A program made the translations under genes and the position numbers. DNA of 39,086 bases from positions 179,627 to 218,712 of the forward strand of contig NZ_JAHOPH010000003.1 of the NCBI RefSeq assembly GCF_019798055.1, in the 5' to 3' direction. The first letter of the stretch is position 1. Each line of letters starts with the position of its first letter. Positions 1-39,086 of this stretch are shown in pieces. Source of the stretch: Salsipaludibacter albus. Lineage in GTDB: Bacteria; Actinomycetota; Nitriliruptoria; Nitriliruptorales; Nitriliruptoraceae. The notes below the pieces were generated by a model, which did not search any database, had not been told where the DNA came from, and saw only the letters and a list, made by a program, of their open reading frames with translations.

Positions 1-127
1 GGGTGACAACACCGAGATGACGGTGGAGTTGATCGCGCCGATCGCGATGGACGAGGGTCTGCGGTTCGCCATCCGTGAGGGTGGCCGCACCGTGGGTGCC
101 GGCCGCGTCACCTCCATCCTCGAGTAG
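1..127 (+). CDS. tuf: Elongation factor Tu, C-terminal fragment
   Basis: Only the last 41 codons are present (reading frame from position 2, stop TAG at 125-127). The peptide runs [20 protein letters not shown] and ends [10 protein letters not shown], which is the conserved end of the third beta-barrel of EF-Tu, the GTPase that brings aminoacyl-tRNA to the ribosome. The gene begins left of the window. Its position directly before rpsJ is the usual fusA-tuf-rpsJ order of bacteria, so it is very likely the upstream member of the str/S10 region. Confidence 0.95.
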
Positions 128-144
128 GACCAACCACCCGATTG

Positions 145-168
145 GCCGGGCATCACCCGATGCTCGGC
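145..168 (+). other. Hairpin in the tuf-rpsJ spacer
   Basis: A 9-bp stem (145-153 against 160-168, one G-U pair) closes a 6-nt loop, 17 bases after the tuf stop. No T-run follows, so it could be a weak terminator, an mRNA processing site or a stability element between tuf and the S10 genes. I saw no convincing -35/-10 pair in this 68-bp spacer. Confidence 0.4.
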
Positions 169-195
169 ATGGACTTCAAGCGAGAAACGACCACC

Positions 196-507
196 ATGGC
201 TGCTGACACCAAGATCCGCATCCGGCTCAAGGCCTACGACCACGAGGTCCTCGACCGGTCCGCGAAGGAGATCGTCGACACCGTCGAGGCCACCGGCGCG
301 CACGTGACCGGTCCGGTCCCGCTCCCCACGGAGCGGCAGGTCTGGGCGGTCATCCGCTCGCCCCACAAGTACAAGGACTCCCGCGAGCACTTCGAGCGCC
401 GGACCCACAAGCGCCTGATCGACATCCACCAGCCCAGCCAGAAGACCATCGACAAGCTGATGGGCCTGTCGCTGCCGGCCGGTGTCGACATCGAGATCAA
501 GCTCTAG
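196..507 (+). CDS. rpsJ: 30S ribosomal protein S10
   Basis: 103 aa, the normal family length. It begins [20 protein letters not shown] and keeps the S10 signature region [21 protein letters not shown]10 sits in the head of the small subunit and, with NusB, also serves in transcription antitermination. An in-frame ATG at 142 would add 18 residues unlike any S10, so the ATG at 196 is chosen; it has only a weak purine stretch (GCGAGAAA) upstream. First gene of the S10 block. Confidence 0.97.
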
Positions 508-531
508 CAACCAGACCACGACCACGACCCG

Positions 532-564
532 AGCCGTGGAGTTGCGAGCGAAGCGAACAACTCC
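532..564 (+). repeat. Dispersed palindromic element, copy A (rpsJ-rplC spacer)
   Basis: The inner 27 bases (538-564) form a hairpin with a 7-bp perfect stem (GGAGTTG/CAACTCC). The whole 33-bp stretch matches the minus strand of 20830-20862 at 31 of 33 positions, about 20 kb away, and a diverged third copy lies at 20729-20755. Sharing both stem and loop core (GAGCGNAGCGA) argues for a dispersed repeat family rather than two independent terminators. It fills the middle of a 131-bp spacer between rpsJ and rplC. Confidence 0.65.
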
Positions 565-638
565 AATGCGCAGGGACATCGCGCGGTCCGCAGCACATGA
601 CTGACGACCGGCGCACGAACTCACTGAAGGAAGAGACG

Positions 639-1319
639 ATGGCTGCCAAGGCAATCCTGGGCACCAAGCTGGGGATGACCCAGGTCTTCGACGACGAGAA
701 CCGGATCGTTCCGGTCACCGTCGTCGAGGCCGGCCCCTGCACGATCACCCAGGTCAAGACCGTCGACACCGACGGCTACACCGCCGTGCAGATGGCGTTC
801 GGGTCCCGCAAGCACACCAACAAGCCCGCGGCGGGTCACCTCGCCAAGGCCGGTGTCGACAGCGCCCGGACCCTGGCGGAGCTGCGCCTCGACGGCGTCG
901 ACGAGCTCCCCGAGCTCGGTGACACCATCGAGTGCGACACCTTCGCCCGGGGCGAGACGATCGACGTGACCGCCACCTCCAAGGGCAAGGGCTACGCCGG
1001 CGTCATGAAGCGCCACAACTTCAAGGGCATGGGTGACGGCCACGGCGTCAAGCGAAAGAACCGCCACCCCGGCTCGGTCGGCAACGCGTCGACCCCCGGG
1101 CGCACCTTCAAGGGCAAGCGCATGGCCGGCCGGATGGGCGGCGAGCGTGTCACGGTCCAGAACCTCGAGGTCGTGGACATCGACACCACCAACGGCCTGA
1201 TCCTGGTCAAGGGCGCCGTGCCCGGTTCCAACGGCTCGGTCGTGCTCATCCGCTCGGCCGCCAAGGGCCAGCAGGGCGAGCTGCCGACCACCACGAACGA
1301 GGAAGGCGGTGAGGCCTGA
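639..1319 (+). CDS. rplC: 50S ribosomal protein L3
   Basis: 226 aa. It starts [20 protein letters not shown], the classic L3 N-terminus, and contains the conserved loop region around [20 protein letters not shown] that reaches toward the peptidyl transferase centre, then the [12 protein letters not shown] segment. The ATG at 639 has GGAAGAG six bases upstream; an in-frame ATG at 597 lacks support. It overlaps rplD by one base (TGATG), so the two are probably translationally coupled. Confidence 0.97.
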
Positions 1320-2119
1320 TGGCATCCACCAACACGTCCACGACCGACCTGACCGTCGACGTCGTCGACCTGTCGGGTGACAGGGTCGACTCGATCGACC
1401 TGCCCGCCGCATGGTTCGACGGCAAGGTCAACATCGGTGTCATGCACGACGTCGTGACGGCCCAGCAGGCCGCCGCGCGCCAGGGCACCCACAAGACCAA
1501 GACGCGTGGCGAGGTCCGCGGTGGCGGGGCGAAGCCCTGGCGCCAGAAGGGCACCGGCCGCGCCCGGCACGGCTCGATCCGCTCGCCCATCTGGGTCGGC
1601 GGTGGGGTCGCGCACGGCCGCACCCCCAAGGAGTGGGGCAAGCGGGTCAACAAGAAGGTGCGTCGCGCAGCCCTGCGCTCCGCACTGACCGACCGCGCCC
1701 GCAACGACGCCGTCGTCGTGGTGCGCGAGTTGGCCTTCGCCAGCCCGCGGACCCGGGACGCCGTCGCGGCGCTGACCGCGCTCGAACTGTCCGACGCCAA
1801 GGTCCTGTTGGTCCTGCCGGGACTCGACGTGGCCACGGCGAAGTCGTTCCGCAACCTGGGTGCCGTGCACCTGCTGACGGTCGACCAGCTCAACACCTAC
1901 GACGTGCTCGCCAGTGACGTCGTGGTCTTCGACGAGGCAGCGATCGCCCTGCTGTCCGACGGCGCCACTGCCGTCGAGACCGCCGAGGCGGCCGCCGAGC
2001 CGGAGGTCCACGAGGACGACACCCCGGCCGCGTCCGACCAGGCCGACGACGAGCCGGTCGACGAGACCGAGGTCGACGACGCCGACGCCGACGCTGACGC
2101 GTCCGAGGAGGAGGAGTGA
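1319..2119 (+). CDS. rplD: 50S ribosomal protein L4 with acidic C-terminal tail
   Basis: 266 aa, against about 205-225 for most L4. Residues 1 to about 215 are ordinary L4: the exit-tunnel loop includes RGGGAKPWRQKGTGRARHGS, followed by the conserved globular part ending near VVVFDEAAIALL. The last 50 or so residues are a low-complexity tail of Glu, Asp and Ala that ends DADADADASEEEE. The tail is out of keeping with a basic rRNA-binding protein and resembles the tail on S3 in this window. In gammaproteobacteria L4 represses the S10 operon; nothing here shows that control. Confidence 0.95.
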   Translation: MASTNTSTTDLTVDVVDLSGDRVDSIDLPAAWFDGKVNIGVMHDVVTAQQAAARQGTHKTKTRGEVRGGGAKPWRQKGTGRARHGSIRSPIWVGGGVAHGRTPKEWGKRVNKKVRRAALRSALTDRARNDAVVVVRELAFASPRTRDAVAALTALELSDAKVLLVLPGLDVATAKSFRNLGAVHLLTVDQLNTYDVLASDVVVFDEAAIALLSDGATAVETAEAAAEPEVHEDDTPAASDQADDEPVDETEVDDADADADASEEEE

Positions 2120-2121
2120 CC

Positions 2122-2418
2122 ATGGAGTTCAAGGACCCCCGGCACATCATCAAGCGACCGGTCATCTCCGAGAAGTCCTACGGGGCGCTCGACGAGGACA
2201 AGTACACGTTCATCGTCGACAAGCGCGCCACGAAGACCCAGATCAAGGCCGCTGTCGAAGAAGTCTTCGACGTCAAGGTGGTCAAGATCAACACCCAGAA
2301 CCGCGTCGGCAAGGTCAAGCGCCGTGGCTGGGTCGAGGGTCGCCGTCCCAACGTCAAGCGTGCGATCGTGACCGTGGCCGAAGGCGACGAGATCGAGCTG
2401 TTCGACGTCGCGCTGTGA
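2122..2418 (+). CDS. rplW: 50S ribosomal protein L23
   Basis: 98 aa from ATG 2122. It shows the L23 pattern DPRHIIKRPVISEKSY at the N-terminus and the RNA-binding stretch GKVKRRGWVEGRRPNVKRAI. L23 lies at the tunnel exit and docks trigger factor and SRP. A GTG at 2116 would overlap the rplD stop by four bases; ATG 2122 is preferred because the purine run GAGGAGGAG ends about five bases before it. Two bases separate it from rplD. Confidence 0.95.
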   Translation: MEFKDPRHIIKRPVISEKSYGALDEDKYTFIVDKRATKTQIKAAVEEVFDVKVVKINTQNRVGKVKRRGWVEGRRPNVKRAIVTVAEGDEIELFDVAL

Positions 2419-2424
2419 GGTGCC

Positions 2425-2440
2425 GCCCCCGCGAGGGGGC
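2425..2440 (+). other. GNRA-type hairpin between rplW and rplB
   Basis: GCCCCC and GGGGGC form a perfect 6-bp stem around the loop GCGA, seven bases after the rplW stop. No T-run follows. Likely an RNA stability or processing element within the operon rather than a strong terminator. Confidence 0.4.
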
Positions 2441-2474
2441 AGGCGCCGTGCGACGACCCTGAGGAGCGTTCCAA

Positions 2475-3308
2475 ATGGCAATCCGCAAGTACAAGCCGAC
2501 CAGCAACGGTCGACGCTTCGGCTCGGTGGACTCGTTCGACGAGATCACCCGGGCCAAGCCGACCAAGAGCCTGCTGGCCAGCGGTCGCAACAAGGCGGGC
2601 CGCAACAACCACGGCCGGATCACCTCCCGGCATCGTGGTGGTGGCCACAAGCGCAAGTTCCGCGTCATCGACTTCCGTCGTGACAAGGACGTCGTGCCCG
2701 CCACCGTGGCCGCGGTCGAGTACGACCCCAACCGGTCTGCCCGCATCGCCCTGCTGCACTACCACGACGGTGAGAAGCGCTACATCCTGGCGCCCAAGAA
2801 CCTGACGGTGGGCACCATGGTCGAGTCCGGGCCCGAGGCCGACATCAAGGTCGGCAACTCGCTGCCCCTGGCCAACGTCCCGGTCGGTACCACCGTCCAC
2901 GCCGTGGAGCTGCGGCCCGGAGGCGGGGCCAAGCTCGGCCGCAGTGCCGGGACCGCCATCCAGCTGCTCGCCAAGGAGGGGAAGATGGCCGCACTGCGGC
3001 TGCCCTCCGGCGAGATCCGGCTGGTGGACGCTCGCTGCCGCGCGACCATCGGGTCGGTCGGCAACGAGAGCCACGAGCTGGTGGACCTCGGCAAGGCCGG
3101 GCGCAAGCGCTGGAAGGGCGTGCGTCCGCAGACCCGCGGTGTCGCCATGAACCCGATCGACCACCCGCTGGGTGGTGGTGAGGGCAAGTCCTCCGGTGGA
3201 CGCCACCCGGTCGACAAGCACGGCAACCCCGAGCGGCGCACCCGTCGCGGCAAGAACCAGTCCGACAAGATGATCATCCGCCGGCGCGGCAAGAATCGGA
3301 GGCGCTGA
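2475..3308 (+). CDS. rplB: 50S ribosomal protein L2
   Basis: 277 aa, full length. It starts [20 protein letters not shown] and has the conserved central SH3-like part and the C-terminal stretch [20 protein letters not shown], which carries the histidine close to the peptidyl transferase centre. L2 is a primary 23S rRNA binder needed for subunit association. GAGGAG stands upstream of the ATG. The stop overlaps the rpsS ATG by one base. Confidence 0.98.
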
Positions 3309-3595
3309 TGCCACGCAGTCTCAAGAAGGCCCCCTGGGTCGACGACCACCTCATGAAGAAGGTCGTCGCCATGAACGAGTCGGGCGACAGCCGGGTCATC
3401 AAGACCTGGTCCCGTCGCTCGGTCATCTACCCCGAGATGGTCGGTCACACGATCGCCGTCCACAACGGCCAGCAGCACGTCCCCGTGCGCATCTACGAGC
3501 GCATGGTGGGCCACAAGCTGGGCGAGTTCGCCCCGACCCGGTCCATCAAGTGGCAGGGCGCCGGCGAGAAGTCGACCACCAAGGCCCGGCGCTGA
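3308..3595 (+). CDS. rpsS: 30S ribosomal protein S19
   Basis: 95 aa, normal length. [19 protein letters not shown] and the later [17 protein letters not shown] are diagnostic of S19, which binds 16S rRNA in the head with S13. The start overlaps the rplB stop (TGATG), implying coupled translation. Confidence 0.98.
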
Positions 3596-3600
3596 CGCGT

Positions 3601-3629
3601 CGGGGCTGTCGGCCTCGCCGACGACCCCG
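3601..3629 (+). other. Hairpin between rpsS and rplV
   Basis: An inner 6-bp stem (GTCGGC/GCCGAC, loop CTC) and an outer 5-bp stem (CGGGG/CCCCG) are separated by a small internal loop, six bases after the rpsS stop. The 131-bp spacer otherwise shows no gene or clear promoter. Probably an intra-operon RNA structure. Confidence 0.4.
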
Positions 3630-3726
3630 TGACACCGGACCCGCGCCACGCGGCGCGACGTCCCGCTGAACACCACGCCCCGACGGCGTGCCCGGTCCCC
3701 GGACCGGAACGAACAAGGAAGCAACC

Positions 3727-4071
3727 ATGGCAACCCAGGTGAAGGCCACCGCCAAGTACGTGCGCGTGACGCCGACGAAGGTGCGTCAACTGACGCGCCT
3801 GATCGCCGGTGCGCCCGTCTCCGAGGCCGAACGCATCCTTGCGTTCTCGGAGAAGCGCGCGGCCAAGCCCCTCCTGAAGGTGCTGCGGTCCGCGGTCAGC
3901 AACGCAGAGAACAACGACGGGCTCGACCCCGACGACTTGTTCGTCGACCGGGCCTGGGCCGACGAGGGCCCGACCCTCAAGCGGTTCCAGCCCCGTGCCA
4001 TGGGCCGGGCCAGCCGGATCCGCAAGCGCACCAGCCACATCACCGTCGTGCTGAGCGACAACACGAACTGA
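3727..4071 (+). CDS. rplV: 50S ribosomal protein L22
   Basis: 114 aa from ATG 3727, which has AAGGAAG eight bases upstream; an in-frame start at 3688 would add 13 unrelated residues. Typical features are VRVTPTKVRQLTRLIAG at the start and the tunnel beta-hairpin region around PTLKRFQPRAMGRASRIRKR. L22 lines the exit tunnel near the macrolide site. Confidence 0.97.
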   Translation: MATQVKATAKYVRVTPTKVRQLTRLIAGAPVSEAERILAFSEKRAAKPLLKVLRSAVSNAENNDGLDPDDLFVDRAWADEGPTLKRFQPRAMGRASRIRKRTSHITVVLSDNTN

Positions 4072-4101
4072 CGCGTCGCCAACGCGACAAGGAGTCACCC
4101 A

Positions 4102-5346
4102 ATGGGTCAGAAGGTCAACCCCTACGGCTTCCGCCTCGGTGTCACCACCGACTGGAAGTCCAAGTGGATCGCCAATGACGAGGACTATGCGACGTACCTC
4201 CACGAGGACGACCGCATCCGCAAGTACATCCGTACGCGCGTCCGTCACGCCGGGATCTCCCGGATCGACATCACGCGAACCCGTGACAACGCCGAGGTCA
4301 GCGTCCAGGCGGCGCGCCCCGGCATCGTCATCGGTCGTCGTGGGTCCGAGGCGGACGCCATCCGGGCCGATCTCGAGAAGCTGAGCGGCAAGAAGGTCAA
4401 GCTCAACATCATCGAGATCAAGAACCCGGACCTGGATGCACAGGTCGTGGCGTTCAACACCGCCGAGCAGCTCAAGGGCCGGGTGTCGTTCCGCCGTGCG
4501 ATGCGTCGTGCGGTCCAGAACGCGCAGAAGGCCGGTGCGCTGGGCGTGCGGGTGCAGGTCGCCGGACGACTCGGTGGCTCCGAGATGAGCCGCACCGAGT
4601 GGTACCGCGAGGGCCGCGTGCCGCTGCACACGCTGCGCGCCAAGGTGGACTACGGCTTCGACGAGGCCAAGACCACCTACGGCGTCATCGGCGTCAAGGT
4701 CTGGATCTACACCGGCGACCAGCTCGGTTCGGGTGACGAGGCCGAGGCGCAGCGCGCCATGGACCGTGCCCGTGCCCTGGCCGAGGGCCGTACCGTGGAC
4801 GACCGTCCGCGTCGTCGCTCGGCCCGCAAGGCCGCCTCGGTCGCCAAGAAGGTGACCGGCGTGGGCAAGCGCCAGGTGCAGGAGGCCGTCGCCAAGGCTG
4901 GCGACTCGTCCGGTGACTCCACCGCGACGTCGTCCGCCACGGGGGCGAGCGCACCCGCGACCGCTGCCGACACCGGTGACAGCCCGGCGACCGAGACCGT
5001 CGAGGCCACGACCGAGGCCGCCCCCCCGCAGTCCGGCGCCATGGCCCCCGAGGACGTGACCGAGGCGGACGCCCCGTCCGCCCCGGACACCGACGGCGAC
5101 ACCACGCCGGCCGCCCCGGCGGACGCCGTCGTGGAGTCCGCCGACGAGGACGCCGCCGCCGAGGCGACCGAGTCGTCCGCCCCGTCCGAGGACGAGGCCG
5201 AGACGTCGGTCGACGAGTCCGCCGAGGTCGTCGAGACCTCCGGCGAGACCGACGACGCCACCGTCGCCGAGACCACCGATGCAGATGCGTCCGAGGTCGC
5301 CGAGGCGGCCTCCGACGACGACACCGATGACGAGGAGGATGCCTGA
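4102..5346 (+). CDS. rpsC: 30S ribosomal protein S3 with very long acidic tail
   Basis: 414 aa, against about 210-280 in most bacteria. Residues 1 to about 215 are standard S3: [13 protein letters not shown], a type II KH domain with its GRRG loop at residues 78-81, and the C-terminal domain ending near [15 protein letters not shown]. From about residue 235 the chain changes: first a short Arg/Lys/Ala patch, then about 160 residues of Ala, Asp, Glu, Thr and Ser ending [16 protein letters not shown] precedes the ATG. No frameshift is needed to read through; the stop overlaps rplP by one base. S3 lies at the mRNA entry tunnel, so the tail should sit at the solvent side. Confidence 0.96.
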
Positions 5347-5768
5347 TGCTTGCTCCGAAGCGCGTCAAGTACCGCAAGCAGCACCGGCCCCGGCCCCTGA
5401 AGGGCCTGGCCACCGGTGGGACCGAGCTCTACGTCGGGGACTACGGCATCAAGGCCACCCAGCCCGGCTGGATCACGGCCCGCCAGATCGAGGCTGCCCG
5501 AATCTCCATCAACCGTGCCGTCAAGCGTGGCGGAAAGGTTCGCATCGCGATCTTCCCGGACCGCTCGATCACCAAGAAGCCGCTCGAGACCCGCATGGGC
5601 TCCGGCAAGGGCTCGCCCGACCACTGGGTCGCGGCGGTCAAGCCCGGCCGGGTCCTGTTCGAGATCTCCGGTGTGAGCGAGGAGCTGGCCCGCGAGGCCA
5701 TGCGCCGCGCCTCGCACAAGCTGCCCGTCAAGACCAAGTTCATCGCACGCGAGGGGGCCGACGAATGA
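5346..5768 (+). CDS. rplP: 50S ribosomal protein L16
   Basis: 140 aa, normal length. [20 protein letters not shown] and the later [20 protein letters not shown] are L16 hallmarks. L16 helps to place the tRNA acceptor stems in the A site. Start overlaps the rpsC stop (TGATG); its stop overlaps rpmC. Confidence 0.97.
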
Positions 5769-6004
5769 TGACCGCATCCGAACTGCGCGAGCTCGCAGAC
5801 GACGAACTGGCCACCGAGCTGGCCGACCACAAGGAAGAGCTGTTCAACCTGCGCTTCCAGATCGTGACGGGCCAGCTCGACGACCCCCGCCGCATCCGCG
5901 CCGTCAAGACCCAGATCGCCCGTTGCCTGACCGTCATGCGCGAGCGCGAGATCGCCGGCGAACGGGCCACGGCGACGTCCAGTGCCACGACTTCTGAAGA
6001 GTGA
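5765..6004 (+). CDS. rpmC: 50S ribosomal protein L29
   Basis: 79 aa. The sequence [20 protein letters not shown] followed by [19 protein letters not shown] is a typical L29 helical pair; L29 lies near L23 at the tunnel exit. Two adjacent ATGs (5765, 5768) are possible. The first gives an ATGA overlap with rplP and sits eight bases after GAGGGG, so it is preferred. The last dozen residues (Ala/Thr/Ser/Glu) are a short disordered extension. Confidence 0.95.
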
Positions 6005-6009
6005 CAGCC

Positions 6010-6297
6010 ATGAGTGACACCCACACCGAACTCGGCACCGACGCCGGCCGCAAGGCGCGCAAGCAGCGCCAGGGCCTGGTCGTGTCCGACAAGCAGGACA
6101 AGACCATCGTCGTGCGCGTGGACCGTCGGACCACCGACGCCGTGTACGGCAAGATCGAGACGCGGTCCAAGAAGTACCACGTCCACGACGAGGACAACAC
6201 GGCCGCCGAGGGCGACACCGTGCTGATCGTCGAGACCCGTCCGCTCAGCAAGACCAAGCGGTGGCGCCTGGCCGAGGTCCTCGAACGGGCCGAGTGA
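6010..6297 (+). CDS. rpsQ: 30S ribosomal protein S17
   Basis: 95 aa from ATG 6010, five bases after the rpmC stop with GAAGAG upstream; an in-frame GTG at 6001 is possible but poorly spaced. The core [20 protein letters not shown] and the later [20 protein letters not shown] are standard S17, a primary 16S rRNA binder. Some ten extra N-terminal residues precede the family core. Last gene of the S10 block. Confidence 0.95.
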
Positions 6298-6383
6298 GCC
6301 GTTCGTGAACCGGTCGGGGCGGGACCAGCCCGGGCAGCGCCCGGACGTGCGTCCCCCGCCACGAAGACAACGAGGAAGATCCG

Positions 6384-6752
6384 ATGATCCAGCAGGAATC
6401 GCGACTGAAGGTCGCGGACAACTCCGGTGCCCGCGAGGTGCTGTGCATCCGCGTGCTCGGAGGCTCCGGGCGGCGCTACGCCTCGGTCGGTGACGAGTTC
6501 GTCGGGACGGTCAAGAACGCCATCCCGTCGTCCAACGTCAAGAAGGGCGAGGTGGTGCGCTGCGTGGTTGTCCGTGTCAACAAGGAACGTCGTCGTGAGG
6601 ACGGCTCCTACATCAAGTTCGACGAAAATGCGTGCGTCGTCGTGCGCGAGGACGGGTCCCCCCGCGGAACCCGCATCTTCGGCCCGGTGGCCCGCGAACT
6701 GCGCGAGAAGCGATACATGAAGATCGTGTCGCTCGCGCCGGAGGTGCTGTGA
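6384..6752 (+). CDS. rplN: 50S ribosomal protein L14
   Basis: 122 aa, exactly the usual L14 length. [20 protein letters not shown] and the C-terminal [16 protein letters not shown] are diagnostic. L14 forms part of an inter-subunit bridge and is the docking site of the silencing factor RsfS. GAGGAAG precedes the ATG. First gene of the spc block; its stop overlaps rplX by one base. Confidence 0.98.
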
Positions 6753-7081
6753 TGAAGCGCATTCGCAAGGACGACCAGGTCCTGGTGATCAGTGGCAAGG
6801 ACAAGGGCCGCACCGGCCGGGTGATCCGCGTGATCCCCGACCGTGACCGCGCCCTGGTCGAGGGCCGCAACTTCGCGACCAAGCACGTGCGGGCCCAGCA
6901 GGGTCCGTCCGGGGTCACCGAGGGCGGCATCATCCAGACCGAGGCCCCGATCCACCTGTCCAACCTGATGCCGGTGTGCCCGTCCTGTGACCAGGGCGTG
7001 CGCGTGAACTACGTGTTCACCGAGGAGGGCAACCGCCGCTCCAAGGTCCGGGAATGCAAGAAGTGCGGCGCGCACTTCTGA
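6752..7081 (+). CDS. rplX: 50S ribosomal protein L24, zinc-ribbon form
   Basis: 109 aa. The KOW motif is clear in DDQVLVISGKDKGRTGRVIR. The C-terminal half has CPSC and CKKC pairs, a likely four-cysteine zinc site. L24 is an early assembly initiator of the large subunit. The start is set by the TGATG overlap with rplN; nothing upstream resembles L24. Confidence 0.97.
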   Translation: MKRIRKDDQVLVISGKDKGRTGRVIRVIPDRDRALVEGRNFATKHVRAQQGPSGVTEGGIIQTEAPIHLSNLMPVCPSCDQGVRVNYVFTEEGNRRSKVRECKKCGAHF

Positions 7082-7127
7082 GCCGCTGACGACCAACGAC
7101 CAGCCAACGGGATCGGGACGGATCCGT

Positions 7128-7172
7128 ACCGGGAGCGACCCACGTCGGGTCCCCCGGGGACGAGGTCCCGGT
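7128..7172 (+). other. Structured spacer between rplX and rplE
   Basis: An outer 7-bp stem (ACCGGGA 7128-7134 with TCCCGGT 7166-7172) encloses two smaller stems (GACCC/GGGTC and GTCCCC/GGGGAC, which share bases and so compete). The 113-bp spacer has no other recognisable feature. No T-run; function unknown. Confidence 0.3.
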
Positions 7173-7194
7173 GCCAGACCAAGGTGCGAAGACC

Positions 7195-7806
7195 ATGAGT
7201 GACACCACCACCCCAGACGTCGACATCCCCGTCAACGAGGATGCCTCGACGGCCCTGAAGGAGATGCCGCGGCTCAAGCGGCAGTACCGCGAGGAGCACC
7301 GCCAGCAACTGGCGGAGCAGCTCGGGCTGACCAACGTCATGGAGATCCCGAACCTGACCAAGATCGTGGTCAACGTCGGGCTCGGCGAGGCCGTCAACGA
7401 CTCCAAGGCGCTCGAGGCGACCCTGGGCGACCTGGCGATCATCACCGGCCAGAAGCCACGGGTGAACCTGGCGCGCAAGTCGATCGCCGGCTTCAAGCTG
7501 CGCGAGGGCGTGCCGATCGGCGCCAAGGTGACCCTCCGGGGTGACCGCATGTGGGAGTTCTTCGACCGCCTGCTGGCCGTCGCGCTCCCACGCGTGCGTG
7601 ACTTCCGCGGGCTCCGTGCGACCTCGTTCGACGGCAACGGCAACTACACGTTCGGTCTGACCGAGCAGCTGGTGTTCCCCGAGATCGACTACGACTCCAT
7701 CGACACCACGCGGGGCATGGACGTGACCATCGTCACCTCCGCCACGACCGACGAGCACGGACGCGCCCTGCTGGACGCCTTCGGCTTCCCGTTCGTCAAG
7801 AACTGA
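7195..7806 (+). CDS. rplE: 50S ribosomal protein L5
   Basis: 203 aa from ATG 7195. The core from about residue 20 is standard L5: [36 protein letters not shown] and the ending around [12 protein letters not shown]5 binds 5S rRNA and contacts the P-site tRNA. An extra N-terminal stretch of about 20 mostly acidic residues precedes the core; the start is uncertain by a few codons because the purine run upstream is weak and an in-frame ATG lies at 7171. Confidence 0.95.
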
Positions 7807-7831
7807 TCGCGACCCACTTCGGAGCACTCCA

Positions 7832-8017
7832 ATGGCCAAGACCTCAAAGCGCGTCCAGGCCCGCAAGGGCCGCAAGTACAACGTGCAGAACTACACCCGC
7901 TGCGAACGCTGCGGCCGCCCGCGCGCCGTCTTCAAGAAGTTCCGGCTCTGCCGGATCTGCTTCCGCGAGATGGCCCACGCCGGCGAGCTCCCCGGCATCC
8001 GCAAGGCCAGCTGGTAG
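7832..8017 (+). CDS. rpsN: 30S ribosomal protein S14, type Z (zinc form)
   Basis: 61 aa, the short zinc-binding S14. Cysteines occur as CERC (about residues 24-27) and CRIC (about 40-43), the usual C+ set. [20 protein letters not shown] starts it and [10 protein letters not shown] ends it. S14 sits in the 30S head. GGAGCA precedes the ATG. Many actinobacteria also carry a zinc-free S14 elsewhere; that cannot be seen here. Confidence 0.97.
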
Positions 8018-8034
8018 TGCGCCCTTCGGGCGCA
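8018..8034 (+). terminator. Short perfect hairpin directly after rpsN
   Basis: A 7-bp perfect stem (TGCGCCC/GGGCGCA) with loop TTC starts one base after the rpsN stop. Its 15-base core is identical to a hairpin at 20812-20826 near the siderophore operon end. No T-run follows, so a full terminator is doubtful; it more likely marks an mRNA 3' end or an attenuation point. Confidence 0.4.
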
Positions 8035-8036
8035 TT

Positions 8037-8066
8037 GAAGTTCGCTCCACAGGCTCCGCGAACTTC
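8037..8066 (+). other. Second hairpin in the rpsN-rpsH spacer
   Basis: A perfect 9-bp stem (GAAGTTCGC/GCGAACTTC) closes a 12-nt loop three bases after the preceding hairpin. Together they occupy the first quarter of a 192-bp spacer that has no open reading frame of note. Confidence 0.45.
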
Positions 8067-8209
8067 CGCTGGCGTCTTCGGAGCGCACACCACCTGACCT
8101 GAGAAGCACCATCCTGAACGACAACCCGACGCCCGGTCACCCGACCACGCGGCGTCACGACCCGGGAAGTGCCGGGCACGAGCACCGGCAACCCCGAGGA
8201 GCACCCACC

Positions 8210-8608
8210 ATGACCATGACCGATCCACTCGCCGACATGCTGACGCGGCTGCGCAACGCGTCGTTGGCCCACGCCGACGACGCCACCATGCCGTCCAGCA
8301 AGCTCAAGGTGAACTTCGCCAAGGTCCTCGCCGACGAGGGCTACATCGCTGGCTACGAGGTCACCGACACCAAGCCGCAGCCCAGCCTGACCGTGCAGAT
8401 GAAGTACGGCCGGGACCGTGAACGGGTCATCACCGGCATCAAGCGCGTGTCCAAGCCCGGCCTGCGTGTCTACGTCAAGAACGACGAGATCCCCCGCGTG
8501 CTGGGTGGCCTCGGCGTCGCGATCCTGTCCACCAACGCCGGGCTGCTGTCCGACCGCCAGGCGCGCAAGGACGGCGTCGGCGGCGAACTGCTCGCCTACG
8601 TCTGGTGA
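8210..8608 (+). CDS. rpsH: 30S ribosomal protein S8
   Basis: 132 aa. [20 protein letters not shown] is the family N-terminus and the C-terminal part [20 protein letters not shown] carries the STNAG-type rRNA-binding motif. S8 organises the 16S central domain; in E. coli it also represses the spc operon through an rplE leader. GAGGAGC is nine bases before the ATG; a second ATG two codons in is possible. Confidence 0.97.
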
Positions 8609-8622
8609 GGAAGGCAACCACC

Positions 8623-9165
8623 ATGTCCCGCATCGGAAAGCTCCCCGTGCCCGTCCCCGACGGCGTCACGGTCAACATCGAGGGTTCCCACGTGGCCGTC
8701 TCCGGCCCCAAGGGTGACCTCGAGATGACGGCGCCCGAGGGTGTCACGCTCGACACCAACGACGACGGCGACGTCGTCGTGTCCCCGTCCGCAGCGACCC
8801 AGGACTCCCGCTCGCGGCACGGCTTGGTGCGCTCGCTGGTGGCCAACATGGTCATCGGCGTCACCGACGGCTACAGCAAGCGTCTCGAGCTGGTGGGCGT
8901 GGGCTACCGCGCCCAGCAGAAGGGTCGCGACCTCGAGTTCCAGGTGGGCTACTCCCACCCGGTGCTCGTGGAGGCACCCGACGGGATCAGCCTCGAGGCC
9001 CCCGCGCCCACCCAGATCGTGGTGACCGGCGTCGACAAGCAGCTCGTCGGCCAGGTCGCCGCCAACATCCGCAGCATCCGCCCGCCGGAGCCCTACAAGG
9101 GCAAGGGCATCAAGTACGAGGGCGAGGTCGTGCGCCGCAAGGCTGGCAAGGCGGCTGGTCGCTGA
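8623..9165 (+). CDS. rplF: 50S ribosomal protein L6
   Basis: 180 aa from ATG 8623 (purine run GAGGAAGG upstream; an earlier in-frame GTG at 8605 lies inside rpsH and is rejected). [20 protein letters not shown] opens the first L6 fold and the C-terminal [20 protein letters not shown] is the diagnostic L6 signature. L6 sits near the factor-binding site. Confidence 0.97.
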
Positions 9166-9215
9166 TCCAGACTCGCTTCGCTCGTCACGACAACTGAACC
9201 CAACACCGAACACCA

Positions 9216-9230
9216 ACCACCAGCGGTGGT
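9216..9230 (+). other. Small hairpin between rplF and rplR
   Basis: ACCACC and GGTGGT pair around AGC in the 130-bp spacer. Just after the rplF stop, 9170-9186 holds a second small palindrome with the GAGCGAAGCGAG core (minus strand) of the dispersed element found at 538 and 20830. No gene is visible. Confidence 0.3.
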
Positions 9231-9295
9231 GCGCCGAGAGTGCGCTGCCGGAGTGTCAGCCCGAGAGTGGGCAGGACACGAGGAGGAGAAGAGCA

Positions 9296-9658
9296 ATGGA
9301 CGCGGCAACCCGCAAGCGGCAGTCTCGTCGTCGTCGCCACCAGCGCATTCGCAAGCGCATCCGTGGCACGGCGGAGACTCCGCGACTGAACGTCTACCGT
9401 TCCAACACCAACATCTACGCCCAGCTCATCGACGACGTCGCCGGCCACACGCTGGTCGCCGCCTCGTCGCTGGAAGCCGACGTCACCACGGGTGACGACG
9501 GCAAGGTCGGCGTGGCCAGCCAGGTCGGTGCCCTCGTCGGGCAGCGCGCGCTGGACGCCGGCATCACCGAGGCCGTGTTCGACCGCGGCGGCAACCGCTA
9601 CGCCGGACGTGTCCGGGCCCTCGCCGAGGCAGCCCGCGACGCCGGCCTCAACCTGTAA
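9296..9658 (+). CDS. rplR: 50S ribosomal protein L18
   Basis: 120 aa. Arg-rich N-terminus ([20 protein letters not shown]) followed by the conserved [18 protein letters not shown] and the ending [21 protein letters not shown]18 binds 5S rRNA with L5. A strong GAGGAGGAG precedes the ATG at 9296. Confidence 0.97.
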
Positions 9659-9667
9659 GGAATCGTC

Positions 9668-10231
9668 ATGGCAGCCAACAATCGTTCCGGAGGTCGAGGT
9701 CGCGGCGGACGCGATCGCGACCAGTACGACGAGCGCGTCGTCGAGATCAACCGTGTCTCCAAGGTCGTCAAGGGTGGACGGCGTTTCCAGTTCACCGCCC
9801 TGGTGGTCGTCGGAGACGGCAAGGGCATGGTCGGCGTGGGCCACGGCAAGGCCCGCGAGGTCCAGTCCGCCATCCAGAAGGGTGTCGAGGAGGCCAAGAA
9901 GGAGTTCTTCAAGGTCCCCATGGTCGGTTCGACCATCGTGCACCCGGTGACGGGTGTCGCCGGCGCCGGCCGCGTGCTCCTCAAGCCCGCTGCCCCCGGT
10001 ACCGGGGTCATCGCCGGTGGTCCGGTGCGTGCGGTCATCGAGGCCGCCGGCATCAAGGACCTGCTGGCGAAGTCGCTGGGCTCGGACAACCCCATCAACG
10101 TGGTGCACGCCACGGTGACGGGGCTCAAGGAGCTGCGCTCGGCCAACCAGATCGCCGAGCTTCGTGACAAGGCCGTCGAGGACGTCGCCCCCAAGGCGAT
10201 GGTCGAGGCGATGCGTGCGGGAGGCAACTGA
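9668..10231 (+). CDS. rpsE: 30S ribosomal protein S5
   Basis: 187 aa. A Gly/Arg-rich start leads into the double-stranded RNA-binding-like domain ([38 protein letters not shown]) and the conserved C-terminal part with [21 protein letters not shown]5 is part of the mRNA entry channel and the decoding-accuracy region. AAGGAA lies seven bases before the ATG. Stop overlaps rpmD by one base. Confidence 0.97.
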
Positions 10232-10416
10232 TGACGACGCTCAAGATCACCCAGGTGCGCAGCACCATCGGTCGACCGCAGGTCCAGCGTGACACGGTCC
10301 GGTCGCTGGGGCTCAAGCGCATCCGCCACACCGTGACCCAGCCCGACCGGCCGGAGATCCGCGGCATGCTCCGCAAGATCCCCCACCTGGTCGAGTTCGA
10401 AGAAGTGCAGGACTGA
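10231..10416 (+). CDS. rpmD: 50S ribosomal protein L30
   Basis: 61 aa, normal for bacterial L30. [20 protein letters not shown] then [20 protein letters not shown] are family-typical. Its start overlaps the rpsE stop (TGATG). Confidence 0.96.
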
Positions 10417-10435
10417 CCGACACCCACATCGACCG

Positions 10436-10456
10436 GGAGTTCGCGCAGCGAACTCC
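10436..10456 (+). other. Perfect 9-bp hairpin after rpmD
   Basis: GGAGTTCGC and GCGAACTCC pair perfectly around the loop GCA, 19 bases after the rpmD stop. The stem resembles those at 538-564 and 8037-8066 (GGAGTT.GC or GAAGTTCGC). It is the first of two back-to-back hairpins in the rpmD-rplO spacer. Confidence 0.5.
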
Positions 10457-10458
10457 GA

Positions 10459-10475
10459 CGCGCCCGCAGGGCGCG
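10459..10475 (+). other. Second perfect hairpin in the rpmD-rplO spacer
   Basis: CGCGCCC and GGGCGCG pair around the same GCA loop, two bases after the preceding hairpin. The pair could stack into one rod-like structure just upstream of the rplO ribosome-binding region. Confidence 0.5.
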
Positions 10476-10503
10476 CTGCCGCACAGTGAAAGCGAGGCAC
10501 ACC

Positions 10504-10941
10504 ATGGTCATCAAGTTGCACCACCTCAAGCCCAACGAGGGCGCCAAGAAGGACAAGAAGCGTGTCGCCCGGGGCGACCGCGGCCGCGGGGGCAAGACCG
10601 CCGGCCGGGGCACCAAGGGCACCGGCGCGCGCGGCACCGTGCCGCCCGGCTTCGAGGGTGGCCAGCTGCCCCTGCAGCGACGCCAGCCCAAGCTCGGCGG
10701 GTTCAACAACCCCAACCGGGTCGAGTACGCGATCATCAACGTCGCCAAGCTCGAGGCCGAGTTCGACGACGGTGACGAGGTCACCCCCGAGACCCTCCGT
10801 GCGCGTGGCCTGGTCAAGGCCAAGGGCCCGGTCAAGGTCCTCGGCCACGGCGACCTGTCCACCGCGCTGACGGTCCGGGTCGACAAGCTGTCGGCCAGCG
10901 CCGAGGCCAAGATCACTGACGCGGGCGGCACCGTCGCCTGA
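10504..10941 (+). CDS. rplO: 50S ribosomal protein L15
   Basis: 145 aa from ATG 10504; an in-frame GTG at 10486 would add six residues without family support. Typical L15: HHLKPNEGAKKDKKRVARGD, a Gly/Lys-rich extended part (GRGGKTAGRGTKGTGARGT), then the globular domain. L15 is a late assembly protein of the large subunit. Confidence 0.96.
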   Translation: MVIKLHHLKPNEGAKKDKKRVARGDRGRGGKTAGRGTKGTGARGTVPPGFEGGQLPLQRRQPKLGGFNNPNRVEYAIINVAKLEAEFDDGDEVTPETLRARGLVKAKGPVKVLGHGDLSTALTVRVDKLSASAEAKITDAGGTVA

Positions 10942-10949
10942 CCCGTCGA

Positions 10950-10978
10950 GGTCCGCACGGCCACCGGCCGTGCGGACC
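10950..10978 (+). terminator. Strong hairpin between rplO and secY
   Basis: A perfect 13-bp stem (GGTCCGCACGGCC with GGCCGTGCGGACC) closes a 3-nt loop, nine bases after the rplO stop. No T-run follows, but actinobacterial terminators often lack one. A further perfect palindrome (CCGTCGCG/CGCGACGG, 11030-11045) lies before secY. This could lower secY expression relative to the ribosomal genes. Confidence 0.55.
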
Positions 10979-11073
10979 GACGCCGTCGGTCCGGCCGTCA
11001 CGCCGGTACCGTCGGCGAACACGGTCGGCCCGTCGCGCGCGACGGCCGCCGCCACACCCCCTGCGAGGCACCA

Positions 11074-12378
11074 ATGCTCAAGGCCTTCCTCAACGCGGTC
11101 AAGATCCCCGACCTGCGCAAGAAGCTCGTCTTCACCCTGATGATGATCTTCGCCTACCGGCTGGGATCGTGGATCCCGGTCCCCGGCGTCGACGTCGCGG
11201 CCATCCGCGGGGCCCAGGCTGGCGGGGCCGGCGGGTTCCTGGGCATCCTGAACGTCTTCGCCGGAGGTGCGCTGGCCCAGCTGGCGGTCTTCGCGCTGGG
11301 CGTGATGCCCTACATCACCGCGTCCATCATCATGCAGCTGCTCGGGGTCGTCATCCCCAAGCTGGAGCAACTGCAGAAGGAGGGTGAGCAGGGCCGCCGC
11401 AAGATCACCCAGTACACCCGCTACCTCACCATGGGGCTGGCGGTGCTGCAGTCCACGGCGCTGATCAGCCTGGCCAGCACCGGGGCGCTGTTCGGCGGGA
11501 CCGAGTCCGTGCTCGTCAACGACTCGCCGTGGCTGATCCTGTTCATGGTGCTCACCCTGACCGCGGGCACCGCCGTCATCATGTGGCTCGCCGAGTTGAT
11601 CACCAACCGTGGCGTCGGCAACGGCATGTCGCTGCTGATCTACGTGTCCATCCTCAGCCAGTTCCCGTCCCAGCTGCGCATCGTCCGGACCGACAACCTC
11701 ACCGGCCTGTGGAGTGGATGGGGCCTGGTCGCGGTCGTGCTGGCAGTCGGGGTCATCGTGACCTTCGCCGTGGTCTTCATGGAGCAGGGCCAGCGGCGCA
11801 TCCCCGTCCAGTACGCCCGTCGCACGGTCGGCCGACGCTCCTACGGGGGCCAGTCGACCTACATCCCGCTGAAGGTGAACCAGTCGGGCGTCATCCCGAT
11901 CATCTTCGCCGCCTCGCTGATGGCCCTCCCGCAGTTGCTCGGCCAGATCACCTCGTGGCAGTGGCTCGACGACGCCGTCGCCCGCTGGTTCGACACCACC
12001 CAGGGGATCGGCTGGGTCTACATCGCCACCTTCGCGGTCCTGACCCTGTTCTTCACCTACTTCTACGCGGCGATCGCCTTCAACCCGATCGAGGTCGCCG
12101 ACAACATGAAGAAGTACGGCGGGTTCATCCCGGGCATCCGCCCGGGTCGCCAGACCGCCGAGTACCTCGACAAGGTGCTGTCGCGCCTGACCCTGCCCGG
12201 CTCGCTGTACCTGGTGGCCGTCGCCGTCATGCCGTTCGTGGCCTTCGCGGTGTTCGACATCAGCCAGTTCCCGTTGGGTGGTGCGTCCCTGCTGATCATG
12301 GTGGGCGTCGCGCTCGAGACCATGAAGCAGATCGAGGGCCAGTTGATGCAGCACAACTACGAAGGATTCCTCGCCTAG
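11074..12378 (+). CDS. secY: Protein translocase subunit SecY
   Basis: 434 aa, the normal length for ten transmembrane helices. It opens MLKAFLNAVKIPDLRKKLVF, with the plug-region LGIMPYI-like stretch as FALGVMPYITASIIMQLLGV, and keeps the cytoplasmic loop YGGQSTYIPLKVNQSGVIPI and the C-terminal part with PGIRPGRQTAEYLDKVLSRL. SecY forms the membrane channel of the Sec pathway with SecE and SecG. Its place after rplO is conserved across bacteria. Confidence 0.98.
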   Translation: MLKAFLNAVKIPDLRKKLVFTLMMIFAYRLGSWIPVPGVDVAAIRGAQAGGAGGFLGILNVFAGGALAQLAVFALGVMPYITASIIMQLLGVVIPKLEQLQKEGEQGRRKITQYTRYLTMGLAVLQSTALISLASTGALFGGTESVLVNDSPWLILFMVLTLTAGTAVIMWLAELITNRGVGNGMSLLIYVSILSQFPSQLRIVRTDNLTGLWSGWGLVAVVLAVGVIVTFAVVFMEQGQRRIPVQYARRTVGRRSYGGQSTYIPLKVNQSGVIPIIFAASLMALPQLLGQITSWQWLDDAVARWFDTTQGIGWVYIATFAVLTLFFTYFYAAIAFNPIEVADNMKKYGGFIPGIRPGRQTAEYLDKVLSRLTLPGSLYLVAVAVMPFVAFAVFDISQFPLGGASLLIMVGVALETMKQIEGQLMQHNYEGFLA

Positions 12379-12395
12379 ATCGCCGGGGGATCCTT

Positions 12396-12411
12396 CGCCC
12401 GACATCGGGCG
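12396..12411 (+). other. Hairpin after secY
   Basis: CGCCCG and CGGGCG pair around a 4-nt loop (ACAT) 17 bases past the secY stop. Directly followed by a larger hairpin. Confidence 0.4.
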
Positions 12412-12412
12412 T

Positions 12413-12440
12413 CGCCCGGGTCGCCCCTGCGACCCGGGCG
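12413..12440 (+). terminator. Perfect 11-bp hairpin before adk
   Basis: CGCCCGGGTCG pairs with CGACCCGGGCG around a 6-nt loop, 30 bases before the adk start. No T-run. It is either a partial terminator between secY and adk or a 5' structure controlling adk mRNA. Confidence 0.5.
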
Positions 12441-12470
12441 CCGGCGCCCCCCGACAAAGGAACGATGCCC

Positions 12471-13118
12471 ATGCGTCTGGTACTGCTCGGTCCGCCCGGA
12501 GCGGGCAAGGGAACCCAGGCCTCGGTGATCGCCGAGAGCCACGGGATCCCGCACATCTCGACCGGTGACATCCTGCGCGCCAACCTGCGCGACGAGACGC
12601 CGATCGGTCGGGAGGCCAAGGAGTACATGGACGCGGGCGAGCTGGTCCCCGACGACGTCGTGATCCGGATGGTGGCGGACCGCCTGGTCCAGGCGGACAC
12701 GCGGGCCGGGTTCCTGTTCGACGGGTTCCCCCGCACGATCGAGCAGGCCGAGGCACTCGAGGCCGTGCTCGCGGGGGAGGACACGCCACTGGACCGGGTC
12801 GTCAACTTCTCCATCGACGTCGACGAGCTCGTCCAGCGGTTGACGGGTCGTCGCTCCTGCCCGGAAGGCCACGTCTACCACGTGGACAACAACCCGCCGG
12901 CCACGCCCGGCGTGTGCGACGTGGACGGCAAGGAGCTGTTCCAGCGCGAGGACGACACCGAGGACGTGGTCCGCAACCGGCTCGAGGTCTACCACCAGCA
13001 GACCGCACCGCTGGTCGACTTCTACGACCAGCGCGACCTGCTGGTGACGATCGACGCCGATGGTGACGTCGGCGAGGTCACCTCCCGGATCGACCGAGCC
13101 CTGTCCTCGCACGCCTGA
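12471..13118 (+). CDS. adk: Adenylate kinase, long-lid form
   Basis: 215 aa. It converts AMP and ATP to two ADP. The P-loop GPPGAGKGT is at residues 7-15, the AMP site has STGDILRANL, and DGFPRTIEQAEAL follows. The lid (residues 130-152) is the long type seen in metal-binding Adks, but the cysteine set is reduced: Cys130, His134, Cys149 and Asp152 are the candidate ligands, with Gly and Glu in place of the second Cys and one residue missing. Start chosen at ATG 12471 because AAAGGA is nine bases upstream; ATG 12465 would be only three bases away. Confidence 0.97.
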   Translation: MRLVLLGPPGAGKGTQASVIAESHGIPHISTGDILRANLRDETPIGREAKEYMDAGELVPDDVVIRMVADRLVQADTRAGFLFDGFPRTIEQAEALEAVLAGEDTPLDRVVNFSIDVDELVQRLTGRRSCPEGHVYHVDNNPPATPGVCDVDGKELFQREDDTEDVVRNRLEVYHQQTAPLVDFYDQRDLLVTIDADGDVGEVTSRIDRALSSHA

Positions 13119-13167
13119 CCGTCGCCCGTCCGTCGGGTTGTCCAGTCGCCACGAGAGGGTGGTCACG

Positions 13168-13989
13168 TTGATCATCAAGAAGTCGAGACGCGAGATCGAG
13201 AAGATGGCCGTCGCCGGGGCGCTGGTCGCCCGGGCCCACGAGGCCGTCCGCGACGCAGTCGCGCCCGGGGTGTCCACGCTCGAGCTGGACCGGATCGCCG
13301 AGAAGGTCATCACGGGTGACGGCGGCATCCCGTCGTTCAAGGGCTACGGCGGTCGGCACGGGTCGATCCCGCCCTTCCCCGGCACGCTGTGCACGTCGGT
13401 CAACGACCAGATCGTCCACGGCATCCCGTCCGAGTCGGTGGTCCTCGAGGAGGGCGACCTCGTCAAGCTCGACTGCGGGGCGATCGTGGACGGCTACCAC
13501 GGCGACTCGGCAGCCACCTGGATCGTGGGGGGCGAGGAGGCCGTCGACCCGCAGGTCGCGGACCTGGTCCGCACCACCCGGGCCGGCATGTGGGCCGGGA
13601 TCCGGTCGCTGCAGGTCGGCAATCGACTGGGCGACATCGGCTCGGCGATCGAGGCCGAGGCCAACGCCCGGGGCTACGGCATCGTGCGCGAGTACGTCGG
13701 TCACGGCATCGGCCGCTCCCTGCACGAGGACCCCTCCGTGCCCAACTACGGCACGGCGGGTCGAGGGGCGAAGCTGTCCAAGGGCTGGGTGCTCGCGATC
13801 GAGCCGATGTTCAACCTCGGTGGCGACGACACCCGCACCCTCGACGACCACTGGACCGTGGTGACCGCCGACGGGGAGTTGTCGTCGCACTGGGAGCACA
13901 CCGTGGCGCTGACCGCCGACGGCCCCCGGGTCCTGACGGCCCGCTCCGACGAGCCGACCTGGCCCTTGGAGGAGTCCACCCCCGCGTGA
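13168..13989 (+). CDS. map: Methionine aminopeptidase, type I
   Basis: 273 aa. Removes the initiator Met from nascent proteins. All five metal ligands of the pita-bread fold are visible: Asp102 (KLDCGA), Asp113 (HGDSAA), His179 (VGHGIGRSLHEDP), Glu212 (AIEPMF) and Glu243 (WEHTVAL). The family start is XIIKKSRREIEKM; TTG at 13168 fits, with GAGAGG nine bases upstream. A GTG at 13159 would lie against that purine run. Follows adk at 49 bp, the usual secY-adk-map order. Confidence 0.95.
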   Translation: MIIKKSRREIEKMAVAGALVARAHEAVRDAVAPGVSTLELDRIAEKVITGDGGIPSFKGYGGRHGSIPPFPGTLCTSVNDQIVHGIPSESVVLEEGDLVKLDCGAIVDGYHGDSAATWIVGGEEAVDPQVADLVRTTRAGMWAGIRSLQVGNRLGDIGSAIEAEANARGYGIVREYVGHGIGRSLHEDPSVPNYGTAGRGAKLSKGWVLAIEPMFNLGGDDTRTLDDHWTVVTADGELSSHWEHTVALTADGPRVLTARSDEPTWPLEESTPA

Positions 13990-13996
13990 CGGGAGG

Positions 13997-14455
13997 TCAG
14001 TCGTCGGTGGGGACGGCCAGTCGGTCACCCAGGTCGTCCAGCGAGCTCCGCAAGTTCCGGCGGTAGGCCTCGGGGAAGCCGAACATCGTGCGGTAGACCG
14101 CCTGGGCCGGCCCGGGGATCCTCGACATGTCGAAGGTCTCGGTGACCTCGGTGCCCCCGTCGACGTCGGCCAGTTCGTAGCGCCAGCGGTGCCCGGCGAA
14201 GTGCCGCCACGCGATGCGTCGATCCTGGTCGAACTCCACCACGGTGTTGACCACTCGGTACGGCACGCCGTGCCACGACATCTTCATGCCGAAGCGGTCA
14301 CCCTTGGCCGCCAACCTCGTCGCGCCCGTCGGCCCTCGCACCGACATGTCCCCGGCATCCGAGACATGGTTGGCCGGGTCGGTGAGGTGGTCGAAGACCA
14401 TGGACGGCGTTGCACCGGGAATGGTGACGGACTGGCTGACGGTGACGAGGGACAT
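13997..14455 (-). CDS. SRPBCC-family (polyketide cyclase/START-like) protein
   Basis: 152 aa. The pattern is that of a single SRPBCC helix-grip domain: TVSQSVTIPGATPSMVFDHL, a central beta-rich part with FDQDRRIAWRHF and WRYELADVDGGTEVTETFDM, and a C-terminal helix ending NLRSSLDDLGDRLAV. Such proteins bind small hydrophobic ligands in a cavity; the ligand here cannot be told. No signal peptide. It lies 49 bp downstream of the MgtC-like gene on the same strand and converges on map with only seven bases between stops. No clear ribosome-binding site. Confidence 0.75.
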   Translation of the reverse strand: MSLVTVSQSVTIPGATPSMVFDHLTDPANHVSDAGDMSVRGPTGATRLAAKGDRFGMKMSWHGVPYRVVNTVVEFDQDRRIAWRHFAGHRWRYELADVDGGTEVTETFDMSRIPGPAQAVYRTMFGFPEAYRRNLRSSLDDLGDRLAVPTDD

Positions 14456-14504
14456 CGTGTGGGGTCCGAGAACGGGGACGGGTGCCGCACGGTACCGACC
14501 GTCG

Positions 14505-15209
14505 TCACGGCGTCCCGGGTCCGGGACGGGGTCCCGGCCCCGGCCGCCGCCCGGGCGGCGTGTGCGTGATGCGCAGCTGCTCGACCTCGGTCACGATCTT
14601 GTGCGAGGCGACGAGGTCGGACAGCATCGCGACGTTGTCGGGCAGGCAGCTCACCAGCAGGACACCGTTGCCTTCGTTGTCACGGTGGAAGTCCTCCTGC
14701 ACGGCATCGGGGTCCACCCGCTCGACGAAGGTGAGCAGTGACTCCAGCTTGGCGGGCTGGTCGACCACGATCCGCAGGTGGCGACGGGCCGTCTCGGTGC
14801 GGCGGGCCACCGAGGCGTCGACCGCGCGCAGTCCCCACAGGACGGCGAGGCTGACCACGGTCCCGATCGTGGCCAGGGCGAACGAGCCGGCGCCCGCCGC
14901 CATGCCGAGGGCGGCGACGACCCAGATCCCGGCCGCGGTGGTCAGTCCGCTGACCGCCCCACGGTCGCGAAAGATCGCGCCGGCACCGAGGAAACCCACG
15001 CCGCTGACCACCTGGGCGGCGATCCGCGCCTCGTCGGGGCCGTCGAAGCTGGACACCGACGCGATCGTGAAGATGGCCGCACCGACTCCCAGCAGTGTGT
15101 GGGTGCGCAGCCCGGCTTCCTTGCGGGCCGTTTCGCGCTCGAGCCCGACCAGCCCACTGCACACGGCCGCGATCAGCACGCGAAACAGGATCTCGGTGGC
15201 CGTGAGCAT
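14505..15209 (-). CDS. MgtC/SapB-family membrane protein
   Basis: 234 aa. The N-terminal 130 residues hold four to five hydrophobic helices with the MgtC family marks: [20 protein letters not shown], then [19 protein letters not shown] and [20 protein letters not shown] soluble ACT-like C-terminal domain follows ([20 protein letters not shown]), ending in a Pro/Gly/Arg-rich tail. MgtC proteins affect magnesium homeostasis and ATP synthase in some pathogens; this specific role is not implied here. ATG 15209 has GGGAGA ten bases upstream. It is read against the ribosomal genes and is divergent from infA. Confidence 0.88.
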
Positions 15210-15509
15210 GTCGACCAATCTCCCGCGAGCCGACGGTCCCCGCCACATCGCGGGCCGCGTCCACGGGCCACGCCGACGATTCGCCGCGTCGCGATCGACC
15301 GTAGTCGCCCGGTCCCACGCCTGGCGGTTCCGCGGCCGCCGCGACGACGAACGGACGGGGTGGATTTTGCCCTCCGGGGGTGGAGGGGGTATCGTGGGGT
15401 CACTCCCGCTCAGGCGGGGGTTTCGCCACGCCTTCGACCAGACCTCACGGTCCTTCGATGCTGCATGGCGAACCAGACCAGCCACACCCACGAGTTGTAC
15501 GGAGGAAGC
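15210..15509. other. Divergent spacer between mgtC-like gene and infA
   Basis: These 300 bases hold no gene. They carry the likely infA promoter (15367-15395), a small hairpin just after its predicted start (CCCGC/GCGGG, 15405-15418, followed by GGTTT) and the infA ribosome-binding site at 15501-15505. I saw no convincing promoter for the minus-strand mgtC-like gene. Confidence 0.6.
15367..15395 (+). promoter_or_regulatory. Predicted housekeeping promoter for infA and downstream genes
   Basis: TTGCCC at 15367-15372 and TATCGT at 15390-15395 are separated by 17 bases, the ideal spacing for a sigma-70-type promoter. Transcription would start near 15401, giving a leader of about 105 bases. It makes sense because the two minus-strand genes upstream cut infA off from the spc promoter. 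Confidence 0.6.
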
Positions 15510-15728
15510 GTGGCCAAGGAAGAGGCCATCCAGGTCGAGGGCACCGTCACCGAGGCGTTGCCCAACACGACCTTCCGCGTGGAGCTCGACAACGGGCACG
15601 AGGTGCTCGCCCACATCTCCGGCAAGATGCGTCAGCACTACATCCGCATCCTGCCGGCCGACAAGGTCGTCGTGGAGCTGTCGCCCTACGACCTGACCCG
15701 CGGGCGGATCACCTACCGCTACAAGTGA
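15510..15728 (+). CDS. infA: Translation initiation factor IF-1
   Basis: 72 aa, the standard length. The chain [20 protein letters not shown] with [20 protein letters not shown] is a classic S1-type OB fold. IF-1 occupies the A site during initiation. The GTG at 15510 has a strong GGAGG four bases upstream; an in-frame ATG at 15464 would add 15 residues foreign to the family. Confidence 0.96.
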
Positions 15729-15737
15729 CCCACTGAC

Positions 15738-15765
15738 CCGGTCGTCGCCACCCTGCGACGATCGG
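15738..15765 (+). terminator. Hairpin after infA
   Basis: An 11-bp stem with one G-U pair (15738-15748 with 15755-15765) and a 6-nt loop, nine bases past the infA stop and followed by TCTTCC. It could end part of the infA transcripts. Confidence 0.45.
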
Positions 15766-15921
15766 TCTTCCACACAACCCCATACACGACGTCGTCGACG
15801 CACACCTGCTGCGACGACATCGGCCGGTTCCCGGCGTACCACCCTTCCTGCTGGTCTCGACCAGCTCGGTGGACTCGCCGCCCTGGAACCCCGGAGGCCG
15901 GGAGGGAACGCCCCGCCGCCG

Positions 15922-15945
15922 CCAACCACCACCTTCGGTGGTTGG
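15922..15945 (+). other. Hairpin upstream of rpmJ
   Basis: CCAACCACC pairs with GGTGGTTGG (9 bp) around ACCTTC, 23 bases before the rpmJ start. The infA-rpmJ spacer is 240 bp, unusually long for this pair, and shows no other gene. Confidence 0.4.
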
Positions 15946-15968
15946 GCCCGCCGAGGAGAGGAACGACG

Positions 15969-16082
15969 GTGAAGGTCCATCCTTCCGCCAAGAAGATGTG
16001 CGACAAGTGCAAGATCATCAAGCGCAAGGGACGTGTGCGCGTGATCTGCGAGAACCCGCGCCACAAGCAGCGCCAGGGCTGA
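15969..16082 (+). CDS. rpmJ: 50S ribosomal protein L36, zinc form
   Basis: 37 aa: [20 protein letters not shown] then [16 protein letters not shown]. Cys11, Cys14, Cys27 and His32 form the zinc site of the C+ type. The GTG start at 15969 has GAGGAGAGG upstream. L36 is the smallest large-subunit protein; its position between infA and rpsM is conserved. Confidence 0.96.
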
Positions 16083-16122
16083 CGAGCTCGGCCCGTACAC
16101 GTGGCCGGAAAGGACATCGATC

Positions 16123-16506
16123 ATGGCACGCATCGCTGGCGTCGACATCCCCCGCGACAAGCGGGTGGAGGTGGCGCTCACCTACATCTACGGCATCGGC
16201 CGCACCAGGTCCGTCCAGACCCTGGAAGCGACCGAGGTCGACCCCAACACGCGCGTTCGCGACCTCGACGACGAGTCGATCGTGAAGTTGCGGCAGTTCA
16301 TCGAGAGCAACTGGAACGTCGAGGGTGACCTTCGACGCGAGATCGCCGACAACATCAAGCGCAAGATCGAGATCGGGTCGTACCAGGGCATCCGCCACCG
16401 TCTCGGCCTGCCGGTCCGCGGTCAGCGGACCCACACCAACGCCCGGACCCGCAAGGGCCCCAAGAAGTCCGTTGGTGGTATCCGCAAGCCCGTTCGCAAG
16501 GCCTGA
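16123..16506 (+). CDS. rpsM: 30S ribosomal protein S13
   Basis: 127 aa. [36 protein letters not shown] and the basic tail [20 protein letters not shown] are typical. S13 contacts the P-site tRNA and bridges to L5. GGAAAGGA precedes the ATG. Confidence 0.98.
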
Positions 16507-16517
16507 GAGGACCCGTC

Positions 16518-16907
16518 ATGGCACAGCAGAAGAAGCGCGCACGCAAGAAGGAGCGCAAGAACGTGCTCCACGCGGTCTGTCACCTCAAGGCCACGTTCAA
16601 CAACACGACCATCACCTTCGCCGACCAGTCCGGCAACGTGATCGCCTGGTCCACGGGCGGCCACGCCGGCTTCAAGGGGTCGCGCAAGTCCACGCCGTTC
16701 GCCGCGCAGGTGGCCGCCGAGCAGGCGACCAAGGCCGCGATCGACAACGGCGTCCGCAAGGTCGACGTCGTCGCCAAGGGCCCGGGTGCCGGTCGCGAGA
16801 CCGCCATCCGCACCATGGCCGCCATGGGGATCGAGGTGCTGTCCATCAAGGACGTCACCCCCGTGCCCCACAACGGCTGCCGTCCGCCCAAGCGCCGCCG
16901 CGGCTGA
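16518..16907 (+). CDS. rpsK: 30S ribosomal protein S11
   Basis: 129 aa. The core [20 protein letters not shown] and the ending [18 protein letters not shown] are diagnostic. S11 forms part of the platform near the mRNA exit. It lies 11 bases after rpsM with GAGAGGA upstream. Confidence 0.98.
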
Positions 16908-16919
16908 GGAGTACAGACA

Positions 16920-17525
16920 ATGGCTCGCTACACCGGTCCTGCCACCAAGAAGTCGCGTCGTCTCGGCGTCGACCTCAAGGGCAACGACAAGAACTTCGAC
17001 AAGCGCCCCTTCCCGCCCGGGGAGCACGGCCGCGGTCGCATCCGGGAGTCGGAGTACCTGCTCCAGCTCCGCGAGAAGCAGAAGGCGCGGTACTTCTACG
17101 GCGTCCTCGAGAAGCAGTTCCGCCGCTACTACGAGGAGGCGTCGCGCCGCGACGGCCTCACCGGCATCAACCTGCTGATCCTGCTCGAGACCCGGCTGGA
17201 CAACGTCGTCTACCGCGGCGGGTTCGCCCGCACGCGTCGTGAGGCCCGCCAGCTGGTGTCCCACAAGCACGTGTCGGTCAACGGCAAGACGGTCAACGTG
17301 CCGTCCTACTCCGTGTCGCCGGGCGACGTCGTCGAGATCCGTGAGCGCGCCCGCAACTCGGCCGCGATCCTCGGTTCCCTCGAGCTGTACGGCCGCTGGG
17401 AGATGCCGGGTTGGCTCGAGTCCGACCCGTCCACCTACCAGGTCAAGGTCCTGTCCATGCCGGAGCGCGACATGATCGACGCGCCGGTCCAGGAACAGAT
17501 GATCGTCGAGCTCTACTCGAAGTGA
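16920..17525 (+). CDS. rpsD: 30S ribosomal protein S4
   Basis: 201 aa, zinc-free type: the N-terminal part begins MARYTGPATKKSRRLGVDLK without a four-cysteine cluster. The S4 RNA-binding domain is seen in LDNVVYRGGFARTRREARQL with VSHKHVSVNGKTVNVPSYSV. S4 is a primary 16S rRNA binder. GGAGTA precedes the ATG. Confidence 0.97.
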   Translation: MARYTGPATKKSRRLGVDLKGNDKNFDKRPFPPGEHGRGRIRESEYLLQLREKQKARYFYGVLEKQFRRYYEEASRRDGLTGINLLILLETRLDNVVYRGGFARTRREARQLVSHKHVSVNGKTVNVPSYSVSPGDVVEIRERARNSAAILGSLELYGRWEMPGWLESDPSTYQVKVLSMPERDMIDAPVQEQMIVELYSK

Positions 17526-17538
17526 TGCCACGACCCGG

Positions 17539-17557
17539 GCCCGTCTGCGTGACGGGC
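17539..17557 (+). terminator. Hairpin after rpsD
   Basis: GCCCGTC and GACGGGC pair around TGCGT, 13 bases past the rpsD stop; a further CCGG/CCGG extension is possible with a one-base bulge. No T-run. First of two stems in the 273-bp rpsD-rpoA spacer. Confidence 0.45.
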
Positions 17558-17624
17558 CGGGCGTCCGACCGGCTCGCTGCCCGGTGACGCAGCGACCCAT
17601 CCCCGGGGGCACCCGCCACCCGGG

Positions 17625-17656
17625 ACCGTCCCACGACCCGGGCTTCGCGGGACGGT
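17625..17656 (+). other. Second stem in the rpsD-rpoA spacer
   Basis: ACCGTCCC pairs with GGGACGGT (8 bp) around a 16-nt loop that itself contains CCCGGG. Lies 142 bases before the rpoA start. No promoter was recognised in this spacer, though its length would allow one. Confidence 0.35.
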
Positions 17657-17798
17657 GATGGACCGGGACGTGCCCCCACGTCGGGAGCACGACCGGTCGA
17701 AGAACGTGCGCGCCGATGGCCCCGGGAACGAGGGCGGCACGTGGCGACGGGACCCAAGAACGCCAGTCGTCGCCGAACACACCTGCAACGGAGAAACC

Positions 17799-18836
17799 AT
17801 GTCCGACTTCGGCTTCTACGAAGAAGACGGCGCGATCAGCCTGGCGACCGGCCAGGGCGGCTCGCCGTTCATCGCCTACCGGCCACGCCTCGACGAGGAG
17901 ATCGTGGACGAGGGCATCCGCTCGCGCTTCACGATCGAGCCCCTCGAGCCCGGCTTCGGCTACACGCTCGGCAACTCGCTGCGTCGGACGCTGCTGAGCT
18001 CGATCCCCGGCGCCGCCGTCACGCGGCTGCGGTTCACCTCCGCGGAGGCGGCCGGCCCCGAGGGCGGGTCCGTGCTCCACGAGTACGCCGCGATCGAGGG
18101 GGTCAAGGAGGATGTCATCGACATCATCCTCAACATCAAGGACCTCGTGGTCCGGTCGGATTCCGACGAGCCGGTCGAGATCTTCCTCGGTGGTGACGGG
18201 CCCGGTGTCCTGACCGCCGAGAACATCTTCGCCCCCAGCCAGGTCGAGGTCGTCAACGAAGACCTCCACATCGCGACGCTCAATCCCCAGGGCCACCTCG
18301 AGATGTACCTGACCGTCGAGCGCGGCCGTGGCTACACCACCGCCGACCAGAACAAGCGGGAGAACGACCCGATCGGGGTCATCCCGGTCGACTCGATCTT
18401 CTCGCCGGTGCGTCGCGTCGCCTACCGCGTCGAGGCCACCCGCGTCGAGCAGATGACCAACTACGACCGCCTGGTCCTCAACGTCGAGACCGACGGCTCG
18501 GTCACCCCGGCCCAGGCGCTGTCCTCGGCCGGCGAGACCCTGACCTCGCTGTTCGAGCAGTTCAAGGACTTCGAGGCCGGCGGTCCCGGCGGGATCGTCG
18601 TGTCCCCCGAGGAGCTGTTCGAGTCGCCGTTCGACGAGATCGACGCCACCCCGGTCGAGGACCTCGACCTGTCGGTGCGCTCCTACAACTGCCTCAAGCG
18701 CGAGGGCATCGCCACCGTCGGCGAGCTGCGCCAGCTCACCGAGGACCAGCTGCTCGAGATCCGCAACTTCGGCGCCAAGAGCGTCGAAGAGGTCACCGAG
18801 AAGCTGGACGAGCTGGGCGTCTCCCTGGCCGAGTGA
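17799..18836 (+). CDS. rpoA: DNA-directed RNA polymerase subunit alpha
   Basis: 345 aa. The N-terminal dimerisation domain has [20 protein letters not shown] and [20 protein letters not shown]. After an acidic linker, the C-terminal domain has [20 protein letters not shown] and [20 protein letters not shown], which bind UP elements and activators. ATG 17799 has GGAGA six bases upstream; in-frame starts further left lack similarity. Confidence 0.98.
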
Positions 18837-18840
18837 GTCC

Positions 18841-18865
18841 GTGGCGGACGGCGAACGTCCGCCAC
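18841..18865 (+). terminator. Hairpin between rpoA and rplQ
   Basis: A perfect 10-bp stem (GTGGCGGACG/CGTCCGCCAC) with a 5-nt loop, four bases past the rpoA stop and 36 before rplQ. No T-run; probably an RNA processing or attenuation site. Confidence 0.5.
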
Positions 18866-18901
18866 GCTCGTCACCCCACGAACTGACAACGAGGAACCAT
18901 C

Positions 18902-19372
18902 ATGCCGACCCCCAAGCGCGGTGCCCGACTGGCCGGTGGCCCTGCCCAGCAGAAGTCCCTGCTGCGCAACCAGGCCAAGGACCTGTTCCGCCACGGGCGG
19001 ATCACCACCACCCACGCCAAGGCCAAGGCGCTGCGGCCCTACGCCGAGCGCCTGATCACCAAGGCCCGCACCGGTGACCTGCACAAGCGTCGCCAGGTGC
19101 TGTCCGAGCTGCACGACCGCGACGTCGTCGCGCACCTGTTCGACGAGGTCGCGCCGCGGTTCGCCGACCGTCCGGGTGGCTACACCCGGATCGTCAAGCT
19201 CGGCCCCCGTGCCGGTGACAACGCCCCCATGGCGCTGATCGAGCTGGTCGACCGGGGCGACGGCACCGGCGACGAGTCGATCGAGACGTCGAAGGCGAAC
19301 CGGTCGCGTGGCCTGTTCGGCCGCCGGCGCAAGAACGTCAACGCCGACGTCGTCGACTCCTCCGACGAGTGA
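18902..19372 (+). CDS. rplQ: 50S ribosomal protein L17
   Basis: 156 aa. The core [40 protein letters not shown] and [20 protein letters not shown] is standard. The last 40 residues extend past the usual bacterial end, as in many actinobacteria, and finish with a short acidic stretch [14 protein letters not shown] precedes the ATG. Confidence 0.97.
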
Positions 19373-19396
19373 ACGCCTGACTCGCTGCGCACGTCG

Positions 19397-19419
19397 TCTG
19401 CCCTCGTACCTCGGGCAGA
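19397..19419 (+). terminator. Hairpin between rplQ and truA
   Basis: TCTGCCC and GGGCAGA pair around a 9-nt loop, 24 bases after the rplQ stop. The 179-bp spacer also holds imperfect CTCGCTGCGC / CTCGCTGGCGCTCG motifs similar to the core of the dispersed palindrome. Confidence 0.4.
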
Positions 19420-19551
19420 TTGCACTACTCGCTGGCGCTCGTACTGCCTTGGCGGGCGGGCAAGGTCGCGGGCTCGCCGCTCCGATCGTTCTCACGCGTC
19501 ACCCTGAAGGTGTCACCGCCGGGGTGGTCGATCTGCTGAGGAGGTGGCGGC

Positions 19552-20484
19552 ATGACGGTGCGGGTGCGGATCGACCTCGCGTATGACGGGACCGGGTTCC
19601 ACGGGTTCGCCCGCCAACCCGGCCTCCCCACCGTGCAGGGCACCCTCGAGGGTGCCCTGTCGCGTGTCTGTGGCCTGGTCCACGGACGCCCGGACGATCC
19701 GGCCGTGCCACTGGTCAGCGACCGGATCGCCACGACGTGTGCCGGCCGGACCGATGCCGGCGTGCACGCGCTCGGCCAGGTCGTCCACGTCGACCTCGAC
19801 CCGTCGTGGAGCCCGGCCACCGCGAGGTCGGTGGCGTTCGCGACCGAGGATCCCGACGTCCTGGTACGGCGGCTGGACGACCTGGTCGGTCACCCCATCA
19901 CGATCTGGTCCGTCGCGGTCGTCGACGGCGGGTTCGACGCCCGCTTCACGGCCACCGAGCGACGCTATCGCTACGTGCTGACCGACCGCCCGGCGGTCGA
20001 CCCACGGGGCCGCCACCTGCGCTGGGACCTCGGCGAGCCACTCGACGTTCCGGCGATGCACGAGGCGATCCAGCACCTCCGGGGCGAGCACGACTTCGCG
20101 TCACTGTGCCGCCGGTCCGAGGGGCGTCACACGTTGCGGCGCATCGACGCCGCCGCGGTCACCCGGGGGCCGTCCGGTGGCGTCGTGGAACCCGCGCCGG
20201 GCTCGTGGGCCGCCGGGCTCGACGACGCGGTCCACGTGACCCTGCGTGGTCCCGCGTTCTGCCACCAGCAGGTCCGCTCGACCACCGGGTGCCTGGTCGA
20301 GGTTGGAACCGGTCGGCGTCCGCCGACGTGGGTGGCAGAGGTGCTGGCGGCGCGGGACCGGTCCGTGGCCGCACGGGTCGCGCCGCCCGACGGTCTGACC
20401 CTGGAATCCGTGGCCTACCCCGACCCCTGGCCCGACTCCCCACCGGACGCCGACCCCCACCCCGTGGCGTTCGGTGCCGACTGA
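19552..20484 (+). CDS. truA: tRNA pseudouridine synthase A
   Basis: 310 aa, somewhat longer than the usual 250-270. Modifies uridines 38-40 of the tRNA anticodon arm. The start RVRIDLAYDGTGFHGFARQP and the catalytic motif CAGRTDAGVHALGQVVHVDL (Asp68) are clear, as is ATERRYRYVLTDRP and CHQQVRSTTGCLVEVGTGRR near the end. GAGGAGG precedes the ATG. The last six codons fall inside the first unit of a 62-bp tandem repeat, so the C-terminus has been shaped by the repeat. In actinobacteria truA is normally followed by rplM; here an iron operon intervenes. Confidence 0.96.
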   Translation: MTVRVRIDLAYDGTGFHGFARQPGLPTVQGTLEGALSRVCGLVHGRPDDPAVPLVSDRIATTCAGRTDAGVHALGQVVHVDLDPSWSPATARSVAFATEDPDVLVRRLDDLVGHPITIWSVAVVDGGFDARFTATERRYRYVLTDRPAVDPRGRHLRWDLGEPLDVPAMHEAIQHLRGEHDFASLCRRSEGRHTLRRIDAAAVTRGPSGGVVEPAPGSWAAGLDDAVHVTLRGPAFCHQQVRSTTGCLVEVGTGRRPPTWVAEVLAARDRSVAARVAPPDGLTLESVAYPDPWPDSPPDADPHPVAFGAD

Positions 20485-20711
20485 GGGGGGTGCGAACGCC
20501 ACCGGTCGCGGTGCCGTCGAGCGCCGTGGCGTTCGGTGCCGGCTGTGCCGGTCGCGAACGCCGTCGGTCGAGCCCGCAGGGCATGTGGTGGCGTTCGGAG
20601 CCGGGTGGCTCGGTTGCGAACGCGGTCGGTCGTCGTGCCGGCGGGGCTGGTGGTGTTGGGTGCCGGCTGATTCGGCTGCCAACGCCAGCGTTGGCGGCGC
20701 TGCCGAGCGGG
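20464..20711 (+). repeat. 62-bp tandem repeat array, four units
   Basis: Units start at 20464, 20526, 20588 and 20650, an exact 62-bp period. The first 37 or so bases of each unit are conserved (beginning GTGGCGTTCGGTGCCGG, and containing GCGAACGCC about 28 bases in), while the last 25 are looser. GGCGTTCG and CGAACGCC are inverted within each unit, so each can fold as a hairpin. Unit four is the most diverged. The array starts inside truA and occupies most of the truA-siderophore reductase spacer. Confidence 0.8.
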
Positions 20712-20719
20712 CGTCGTCT

Positions 20720-20812
20720 GGGCGCGTGGGAGTTGCTCGCTGCGCTCGCAACTGCACGGCTGGCCGGGGTCAGGAACCTGCTCGTCCGAGTCGCCAATAG
20801 CCCATGAAGGCG
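20720..20812 (-). repeat. 93-bp direct repeat, copy 1 (duplicated gene end)
   Basis: Matches 20821-20913 at 86 of 93 positions with no gaps, offset 101 bases. Read on the minus strand it still encodes a short relic FMGYWRLGRAGS with stop, corresponding to the true C-terminus FMGYWRLGKTGP of the siderophore reductase in copy 2. So copy 1 is a detached duplicate of the last 14 or so codons plus 3' flank of that gene. Confidence 0.8.
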
Positions 20813-20827
20813 CGCCCTTCGGGCGCG
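20811..20827 (-). terminator. Hairpin downstream of the siderophore operon
   Basis: CGCGCCC and GGGCGCG pair around TTC, about 44 bases past the end of the siderophore reductase gene. The 15-base core is identical to the hairpin just after rpsN (8019-8033). It sits at the junction of the two 93-bp copies. Confidence 0.45.
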
Positions 20828-20913
20828 TGGGAGTTGCTCGCTGCGCTCGCAACTCCACGGCTGGCCGGGGTCAGGGACCTGTTTTCCCGAGTCGCCAGTA
20901 GCCCATGAAGGCG
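20821..20913 (-). repeat. 93-bp direct repeat, copy 2 (contains live gene end and palindrome)
   Basis: The right half is the authentic 3' end of the siderophore reductase gene; the left half includes a hairpin at 20830-20856 (8-bp stem GGAGTTGC/GCAACTCC). That hairpin, read on the minus strand and extended to 20862, matches 532-564 at 31 of 33 positions. See copy 1 for the pairwise match. Confidence 0.8.
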
Positions 20914-21797
20914 ACGGTTCGGGGGTCGAGGCAACGGTCGCGGACGAGGTGACGGCGGAGGGTGGTGACGATGCCGGCCTCGCCAGCGAGCCAGGCGTAC
21001 AACGCAGCATGGTCGACGAGGGGCTCGCCGGCCGCGTCCACGGGCACGTCCCACAGGAGTTGGTCGTCGAGGTCGACCCGGGTGCGGGCCTCGTGCGGCG
21101 ACGTCGCCTCCGCACCGGACGTCGCAAGCAGCTCCGAGACCGCGGCGCCCACCGCGGGGACCAGCAGTGCACCGTGGAGATCGCCGTCGCGTGGCAGCCA
21201 CGTGACGGTGACGCCGGGGGGTGCGACCAGGTCGAGTCGATCGGCGGTGACGGGGACCTCGAGCAGCGCGACCCCACGGGTGTCGTCCGGCACGCCTTCG
21301 AGGATCGCCGCGATCGCGGGCACGGCAGTCTCGTCACCGGCGAGCAGGAGGGCGTCGTGCTGGGGCGGTGGGCGGAACTCCGCGCCACCGTGGGGGCCCG
21401 GGTGTGCCGCGTTCGGGCCGACCAGCACCAGCGGGCTGCCGGGGCGTGCAGCCTCTATCCAGCGTCCGGCCGGTCCGGAGTCACCGTGCGCGACGACGTC
21501 GACGTCCACCATGCCTGGGCGAACCCGTCGCACCGTGTAGGTCCGCAGGGGATTGCGGCGCCGGTCGGGCATCTCCCGCCGGCTCGCCAGCCAGTCGGGA
21601 CCACGGTCGAGGTGGCGGAATCCACCGTCGGGCGCGGGCAGGACGAGCTTGCAGCGCGTGTCGAAGCCGTTGTCGGCGAAGTCGTGGAGGTCGGGACCGG
21701 CGAACGTCAGTCGCCGGAAGGTCGGCGACAGGTGGACGATGCGTGCCACCTCCACGTCGAACAGGCGCCACGCTGGCGGGGTCGCTGCCGCGCTCAT
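20871..21797 (-). CDS. Siderophore-interacting protein (FAD-binding ferric-siderophore reductase)
   Basis: 308 aa, normal length for the ViuB/SIP family. It reduces imported ferric-siderophore in the cytoplasm to release iron. The N-terminal FAD barrel has RRLTFAGPDLHDFADNGFDT and the flavin motif RTYTVR; then HGDSGPAGRWIEAARPGSPL binds the phosphates; the NAD-binding part includes DALLLAGDETAVPAIAAILE; and the family ending GYWRLG is present. ATG 21797 overlaps the permease stop as ATGA, so translation is probably coupled. Last gene of the iron operon; its end lies in a duplicated 93-bp repeat. Confidence 0.93.
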   Translation of the reverse strand: MSAAATPPAWRLFDVEVARIVHLSPTFRRLTFAGPDLHDFADNGFDTRCKLVLPAPDGGFRHLDRGPDWLASRREMPDRRRNPLRTYTVRRVRPGMVDVDVVAHGDSGPAGRWIEAARPGSPLVLVGPNAAHPGPHGGAEFRPPPQHDALLLAGDETAVPAIAAILEGVPDDTRGVALLEVPVTADRLDLVAPPGVTVTWLPRDGDLHGALLVPAVGAAVSELLATSGAEATSPHEARTRVDLDDQLLWDVPVDAAGEPLVDHAALYAWLAGEAGIVTTLRRHLVRDRCLDPRTVAFMGYWRLGKTGP

Positions 21798-23881
21798 GGA
21801 CGTGCCCCCCGCTGGCGCCACAGCAGCCACACGAAGTAGGGAGCGCCGAGCACGGCCGTGACCAACCCGGCCGGCAGCTGGACGGGCGCGAGTGCCCACC
21901 GGCCCACCGTGTCGGCGGTCGCCACCAGCAACGCCCCGAGCAGCCCGGACACGACGATGCTGCGTGCATGGGACGCCCCCACCAGCGCGCGAGCGGCGTG
22001 CGGCGCGACCAGGCCCACGAACCCGACGACCCCGACCGCCGACACCGACGACGCGGTCAGGACGGCGGCAGCTGCCAGCAGGACCAGCCGGATCCTCCCC
22101 ACCTCGACGCCCAGGACGCGTGGCGACGTCTCGTCCAGCGCGAGGAGGTCCAGCTCGCGGTGGTGCAGCCAGGCCATCGGCACGACCACGGTCAGGGCGA
22201 GGGCCACCGGCACGAGGTCGACCAGCGATCGTCCGTACGTGGAACCGGCCAACCAGGTCAGGGCGATGGTCGCGTCCCACGGGGCCACGGCCTGGATGAC
22301 GATCGTGGTGAGCGCACCGGCGCCCGCCCAGGTCGCGACCCCGACGAGCACCATCCGATCGGTGGCCAGTCCACCACGCGACGAGAGTCGGTACACCGCC
22401 CCGAAGGTCGCCAGCGCCGCCGCCGTCGCGGCGGCGGAGACCAGCCAGACCGGCGCACCGGGGACGAACAGCACGGCGCAGACCGCCCCGAACCCGGCTC
22501 CCGCGGTGACTCCGAGCAGGCCCGGTTCCGCGAGCGGGTTGCGACAGACCGTCTGGACGGCGTCGCCGGCAACGCCCAGGGCGGCGCCGGCGAGCAGGGC
22601 GGCGAGCACCCGCGGGACTCGCTGCCCCAGCACGAAGTCCACCTGGCGTCCGGCCCGGTCGCCGAGCCAGTTGGCGACGTCGCCCAGCAGGACGAGCCGG
22701 TCGCCCAGCAGGACGCCGGCGACCAGTGCCGCGACGACCAGGATGACCAGCACTGCGGTCACGACGGTCGCTCGTCGTCGCGTGCGGGGGCGCACGCCGG
22801 GGGAGGACGACCCGGATGTCGGCACGGTGTCGCGCATCCGTCGCACCAGCCACACCATGACCATGGCTCCCAGCAGGGTCGTCGCCACCCCGGTGGGGAC
22901 GTTCAGGGACGCCTGAGCCGGCAGCAGCAGTCGCAGGGCGACGTCGGCCAGCAGCACGACCGCGACCCCGCACAGCGCGGCGAACGGCACCAGGGCGGTG
23001 TGCCGGCCCAGGCCGGGGACCCGCCGGGCGAGCAGTCGTGCCACGACCGGGCCGCTCAGCCCGACGAACCCGATCGGGCCTGCCACGGTGACGGCGGCGG
23101 CGGCCAGCAGGACGGCGACCAGCACGCCGGCCACCCGGGTGCGTCGGACCGGGACGCCCAGCGACTGGGCGGCGTCGTCGCCGAGGCCGAGCAGGTCGAG
23201 TCGACGCCCGAGCGCGGCAGCGCCCACCAGTCCGACGACGACGGGCCAGGCCGCGACCTGCAACGTGGCCGTCCCGGTCAGGGCGATGTTGCCCGCCCCC
23301 CAGGCGTACAGCCCGACGGTCTCCTGCTCGAACAGGATCAGCAGGGCCATGGTCACCGCGTGCAGGGCCAGGGTCAGGGCGGAGCCCGCCAGCACCAGGC
23401 GTGCCGGTCCGTCCGCCCCGCCACGGGCGAGCACCAGCACGAGCCCGGCGGCCAGCAGGCCACCGACGAAGGCCAGTGCACCTGACAGCACGAACGGAAC
23501 CGGGATGCCGAGTGCTGCCACGGCCACCACGGCCAGGTAGCCCCCGGCATTGACCGCCAGCGTGTCGGGCGAGGCCAGTGGGTTGCGGGCGATCGCCTGC
23601 AGGACCAGTCCGCTCGCACCCAGTGCCCCGCCCACGACCAGTGCGGCCAGGACCCGGGGCAGGCGAGAGGCCACCAGCACGGCGGCCGTGGTGTCGTCGG
23701 GTGCGATCGCGAGTCGTGCGATGTCGACCAGCCCGACGTCGGCCGTGCCCAGCCCGAGGTCCACGACGGCGAGCACCCCGACGGCCGTCGCGACCAGCAG
23801 GAACGCCGCGACGCTGACGACCCGGCCGGCACCCCCGGACCGTTGGGTCGGGGGTGCGGGCCGGGTCGCGAGGTCGGACAT
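21794..23881 (-). CDS. Iron-siderophore ABC transporter permease, fused double FecCD protein
   Basis: 695 aa, twice the usual 330-350 for a FecCD permease. Two full copies follow each other: half 1 (about residues 20-350) has RLPRVLAALVVGGALGASGL and GPIGFVGLSGPVVARLL; half 2 (about 365-690) has RVPRVLAALLAGAALGVAGD and GVVGFVGLVAPHAARAL. A short Arg/Ser/Pro linker joins them. This is the layout of E. coli FhuB, where one chain replaces the permease dimer. About 20 membrane helices expected. The start ATG 23881 lies 14 bases after the lipoprotein stop. Confidence 0.93.
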   Translation of the reverse strand: MSDLATRPAPPTQRSGGAGRVVSVAAFLLVATAVGVLAVVDLGLGTADVGLVDIARLAIAPDDTTAAVLVASRLPRVLAALVVGGALGASGLVLQAIARNPLASPDTLAVNAGGYLAVVAVAALGIPVPFVLSGALAFVGGLLAAGLVLVLARGGADGPARLVLAGSALTLALHAVTMALLILFEQETVGLYAWGAGNIALTGTATLQVAAWPVVVGLVGAAALGRRLDLLGLGDDAAQSLGVPVRRTRVAGVLVAVLLAAAAVTVAGPIGFVGLSGPVVARLLARRVPGLGRHTALVPFAALCGVAVVLLADVALRLLLPAQASLNVPTGVATTLLGAMVMVWLVRRMRDTVPTSGSSSPGVRPRTRRRATVVTAVLVILVVAALVAGVLLGDRLVLLGDVANWLGDRAGRQVDFVLGQRVPRVLAALLAGAALGVAGDAVQTVCRNPLAEPGLLGVTAGAGFGAVCAVLFVPGAPVWLVSAAATAAALATFGAVYRLSSRGGLATDRMVLVGVATWAGAGALTTIVIQAVAPWDATIALTWLAGSTYGRSLVDLVPVALALTVVVPMAWLHHRELDLLALDETSPRVLGVEVGRIRLVLLAAAAVLTASSVSAVGVVGFVGLVAPHAARALVGASHARSIVVSGLLGALLVATADTVGRWALAPVQLPAGLVTAVLGAPYFVWLLWRQRGARP

Positions 23882-23895
23882 CGACGGCGCCCGCG

Positions 23896-24948
23896 TCAGC
23901 CGGTGACGGCGTCGACGAACGCCTCGACGAAGGCGCCGCCGGACGCCGGGCCGCCGAAGAGCCAGATCCCGTCGGGAATCCGGTGCACGTTCCCCGACTG
24001 CACGAACGGCAGGGACTCCCAGACCTGGTTGCCGGCCAGGCCCTCGGTGAAGGGATCCGGGCCGTAGTCGTCGTTGGCGGCGTACAGGAACGCGACGTCG
24101 CCGAGCGAGGTGAGGCCCTCCACGTCGGTGGCGGCCAGTCCGTAGTCGGGATCGCCGCCGTCCGTCCAGGCGTCCACCATGCCCAGTTCCTCTCCGATCG
24201 CGCCCAGGAAGGACCCCGGTGTGTACATCCGGATGGACACCACGTCGTTGTTGAGGTAGCCGTCGGCCATCGTGAACTCCGCACCGTCCAGGCCGGCGTC
24301 CTCGATGGCGCTGGCGCCGTCGGCCAGGGCGGTGTCGAAGTCGGCCAGCAGGGTCTCGGCTGCGGCCTGGGTGCCGGTGGCCGCCGCGAGCGTCTCGACG
24401 GTCAGTGCCATGTGGCCGAGCGGGTCGCTGGCGTCGGACCCGCGCAGGGCCAGCACCGGTGCCACGTCCTCGAGCTGGGCGATGACGTTCTCGGGCAGGT
24501 CGGTCGTGGTGACGACCAGGTCCGGTTCCAGCGCGGCGACCGCGTCCAGGCTGGGCTCGCCACGCGTGCCCACGTCGGGCGTGTCGGGGTCGATCGGCAT
24601 GACGGTGTCCCAGGTGTTGTAGCCCTCGACGTCGGCGATCCCGACGGGCTCCACGCCCAGCGCGAGCAGGTTCTCCACGAGGCCCCACTCGAGCGCCACC
24701 ACGTCGGTGGCCGCGGCGTCGAGCGTGACCTCGCCATCGTCGCCCGTGACGGTCACCGGACCGTCGGCCGTGGCGGGCGTCGTGGACTGGTCTGGTGACG
24801 TGCTCGCGGGCGAGGCATCCGCGGAGTCGGTCGTGGACGACGCCTCGGGTTCGGCCGCCTCGGTCGTGCCGCAGGCCACCAGGGCCATGGCCAGCGCGAG
24901 GGCGCCGAACGTGCCGGCGGCACGTCGGACGGTGCGGGTCGGGTGCAT
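23896..24948 (-). CDS. Iron-siderophore ABC transporter substrate-binding lipoprotein
   Basis: 350 aa. A lipoprotein signal (basic start, then GALALAMALVAC with the lipidated Cys26) is followed by a Ser/Thr/Ala linker and a class III periplasmic-binding fold: VVALEWGLVENLLALGVEPV, EALEPDLVVTTTDLPE-like as LDAVAALEPDLVVTTTDLPE, and GNVHRIPDGIWLFGGPASGG near the end. It should capture ferric-siderophore outside the membrane. It lies 76 bp after the ATPase gene and 14 bp before the permease. Confidence 0.93.
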   Translation of the reverse strand: MHPTRTVRRAAGTFGALALAMALVACGTTEAAEPEASSTTDSADASPASTSPDQSTTPATADGPVTVTGDDGEVTLDAAATDVVALEWGLVENLLALGVEPVGIADVEGYNTWDTVMPIDPDTPDVGTRGEPSLDAVAALEPDLVVTTTDLPENVIAQLEDVAPVLALRGSDASDPLGHMALTVETLAAATGTQAAAETLLADFDTALADGASAIEDAGLDGAEFTMADGYLNNDVVSIRMYTPGSFLGAIGEELGMVDAWTDGGDPDYGLAATDVEGLTSLGDVAFLYAANDDYGPDPFTEGLAGNQVWESLPFVQSGNVHRIPDGIWLFGGPASGGAFVEAFVDAVTG

Positions 24949-25024
24949 GGATGCTCCGTTTCGGGATGGGCAGGGCAGGCCACGGCACGGGCGTGCCGGG
25001 GTCGGGAGGGTGGAGGAGGGGCAG

Positions 25025-25858
<834 letters not shown>

Positions 25859-25877
25859 GGAGGTAAGGCTAACCTAA
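25859..25877 (-). promoter_or_regulatory. DtxR/IdeR-type iron box
   Basis: On the plus strand the 19 bases end GGCTAACCTAA and match the DtxR/IdeR consensus (TTAGGTTAGSCTAACCTAA) at 16 of 19 positions. The site abuts the ATPase start codon and covers the likely -10. An iron-loaded DtxR-family repressor bound here would block the operon when iron is plentiful. The regulator gene is not in the window. Confidence 0.85.
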
Positions 25878-25896
25878 GTTGCCACGCGACTGTCAA
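25866..25896 (-). promoter_or_regulatory. Leaderless promoter of the iron operon
   Basis: Read on the minus strand: TTGACA (25896-25891), a 19-base spacer, then TAGCCT (25871-25866), which ends seven bases before the ATG at 25858. A TANNNT element about seven bases from the start codon is the usual sign of leaderless transcripts in actinobacteria. The spacer is two bases longer than ideal, which suits a regulated promoter. It overlaps the iron box. Confidence 0.6.
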
Positions 25897-25907
25897 GTCG
25901 ACTGTCA
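25887..25907. repeat. Pair of CGACTGTCA direct repeats between divergent promoters
   Basis: CGACTGTCA occurs at 25887-25895 and 25899-25907, a 12-base period close to one helical turn. The first copy overlaps the -35 of the iron operon. Could be a binding site for a second regulator, or a chance duplication of the -35 region. Confidence 0.4.
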
Positions 25908-25919
25908 CGTCGCCTCGGG

Positions 25920-25949
25920 TTGACCGGCCCTCGGCGCGGTCGCTACCCT
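25920..25949 (+). promoter_or_regulatory. Predicted housekeeping promoter of rplM-rpsI
   Basis: TTGACC (25920-25925), 18 bases, TACCCT (25944-25949). Both hexamers are close to the actinobacterial sigma-A consensus. Start expected near 25956, leaving a leader of about 210 bases before rplM that could carry autoregulatory structure; I see no known leader motif in it. Confidence 0.7.
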
Positions 25950-26165
25950 TGTCTCGCCGCGGCCCCACCGGGCCGCGTTCACGTGCTCGGAGGGCTCCCC
26001 GGCCCAGGCGCCGAGCCCACCTGCCGTCGCCCCGCCCCGCACCACCTCGGGCCCGCGACGCGACGCTTCGGACCACCAGTCCGCTGCACCCGCCCCGTGC
26101 GCCGACGAGTCGTGCCGTACCGCCCGAACTCCCGATTCCCACCCCGCAATCGCAAAGGCGTCTCC

Positions 26166-26600
26166 ATGCGGACCTTCAGCCCCAGCGGCAAGGACATCAC
26201 CCGGGACTGGTTCGTCGTGGACGCCGAGGGCCAGACCCTCGGTCGCCTCGCGACCCGGATCGCCACCGTCCTGCGCGGCAAGCACAAGCCGACGTTCGCG
26301 CCACACCTCGACATGGGTGACTACGTCGTCGTCGTGAATGCCGACAAGGTCGAGCTTGCCGGCGAGAAGGCGGCCGACAAGGTCTACCACCGCCACTCCG
26401 GGTTCCCGGGTGGCCTCAAGTCGGTGCCCTTCGCCGAGATGCTCGACAAGCAGCCGACCCGGATCCTCGAGACCGCGGTCAACGGCATGCTCCCCAAGAA
26501 CAAGCTCGGCAAGTCCATGGGCGCCAAGCTCAAGGTCTACGCCGGTCCGGACCACCCCCACCAGGCCCAGCAGCCGCAGCCGCTGCCCGACTGGGTCTGA
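26166..26600 (+). CDS. rplM: 50S ribosomal protein L13
   Basis: 144 aa, normal length. [40 protein letters not shown] and the conserved [20 protein letters not shown] are diagnostic. L13 is an early 50S assembly protein. AAAGG lies eight bases before ATG 26166. The long open frame to the left is not conserved and is taken as untranslated leader. Confidence 0.97.
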
Positions 26601-26676
26601 ACCACGCACGCTCCAACCCAGACCGTGACAAAACCGCCTCGGCGGGACAACCCACGGCACGAATGAGGACGAAGAC

Positions 26677-27063
26677 ATGTCTTCCACCATCCACGTCGGT
26701 CGTCGCAAGTCGGCGGTCGCTCGCGCCAGCATCTCCCGTGGCTCCGGCACGTTCGAACTGAACGGCCGCGAGTTCGAGGACTACTTCACGACCGAGAAGC
26801 TGCGCAACCACGTCACCGAGCCGTTCCAGGTCGTCGAGCAGTACGGCCAGTGGGACGTCCGCGCCCGGCTCCACGGCGGCGGGACCACCGGCCAGGCCGG
26901 TGCCCTGCGGCTGGCGATCGCCCGCGCCCTGATCGAGATCGACCCCGACCTGCGTCCCCCGCTCAAGGCCGCCGGCCTGCTGACCCGGGACGCCCGCAAG
27001 GTCGAGCGCAAGAAGTACGGTCTCAAGAAGGCCCGTCGCGCGCCGCAGTACTCCAAGCGCTGA
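26677..27063 (+). CDS. rpsI: 30S ribosomal protein S9
   Basis: 128 aa. [40 protein letters not shown] and the C-terminal tail [12 protein letters not shown], whose last residues touch the P-site tRNA, are typical. It follows rplM at 76 bp, the conserved pair. Confidence 0.98.
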
Positions 27064-27083
27064 CCAGCCACAACGTGCCGCAT

Positions 27084-27117
27084 CCGGCGTCGTCCACCCA
27101 CGCGGGGGCGACGCCGG
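27084..27117 (+). terminator. Hairpin after rpsI
   Basis: CCGGCGTCG pairs with CGACGCCGG (9 bp) around a 16-nt loop, 20 bases past the rpsI stop. No T-run. May separate the ribosomal transcript from glmM. Confidence 0.4.
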
Positions 27118-27218
27118 TGCCATGTGGCGGGGTTCGCGGCCGGCACTGAGCGGGCGCGACCCCGGACCCGGCAGGACGAGCCCCGCCCGGCCGGGCGAGA
27201 TGGACGAGAGGTGGACGG

Positions 27219-28586
27219 ATGGGTCGGATCTTCGGCACCGACGGTGTGCGCGGTCGTGCGAACACCGACATCACGCCGGAGTTCGCCCTGCACCTCGGTC
27301 GCCAGGTCGTCCGGGTCCTGCGCGAGGAGTCCTCCGAGCGCCCGACCATCGTCCTGGGCCGCGATCCTCGCTGGTCCTCACCGATGCTCGCCGCCGCACT
27401 GTCGGCCGGCATGAACTCGGCGGGTGGTGACGTCGTCGACCTGGGCGTGGTGACCACTCCGGGCGTCGCGCACGCCACCGCCAGCACCGACGCGGCCGCC
27501 GGGGCGGTGGTCTCTGCCTCCCACAACCCGATGCCCGACAACGGGATCAAGTTCTTCGGGCGTGACGGGTTCAAGTTGACCGATGGCGAGGAGTCGCGCC
27601 TCGAGATGCTGCTGTCACGTCCCGACGGCCGGTCCGGCCGGGACGCGCCACGACCCGTGGGGACCGACCTCGGCACCACCCGGGTCGACACGGCGCTCGT
27701 GACCGCCTACCTGGACCACCTCGTGGACCTCGGGACCCCGCTCGACGGGATCACCATGGTCGTCGACTGCGCCAACGGGGCGGCGTCGGCACTCGCGCCC
27801 GTCGCCTACGAGCGACTGGGGGCCCGGGTCGTGACGCTCCATGCCGAGCCGGACGGCAGCAACATCAACGACAACTGCGGGTCGACGCACCCGGAGTCCC
27901 TGCAGGCCGCGGTCGTCGAGCACGGCGCCGACCTCGGGGTGGCCCACGACGGGGACGCCGACCGGTTGATCGCGGTCGACGCCGATGGCGCCGAGGTGGA
28001 CGGGGACGTCATCCTGGCGATGCTGGCCGTCGCGGCGCGCGACGCGGGCGACCTGGTCGACGACACCGTCGTCACCACCGTGATGACCAACCTCGGCTTC
28101 CGCCGGGCCATGGACGCCCACGGCATCACCGTCGTCGAGACCCGGGTGGGGGACCGCTACGTCCTGGAGGCGCTGCGCGAGCAGGGGGTGACCCTCGGGG
28201 GCGAGCAGTCCGGCCACGTCATCGACCTGCGCCACGGCACGACCGGCGACGGGATCCAGACGGCGATCCAGATGATGGGCGTCATGGCCGGGAGCGGGCG
28301 GTCCCTGGCCGACCTGGCCACGGTCATGGAGCGGCTGCCACAGGTGCTGGTCAACGTCGAGGGCGTGGACAAGCATCGCCTCGCGGACGCCGCCGCCGTC
28401 GAGGACGTCATCGCCGAGGTCGAGCAGGAGCTGGGCGACGCCGGACGGGTGCTGGTCCGCTCGTCGGGCACCGAGCCGATCATCCGCGTGATGGTGGAGG
28501 CGCGCACGTCCGCGCAGGCCAGCGGGGCCGCCGACCGGATCGCCGACGTCGTGCGCTCCACCCTCTCCCTGGACGAGGCCGTCTGA
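27219..28586 (+). CDS. glmM: Phosphoglucosamine mutase
   Basis: 455 aa. Interconverts glucosamine-6-phosphate and glucosamine-1-phosphate for UDP-GlcNAc synthesis. The start GRIFGTDGVRGRAN, the phospho-serine loop VVSASHNPMPDNGIKFF (Ser101), the metal loop DGDADR, the sugar loop GGEQSGHVI and the C-terminal phosphate loop VRSSGTEPIIRVMVE are all present. GAGAGG precedes ATG 27219. The rplM-rpsI-glmM-glmS order is common in actinobacteria. Confidence 0.98.
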   Translation: MGRIFGTDGVRGRANTDITPEFALHLGRQVVRVLREESSERPTIVLGRDPRWSSPMLAAALSAGMNSAGGDVVDLGVVTTPGVAHATASTDAAAGAVVSASHNPMPDNGIKFFGRDGFKLTDGEESRLEMLLSRPDGRSGRDAPRPVGTDLGTTRVDTALVTAYLDHLVDLGTPLDGITMVVDCANGAASALAPVAYERLGARVVTLHAEPDGSNINDNCGSTHPESLQAAVVEHGADLGVAHDGDADRLIAVDADGAEVDGDVILAMLAVAARDAGDLVDDTVVTTVMTNLGFRRAMDAHGITVVETRVGDRYVLEALREQGVTLGGEQSGHVIDLRHGTTGDGIQTAIQMMGVMAGSGRSLADLATVMERLPQVLVNVEGVDKHRLADAAAVEDVIAEVEQELGDAGRVLVRSSGTEPIIRVMVEARTSAQASGAADRIADVVRSTLSLDEAV

Positions 28587-28740
28587 CGTCCTGACGACGG
28601 ACTGAACGACCGGGCTCGCTGGTCCGGGGTGGCGGGGCCTGCTGGATAGCCTTCGGTGGAACCGTCCCGGACGCGCTGGTGCGTGTCACGTGGCCCGGCG
28701 GAGCCATCGGGTGGGCGGACCCCTCCCCAAGGAGTGCGAG

Positions 28741-30594
28741 ATGTGCGGAATCGTCGGCGTGACCGGTCGTGAGGACGCCCTGGACGTGATCCTGCGTGGC
28801 CTCCGACGCCTCGAGTACCGCGGGTACGACTCCGCTGGCGTCGTGCTCGCCGACGGGGGTGCGCCGCTCCAGATCGTCAAGCGTGGGGGCAAGCTCGCCA
28901 ACCTCGAGGCAGCGCTCGAGGACGAGTCGCTGGTCGGTGCCACCGGGATCGGCCACACCCGCTGGGCCACGCACGGCGCCCCGACCGACCGCAACGCCCA
29001 CCCGCACTCGGACCCCGACCAGCGCGTGGCCGTGGTGCACAACGGGATCATCGAGAACTGGGAGGAGCTGAAGGCCGGCCTGCCCGACGCCGAGTTCAGT
29101 TCCGAGACCGACACCGAGGTCGTTGCCCACCTCGTGGCCGCGGAGGTCGAGGGCGGTGCCACCCTGCCCGACGCGGTGCGTGCCGTGGTGCGTCGGCTGC
29201 AGGGCGCGTTCGCCCTGTGTGTCCAGCACGCCGACACGCCCGGGATGATCGTGGTGGCCAAGCGCGAGGCGCCGCTGATCATCGGCCACGCCGACGGGGT
29301 CGGCTACTGCGCCTCCGACGTCGCCGCGATGATCACCCACACCCGCGACGTCTCGGCGCTGCTCGACGACCAGGTCGCCGAGCTGACCCCCGAGGGCATG
29401 GTCGTCACCGACCTGGACGGCGCCCCGACCCAGGCCCACGACTACCACGTCGACTGGGACCTCGACGCCGCCGAGAAGCAGGGCTACGAGCACTTCATGC
29501 TCAAGGAGATCCACGAGCAGCCCCAGGCGATCGCCGACACGCTGCGGGACCGGCTCGGACCGGCCGAGGGCCCGTCCGGCACGCCGCGCCTGCACCTCGA
29601 CGAGTGCCGGATCGAGGAGGGGGAGTTCGGCCGCATCGACAAGGTGTTCATCGTCGCCTGCGGCACCTCGCTGTACTCGTCGATGGTCGGCAAGCTGGCG
29701 ATCGAGCACTGGGCCGGCGTGCCGGTCGAGGTCGAGGTCGCCTCGGAGTTCCGCTACCGCGACCCGATCCTGGACCCCCACACGCTGGTCATCGCGGTGT
29801 CCCAGTCCGGCGAGACCTCCGACACGATGGCCGCCGCCACCCACGCCCGCGACCAGCGCGCGCCGGTCATGGCGCTGGTCAACGTGGTCGGGTCGACCCT
29901 CGCCCGGGAGTCCGACGCGGTCTTCTACACCCACGCCGGGCCCGAGGTCGCGGTCGCCTCGACCAAGGCGTTCACGACCCAGCTGGCTGCCTTCCTGGTG
30001 ATCGGCCTGTACCTGGGCCAGGCGCGCGGACGGGTGTTCTCGTCGGAGATCGGCGACATCCTGTCGCGCCTGCAGCGCCTGCCCGACCAGGTCCGCCAGG
30101 TGCTCGAGCTCGACGACACGATGGCCCGGTTGGCGCAGCAGTACGCGGACGTCCCCTACACCATGTTCATCGGGCGCCACGTCGGGCTGCCGATCGCGAT
30201 GGAGGGTGCGCTCAAGCTCAAGGAGATCTCCTACCAGCACGCCGAGGCCTTCCCGGCCGGGGAGATGAAGCACGGCCCGATCGCGCTGATCGAGGATGGC
30301 TCGTTGGTCGTGGCACTGGCCCAGGCCGGCCACACCTTCGCCAAGATGGTCTCCAACATCCAGGAGGTCCGCGCCCGGGGTGCCTCGGTCCTCGCGATCG
30401 GCACGGACGGCCTCGAGGGGGACCTCAAGGCCCACGCCCACGACCTCGTCACCCTGCCCGAGGCCAGCCACGAGCTCGCCTCACCGATCCTGGCCGCGAT
30501 CCCGCTGCAGCTGTTCGCCTACCACGTCGCGGTGGCCCGCGGCGAGGACATCGACCAGCCCCGCAACCTCGCCAAGACCGTCACGGTGGAGTAG
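28741..30594 (+). CDS. glmS: Glutamine-fructose-6-phosphate aminotransferase (isomerizing)
   Basis: 617 aa. Makes glucosamine-6-phosphate from fructose-6-phosphate and glutamine. The class II glutaminase domain starts with the catalytic Cys2 (MCGIVGVTGRED) and has RRLEYRGYDSAGVV and HTRWATHGAP. Two SIS sugar-binding domains follow (IVACGTSLYSSMVG and VSQSGETSDTMAA; later YTMFIGRHVGLPIAMEGALK) and the protein ends DQPRNLAKTVTVE. AAGGAG is seven bases before ATG 28741. No glmS ribozyme is apparent in the 154-bp spacer upstream. It acts one step before GlmM. Confidence 0.98.
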   Translation: MCGIVGVTGREDALDVILRGLRRLEYRGYDSAGVVLADGGAPLQIVKRGGKLANLEAALEDESLVGATGIGHTRWATHGAPTDRNAHPHSDPDQRVAVVHNGIIENWEELKAGLPDAEFSSETDTEVVAHLVAAEVEGGATLPDAVRAVVRRLQGAFALCVQHADTPGMIVVAKREAPLIIGHADGVGYCASDVAAMITHTRDVSALLDDQVAELTPEGMVVTDLDGAPTQAHDYHVDWDLDAAEKQGYEHFMLKEIHEQPQAIADTLRDRLGPAEGPSGTPRLHLDECRIEEGEFGRIDKVFIVACGTSLYSSMVGKLAIEHWAGVPVEVEVASEFRYRDPILDPHTLVIAVSQSGETSDTMAAATHARDQRAPVMALVNVVGSTLARESDAVFYTHAGPEVAVASTKAFTTQLAAFLVIGLYLGQARGRVFSSEIGDILSRLQRLPDQVRQVLELDDTMARLAQQYADVPYTMFIGRHVGLPIAMEGALKLKEISYQHAEAFPAGEMKHGPIALIEDGSLVVALAQAGHTFAKMVSNIQEVRARGASVLAIGTDGLEGDLKAHAHDLVTLPEASHELASPILAAIPLQLFAYHVAVARGEDIDQPRNLAKTVTVE

Positions 30595-30625
30595 CCGGGA
30601 GCGCGCCCGACGGGCGCGCTCCCGG
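30595..30625. terminator. Perfect 14-bp hairpin between convergent genes
   Basis: A perfect 14-bp stem (30595-30608 with 30612-30625) and loop GAC starts one base after the glmS stop and ends 12 bases before the stop of the opposing DUF885 gene. No T-run on either strand, but position and strength suggest a two-way terminator. Confidence 0.75.
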
Positions 30626-30637
30626 GACGCCTCTGCG

Positions 30638-32305
30638 TCACATCCCGAGTTGGTCGTGGACGGAGGCGGTGAGGAGGTCCAGGGGCATGCCGCCGCGGAC
30701 CAGCACGGCGTCGTGGAAGGCGGCGATGTCGAAGTCGGGTCCCAGTGCCTGCTGGGCCTCGGACCGCAGCTGGAAGATGTGGCGCTGGCCCATCTTGTAG
30801 GACAGGGCCTGGCCGGCCATCCCGATGTAGCGGTCCACCTCCTGCTCGATCACCGCGCGGGGTATGGGGGTCCACCGCACCATCCAGTCGATGGCCTGCT
30901 GGCGTGACCAGCCCTTGGCGTGCAGCCCGGTGTCGACCACCAGCCGTCCTGCCCGCCACGCGTCGGCGCTGAGCATCCCGAGCCGGTCCAGGTCCGACGA
31001 GTACAGCCCCATCTCGTCCGCGAGTCGCTCGGTGTACAGGCCCCAGCCCTCGGCGTGGGCGGTGTGGCTGCCGTACCGGCGGAACGTGGGGACGTCGGTC
31101 AGCTCCTGGGCCAGGGTCCGGTCGAAGTGGTGGCCCGGGATGGCCTCGTGGAACGCGATCCCCTCGTAGAGGTAGCGACCGCGCTCGTCGGCCTCGTGCG
31201 TGTTGATGAAGTAGGTGCCGGGCCGCGAGCCGTCCTCGGCCGGGGGGAAGTAGTACGCCGGCGGCATCGCGGGAGCCAGCGACGCCGGGACCGGCTTCAC
31301 CTGGCACGGTGCCTGCGGACGCGCGGCGAACCAGCCGTCGATCGCGGCCCAGGCCCGCTCGATGACCTCCTCGGCATGCGCGACCATCGCGTCGCCGTCG
31401 GCGTAGCGCAGGTCCTCGTCGGTGCGCAGACGTTCGAACAGCGTGGGGAGGTCGCCGACGCCCAGCGCGGAACGACCGATCTCGTCCCACTCGCGGGGCA
31501 GTTCCTCCTCGGCGTCGATCCGGCCGATCTGGTGGACTTCCTCGGGGTCGACGTCGAGGCTGGTGTGCATCCGGGCCAGCGTCGCGTAGCGCTCGTCGCC
31601 ACCGGGCTGGTGCATCAGGCCGACGTGCTCGTCGTCGCGGGCCACCGGAAGGACCTCGTCGCGCACGAACTGGAGGTGGGCGGCGTAGGCCGGTCGGACC
31701 ACCTCGTCGACGAGGGTGCGCATCCGGTCGCGCCAGTCGTCCGCCACCTCGTCGGGCACGGTGATGGCCACGAACGGGTCGTCGTCGAGGTCGCTGGCGA
31801 GGTAGGCCTCGACCTGGCCGACAACGCGCTCCACACAGATCGCGGCCGGGGTCAGCCCACGCCCCATCCTGTCGCGGTTGCGGGCGGCGACCTCGTCGAA
31901 CAGCCGTGGCACCTGGCGGTGGCGTTCCAGCAGGGCGTCGGCCTGCTCGGCGGTCGCCGCGCCGGTCTGTGACGCTGCCTGCACCAGGCCGGTGTGGACG
32001 CCCAGGAACGGGTCGATCGCGCCGGTCTGGATCTCGAGGTCGAGGTGGGCGATCCCCTCGTCGGCCTCGTGGACCAGCAGGTCACGGGTCAGCCGGTCCG
32101 ACGGGTCGTCCAGGTCGAGTGCCCGGGCCGCCGACGCCGTCGCGACCAGGTCGTCGCGCTGCTGCTGCAGCGAGTCGGGGTCCAGCCGGGGCAGCCGGTC
32201 GTCGAACCGGTGGTCGCCCAACAGGGTGGCCGTGGTGGGCGACGTGGCCATCGCCCGGTCCCAGTACTCCTCGGCCAGCCGGTCCAGCCGCGTGGCGTCG
32301 TCCAT
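30638..32305 (-). CDS. DUF885-family metallopeptidase-like protein
   Basis: 555 aa. The family marks are the start RLDRLAEEYWDRAMATSPTT, the central metal motif FHEAIPGHHF (His386, Glu387, His392-393) and the distal Glu region HAEGWGLYTERLADEMGL, followed by the helical ending with KMGQRHIFQLRSEAQ. DUF885 proteins are predicted zinc carboxypeptidase-like enzymes of unknown substrate. No signal peptide is seen, so it is probably cytoplasmic. ATG 32305 (GGAG ten bases upstream) is preferred over a GTG at 32338 with no ribosome-binding site. Confidence 0.85.
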   Translation of the reverse strand: MDDATRLDRLAEEYWDRAMATSPTTATLLGDHRFDDRLPRLDPDSLQQQRDDLVATASAARALDLDDPSDRLTRDLLVHEADEGIAHLDLEIQTGAIDPFLGVHTGLVQAASQTGAATAEQADALLERHRQVPRLFDEVAARNRDRMGRGLTPAAICVERVVGQVEAYLASDLDDDPFVAITVPDEVADDWRDRMRTLVDEVVRPAYAAHLQFVRDEVLPVARDDEHVGLMHQPGGDERYATLARMHTSLDVDPEEVHQIGRIDAEEELPREWDEIGRSALGVGDLPTLFERLRTDEDLRYADGDAMVAHAEEVIERAWAAIDGWFAARPQAPCQVKPVPASLAPAMPPAYYFPPAEDGSRPGTYFINTHEADERGRYLYEGIAFHEAIPGHHFDRTLAQELTDVPTFRRYGSHTAHAEGWGLYTERLADEMGLYSSDLDRLGMLSADAWRAGRLVVDTGLHAKGWSRQQAIDWMVRWTPIPRAVIEQEVDRYIGMAGQALSYKMGQRHIFQLRSEAQQALGPDFDIAAFHDAVLVRGGMPLDLLTASVHDQLGM

Positions 32306-32366
32306 CTGATGTCTGCTCCAGGTCGTGTGGGCGTCCACGATACGGGGACCATCGGGCCGGGACGAC

Positions 32367-32397
32367 TCCGGCCCCGGGCGTGGAGCCCGGGGCCGGA
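32367..32397 (-). terminator. Hairpin after the secreted metalloprotease gene
   Basis: A perfect 13-bp stem (32367-32379 with 32385-32397) around a 5-nt loop lies 22 bases past the end of the minus-strand metalloprotease gene and before the DUF885 gene. It suggests the two minus-strand genes are transcribed separately. Confidence 0.7.
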
Positions 32398-32419
32398 GGT
32401 GGTGCTCAGGTGCGTGCGG

Positions 32420-34480
32420 TCACGGGCGGGTGTCGCCCGGGCGCACGGTGCAGGTCGCCGTGGTCGTCACGCCCGGGTCGCTCTCGGACGTCACCTCCAG
32501 CGTGACCGTGGTGCGCGGGGCGTCCTGCGGGTCGCGGATGACCCGGACCGGGACGTCGACGGTGTCGCCGTTGTCGACGCCGACCAGCTCGTGGGGCAGC
32601 CAGGCCTCCCAGCCGTCGGTCGCCTCGGCGGAGAGGCGGTAGACGTCGCCGTCCACCTCGTCCGCGACGTCCTCGGGCTGGGTGCCGCTCACGTCCACCG
32701 CCTCACCCGTGTTGGTCACGGGGAAGCTGCAGGTCGTGGCGAAGCCCGGCAGGATGCCACCCTCGGCAGCGCCTGCTGCGGCCTCGACCCCGCGGGTGTG
32801 GGGACCCGAGCCGTCCAGCGAACGGACCGCCACCGTGTAGTGCAGGACGCCCTCGTCGTCGCGACGGGTGTCCAGCACGTACAGGTGCAGGCGGTTGTCC
32901 TCGTCGACGTACTCGTCCTGGCTGCCCGAGTCGGTGCCGGCCTTGAACAGGCCGTCGGCCAACTGGCGGTAGTCGCCCAGCGACACCATGGCGGGGGTCC
33001 CGTCGGGGCGCAGGAAGTCGACCAGCTCGATGTCCTCGGGGTTGGCGTCGATCACCCAGATGAAGGGTGCCCGGTCGCGGTCCTTGGTCTTGGCCATGAG
33101 CACGCCGGAGTCCGGCGTGAACGAGTCCGAGCCCATCCGGTCGACGACCTCGAGGGTGTAGTTGTCGAAGGAGCCACGGTCGCAGCGCCAGTCGTCGTTC
33201 AGGCTGCAGCTGGGACTGAGGTCGCCACCGAAGCCGTCGGCACGAAGGTCGACGTTGAGGCCCTTGAGCCCGCTGCGACCGAACTCGTCGCCCAGCGGGA
33301 CCTCGCGGGCGGTGACCTCGGCGATGACCAGGCCGGAGTCGGCCAGTCCGTCACGGGTGACGCGCAGGACCTCCTCCTCGTCGACCATCTCCAGCTCGAT
33401 CTTGTTGCGGAGCATGTGGTGCGAGCCCATCGAGCCACCCTCGGTGGCGGGCACGACCCAGCGGCGGTGGGGACCACCGGGGCCGTTGAAGCTGCCCCGT
33501 GACAGCATCTCCCAGATGCCGGAGTACGACCGGCTGAGGGTGGTGGCGTACGGGTTGTTGTAGTTGTCGCCGATGCCCAGCAGGTGGCTCAGCTCGTGGG
33601 CGTAGACGCCCGCGCCGGAGCTCTCGGCCTGCGTGGACGAGCCACCGCCGGCGTTGGGCCAGTGGTTGGACCCGGCGAGCCACGACGTCCACGGCACGTA
33701 GCGGGTCACGACCCAGTTGGGCAGCGAGACGTCCGGGGGGCCGAACTCGTCGGTCACGTCCTCCGGCGTCTGGAACATCATCTCGCCGAACTCCTGCCAG
33801 GTGCCCGACTCGTCGTGTCCGGCGGTCATGTAGAACACCAGGTCGAAGCTGTCGGCCAGGTCCTCGCCGACCTCGTCCTCCCACAGTCCGCCGAGGTCAC
33901 CACGGATCGACTTGTTGCACGAGTCACCCGCCGGGCAGCCCGCGCCGTTCTGGCCGGTGCCGACCAGGCCGTACTCGTGCAGCTTGCCGGGCAACCGGTA
34001 GCCGCCGAAGGCGGTCAGCTCGACGCCGTAGCGCCCGGCCGAGTCCTCCATCCAGTACTCGTGCAGCGTGTGGCCGTTGTTGAGGTCGTTGGGCGTGTTG
34101 AGCAGGTCCTCGTAGAACTGGGCCACGTCCTCGGGCGCGACGTTCTCCGCGACGGGCTGCGGGTTGCCGAACGGGTGGGTGCCGGCGGCCTGGGTGATCA
34201 GGAACGGCTGGTCGGAGAAGTCCCCCATCACCAGCGCGATGTTGAAGTCGCGCTCGCTACCGCGACGGGACGGGTCGGCCCAGTCGATGCCCGGGACGGC
34301 GGTGTAGTCGTCCCAGGTCATGTCATCGGGGTTCTCCCAGTCCTGGGGATCGACCGGGTCGACGATGTCGTCGAGGGTCGGTGGTGCGGCCACGGCAGGC
34401 ACGGAAAGCAGGGCGGTCAGGACGAGTGCGCCGGTCGTGGCGAGCACGGCCCGGAATCGGGTACGGGGGGGTGGATGCAT
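32420..34480 (-). CDS. Secreted metalloprotease, M6-like (HExxHxxGxxD)
   Basis: 686 aa. A signal peptide is clear (basic start, hydrophobic stretch GALVLTALLSVPAVAA, cleavage near residue 32). The catalytic motif AHELSHLLGIGDN lies at residues 294-306, with HELSH at 295-299, and fits the metzincin-type HExxHxxGxxD zinc site of M6 (immune inhibitor A-like) peptidases. The C-terminal part is beta-rich with a last module around NTGEAVDVSG and TVTLEVTSESDPGVTTTATC that resembles a CARDB/alpha-galactosidase NEW3-type domain. The protein is strongly acidic. ATG 34480 has GGGAG seven bases upstream. Confidence 0.82.
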   Translation of the reverse strand: MHPPPRTRFRAVLATTGALVLTALLSVPAVAAPPTLDDIVDPVDPQDWENPDDMTWDDYTAVPGIDWADPSRRGSERDFNIALVMGDFSDQPFLITQAAGTHPFGNPQPVAENVAPEDVAQFYEDLLNTPNDLNNGHTLHEYWMEDSAGRYGVELTAFGGYRLPGKLHEYGLVGTGQNGAGCPAGDSCNKSIRGDLGGLWEDEVGEDLADSFDLVFYMTAGHDESGTWQEFGEMMFQTPEDVTDEFGPPDVSLPNWVVTRYVPWTSWLAGSNHWPNAGGGSSTQAESSGAGVYAHELSHLLGIGDNYNNPYATTLSRSYSGIWEMLSRGSFNGPGGPHRRWVVPATEGGSMGSHHMLRNKIELEMVDEEEVLRVTRDGLADSGLVIAEVTAREVPLGDEFGRSGLKGLNVDLRADGFGGDLSPSCSLNDDWRCDRGSFDNYTLEVVDRMGSDSFTPDSGVLMAKTKDRDRAPFIWVIDANPEDIELVDFLRPDGTPAMVSLGDYRQLADGLFKAGTDSGSQDEYVDEDNRLHLYVLDTRRDDEGVLHYTVAVRSLDGSGPHTRGVEAAAGAAEGGILPGFATTCSFPVTNTGEAVDVSGTQPEDVADEVDGDVYRLSAEATDGWEAWLPHELVGVDNGDTVDVPVRVIRDPQDAPRTTVTLEVTSESDPGVTTTATCTVRPGDTRP

Positions 34481-34940
34481 CGGGGGGCTCCCTGGTCGGG
34501 GGGTGGGAATGCAGGTACCGAGGAACCTAGATCGCCCATACGGGCTCGAACAGGGTGGCGTCCACCCGTGCCCCGCGGCTCGGGCACGGGTGAAGGGTCC
34601 CGATCCACGCCAAAAGCCCACCAACCCGCGATTGGTGGCCCGTGTGGGACATGCGGCGTGACGTGGGGCTTCGACCGTGTGTCGACGGACTTCGGGGGAC
34701 CGGCCCGACAAATCGTGCGGCCCGCGCGCTCGTGCCGTCATGTGCCGGTCGATCCGCGGCCAGCCGAACGTCGGTGCCGGGCGCCTGATGTGCGGCTCGC
34801 GCCCGGCCCGCCCCCGTCGTTGGCCTGTCGGGCCGGTTGGTCGGGGCTGGGCGCCTAGGGTCCGACGCAGTGTCGTCCTGGACCCGAATGGGCGGTTGGT
34901 CCTGCGAGGCCCGGGCGTCGGACAGGGAACGGGGGATCCG
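34481..34940. other. Divergent spacer with an inverted repeat
   Basis: 460 bases without a supported gene between the metalloprotease (minus) and the reductase-like fusion (plus). It should hold both promoters. I see no -35/-10 pair I would stand behind. The main structure is an 11-bp inverted repeat at 34563-34592. Confidence 0.6.
34563..34592. promoter_or_regulatory. 11-bp inverted repeat in divergent spacer
   Basis: CACCCGTGCCC and GGGCACGGGTG pair perfectly across an 8-base gap, 83 bases upstream of the metalloprotease start. It could be an operator for a dimeric regulator or a hairpin in the metalloprotease leader. Confidence 0.4.
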
Positions 34941-36668
34941 ATGGCAGCAATGGGTGGTCACGATGCAGCCGAGGCCGATCGGGAGGTCGACGCCCGCCAC
35001 GCGGCGATCCTGGTCGTGGGACGGGACGACCACACGCGCCGGGTCGTGGGTCGGGAGGTCCGAAATCGCTACTCGGCGGACTACGACGTGCGCGTGGTGG
35101 ACGGTCCCGAAGCCGGCGAACGCGAGATCGACGCATGGGAGGCCACGGGCCGGCCGGTGGCGCTCGTCGTGTGCGCCTTCACGGCTGCGGACGAGGATGC
35201 GCTGGAGTTCCTGTCACGCGTGCGGTCCCGCCACCCTGCCGCCAAGCGCGGCGTGGTGGTCAGGTGGGGGAACTGGGAGCGCCGGGCCGCGATGTTCGCG
35301 GCATTGGAGGCCGGGGACATCGACCTGTACCTCGTGCGGCCCGACAGCCCACCCGACGAGGAGTTCCACGGGATCATCTGCCAGGCCCTCGAGGAGTGGG
35401 CGATCGGGCGTGGTGGGGGCCGGGAGGCCGTGCGGCTCGTCGGCGAGCAGTCGGCGCGGGTCCAGGAGCTGCGGGACACCTTCGGCCAGAACCACATCCC
35501 GGTCGGCTTCGTCGACGTCACGTCGCCGGCCGGGGCCGGCGCGCTGGCCTCGCTGGGGTTGGACGATCCGGCGCTGCCCGTCGTGGTCCTGGAGTTCACC
35601 GACCCTCCCACGGTGCTGCAGGACCCCACCAACCTCGAGATCTCTGACGCGTTCGGGATCACCGATCCCCTGCCCGAGGGCGTCCACGTCGACGTCGCCA
35701 TCGTCGGGGCCGGACCGGCGGGGCTGGCTGCTGCCGTGTACGCGGCCTCGGAGGGGCTCGACACGCTGGTGATCGAGCAACTGGCGATCGGGGGGCAGGC
35801 CGGCACGACCAGCAAGATCCGCAACTATCCCGGCTTCCTGCAGGGCGTGAGCGGAGACAAGCTGGCGTTCACCGCCTTCCAGCAGGCGTGGTCGTTCGGT
35901 GCACGGTTCCACTTCATGCGGGCCGCGACGTCGCTGGCGGTCGACGGCTCCGACGTCCTGCTCGGCCTGTCCGACGGCAGCGTGGTCCGGGCGTCCTGCG
36001 TCGTGGTCGCCACGGGGGTCAGCTACCGCCGACTGGGGGTGCCGTCGCTGGATCGTCTCCAGGGCCGCGGCGTCAGCTACGGCGCCGGGACCTGGGCCGC
36101 GCCGTCCATGGCCGGCAAGCGCGCCTGGGTCGTCGGCGGCGGCAACTCCGCCGGCCAGGCGGTGGCCCACCTGGCCAAGTTCGCTGCACACGTGACCCTG
36201 CTGGTCCGTGGGTCGGGCCTGGCCGAGAGCATGTCCGAGTACCTCGTCAACCTGATCGCGGCGACCGACAACGCGGACGTGCGGTACCGGACCGAGGCGG
36301 TGGCTGGCCTCGGCGACGATCGGCTCGAGGGCCTGGTGCTGCGTCATCGCGACACCGGCGACGAGGAGCAGGTCCCCGCGGACGGCCTGTTCGTGCTGAT
36401 CGGTTCCCAGCCCCACACCGACTGGCTCGGCGACGTCGTGGAGCGGGACGAGTGGGGCGCCGTCAAGGTCGGCGCCGCCGTCGGGGACTTCCCGCTGGAC
36501 CGACGACCCATGGTCTTCGAGACCAACCTGCCCGGCGTCTTCGCCGTGGGGGACGTCCGCGCCGGCTCGGTCAAGCGGGTGGCCTCGGCGGTCGGCGCCG
36601 GAGCCATGGCCATCCAGCAGGTCCACGCCAGGCTCGAGGAGGTGCCGCGTGCCGGCCACCCGGGATGA
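34941..36668 (+). CDS. Fused pseudo-receiver / thioredoxin-reductase-like FAD oxidoreductase
   Basis: 575 aa. Residues about 18-135 have a response-regulator receiver fold (ILVVGRDDHTRRVVGREVRN, then EFLSRVRSRHPAAKRG), residues about 150-235 a thioredoxin-like fold, and from about 250 a thioredoxin-reductase module with FAD motif GAGPAG (256-261), VIEQLAIGGQAGTTSKIRNY and NADPH motif GGGNSA (399-404), ending GVFAVGDVRAGSVKRVASAV. The redox CxxC of true TrxB is absent: GAGT occupies residues 381-384. The receiver lacks the phospho-Asp, the Thr and the Lys (Arg instead). RefSeq-type name would be fused response regulator/thioredoxin-disulfide reductase; activity is uncertain. Overlaps the next gene by 20 bases. 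Confidence 0.85.
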   Translation: MAAMGGHDAAEADREVDARHAAILVVGRDDHTRRVVGREVRNRYSADYDVRVVDGPEAGEREIDAWEATGRPVALVVCAFTAADEDALEFLSRVRSRHPAAKRGVVVRWGNWERRAAMFAALEAGDIDLYLVRPDSPPDEEFHGIICQALEEWAIGRGGGREAVRLVGEQSARVQELRDTFGQNHIPVGFVDVTSPAGAGALASLGLDDPALPVVVLEFTDPPTVLQDPTNLEISDAFGITDPLPEGVHVDVAIVGAGPAGLAAAVYAASEGLDTLVIEQLAIGGQAGTTSKIRNYPGFLQGVSGDKLAFTAFQQAWSFGARFHFMRAATSLAVDGSDVLLGLSDGSVVRASCVVVATGVSYRRLGVPSLDRLQGRGVSYGAGTWAAPSMAGKRAWVVGGGNSAGQAVAHLAKFAAHVTLLVRGSGLAESMSEYLVNLIAATDNADVRYRTEAVAGLGDDRLEGLVLRHRDTGDEEQVPADGLFVLIGSQPHTDWLGDVVERDEWGAVKVGAAVGDFPLDRRPMVFETNLPGVFAVGDVRAGSVKRVASAVGAGAMAIQQVHARLEEVPRAGHPG

Positions 36669-37563
36669 CGCGTCGTCGTCCGAGGGCTCCCGGCAGGCTC
36701 CGACCGGCGGATCCGACGAGGCAGTCGGACGGCCCCTCCTGCCCTCCATGCGGATCCTGCTCCTGGTCGCCGCCGTGCTCGTCTTCCTCGCCGGGATCCA
36801 GCTGTTCGTCTTCTCCGAGCGGACCGACCGGTACTTCGCGTGGACGATCGAGCCGTCGTTGACCGCGGCGTTCCTCGGCGCGTCCTACTGGGCCAGTGCA
36901 GCCTTCGAGCTCAGTGCCGGTCGTCGACGGCAGTGGCACCGCGCGAGGATCGCCGTGCCGACGGTGTTCGTGTTCACGAGCCTGACCCTGGTCGTCACGC
37001 TGGTCCACCTCGACCGCTTCCACCTCGACGCTGAGCTCGAGCTGGCCACGCGGGCGGTCACCTGGGCGTGGATCGTGGTCTACGCGGTCGTGCCGGTGCT
37101 GATGGTCGTCGTGTGGTGGCGCCAGGCTCGGGTGCCGGGTGGGGACCCGCCGCGGGTGGCGCCCCTCGGCCGAGGACTTCGCGCCCTGGTCGTCGTCCAG
37201 GCCGCCGTCCTGGCCGGCACGGGCATGCCGCTGCTGGTCGCCCCCACGTGGGCGTTGCCCGCCTGGCCGTGGGAGCTCACGCCGTTGACGGCCCGGGCCA
37301 TCGGCGCCTGGCTGACGAGCCTCGCCGTCGCAGCCCTCCACGCCCTGGTGGAGGACGATCTCGATCGTCTCCGGCCGGCGGGCTGGGCGTGGACCGTGTT
37401 CGCCCTGCTCCAGGCCGTCGCCCTGCTGCGGTATCCGACGACGCCTGACTGGAACCGACCGTCGTCGTGGACCTACCTGGTGTTCCTGCTGAGCGCGCTC
37501 GTCGTCGGCGCGGCCGCCCTGCGTGGAAGCAGGGCCGGGGGAGTTCGGCCCGGCGCGTCGTGA
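36649..37563 (+). CDS. Polytopic membrane protein of unknown function
   Basis: 304 aa. I do not recognise a family. After a polar N-terminus of about 33 residues there are roughly eight hydrophobic segments (first RILLLVAAVLVFLAGIQLFV; others near 64-85, 101-122, 136-158, 177-200, 215-238, 246-262 and 273-290). No metal or redox motif stands out. The GTG at 36649 has GAGGAGG six bases upstream and lies inside the end of the reductase-like gene, a 20-base overlap that implies coupled translation. Confidence 0.75.
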   Translation: MPATRDDASSSEGSRQAPTGGSDEAVGRPLLPSMRILLLVAAVLVFLAGIQLFVFSERTDRYFAWTIEPSLTAAFLGASYWASAAFELSAGRRRQWHRARIAVPTVFVFTSLTLVVTLVHLDRFHLDAELELATRAVTWAWIVVYAVVPVLMVVVWWRQARVPGGDPPRVAPLGRGLRALVVVQAAVLAGTGMPLLVAPTWALPAWPWELTPLTARAIGAWLTSLAVAALHALVEDDLDRLRPAGWAWTVFALLQAVALLRYPTTPDWNRPSSWTYLVFLLSALVVGAAALRGSRAGGVRPGAS

Positions 37564-37651
37564 GCCCGTGGCGCCGCCGACCAGTGGTGGCCAGGGGGCA
37601 GGCGACCCGGCGGCCCGCCTACCGTGCCGGACAGCCGACGAATGGGCGGGC

Positions 37652-39086
37652 GTGACCACCACCGACGTGCGACCGATCGACGAGTCCGCTGGCGCCCTGC
37701 CGCTCGTGGGAGCCGCCGAGGCGGCGGCCGGTGACGAGGCCGCGGTGGCCGCCGGGGCGACCTGGGCCGGCCTGATGGACCGAGCGGCGCGTGCCCTCGC
37801 CGACGGCGTGCTGGCCGCGGCTGGCCACGGCTACGGGCTGCGGGTGGTGGTCGTGGTCGGGAAGGGCAACAACGGGGGCGACGGCTGGGCCGCTGCGCCC
37901 CGCCTGGCCAGGCGGGGCGCCCACGTGACCGTGCTGTCCCTGGCCGATCTCGACGCCGGCCTGTCGCAGGAGGCCACCGCCCACCGCGATGCCTGGCTCG
38001 CCGCTGGCGGGCGGGTCGTGGTGCTGCCCGACGATCCCTGGTCGGTCCTGACGGGGGCCGACGTGGTCGTCGACTGCCTGCTCGGGACGGGCGCCACCGG
38101 CGCGCCCCGCGGCGCCTTCGCCGACGTGGTGGTGGCGATCGGCGACGTCCGGTCGGCCGAGGACGTGACGGTGGTGGCCTGCGACGTGCCGACCGGGGTC
38201 GATGCCGACACCGGCGTGGTGCACGACCCGGCCGTGACCGCCGACGTCACCGTCACGATGGGGATGCACAAGCGTGGGCTGGTCCTGGCGCCGGGTTGCT
38301 GGCGGGCCGGCACCGTCGTCGTCGGCGACCTCGGCCCGCACTGGGACGCCCACCCCGACTGGCACGCCCTAACGGCCGCCGGGGCCGCCCCCTCGCCCCT
38401 TGCGCCGGACGCCGACAAGGTCGCGCACGGGCGCGTCCTGGTGGTGGCAGGCAGCGTCGGCACGGCCGGCGCGGCGATCCTGTGCACGCGGGCCGCCCTG
38501 GGGGCCGGTGGGGGACTGGTCACCCTGGCCACCCCGGCCCACATCCAGCGGGTCGTGGCCCCGGTCGTCCCCGCGGCCATGACCCGGCGCCTGCCCCACT
38601 CCGGTGAGCACGTCGCCGCCGGTGCGGTCGACGACCTCGAGGACGTGGACGCCTACGACGCGGTCGTGGTCGGTCCCGGCCTCGGCCCGGTCGACGGGAC
38701 GCGGGCCGTCGTCGAGCACGTCCTGGCCCGTGCCCGGCGCGTGGTGCTGGACGCCGACGCGATCAACGTGTTCCGCGACGACCCCGCCGCGCTGGCCGAC
38801 CACGACGGCGAGCTGGTCCTGACACCGCACCAGCGCGAGCTCGCACGCATCGGGGGAGGAGAGGACGGCCCCGACGCGTGGGTGCGGCGGGTCGAGCGCG
38901 TTCCCGAACTCGCGGCACGCTACGACGCGACCATCGTGGCCAAGGGACCGGGGACCCTGGTCGTCGCACCCGACGGGCGGGCCTGGGTGACCCCGTTGGG
39001 CGGGCCGGAGCTGGGGACGGGTGGCAGCGGCGACGTCCTGGCCGGCCTGCTGGGGACGGCCGTCGCGCCCCCGACCATCGCCGACG
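37652..39086 (+). CDS. nnr: Bifunctional NAD(P)H-hydrate epimerase / ADP-dependent dehydratase, 3' truncated
   Basis: 478 codons are visible and the frame runs off the window, so roughly the last tenth is missing. It repairs hydrated NAD(P)H. The N-terminal YjeF epimerase domain has VVVGKGNNGGDGW (Asn73 onward) and ACDVPTGVDADTG; the C-terminal ribokinase-like dehydratase domain has GRVLVVAGSVGTAGAAIL, VVVGPGLGP, VLDADAINVF, LTPHQRE (usually TPHxGE) and the catalytic GTGGSGDVLAG at 455-465. Start GTG 37652 is followed by a coding pattern typical of the family; the ribosome-binding site is poor (GGGCGGG). Located 88 bp after the membrane protein gene. Confidence 0.93.
   Translation, partial: MTTTDVRPIDESAGALPLVGAAEAAAGDEAAVAAGATWAGLMDRAARALADGVLAAAGHGYGLRVVVVVGKGNNGGDGWAAAPRLARRGAHVTVLSLADLDAGLSQEATAHRDAWLAAGGRVVVLPDDPWSVLTGADVVVDCLLGTGATGAPRGAFADVVVAIGDVRSAEDVTVVACDVPTGVDADTGVVHDPAVTADVTVTMGMHKRGLVLAPGCWRAGTVVVGDLGPHWDAHPDWHALTAAGAAPSPLAPDADKVAHGRVLVVAGSVGTAGAAILCTRAALGAGGGLVTLATPAHIQRVVAPVVPAAMTRRLPHSGEHVAAGAVDDLEDVDAYDAVVVGPGLGPVDGTRAVVEHVLARARRVVLDADAINVFRDDPAALADHDGELVLTPHQRELARIGGGEDGPDAWVRRVERVPELAARYDATIVAKGPGTLVVAPDGRAWVTPLGGPELGTGGSGDVLAGLLGTAVAPPTIAD

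Follow-up and report, generated by a model that had tools for sequence, protein, structure and literature searches.

Thioredoxin reductases (TrxR) normally rotate between two states, called FR, in which NADPH lies at the flavin, and FO, in which the CxxC pair lies at the flavin. Among enzymes of this fold, TrxR-like reductases of the YumC type are a working precedent for direct transfer from FAD to a protein (PMC10294844). On the signaling side, Bourret et al. defined the aspartate-less pseudo-receiver in 2025, and their review terms the mechanisms by which pseudo-receivers are activated or inactivated a mystery (PMC12632262). Proteins in which a receiver is fused to a TrxR-like module are already known from genomes; in the open-access literature, we found no paper on this family and no biochemical characterization of it, and a review on thiol reductases of Deinococcus does not appear to describe it.

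The member of this family described here, P0001, is encoded in a 39,086-nucleotide stretch of the Salsipaludibacter albus genome (the window). Its open reading frame is intact, begins with ATG, and is preceded by a purine-rich stretch. The features of the gene and of its downstream neighbor are as follows:

34941..36668, + strand: P0001, 575 aa, aspartate-less receiver / glutaredoxin-like / CxxC-less TrxR-like flavoprotein (alignment, AlphaFold2 (AF2) model)
35004..35408, + strand: pseudo-receiver domain (residues 22-156), modeled as a (beta-alpha)5 fold (profile-profile comparison, AF2 model)
35019..35024, + strand: receiver DD position, G27-R28 (alignment, profile-profile comparison)
35175..35177, + strand: phospho-Asp position, A79 (alignment, profile-profile comparison)
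35259..35261, + strand: switch Thr position, V107, with the invariant W109-G110 next to it (alignment, profile-profile comparison)
35337..35339, + strand: receiver Lys position, R133 (alignment, profile-profile comparison)
35355..35369, + strand: DEEFH (139-143), invariant motif specific to a six-member clade (clade alignment)
35430..35654, + strand: glutaredoxin/thioredoxin-like domain without CPxC, residues 164-238 (alignment, Pfam on relatives, AF2 model)
35685..36638, + strand: TrxR-like FAD/NAD(P)H module, residues 249-566 (profile searches, structure comparison)
35706..35723, + strand: FAD-binding GAGPAG, residues 256-261 (alignment)
36081..36092, + strand: TrxR CxxC position, GAGT, residues 381-384 (alignment)
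36135..36155, + strand: nicotinamide nucleotide motif GGGNSAG, residues 399-405 (alignment)
36637..36642, + strand: Shine-Dalgarno-like AGGAGG inside the P0001 gene, 6 nt before the GTG at 36649
36649..37563, + strand: overlapping gene for a multi-TM protein from a family without annotation, with a conserved downstream position in 4/6 clade members

A sequence-only reading of this DNA had proposed a receiver, thioredoxin-like, and TrxB layout, and this layout was borne out. In P0001 itself, Pfam matched only the C-terminal Pyr_redox_2 module, because the N-terminal sequence is too diverged for the receiver profile; among members of the family alignment, Response_reg was matched in 15 of 23 and Glutaredoxin in two. 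When the six-member clade that contains P0001 was compared, profile to profile, with intact receivers, the match had 99.5% probability over 134 columns, which makes the homology certain. The AF2 model, built on a shallow alignment of 18 sequences and reaching a mean pLDDT of 82.7, agrees: it places a (beta-alpha)5 domain at residues 22-156, a glutaredoxin-like beta-alpha-beta-alpha-beta-beta-alpha domain at 164-238, and the TrxR module at 249-566. The domain order and the NSAGQ, MSxYL, and KRVASAVG signatures are those of the receiver-Grx-like-TrxR-like family, which is widespread. A scan of the genome contigs gave one relative, and the others came from whole-genome searches. PADLOC returned one weak match only, which carries no meaning here. 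Elsewhere in the window, the ribosomal protein S3 gene (4102-5346, + strand) encodes 414 aa in all, with a long acidic low-complexity C-terminal tail; a gene for an MgtC/SapB-like membrane protein (14505-16181, - strand) seemingly lies, by eye, between map and infA of the ribosomal spc-alpha cluster; and FecBCD-like siderophore transport genes are followed by one for a siderophore-interacting (FAD-binding) protein (20159-24948, - strand, also by eye).

The protein had been read as one that has lost both its phospho-site and its redox cysteines. For the cysteines, the idea of a loss does not hold. Of 113 homologues, which come almost entirely from actinobacterial genomes with one cyanobacterium added, none carries CxxC in the aligned TrxR columns, not even the members whose receivers are perfect, and missing cysteines are thus not peculiar to P0001; the usual text at this place is YGAAx or YGSAx. 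The residues themselves had been read correctly: P0001 has G381-A-G-T384 where L003, a genuine TrxR of the same genome, has CATC, and the alignment also confirms that its Grx/Trx-like segment lacks a CPxC. Specifically, P0001 contains only three Cys residues (78, 147, and 353), none of which is conserved in the six-member clade; a shifted CxxC or a hidden relay Cys was rejected on this ground, so that the claim that every relay residue is gone stands. Against the TIGR01292 model (NCBIfam, cut-off 343.45 bits), P0001 scores 210, below the cut-off, and L003 scores 407, above it, while a paralogue of P0001 in the same genome, L002, likewise falls far below. Judged from the alignment, the CxxC-less state defines the family, predates P0001, and marks the family as a branch within the TrxR fold that has no CxxC. 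Genomes annotate such proteins as 'thioredoxin-disulfide reductase' or 'FAD-dependent oxidoreductase', and the assigned activity is probably wrong for the whole family, because the catalytic cysteines are missing from every sampled member. An enzyme that still reduces disulfides, via FAD directly or through a Cys elsewhere, as proposed for YpdA/Bdr-type enzymes, would fit the TrxR fold and a weak profile similarity to YpdA; however, with three non-conserved Cys and CxxC columns empty throughout the homologues, we consider it improbable.

Relatives of this type also occur in viral sequences. IMG/VR contigs (L177-L194) encode stand-alone TrxR-like flavoproteins of ~300-440 aa with the same NSAGQ/KRVA signatures, and these, too, lack CxxC in the alignment. 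P0001 and three tested viral proteins match PHROG 6397, whose label, 'ribonucleotide reductase large subunit', is apparently a misnomer.

The receiver has a different history. In P0001, the phospho-Asp column holds A79, the switch Thr column holds V107 (within VVVRWGN), and the Lys is replaced by R133, in line with the sequence-only reading; its acidic pair, described as partly lost, is replaced in both columns (G27/R28), and D29/D30 merely adjoin them. A family tree computed without the receiver columns separates clade I, with the classical DD/D/T/K set, from clade II with support of 100/99. Within clade II, the switch Thr is replaced in almost all members and the Asp is lost in 23/38 sampled rows; over the whole tree, the Asp label changes at least seven times, as forced by the starred branches, and by this tree the Asp is lost repeatedly within clade II. 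P0001 belongs to a six-row actinobacterial clade (100/100) nested in clade II; 6/6 rows of this small clade have lost D, T, and K, while the paralogue L002 keeps a complete receiver. The loss of the phospho-site, as read from these alignments, is therefore a trait shared by the six-member clade rather than a feature of one odd protein, and A79, by its residue type, could not be phosphorylated, even by a kinase encoded elsewhere in the genome.

The loss of the phospho-site goes together with that of a neighboring kinase. When a kinase neighbor was defined as a histidine kinase gene within 300 bp on the same strand, 57/58 clade I genes had one, typically 3-60 bp downstream, vs. 0/39 in clade II, the window included (Fisher p = 2e-26 as a count, to be read as descriptive because the rows are related). 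The absence of this neighbor from clade II would explain the degeneration of its receivers, and the comparison of intact with degenerate receivers offers a clean natural experiment on how a pseudo-receiver originates once its kinase has been lost and is later reused. In RefSeq examples from Streptomyces, Deinococcus, and Nostoc, the clade I operon consists of an FAD-dependent oxidoreductase and an ATP-binding protein (the kinase), and that of Streptomyces additionally holds a UBP-type zinc finger gene. The paralogue operon of the same genome (L065, 7774-12310) contains zf-UBP both as a gene of its own and fused C-terminally to a cNMP-HATPase histidine kinase. On a Rhodococcus plasmid (L210, 1846-4254), a cNMP-binding, TrxR-annotated relative directly follows trxA and a gene for a UBP zinc finger, an arrangement that suggests that the cNMP-fused branch is linked to thioredoxin.

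A receiver left without its kinase might be a relic, and the receiver, or the whole gene, could be decaying; the missing kinase itself is consistent with this, as is the lower share of invariant columns within the clade in the receiver (19%) than in the TrxR part (42%). Nevertheless, in L031/L032, the only close pair in the six-row clade, dN/dS of the receiver is 0.144, as against 0.127 in the Grx-like domain and 0.133 in the TrxR module, so that the receiver equals the catalytic part. The open reading frames are full length in 6/6 clade members, and the receiver has gained invariant residues of its own, namely W109-G110, where the Thr loop used to be, and D139-H143 (DEEFH) after beta5. The low dN/dS in the close pair, these motifs, and the fold kept in the model argue that the receiver is not a relic, and we regard decay as disfavored and very unlikely. 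The dead receiver is under purifying selection and is not decaying, as measured in one close pair. P0001 retains the fold and the homology of a phosphorylatable receiver but has neither its D, DD, T, and K residues nor an adjacent kinase. A receiver homologue without phospho-Asp, kept by selection (as estimated from one close pair), its N-terminal domain is an aspartate-less pseudo-receiver as defined by Bourret et al. (PMC12632262).

The cofactor sites had been described as kept, which is correct for FAD and only partly so for NADPH. The FAD-binding GxGxxG is present as GAGPAG and the nucleotide motif as GGGNSAG; the 2'-phosphate motif HRRxxxR, which reads HRREELR in L003, is VRGSGLA in P0001. 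Since R423 is the sole remaining Arg of this motif, NADH is a possible coenzyme of P0001. In structural comparison with L. lactis TrxR, the AF2 model resembles the FR form (TM 0.90, rmsd 2.7) far more than the FO form (0.68), and FR is also preferred in a clade I-type relative (FR 0.84 vs. FO 0.74). P0001 is thus predicted to adopt an FR-like conformation, in a model derived from the shallow alignment.

The gene immediately downstream overlaps that of P0001 by 20 bp. Its product is a multi-TM protein with about 7-8 hydrophobic regions, for which Pfam gave no match above the cut-off. In three further members of the clade (G099, G247, and G081; 4/6 with the window), a homologue directly follows the flavoprotein gene, and L058 and L060 are 60% and 54% identical to the protein of the window. 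In G247, a frameshift, either real or an assembly error, splits the membrane gene beside the L031 flavoprotein (L059, 8551-9332 region). In G012, there was no homologue at E 1e-4; in G022, the only candidate, a membrane protein encoded on the opposite strand, is very weakly similar at best. The membrane family was found in 22/396 genomes in all; it also occurs without the flavoprotein, and nine such stand-alone neighborhoods contained no flavoprotein relative nearby and no consistent neighbors. A role as a haem protein was considered for the membrane neighbor and found no support, with one invariant His only across the wider family. Because the membrane family is also found without the flavoprotein, the link is non-exclusive; the pairing is suggestive and could be partly incidental.

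Taken together, we see about an even chance that P0001 is an NAD(P)H-FAD oxidoreductase or sensor with a non-disulfide acceptor, from which phospho-control is gone and whose pseudo-receiver docks to a membrane partner. The earlier proposal of a sensor or of an electron donor to a different partner stands as likely, supported by the absence of a kinase from clade II and by the multi-TM gene in 4/6 clade members. NAD(P)H would reduce FAD directly, in the 'flavin-reducing' arrangement of TrxR, and electrons, or the redox state of the flavin, would pass from FAD straight to the non-disulfide acceptor. Ancestral control was likely exerted through phosphorylation of the receiver by the neighboring kinase and would have been given up in the branch of P0001. 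With WG and DEEFH as a new surface, the pseudo-receiver may serve as a docking or dimerization module, and the Grx-like domain may also be used for docking. The most likely target would be the co-translated multi-TM protein, a putative acceptor, anchor, or reporter, which would bring the enzyme to the membrane. More tentatively, the two proteins may form a new membrane redox pair, in which a soluble CxxC-less flavoprotein has exchanged histidine-kinase control for constitutive docking to an undescribed multi-TM protein by way of its aspartate-less receiver, and supplies the membrane with electrons or a redox signal.

A purer form of signaling, in which the redox state of FAD, or NAD(P)H, is reported via the partner bound to the pseudo-receiver with no acceptor turnover, is a possibility to which we give distinctly less than an even chance. 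It would suit a protein without relay or conserved cysteines, as well as a family whose members are fused to receiver or cNMP-binding domains and have kinases and zf-UBP genes as neighbors. However, the motifs for FAD and for the nucleotide show strong conservation, and the close CxxC-less folds, the TrxR-like FNRs, are true electron-transfer enzymes (PMC10294844).

Among known systems, the clade I fusions, such as L002, are like P0001 in their three-domain architecture, the absence of CxxC, Y380, and the GGxNSAGQ, MSxYL, and KRVASAVG signatures; they keep DD/D/T/K and the adjacent kinase, whereas the clade of P0001 has lost both and has a membrane-protein neighbor in 4/6. UBP-type zinc finger genes are frequent further neighbors of the clade I fusions. 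The uncharacterized fusion family is thus already known, and what is new is its kinase-free, aspartate-less, often membrane-coupled variant. The low-Mr thioredoxin reductase TrxB shares the two-domain FAD/NAD(P)H fold, GAGPAG, and GGGxSA with P0001, which, unlike TrxB, has neither CxxC nor HRRxxxR, falls below the TIGR01292 cut-off, and bears N-terminal receiver and Grx-like domains. AhpF is the top whole-length structural match, with a Trx-like N-terminal part ahead of the TrxR module, but it lacks a receiver and each of its two parts holds a redox CxxC, whereas P0001 has CxxC in neither. Ferredoxin/flavodoxin-NADP+ reductases of the YumC type are, as P0001, of the TrxR fold without CxxC, yet they are single-module proteins with no signaling domains and of low similarity to P0001 (best phmmer E 1e-13 to 1e-16). 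Aspartate-less receivers resemble P0001 in being receiver homologues without the D (in P0001, also without DD, T, and K); their description (PMC12632262) names no thioredoxin or oxidoreductase output.
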